Shown one piece after another: positions 1 to 5,286 of a stretch of 5,286 bases of DNA. This DNA is from Candidatus Thorarchaeota archaeon. GTDB lineage: Archaea; Asgardarchaeota; Thorarchaeia; Thorarchaeales; Thorarchaeaceae. Below the pieces are notes generated by a model that was not told the origin of the DNA, ran no database searches, and worked only from the letters and a program-made list of their open reading frames with translations. The DNA is taken from positions 1 to 5,286 of the forward strand of contig DXJI01000004.1 in assembly GCA_019057595.1 (NCBI GenBank), read 5' to 3'. A program made the position numbers and the translations under genes. The first letter of the stretch is position 1. The number at the start of each line of letters is the position of its first letter.

Positions 1-933
1 GGATATCTCCAGTATATGATTGAGCGCTACCTTGCACTGTGGGGTGAAGAACGAACCCGACAGTTCCTAAAGGCGTGTGAGAATCCCATCAGATCATCGA
101 TTAGGGTCAACACGCTCAAAGCCACCAACGACGTAGTACTTGAACGCCTGAGAAAGAAATCGGTAGTCATCGATGCGATTCCGTGGCTCGACTATGGTTT
201 CTTAGCAGATTTTCAAGGAAAATCACCAGGAGCAATGGTGGAACATATGCTCGGTTTCTACTACGTACAGGGGGTTCCCTCAATGACTGTAGTGGGTGTG
301 TTAGACCCACAACCAGGTGAAACCGTCCTCGATCTTGCCGCGGCACCCGGTGGCAAAACGACTCTTATTGCTCAGATGATGCAGAACTCAGGGATGGTCA
401 TTGCAGTTGAACAGGATAGAATACGAATGGCCAGTCTCAAGAGCAACATCATCCGATGTGGCGTGACCAACTCGCTAGTTCTTAGAGGCGACGCAAGAAA
501 ACTTGACGATCTCGGATACAAGCCAGACAGGATACTACTCGATGCACCCTGTTCAGGAGAGGGTCTGATTCCCCTAGACCCAACCAGGAAGACAAGTAAA
601 ACCATGGCAGACATCAGGTACTGTGCAACCCGAGAAGATGAGATGCTTGATGCTGCGGTCAATGCTCTTGCAGAGGGAGGTACTATAGTTTACTCAACCT
701 GTTCTATTGCTCCCGAAGAGAATGAATACGTAGTGGATGACATTCTGAAGAGATACCCAGAGATGGAAGTCGTCGAGATACCCCTTGACTTTGGGGTACC
801 GGGATACTCTGAGCCCTATGGCATCAAGTTACACGAGTCACTGACCCGCGCGAGACGATTTCTACCACATCTACACGGGACTGAAGGATTCTTCATCTGC
901 AAGATGCAGAAAAAGGAGGGTGCGAGTACATGA
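1..933 (+). CDS. RNA (cytosine-C5) methyltransferase, NOL1/NOP2/Sun family, 5'-partial
   Basis: SAM-dependent enzyme that methylates cytosine C5 in rRNA or tRNA; the exact target cannot be read from sequence. The frame is open from base 1, and the residues before the first ATG (position 16) already look like family sequence (GYLQY before MIERYL). No Shine-Dalgarno precedes that ATG, so the true start is probably upstream of the window. Counting from the ATG at 16, visible motifs are: SIRVNTLK near 28-35, typical of the N-terminal RNA-binding part; the SAM-binding motif I LDLAAAPGGKTT (105-116); acidic E132 after the second strand and D159 in GDARKL; motif IV DAPCSGEG (176-183) with C179; and motif VI STCS (227-230) with C229. 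In this family the motif VI cysteine is the nucleophile and the motif IV cysteine aids product release, and both are present. The C-terminus carries the family-typical PHLHGTEGFFICK. The enzyme looks intact and active. Its stop overlaps the start of the NIP7-like gene, indicating translational coupling. Confidence 0.93.
   Translation, partial: GYLQYMIERYLALWGEERTRQFLKACENPIRSSIRVNTLKATNDVVLERLRKKSVVIDAIPWLDYGFLADFQGKSPGAMVEHMLGFYYVQGVPSMTVVGVLDPQPGETVLDLAAAPGGKTTLIAQMMQNSGMVIAVEQDRIRMASLKSNIIRCGVTNSLVLRGDARKLDDLGYKPDRILLDAPCSGEGLIPLDPTRKTSKTMADIRYCATREDEMLDAAVNALAEGGTIVYSTCSIAPEENEYVVDDILKRYPEMEVVEIPLDFGVPGYSEPYGIKLHESLTRARRFLPHLHGTEGFFICKMQKKEGAST
914..920 (+). promoter_or_regulatory. Strong Shine-Dalgarno for the NIP7-like gene
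   Basis: AGGAGGG lies nine bases before the ATG at 930, inside the last codons of the methyltransferase gene. It fixes the ATG at 930 as the start and, with the ATGA stop/start overlap at 930-933, supports coupled translation of the two genes. Confidence 0.8.
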
Positions 934-1475
934 CCCTGACACTTGTCGATCCTGTCGAATGGACAGCTCTGATAGAGCAAATCGACGACGAGTTCGGAGA
1001 AGGAGTGACCAAGAGTCTACTTGGAGACCGTGTACCAGTTGTCCTTTCTCGAAACAGAACCAAGACCTTCTTCCTCATCCCAAGTAGCTGGATGAGTCAT
1101 GCTACCGAGGAGGAGGACGATAGATTAGACATTCAGTTCATAGGAAAGGAGCTTGGCTCTATCGCCAAAGGCAGGCTCAGGCTGAGTCTTCAAATTCTCA
1201 GCGAACTGAAAGAACTGACCGATATGTCTATTCTTGTAACCAGACACGCTGCTGAGGCATTCACCTACGGGAGAAGCATCCTCAAGGAGTCAGTCATGGA
1301 ACTGAATCCAGAGTTAAAGAGGCGTCAGCGCGTCCTCGTACTAAATGAGGCCAATGAATGTCTTGGAATTGCCCAACTCTTTATAGATGGAAACAAACTG
1401 AATCGTATTGGCAAAGAGGAACTTGTTGCGAAGAACCTCGTGGACATTGGATGGTTCATCAGACGTCTTGGTTAG
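930..1475 (+). CDS. nip7: NIP7-like ribosome biogenesis protein with C-terminal PUA domain
   Basis: 181-residue protein recognised as a NIP7 homologue, an RNA-binding factor that acts in large-subunit rRNA maturation in eukaryotes and has archaeal counterparts. The N-terminal alpha/beta part (1-100) contains GKELG (72-76) and GRLRLSLQIL (81-90), which line up with the G-x-x-F-G and KFRLHVTAL segments I recall from eukaryotic NIP7. The PUA domain spans about 107-181: AEAFTYGRSILKESV (108-122) corresponds to the NIP7 segment AEQSFLYGNHVLKS, VLVLNEANECLGIAQL (135-150) is the PUA core, and VDIGWFIRR (171-179) matches the ADIGEYVR ending. Length matches the usual 160-180 residues. It follows the RNA m5C methyltransferase with a four-base overlap and a strong ribosome binding site, so the two are almost certainly one operon. 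Its TAG stop overlaps the stop of the convergent PAC2-family gene. The alternative label is simply 'PUA domain protein', but the two-domain match makes NIP7 the better call. Confidence 0.85.
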   Translation: MTLTLVDPVEWTALIEQIDDEFGEGVTKSLLGDRVPVVLSRNRTKTFFLIPSSWMSHATEEEDDRLDIQFIGKELGSIAKGRLRLSLQILSELKELTDMSILVTRHAAEAFTYGRSILKESVMELNPELKRRQRVLVLNEANECLGIAQLFIDGNKLNRIGKEELVAKNLVDIGWFIRRLG

Positions 1476-2212
1476 ACGAACATGTCACTCGACCGATCAG
1501 AGGACTCAATCGACTTACGCATCTTCTCAAGCCTCTCGATTTCGGCAGATTCCTTCAGTAGTTCTTCTACATTCGCTCCAACACCATAGACCTCATTGAT
1601 CTTCTCAAGCATCGTGGCTGCAGAACGCGGATCGGGTCTTCCTCTGGTTGCGTAGGTTAGGAGACCTATCGCAGGAGCATCACGCATCTCAAGCTCAGCT
1701 AAGAACAGAGCGAGAGGTCCAGCAACAAAGAGACCTTCTTCCAGCAGTGGAACTGACCACTTCTCAAGAAGTTCTCTGTAGGCAGTTGTAGGTACGCTTC
1801 TCATGTCCTCGCCATCCTCCTTGAAGCTGGCATCTAATCCACCAAGGAGTAACGTTTCTGCAAAGTTGCTCTCAGCAACCCATGTTGCCAAACGGTCTAT
1901 GAAACCCCACTGTTCTGACTGGTGTGGTTGAAAACGAGGGACTAAGAAAATCATCTTCTTTGGTTCGTATGAGTATAGTTCGAATGGAAGCACGAGTCTT
2001 TCATTCTCCATGGAAACGAAGAGTGGAAGCATGTCGCTTTTGATGAAACCAACTCTTTCAGCCTCGAGGGTCCTGGTGAGATGAGCTGTGCTCAGGAAAC
2101 CGACTTCGCCGAGACCATGAAAACCACAGATGAATGTCGAACCTGATTTGATCTTGAAGTCCTTCTTCAGAATGATTTTGAAAGATGAATCAGTGGTAGC
2201 TACGAAAGCCAT
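1472..2212 (-). CDS. PAC2-family proteasome assembly chaperone (PbaA/PbaB-like)
   Basis: 246-residue protein of the PAC2 / archaeal Pba family, whose characterised members assist assembly of the 20S proteasome or dock on it. Visible features are the family glycine motif GFHGLGEVG (30-38) after a hydrophobic strand; VGFIKSDMLP (54-63), where relatives have a conserved 'IG-x-I-x-S-x-x-F-P' stretch; LLLGGLD (121-127); and VAGPLALFLAELEMRDAPAIGLLTYAT (163-189), the usual 'G-x-x-G-x-L-L-x-x-A' region. A C-terminal helical tail begins with PDPRSAATMLEKINEVYG (193-210), continues as a charged, probably coiled-coil helix (214-237), and ends in SSDMFV. The last three residues, Met-Phe-Val, fit a variant of the hydrophobic-tyrosine-any (HbYX) proteasome docking motif with Phe for Tyr. 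The ATG at 2212 is chosen because the protein begins there with a normal N-terminus and has a weak GAGG site 11 bases upstream. The gene is transcribed divergently from the helicase-like gene and converges on nip7. The exact subgroup (PbaA, PbaB or an uncharacterised one) is not resolved. Confidence 0.85.
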   Translation of the reverse strand: MAFVATTDSSFKIILKKDFKIKSGSTFICGFHGLGEVGFLSTAHLTRTLEAERVGFIKSDMLPLFVSMENERLVLPFELYSYEPKKMIFLVPRFQPHQSEQWGFIDRLATWVAESNFAETLLLGGLDASFKEDGEDMRSVPTTAYRELLEKWSVPLLEEGLFVAGPLALFLAELEMRDAPAIGLLTYATRGRPDPRSAATMLEKINEVYGVGANVEELLKESAEIERLEKMRKSIESSDRSSDMFV

Positions 2213-2298
2213 TATTGTTCAAGCCTCAATCGTGAGAGTCGGAGAAACCCCAGACACTCACAGCTGGATAAGTGAAAATTCGACGGATGCTTTTGAGG

Positions 2299-2307
2299 CT
2301 TTATATG
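2299..2307 (-). promoter_or_regulatory. Candidate TATA box for the PAC2-family gene
   Basis: Read on the minus strand this is CATATAAAG, an AT-rich element of archaeal TATA-box type. A start about 25 bases downstream would be near 2278, leaving an untranslated leader of roughly 65 bases before the ATG at 2212. The plus-strand reading, CTTTATATG, could instead serve the helicase-like gene, but would require a leader of over 140 bases. Strand assignment is therefore tentative. Confidence 0.35.
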
Positions 2308-2420
2308 TGTCTAAGTAAGATTGGCGTGGGGAAGCCTGTTACACACACCCAGTGGTTGTTCATTTTTGGAAAGGTGTATCGGAATTTTGACCAGGCACGC
2401 GCAAAACTAATAGGATAATA

Positions 2421-2430
2421 TGTTATAACC
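2421..2430 (+). promoter_or_regulatory. Candidate TATA box for the helicase-like gene
   Basis: TGTTATAACC, preceded by an A-rich stretch (AAAACTAA at 2403-2410) that could act as the TFB-recognition side. A start about 25 bases downstream would fall near 2450, giving a short leader of about 24 bases that still contains the GGAGTG ribosome binding site. The core GTTATAAC is palindromic, so direction is inferred only from the neighbouring gene. Confidence 0.35.
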
Positions 2431-2460
2431 TCATAGTACCTTATGCGCATTTGAAAGACC

Positions 2461-2476
2461 GGAGTGGGACTATTTG
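2461..2476 (+). promoter_or_regulatory. Ribosome binding site and TTG start of the helicase-like gene
   Basis: GGAGTG at 2461-2466 is followed after seven bases by TTG at 2474. The upstream frame has no in-frame ATG or GTG close by; the nearby ATG at 2443 is in another frame. The well-spaced Shine-Dalgarno therefore supports the TTG as the initiator. Confidence 0.7.
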
Positions 2477-4666
2477 AGCACTCTTAGGGAACTGGAACTC
2501 CAACAGGTCGCGCCCCGTTTGTTGGAGTTGCTCAGACGGCAGGGACTTGCTTCACTCAGTGATTTCCAGTCTCTTGCTTTGGACCAGAGGATCATGAGAG
2601 GAAACAGTCAGCTCCTTGTAACTTACGACTATAATGAGGCATATCTCGTTGGAGAGATTGCGTTACTCAATCGAGTTGCCTCAGACCATCGAGCCCGCAC
2701 TGTTGTACTCTGTCCGAACCCATATCAGGCTGAGAAGAGGTTCCAGTCCCTCAGTCATCAATGTAGTCGTTTAGGCATAGAAGCCTCACAGATCATCAGA
2801 AGAAGGGATGCCACAAAGGACACCATAGATAGTAGAGTGATAGTCACAACCTACACCTCCTTTGACATTGCTACAAGGGTAACCCCGGAGATTCTTGATG
2901 GGATCGTCTATGTTCTCATCGACCGACTGGACCTGATAGGTCAGCCACGAATTGGAGCCAGTCTTGAGACTGTTCTCGTGAGCCTATTGGGAAAACCGAA
3001 AATCCAGTATGTAGCCATCTGTCCACCCCTCGAAGACATCGATGAACTGAGTAATTGGTTGAACGCTGAGATTGTTGAAGACCCAAAGACTGACGTGAAG
3101 GTCATCTTCAGTGTGAAAGCCGTCGAAGACTCTAGGGAGTCCATAGCTGACCTCACACAGTTCGTACAGTATCGACAAGGACAGGTGATGATTCTCTGCG
3201 CAAACATCAGTACGTCAGAAGAGCTTGCACTAGAATTGGCTGGAATCAAACAGGGCTCTGCAGTCCTTGACCTGCAACTCTCTCCCGAGCACAAGGACGA
3301 CCTCCTGTACCTAGCGGAGGACATCAGAGAGAAATATCCACAATGTCAGACCACCACAGACCTTGGAAAGACAATTTCCAGAGGTGTTGCATTCTTTCAC
3401 GAAGGGGTTAGTATGACCCAGAGAAGGATTATTTCTTCAGCCTGGGAGGATGGTGTGCTCCCTGTCATTGTTATGCCAACAAGGTTTGCAATCGCGAGTG
3501 GTTTCAGGGCCTCTGTTGTGTTCCTGATGGGAGTTTTCATGCAGGAGTTTGGAATGGAGATTTCCCAGGAGGATGCGGTCACTATGTTGTCTGAGTGGGA
3601 GCTTAGCGATGTCCTCGAGGCTGCAGGAAGACGACGAATCGATAACGAGGCGTTTGGTATAGTTGTTGTCGATAGTGAAATCGAGAAGACCAGGGTGATA
3701 GCCAAGTACTTCGAAACTGATTCAGAAGGCAATCTACAACCAAGGTTGGGAGAAGTAGACAGTGTGATGGATGAAACAGAGAATGTTCAGGACTTGGTTC
3801 TGAGGCAGCTCTGCGGAAAGACTGACGACGACGAAGACCCATTTTCCATAATTGACCGAACTCTGTGGGGAAGTGCCAGTCGAGTGACTGACTTGAGTCA
3901 GACAGAGACACAGGACGAGGCTGCAGTTGACAGTCGTCTTGCCTCGCGTTCCACTAGGTCAACATTTGCAAGGGCAAAGGAGATTCCTGACAGCAGTGTG
4001 AAGGTCGTTTCTGTGAGACCAGACAAGATTGAAGGCCTCGTGCACAGTGGCAGTCGAGAAATATGGCATTATACGACTCTAAGATCCAAGGATGGGGTCT
4101 CGTGCTCATGCGAATCGTGGAAGTATCAGGGAATCAGGAAACATCGACTCTGCAAGCATCTTGTGAAGTTCTCTCGATATGCCTTGGATAATGAGGACAC
4201 GAAACCATATGCAGCCGGAGTGATACTCCAAGCTCTTCGAGGACTTGAGGTCTATGGTGAGCTTGAGAATGACGGACTGATTGTTCGCGACAATGAGATA
4301 ACACGGTGCACGGACTTGGGAAAGAGTGCGGCAGTGCTTGGGGTTCCTGTGAAGGACACCAAGAGAGTGATGCGAGCCATCAGTGATAAGAAGAGTGATC
4401 TGAAGAAGATGCTCAGGAGTGTGGTTCTAGCACGGAAGACCCTGCCAAAGGATGTCGTGAAGCGTGTGTTGGACAGATTGCCAGCAAAGAGCATCGAGGA
4501 AATCATCTGTGAAGAGGACATGCCAGGGATCATAGAGAATTGCCTAGAGGAGCTTGAATACATCAACTCAATCCTTCTCAAGCTGCTGAGCTCGAAGCAC
4601 AGTGCCAGAAAAGAGAGTAAAAAGCTCCATTCCAATCTCTTGATGCTGTTAGAGTCCATGAAGTAA
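2474..4666 (+). CDS. Hel308/Ski2-like helicase-derived protein with degenerate ATPase motifs and inserted SWIM zinc finger
   Basis: 730 residues with the order of a Hel308/Ski2 helicase, but the catalytic motifs are lost. Q-motif-like F31-Q32 is followed by LLVTYDYNEAYLVGEIAL (47-64). This aligns with the motif I region 'LLvvPTaSGKTliaEiAl', with GKT replaced by E55-A56-Y57. Motif Ia is CPNPYQAEKRF (80-90). VLIDRLDLIG (147-156) stands in motif II, so DEIH becomes D150-R-L-D153. Conserved R159/G161 and LE (164-165) follow. Motif III 'SAT' is CPP (183-185), then the typical ELSNWLNA (191-198). The RecA2 landmarks GQVMILCAN (236-244), GVAFFHEGV (304-312), MPTRFAIASGFRA (334-346) and AAGRRR (383-388) are recognisable but altered. 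A 'DPFSIIDRTLWG' helix (455-466) resembles the Hel308 segment before its winged helix. A SWIM zinc finger follows, C544-x-C546-x13-C560-x-H562, then a winged-helix-like stretch (about 583-635, with CTDLGKSAAVLGVP) and a basic, leucine-rich helical tail. It probably binds nucleic acid without helicase activity; the role is unknown. The start is TTG. Confidence 0.8.
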   Translation: MSTLRELELQQVAPRLLELLRRQGLASLSDFQSLALDQRIMRGNSQLLVTYDYNEAYLVGEIALLNRVASDHRARTVVLCPNPYQAEKRFQSLSHQCSRLGIEASQIIRRRDATKDTIDSRVIVTTYTSFDIATRVTPEILDGIVYVLIDRLDLIGQPRIGASLETVLVSLLGKPKIQYVAICPPLEDIDELSNWLNAEIVEDPKTDVKVIFSVKAVEDSRESIADLTQFVQYRQGQVMILCANISTSEELALELAGIKQGSAVLDLQLSPEHKDDLLYLAEDIREKYPQCQTTTDLGKTISRGVAFFHEGVSMTQRRIISSAWEDGVLPVIVMPTRFAIASGFRASVVFLMGVFMQEFGMEISQEDAVTMLSEWELSDVLEAAGRRRIDNEAFGIVVVDSEIEKTRVIAKYFETDSEGNLQPRLGEVDSVMDETENVQDLVLRQLCGKTDDDEDPFSIIDRTLWGSASRVTDLSQTETQDEAAVDSRLASRSTRSTFARAKEIPDSSVKVVSVRPDKIEGLVHSGSREIWHYTTLRSKDGVSCSCESWKYQGIRKHRLCKHLVKFSRYALDNEDTKPYAAGVILQALRGLEVYGELENDGLIVRDNEITRCTDLGKSAAVLGVPVKDTKRVMRAISDKKSDLKKMLRSVVLARKTLPKDVVKRVLDRLPAKSIEEIICEEDMPGIIENCLEELEYINSILLKLLSSKHSARKESKKLHSNLLMLLESMK

Positions 4667-4694
4667 CACTTATCCGTAAGTAGCCTTGTGGCGG

Positions 4695-4710
4695 CCTAGC
4701 CCCTAGGTGA
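4695..4710 (+). promoter_or_regulatory. Shine-Dalgarno of the succinate-CoA ligase gene inside a perfect small hairpin
   Basis: AGGTGA at 4705-4710 lies five bases before the ATG at 4716 and is a good ribosome binding site. Its first three bases form the 3' arm of the inverted repeat CCTAG (4695-4699), loop CCC, CTAGG (4703-4707), extendable by one G-U pair (4694/4708). Folded in RNA, the hairpin would partly cover the Shine-Dalgarno. As DNA it could equally be a small dyad for a regulator. Neither role is proven. Confidence 0.5.
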
Positions 4711-4715
4711 ACTCC

Positions 4716-5286
4716 ATGAAGTTGTTTGAACATGAGGCGAAGGACATCTTCCGAGCCTTCAAAATGCCAACTCCTCCAGGTGGTGTCGCTAAGACTCCGA
4801 AAGAAGCGAAGGAACGAGCTGCAGAAGTCGGGAAACCTGTCGTCGTCAAGGCAATGGTCCTTGCAGGAAAGAGAGGAAAGGCGGGTGGTGTCAAATTCGT
4901 TGACACGCCCCAGGAAGCTGAGAAGGCAGCCGAAGAGATTCTGAAGATGAGAATCAATGACCTGCCAGTCGAGGCAGTCCTGATTGAAGAGAAGCTGGAC
5001 ATCGAACAGGAGATTTATGCTGGTATCACTATTGACAGGAACGAACGCAAGTACGTCGTGATTGGTAGTGCCGCTGGCGGAATGTCAATCGAAGAACTTG
5101 CTGAAGAGAGTCCAGAGAAGATAATCAAGATGCATGTTGATCCAAGCCTTGGGTTTCAACCCTTCGAAGCGAGGCAGATGGCTATCGCTATGGGATTCAA
5201 AGGTAAGCAGATCAACAAGCTTGGAAGCTTCTTCCTGAAGCTCTGGAAGATTGTCGAGGCCTTTGATGTTGAACTCACTGAAATCA
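4716..5286 (+). CDS. sucC: Succinate-CoA ligase (succinyl-CoA synthetase) beta subunit, 3'-partial
   Basis: The first 190 residues of the ATP-grasp beta subunit that, with the alpha subunit, interconverts succinyl-CoA and succinate with ADP or GDP phosphorylation in the TCA cycle (cytoplasmic). The frame is open to the last base, and about 380 residues are usual, so roughly half is seen. Family landmarks in order are MKLFEHEAKDIFRAFKMPTP (1-20), PVVVKAMVLAGKRGKAGGVKF (41-61) with the ATP-grasp loop G-K-R-G-K-A-G-G, LIEEKLDIEQEIYAGITIDR (89-108), ESPEKIIKMHVDP (131-143), and DVELTEI (184-190), which would continue into the conserved 'EINPL' metal-binding region beyond the edge. One visible difference is SAAGG (118-122), where E. 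coli SucC has S-T-E-G-G. The ATG at 4716 is supported by AGGTGA five bases upstream. The gene starts 49 bases after the helicase-like gene on the same strand, so read-through is possible, but the functions are unrelated. The nucleotide (ATP or GTP) cannot be called. Confidence 0.92.
   Translation, partial: MKLFEHEAKDIFRAFKMPTPPGGVAKTPKEAKERAAEVGKPVVVKAMVLAGKRGKAGGVKFVDTPQEAEKAAEEILKMRINDLPVEAVLIEEKLDIEQEIYAGITIDRNERKYVVIGSAAGGMSIEELAEESPEKIIKMHVDPSLGFQPFEARQMAIAMGFKGKQINKLGSFFLKLWKIVEAFDVELTEI

Follow-up and report, generated by a model that had tools for sequence, protein, structure and literature searches.

A probable ATPase-dead relative of Hel308-type helicases, with a SWIM-like zinc finger, kept across one class of Thorarchaeota

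Introduction

Pseudohelicases are an established kind of protein. As their respective reports describe, the helicase-like Utp25 has catalytic motifs that are dispensable (PMC9539457), the PriA of D. radiodurans has lost its activity and kept DNA binding (PMC4504706), and the C-terminal cassette of Brr2, which is Ski2-like, has no enzymatic activity (PMC8220420). A literature search at the level of titles and abstract openings found no description of an archaeal pseudohelicase, or of the family considered here, one member of which is encoded in a window (the whole stretch of DNA that was analysed) of 5,286 nucleotides from a Candidatus Thorarchaeota archaeon.

The gene and its predicted fold

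The pseudohelicase gene, delimited by its frame, its homologues and the predicted fold, occupies positions 2474..4666 of the forward strand, stop included, and encodes 730 residues from a TTG start; the frame is uninterrupted over 730 codons, as the first-pass annotation of this DNA had claimed. Upstream, Pfam models identify an RsmB/F-type RNA methyltransferase whose 5' part lies outside the window (1..933, forward strand), a UPF0113/PUA-domain protein (930..1475, forward) and a PAC2-family protein divergent from the pseudohelicase (1472..2212, reverse). Downstream, Pfam and NCBIfam models identify SucC, the beta subunit of succinate-CoA ligase, whose 3' part lies outside the window (4707..5285, forward).

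The likeness to Hel308/Ski2 helicases that the annotation had read from the sequence is far above chance: residues 9-427 match four archaeal DNA-helicase NCBIfam models (E 1.3e-28 to 2.6e-18), the model named Hel308, NF040935, is matched at E 6.5e-24, similarity to canonical Hel308 extends over residues 10-427, and the Hel308 of PDB entry 2zj2 is matched in sequence at E 5e-21. The curated cut-off of NF040935 is not reached (84 against 1200 bits), which has little weight here because a canonical Hel308 from Thorarchaeota likewise falls below it, at 619 bits. Structure prediction, which the annotation had proposed as a check, gave a tandem RecA fold rather than its absence; the AF2 model and its structural matches to Hel308 add a winged helix and a ratchet, and in the structure search residues 8-728 of the model superpose on the fold of canonical archaeal Hel308/Hjm (PDB 2zj2, 2p6r, 2va8; NF040935). 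The structural alignment stops near residue 656 of the 700 residues of 2zj8. In canonical Hel308, domain 5 is a C-terminal helix-hairpin-helix.

Within this predicted fold, RecA-like domain 1 spans residues ~25-205 (2546..3088) and RecA-like domain 2 residues ~206-425 (3089..3748), both from the AF2 model and structural matches. A linker and the first half of a winged-helix-like domain take up residues ~426-500 (3749..3973; model and profile comparison), and the second half of the winged helix with the ratchet-like domain 4 takes up residues ~576-727 (4199..4654; model and structure match). All lie on the forward strand, and the boundaries, drawn by inspection, are approximate. Over 28 rows, conservation averages 0.84 in residues 1-24, 0.67 in each RecA domain and 0.60 in the linker; in the C-terminal part it averages 0.78 between residues 501 and 575 and 0.59 over the remainder.

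A SWIM-like zinc finger

Overlooked in the first-pass annotation was a C-x-C...C-x-H pattern at residues 544-562, within a SWIM-like zinc finger at residues 541-566 (GVSCSCESWKYQGIRKHRLCKHLVKF; 4094..4171, forward strand) that in the model is apparently inserted between the two winged-helix halves. The finger region is among the best-kept parts of the protein, and the putative zinc ligands are invariant in the family census described below, C544 and C546 in 155/155 sequences and C560 and H562 in 157/157. The score against PF04434 stays below the Pfam cut-off (16.6 against 19.6 bits), hence the name 'SWIM-like'; at E 0.01, 39 of 45 family members match the SWIM profile. Residues 550-555 of the AF2 model have pLDDT <50. 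The finger loop is basic in the dead copies (CSCESWKYQGIRKHRLCKHL) and differs in motif-intact Thorarchaeota copies, where it reads like CSCGNPLDETGILCMHL.

Loss and fixation in the ATPase motifs

The motif census covered 160 non-identical sequences, which include near-duplicates of one gene and come mostly from metagenome-assembled genomes. They comprise 120 alignment proteins (that of the window and 119 of the best 120 of 208 matches) and proteins from 45 loci, the listed copy of the window protein itself being left out; letters are present at the site in 153 sequences for Walker A, in 156 for the DExH box and SAT, and in 157 for motif VI. Together with alignment to motif-intact paralogues, the census places the former Walker A at residues 50-58 (TYDYNEAYL; 2621..2647), the former DExH box at 150-153 (DRLD; 2921..2932), the former SAT motif III at 183-185 (CPP; 3020..3028) and the former motif VI at 379-388 (DVLEAAGRRR; 3608..3637), all on the forward strand. 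The alignment agrees with the first-pass mapping of motifs I to III, in which GKT is replaced by E55-A56-Y57, DExH by D150-R151-L152-D153 and SAT by C183-P184-P185. It does not agree with the description of motif VI as shortened, since QMLGRAGRP and DVLEAAGRR align without a gap, the first arginine being lost and R386 kept.

These changes are common to the family, and among its members no orthologue with GKT or DExH appeared. Among sequences with letters at the sites, none has the Walker A lysine (position 56) or threonine, the DExH glutamate (position 151) or histidine, SAT, or arginine at 383, where 155/157 have alanine or serine. Other residues are fixed instead: D52 in 152/152 and E55 in 153/153 at the Walker A site, and R151 and D153 in 156/156 at the DExH site. 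The Walker B acidic position is not fixed, with D in 137 sequences, E in 17, R in 1 and K in 1. Among the six positions that are classically G, K, T, D, E and H, three are invariant, against 26/401 over the RecA region as a whole (hypergeometric p 0.004), and four of six reach the 95% level, against 97/401 (p 0.03), a test that is only descriptive because it was run after the conservation had been noticed and ignores relatedness.

The earlier statement that all core ATPase motifs are lost goes too far. The Q-motif residues F31-Q32 are invariant across the family, and traces of motifs Ia, Ib, IV and V can be recognised, though drifted from the paralogues' consensus; in active helicases the Q motif contacts adenine and the other four contact nucleic acid. 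Invariant F31-Q32 and G385, together with R386 (arginine in 148/157, arginine or lysine in 156/157), would suit a degenerate but working ATPase that binds ATP, or slowly turns it over, in a rebuilt pocket. Against such an enzyme stand the universal absence of the Walker A, DExH and first motif VI residues just listed and the arginine or lysine that replaces the Walker B acidic residue in two sequences, and we regard it as very unlikely.

Retention of the gene

The pseudohelicase gene is present in 45 of the 47 genomes of the class, counting cut copies in G220, G222 and G223, and its surroundings are constant. On the upstream side, a divergent PAC2 gene is found no more than 1.1 kb away in all 36 loci with enough upstream DNA (9 others end too early), and sucC adjoins downstream in 42 of the 43 loci with downstream DNA, the exception being a copy interrupted by N; two loci that end at the pseudohelicase gene were left out of the latter count. 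The dead gene is absent from the six PAC2 loci examined outside the class. By the NG86 method, the 14 closest of 60 pairs within the dead family have a dN/dS of 0.084-0.162, the 14 closest of 24 canonical Hel308 pairs 0.085-0.157, and the 5 of 11 pairs of the motif-intact paralogue with finite dS (two with dS >2) 0.040-0.106, so that the check proposed earlier returns a low value, about 0.1.

A decaying pseudogene, a lone mutant or a sequencing artefact has nothing in its favour except the missing motifs. It is contradicted by the conserved synteny, by a dN/dS of about 0.1, by the invariant zinc ligands and by the family-wide census, in which the same motif state recurs in 160 non-identical sequences, and we consider it extremely improbable. 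The view in the first-pass annotation of a maintained, non-catalytic helicase derivative, and not a decaying pseudogene, is supported by the fold, the shared motif changes, dN/dS and the presence of a separate canonical Hel308 in most genomes searched; very probably the protein is related to Hel308-type helicases, is ATPase-dead and is maintained.

Relation to motif-intact helicases

A C-terminal family profile searched against 227 Asgard genomes, those of the phylum of G023 (titled Candidatus Thorarchaeota), matches in 56, strongly in 42 (E <=6e-86) and weakly at best in 14 (E 2e-20 to 1e-6). All 42 strong matches fall within the 47 genomes of the host's class (that of G023), the other 180 genomes of the phylum giving no strong match and 13 weak ones. 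The 14 weakly matching genomes encode open-frame helicases of 709-887 aa that carry GKT, a DE motif II and the finger pattern. Within the class, this motif-intact paralogue is found in 30/47 genomes (E 1e-80), in some as fragments, and PTGSGKT is present in 24/24 copies whose listed frame covers Walker A, copy L169 being left out for its inner stop. A Baldrarchaeia-named copy used as query gave 7050 protein matches, the best 120 of which include Lokiarchaeota-, Hermodarchaeota-, Hodarchaeota- and Njordarchaeota-named relatives, recognised by protein similarity.

These putative Asgard SWIM-bearing Hel308-like helicases (L065, L066, L081, L084, L117-L131) have the same order of RecA1, RecA2, winged helix with SWIM-like finger, and domain 4. 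Unlike the dead family, their Thorarchaeota copies carry PTGSGKT, DE[IV][QH] and QMLGRAGR. Canonical Hel308 also differs from the dead family in its intact ATPase motifs, and the consensus of 14 Thorarchaeota copies lacks the C-x-C...C-x-H pattern; it is a separate gene in 28 of 36 genomes searched, which answers the earlier question whether a canonical copy exists alongside. In profile comparisons the dead family aligns with 14 SWIM-Hel308 proteins over 703 columns, finger included (score 589), and with 14 canonical Hel308 proteins over 455 columns ending near residue 476 (score 225), the target alignments differing in diversity (Neff 4.2 and 2.7). In this respect the first-pass reading changes: the better profile match is the motif-intact, SWIM-bearing paralogue and not canonical Hel308.

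In trees of the RecA region the dead family forms a single clade (100/100) whose stem is long (2.5 and 2.7). A RecA-only tree of 69 rows places it with the SWIM group at 84/65, with a long-branch warning, and a tree of 39 rows, from which two Odin-like rows were omitted, gives a polytomy, with grouping with canonical Hel308 not rejected (p-AU 0.40). Because these trees leave the sister unfixed, descent from the SWIM lineage is argued from shared architecture and profiles, by which the pseudohelicase most likely belongs to the Hel308 lineage and derives from an Asgard helicase with a SWIM-like finger in its winged helix.

Four SWIM-Hel308 copies of other Asgards, L118 and L119 (G037, G202) and L121 and L122 (G209, G210), are themselves partly eroded with Walker A intact: two have DEIN with SPP or CPP for SAT, and two more have DEFQ, SDI and GKAGN. 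The SWIM-Hel308 lineage may be prone to motor loss. In the Odin-like L121 and L122, about 4 kb from the SWIM-Hel308 gene, lies an ORF starting MPGREILVLHVGQGGNQIGYNFW, which by eye resembles a tubulin homologue.

Genomic setting

In all seven genomes compared, the pseudohelicase stands near the head of a gene array, annotated by Pfam from the proteins of G003 and G031. Present in 7/7 are sucC, sucD, two beta-CASP proteins (one with the FttA KH domain), TruD, PTH2, a geranylgeranyl-reductase-like protein, Pus10, L21e, Rpo4, KsgA, a proteasome subunit, SepF and a diverged DEAD helicase of ~890 aa; genes for Alba, DUF655, FKBP, PUA, methyltransferase and LSm proteins occur in five or six of the seven. 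Farther downstream, about 18 kb from the dead gene, lies a diverged Hel308-like helicase of 882-909 aa (L068, L070, L072, L073, L075, L078). It is extended at the N terminus and has MPPGSGKTF, a DEL, DEI or DEF that lacks histidine, SSRFG in place of SAT and GRIGE as motif VI.

KsgA, L21e, Pus10 and TruD in the array, the RsmB/F-type rRNA methyltransferase and PUA protein upstream in the window, and the precedent of Utp25 (PMC9539457) might be taken to indicate an ATP-independent scaffold of translation or ribosome assembly that binds rRNA or the ribosome. The nearest genes, PAC2 and sucCD, point away from such a role, which we judge unlikely.

The intact paralogue has other neighbours. At L131, the Thorarchaeota locus examined, it lies among genes for an XPG-like nuclease and for Rad51-like and XPD-like proteins, the last a helicase; Rad51-like proteins are encoded nearby at L124 and L128, with an XPG-like nuclease also at L128, so that the two sisters live in different surroundings. 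Genes for a Ras-like GTPase and Roadblock protein also lie near SWIM-Hel308 at L128, as do several long genes without Pfam match at L124, L128 and L131.

With the paralogue in 30/47 class genomes, dead and intact copies often coexist, and the dead protein could form a heterodimer with the paralogue in which, though inactive itself, it tunes or loads its partner in DNA repair. The full-length profile match, finger included, would fit such a pairing, as would the dimers and tetramers of Pol theta helicase domains, which are close in fold (PDB entry titles). The separate loci, with repair-like neighbours at L131 and RNA genes around the dead copy, argue against it, as does the unequal presence of the two (45/47 against 30/47 at E 1e-80), a comparison blurred by incomplete genomes and the threshold. 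This regulatory partnership appears rather unlikely.

Eta is a termination factor. An 873-aa Thorarchaeota helicase at L085:1352-3973 matches 7ujb, an entry titled as an Eta variant, at E 4e-157, and that genome seems to have an Eta-like helicase.

Discussion

The motor parts are gone in every member examined, yet the gene is kept across the class, and for this reason the protein probably works as a nucleic-acid-holding scaffold and not as an engine. In one Thorarchaeota class, a copy would have lost its ATPase residues and come to lie between PAC2 and sucCD, kept there by purifying selection. Its product would hold single-stranded RNA or DNA in a Hel308-type groove formed by the RecA domains, winged helix and ratchet, with the basic finger also holding nucleic acid, and would present what it binds to partners without translocating. 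The fixed E55 and R151 stand at the positions of the former P-loop glycine and catalytic glutamate, and a salt bridge between them may close the nucleotide pocket and freeze the clamp. Because F31-Q32 is invariant, weak nucleotide binding is possible, and because motifs Ia, Ib, IV and V have drifted, the groove may bind differently from that of the paralogues. From the position of the gene, partners that act in transcription or RNA processing seem likelier than ones in DNA repair. This is the weakest step, and it counts against such partners that FttA lies ~16 kb from the pseudohelicase in G003 and that the nearest neighbours, sucCD, have no nucleic-acid link. Taken whole, descent from this lineage, motor loss and a nucleic-acid clamp acting with partners is on balance the reading that we favour.

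A bolder version would make the dead Hel308 clamp with its rebuilt basic SWIM finger a core factor of one Thorarchaeota class, providing static nucleic-acid capture in place of a motor to the machinery of transcription termination and RNA 3' ends (FttA, beta-CASP, Rpo4, LSm), and possibly the first archaeal pseudohelicase described, many of the same genomes still encoding its motif-intact sister; we regard this as doubtful. The many genomes with both motif-intact SWIM-Hel308 and a dead sister, each with low dN/dS, offer a natural case of separation of function, in which an ATP-free role of a Ski2-like clamp is directly testable because the two coexist. In the archaeal group nearest eukaryotes, an RNA-processing neighbourhood moreover gains a conserved gene, for which the other Asgard genomes searched gave no match of this strength.

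Set beside the described pseudohelicases, the Thorarchaeota protein resembles Utp25 and PriA in having a helicase-like fold or family, although these belong to other families (DEAD-box-like and PriA). Their status is backed by experiments, whereas the Thorarchaeota protein is known from sequence and predicted structure. Brr2, which is among the fold matches of the pseudohelicase model, likewise has a Ski2-like inactive cassette; unlike the pseudohelicase, it is a two-cassette protein with a nucleotide-binding pocket in both cassettes.
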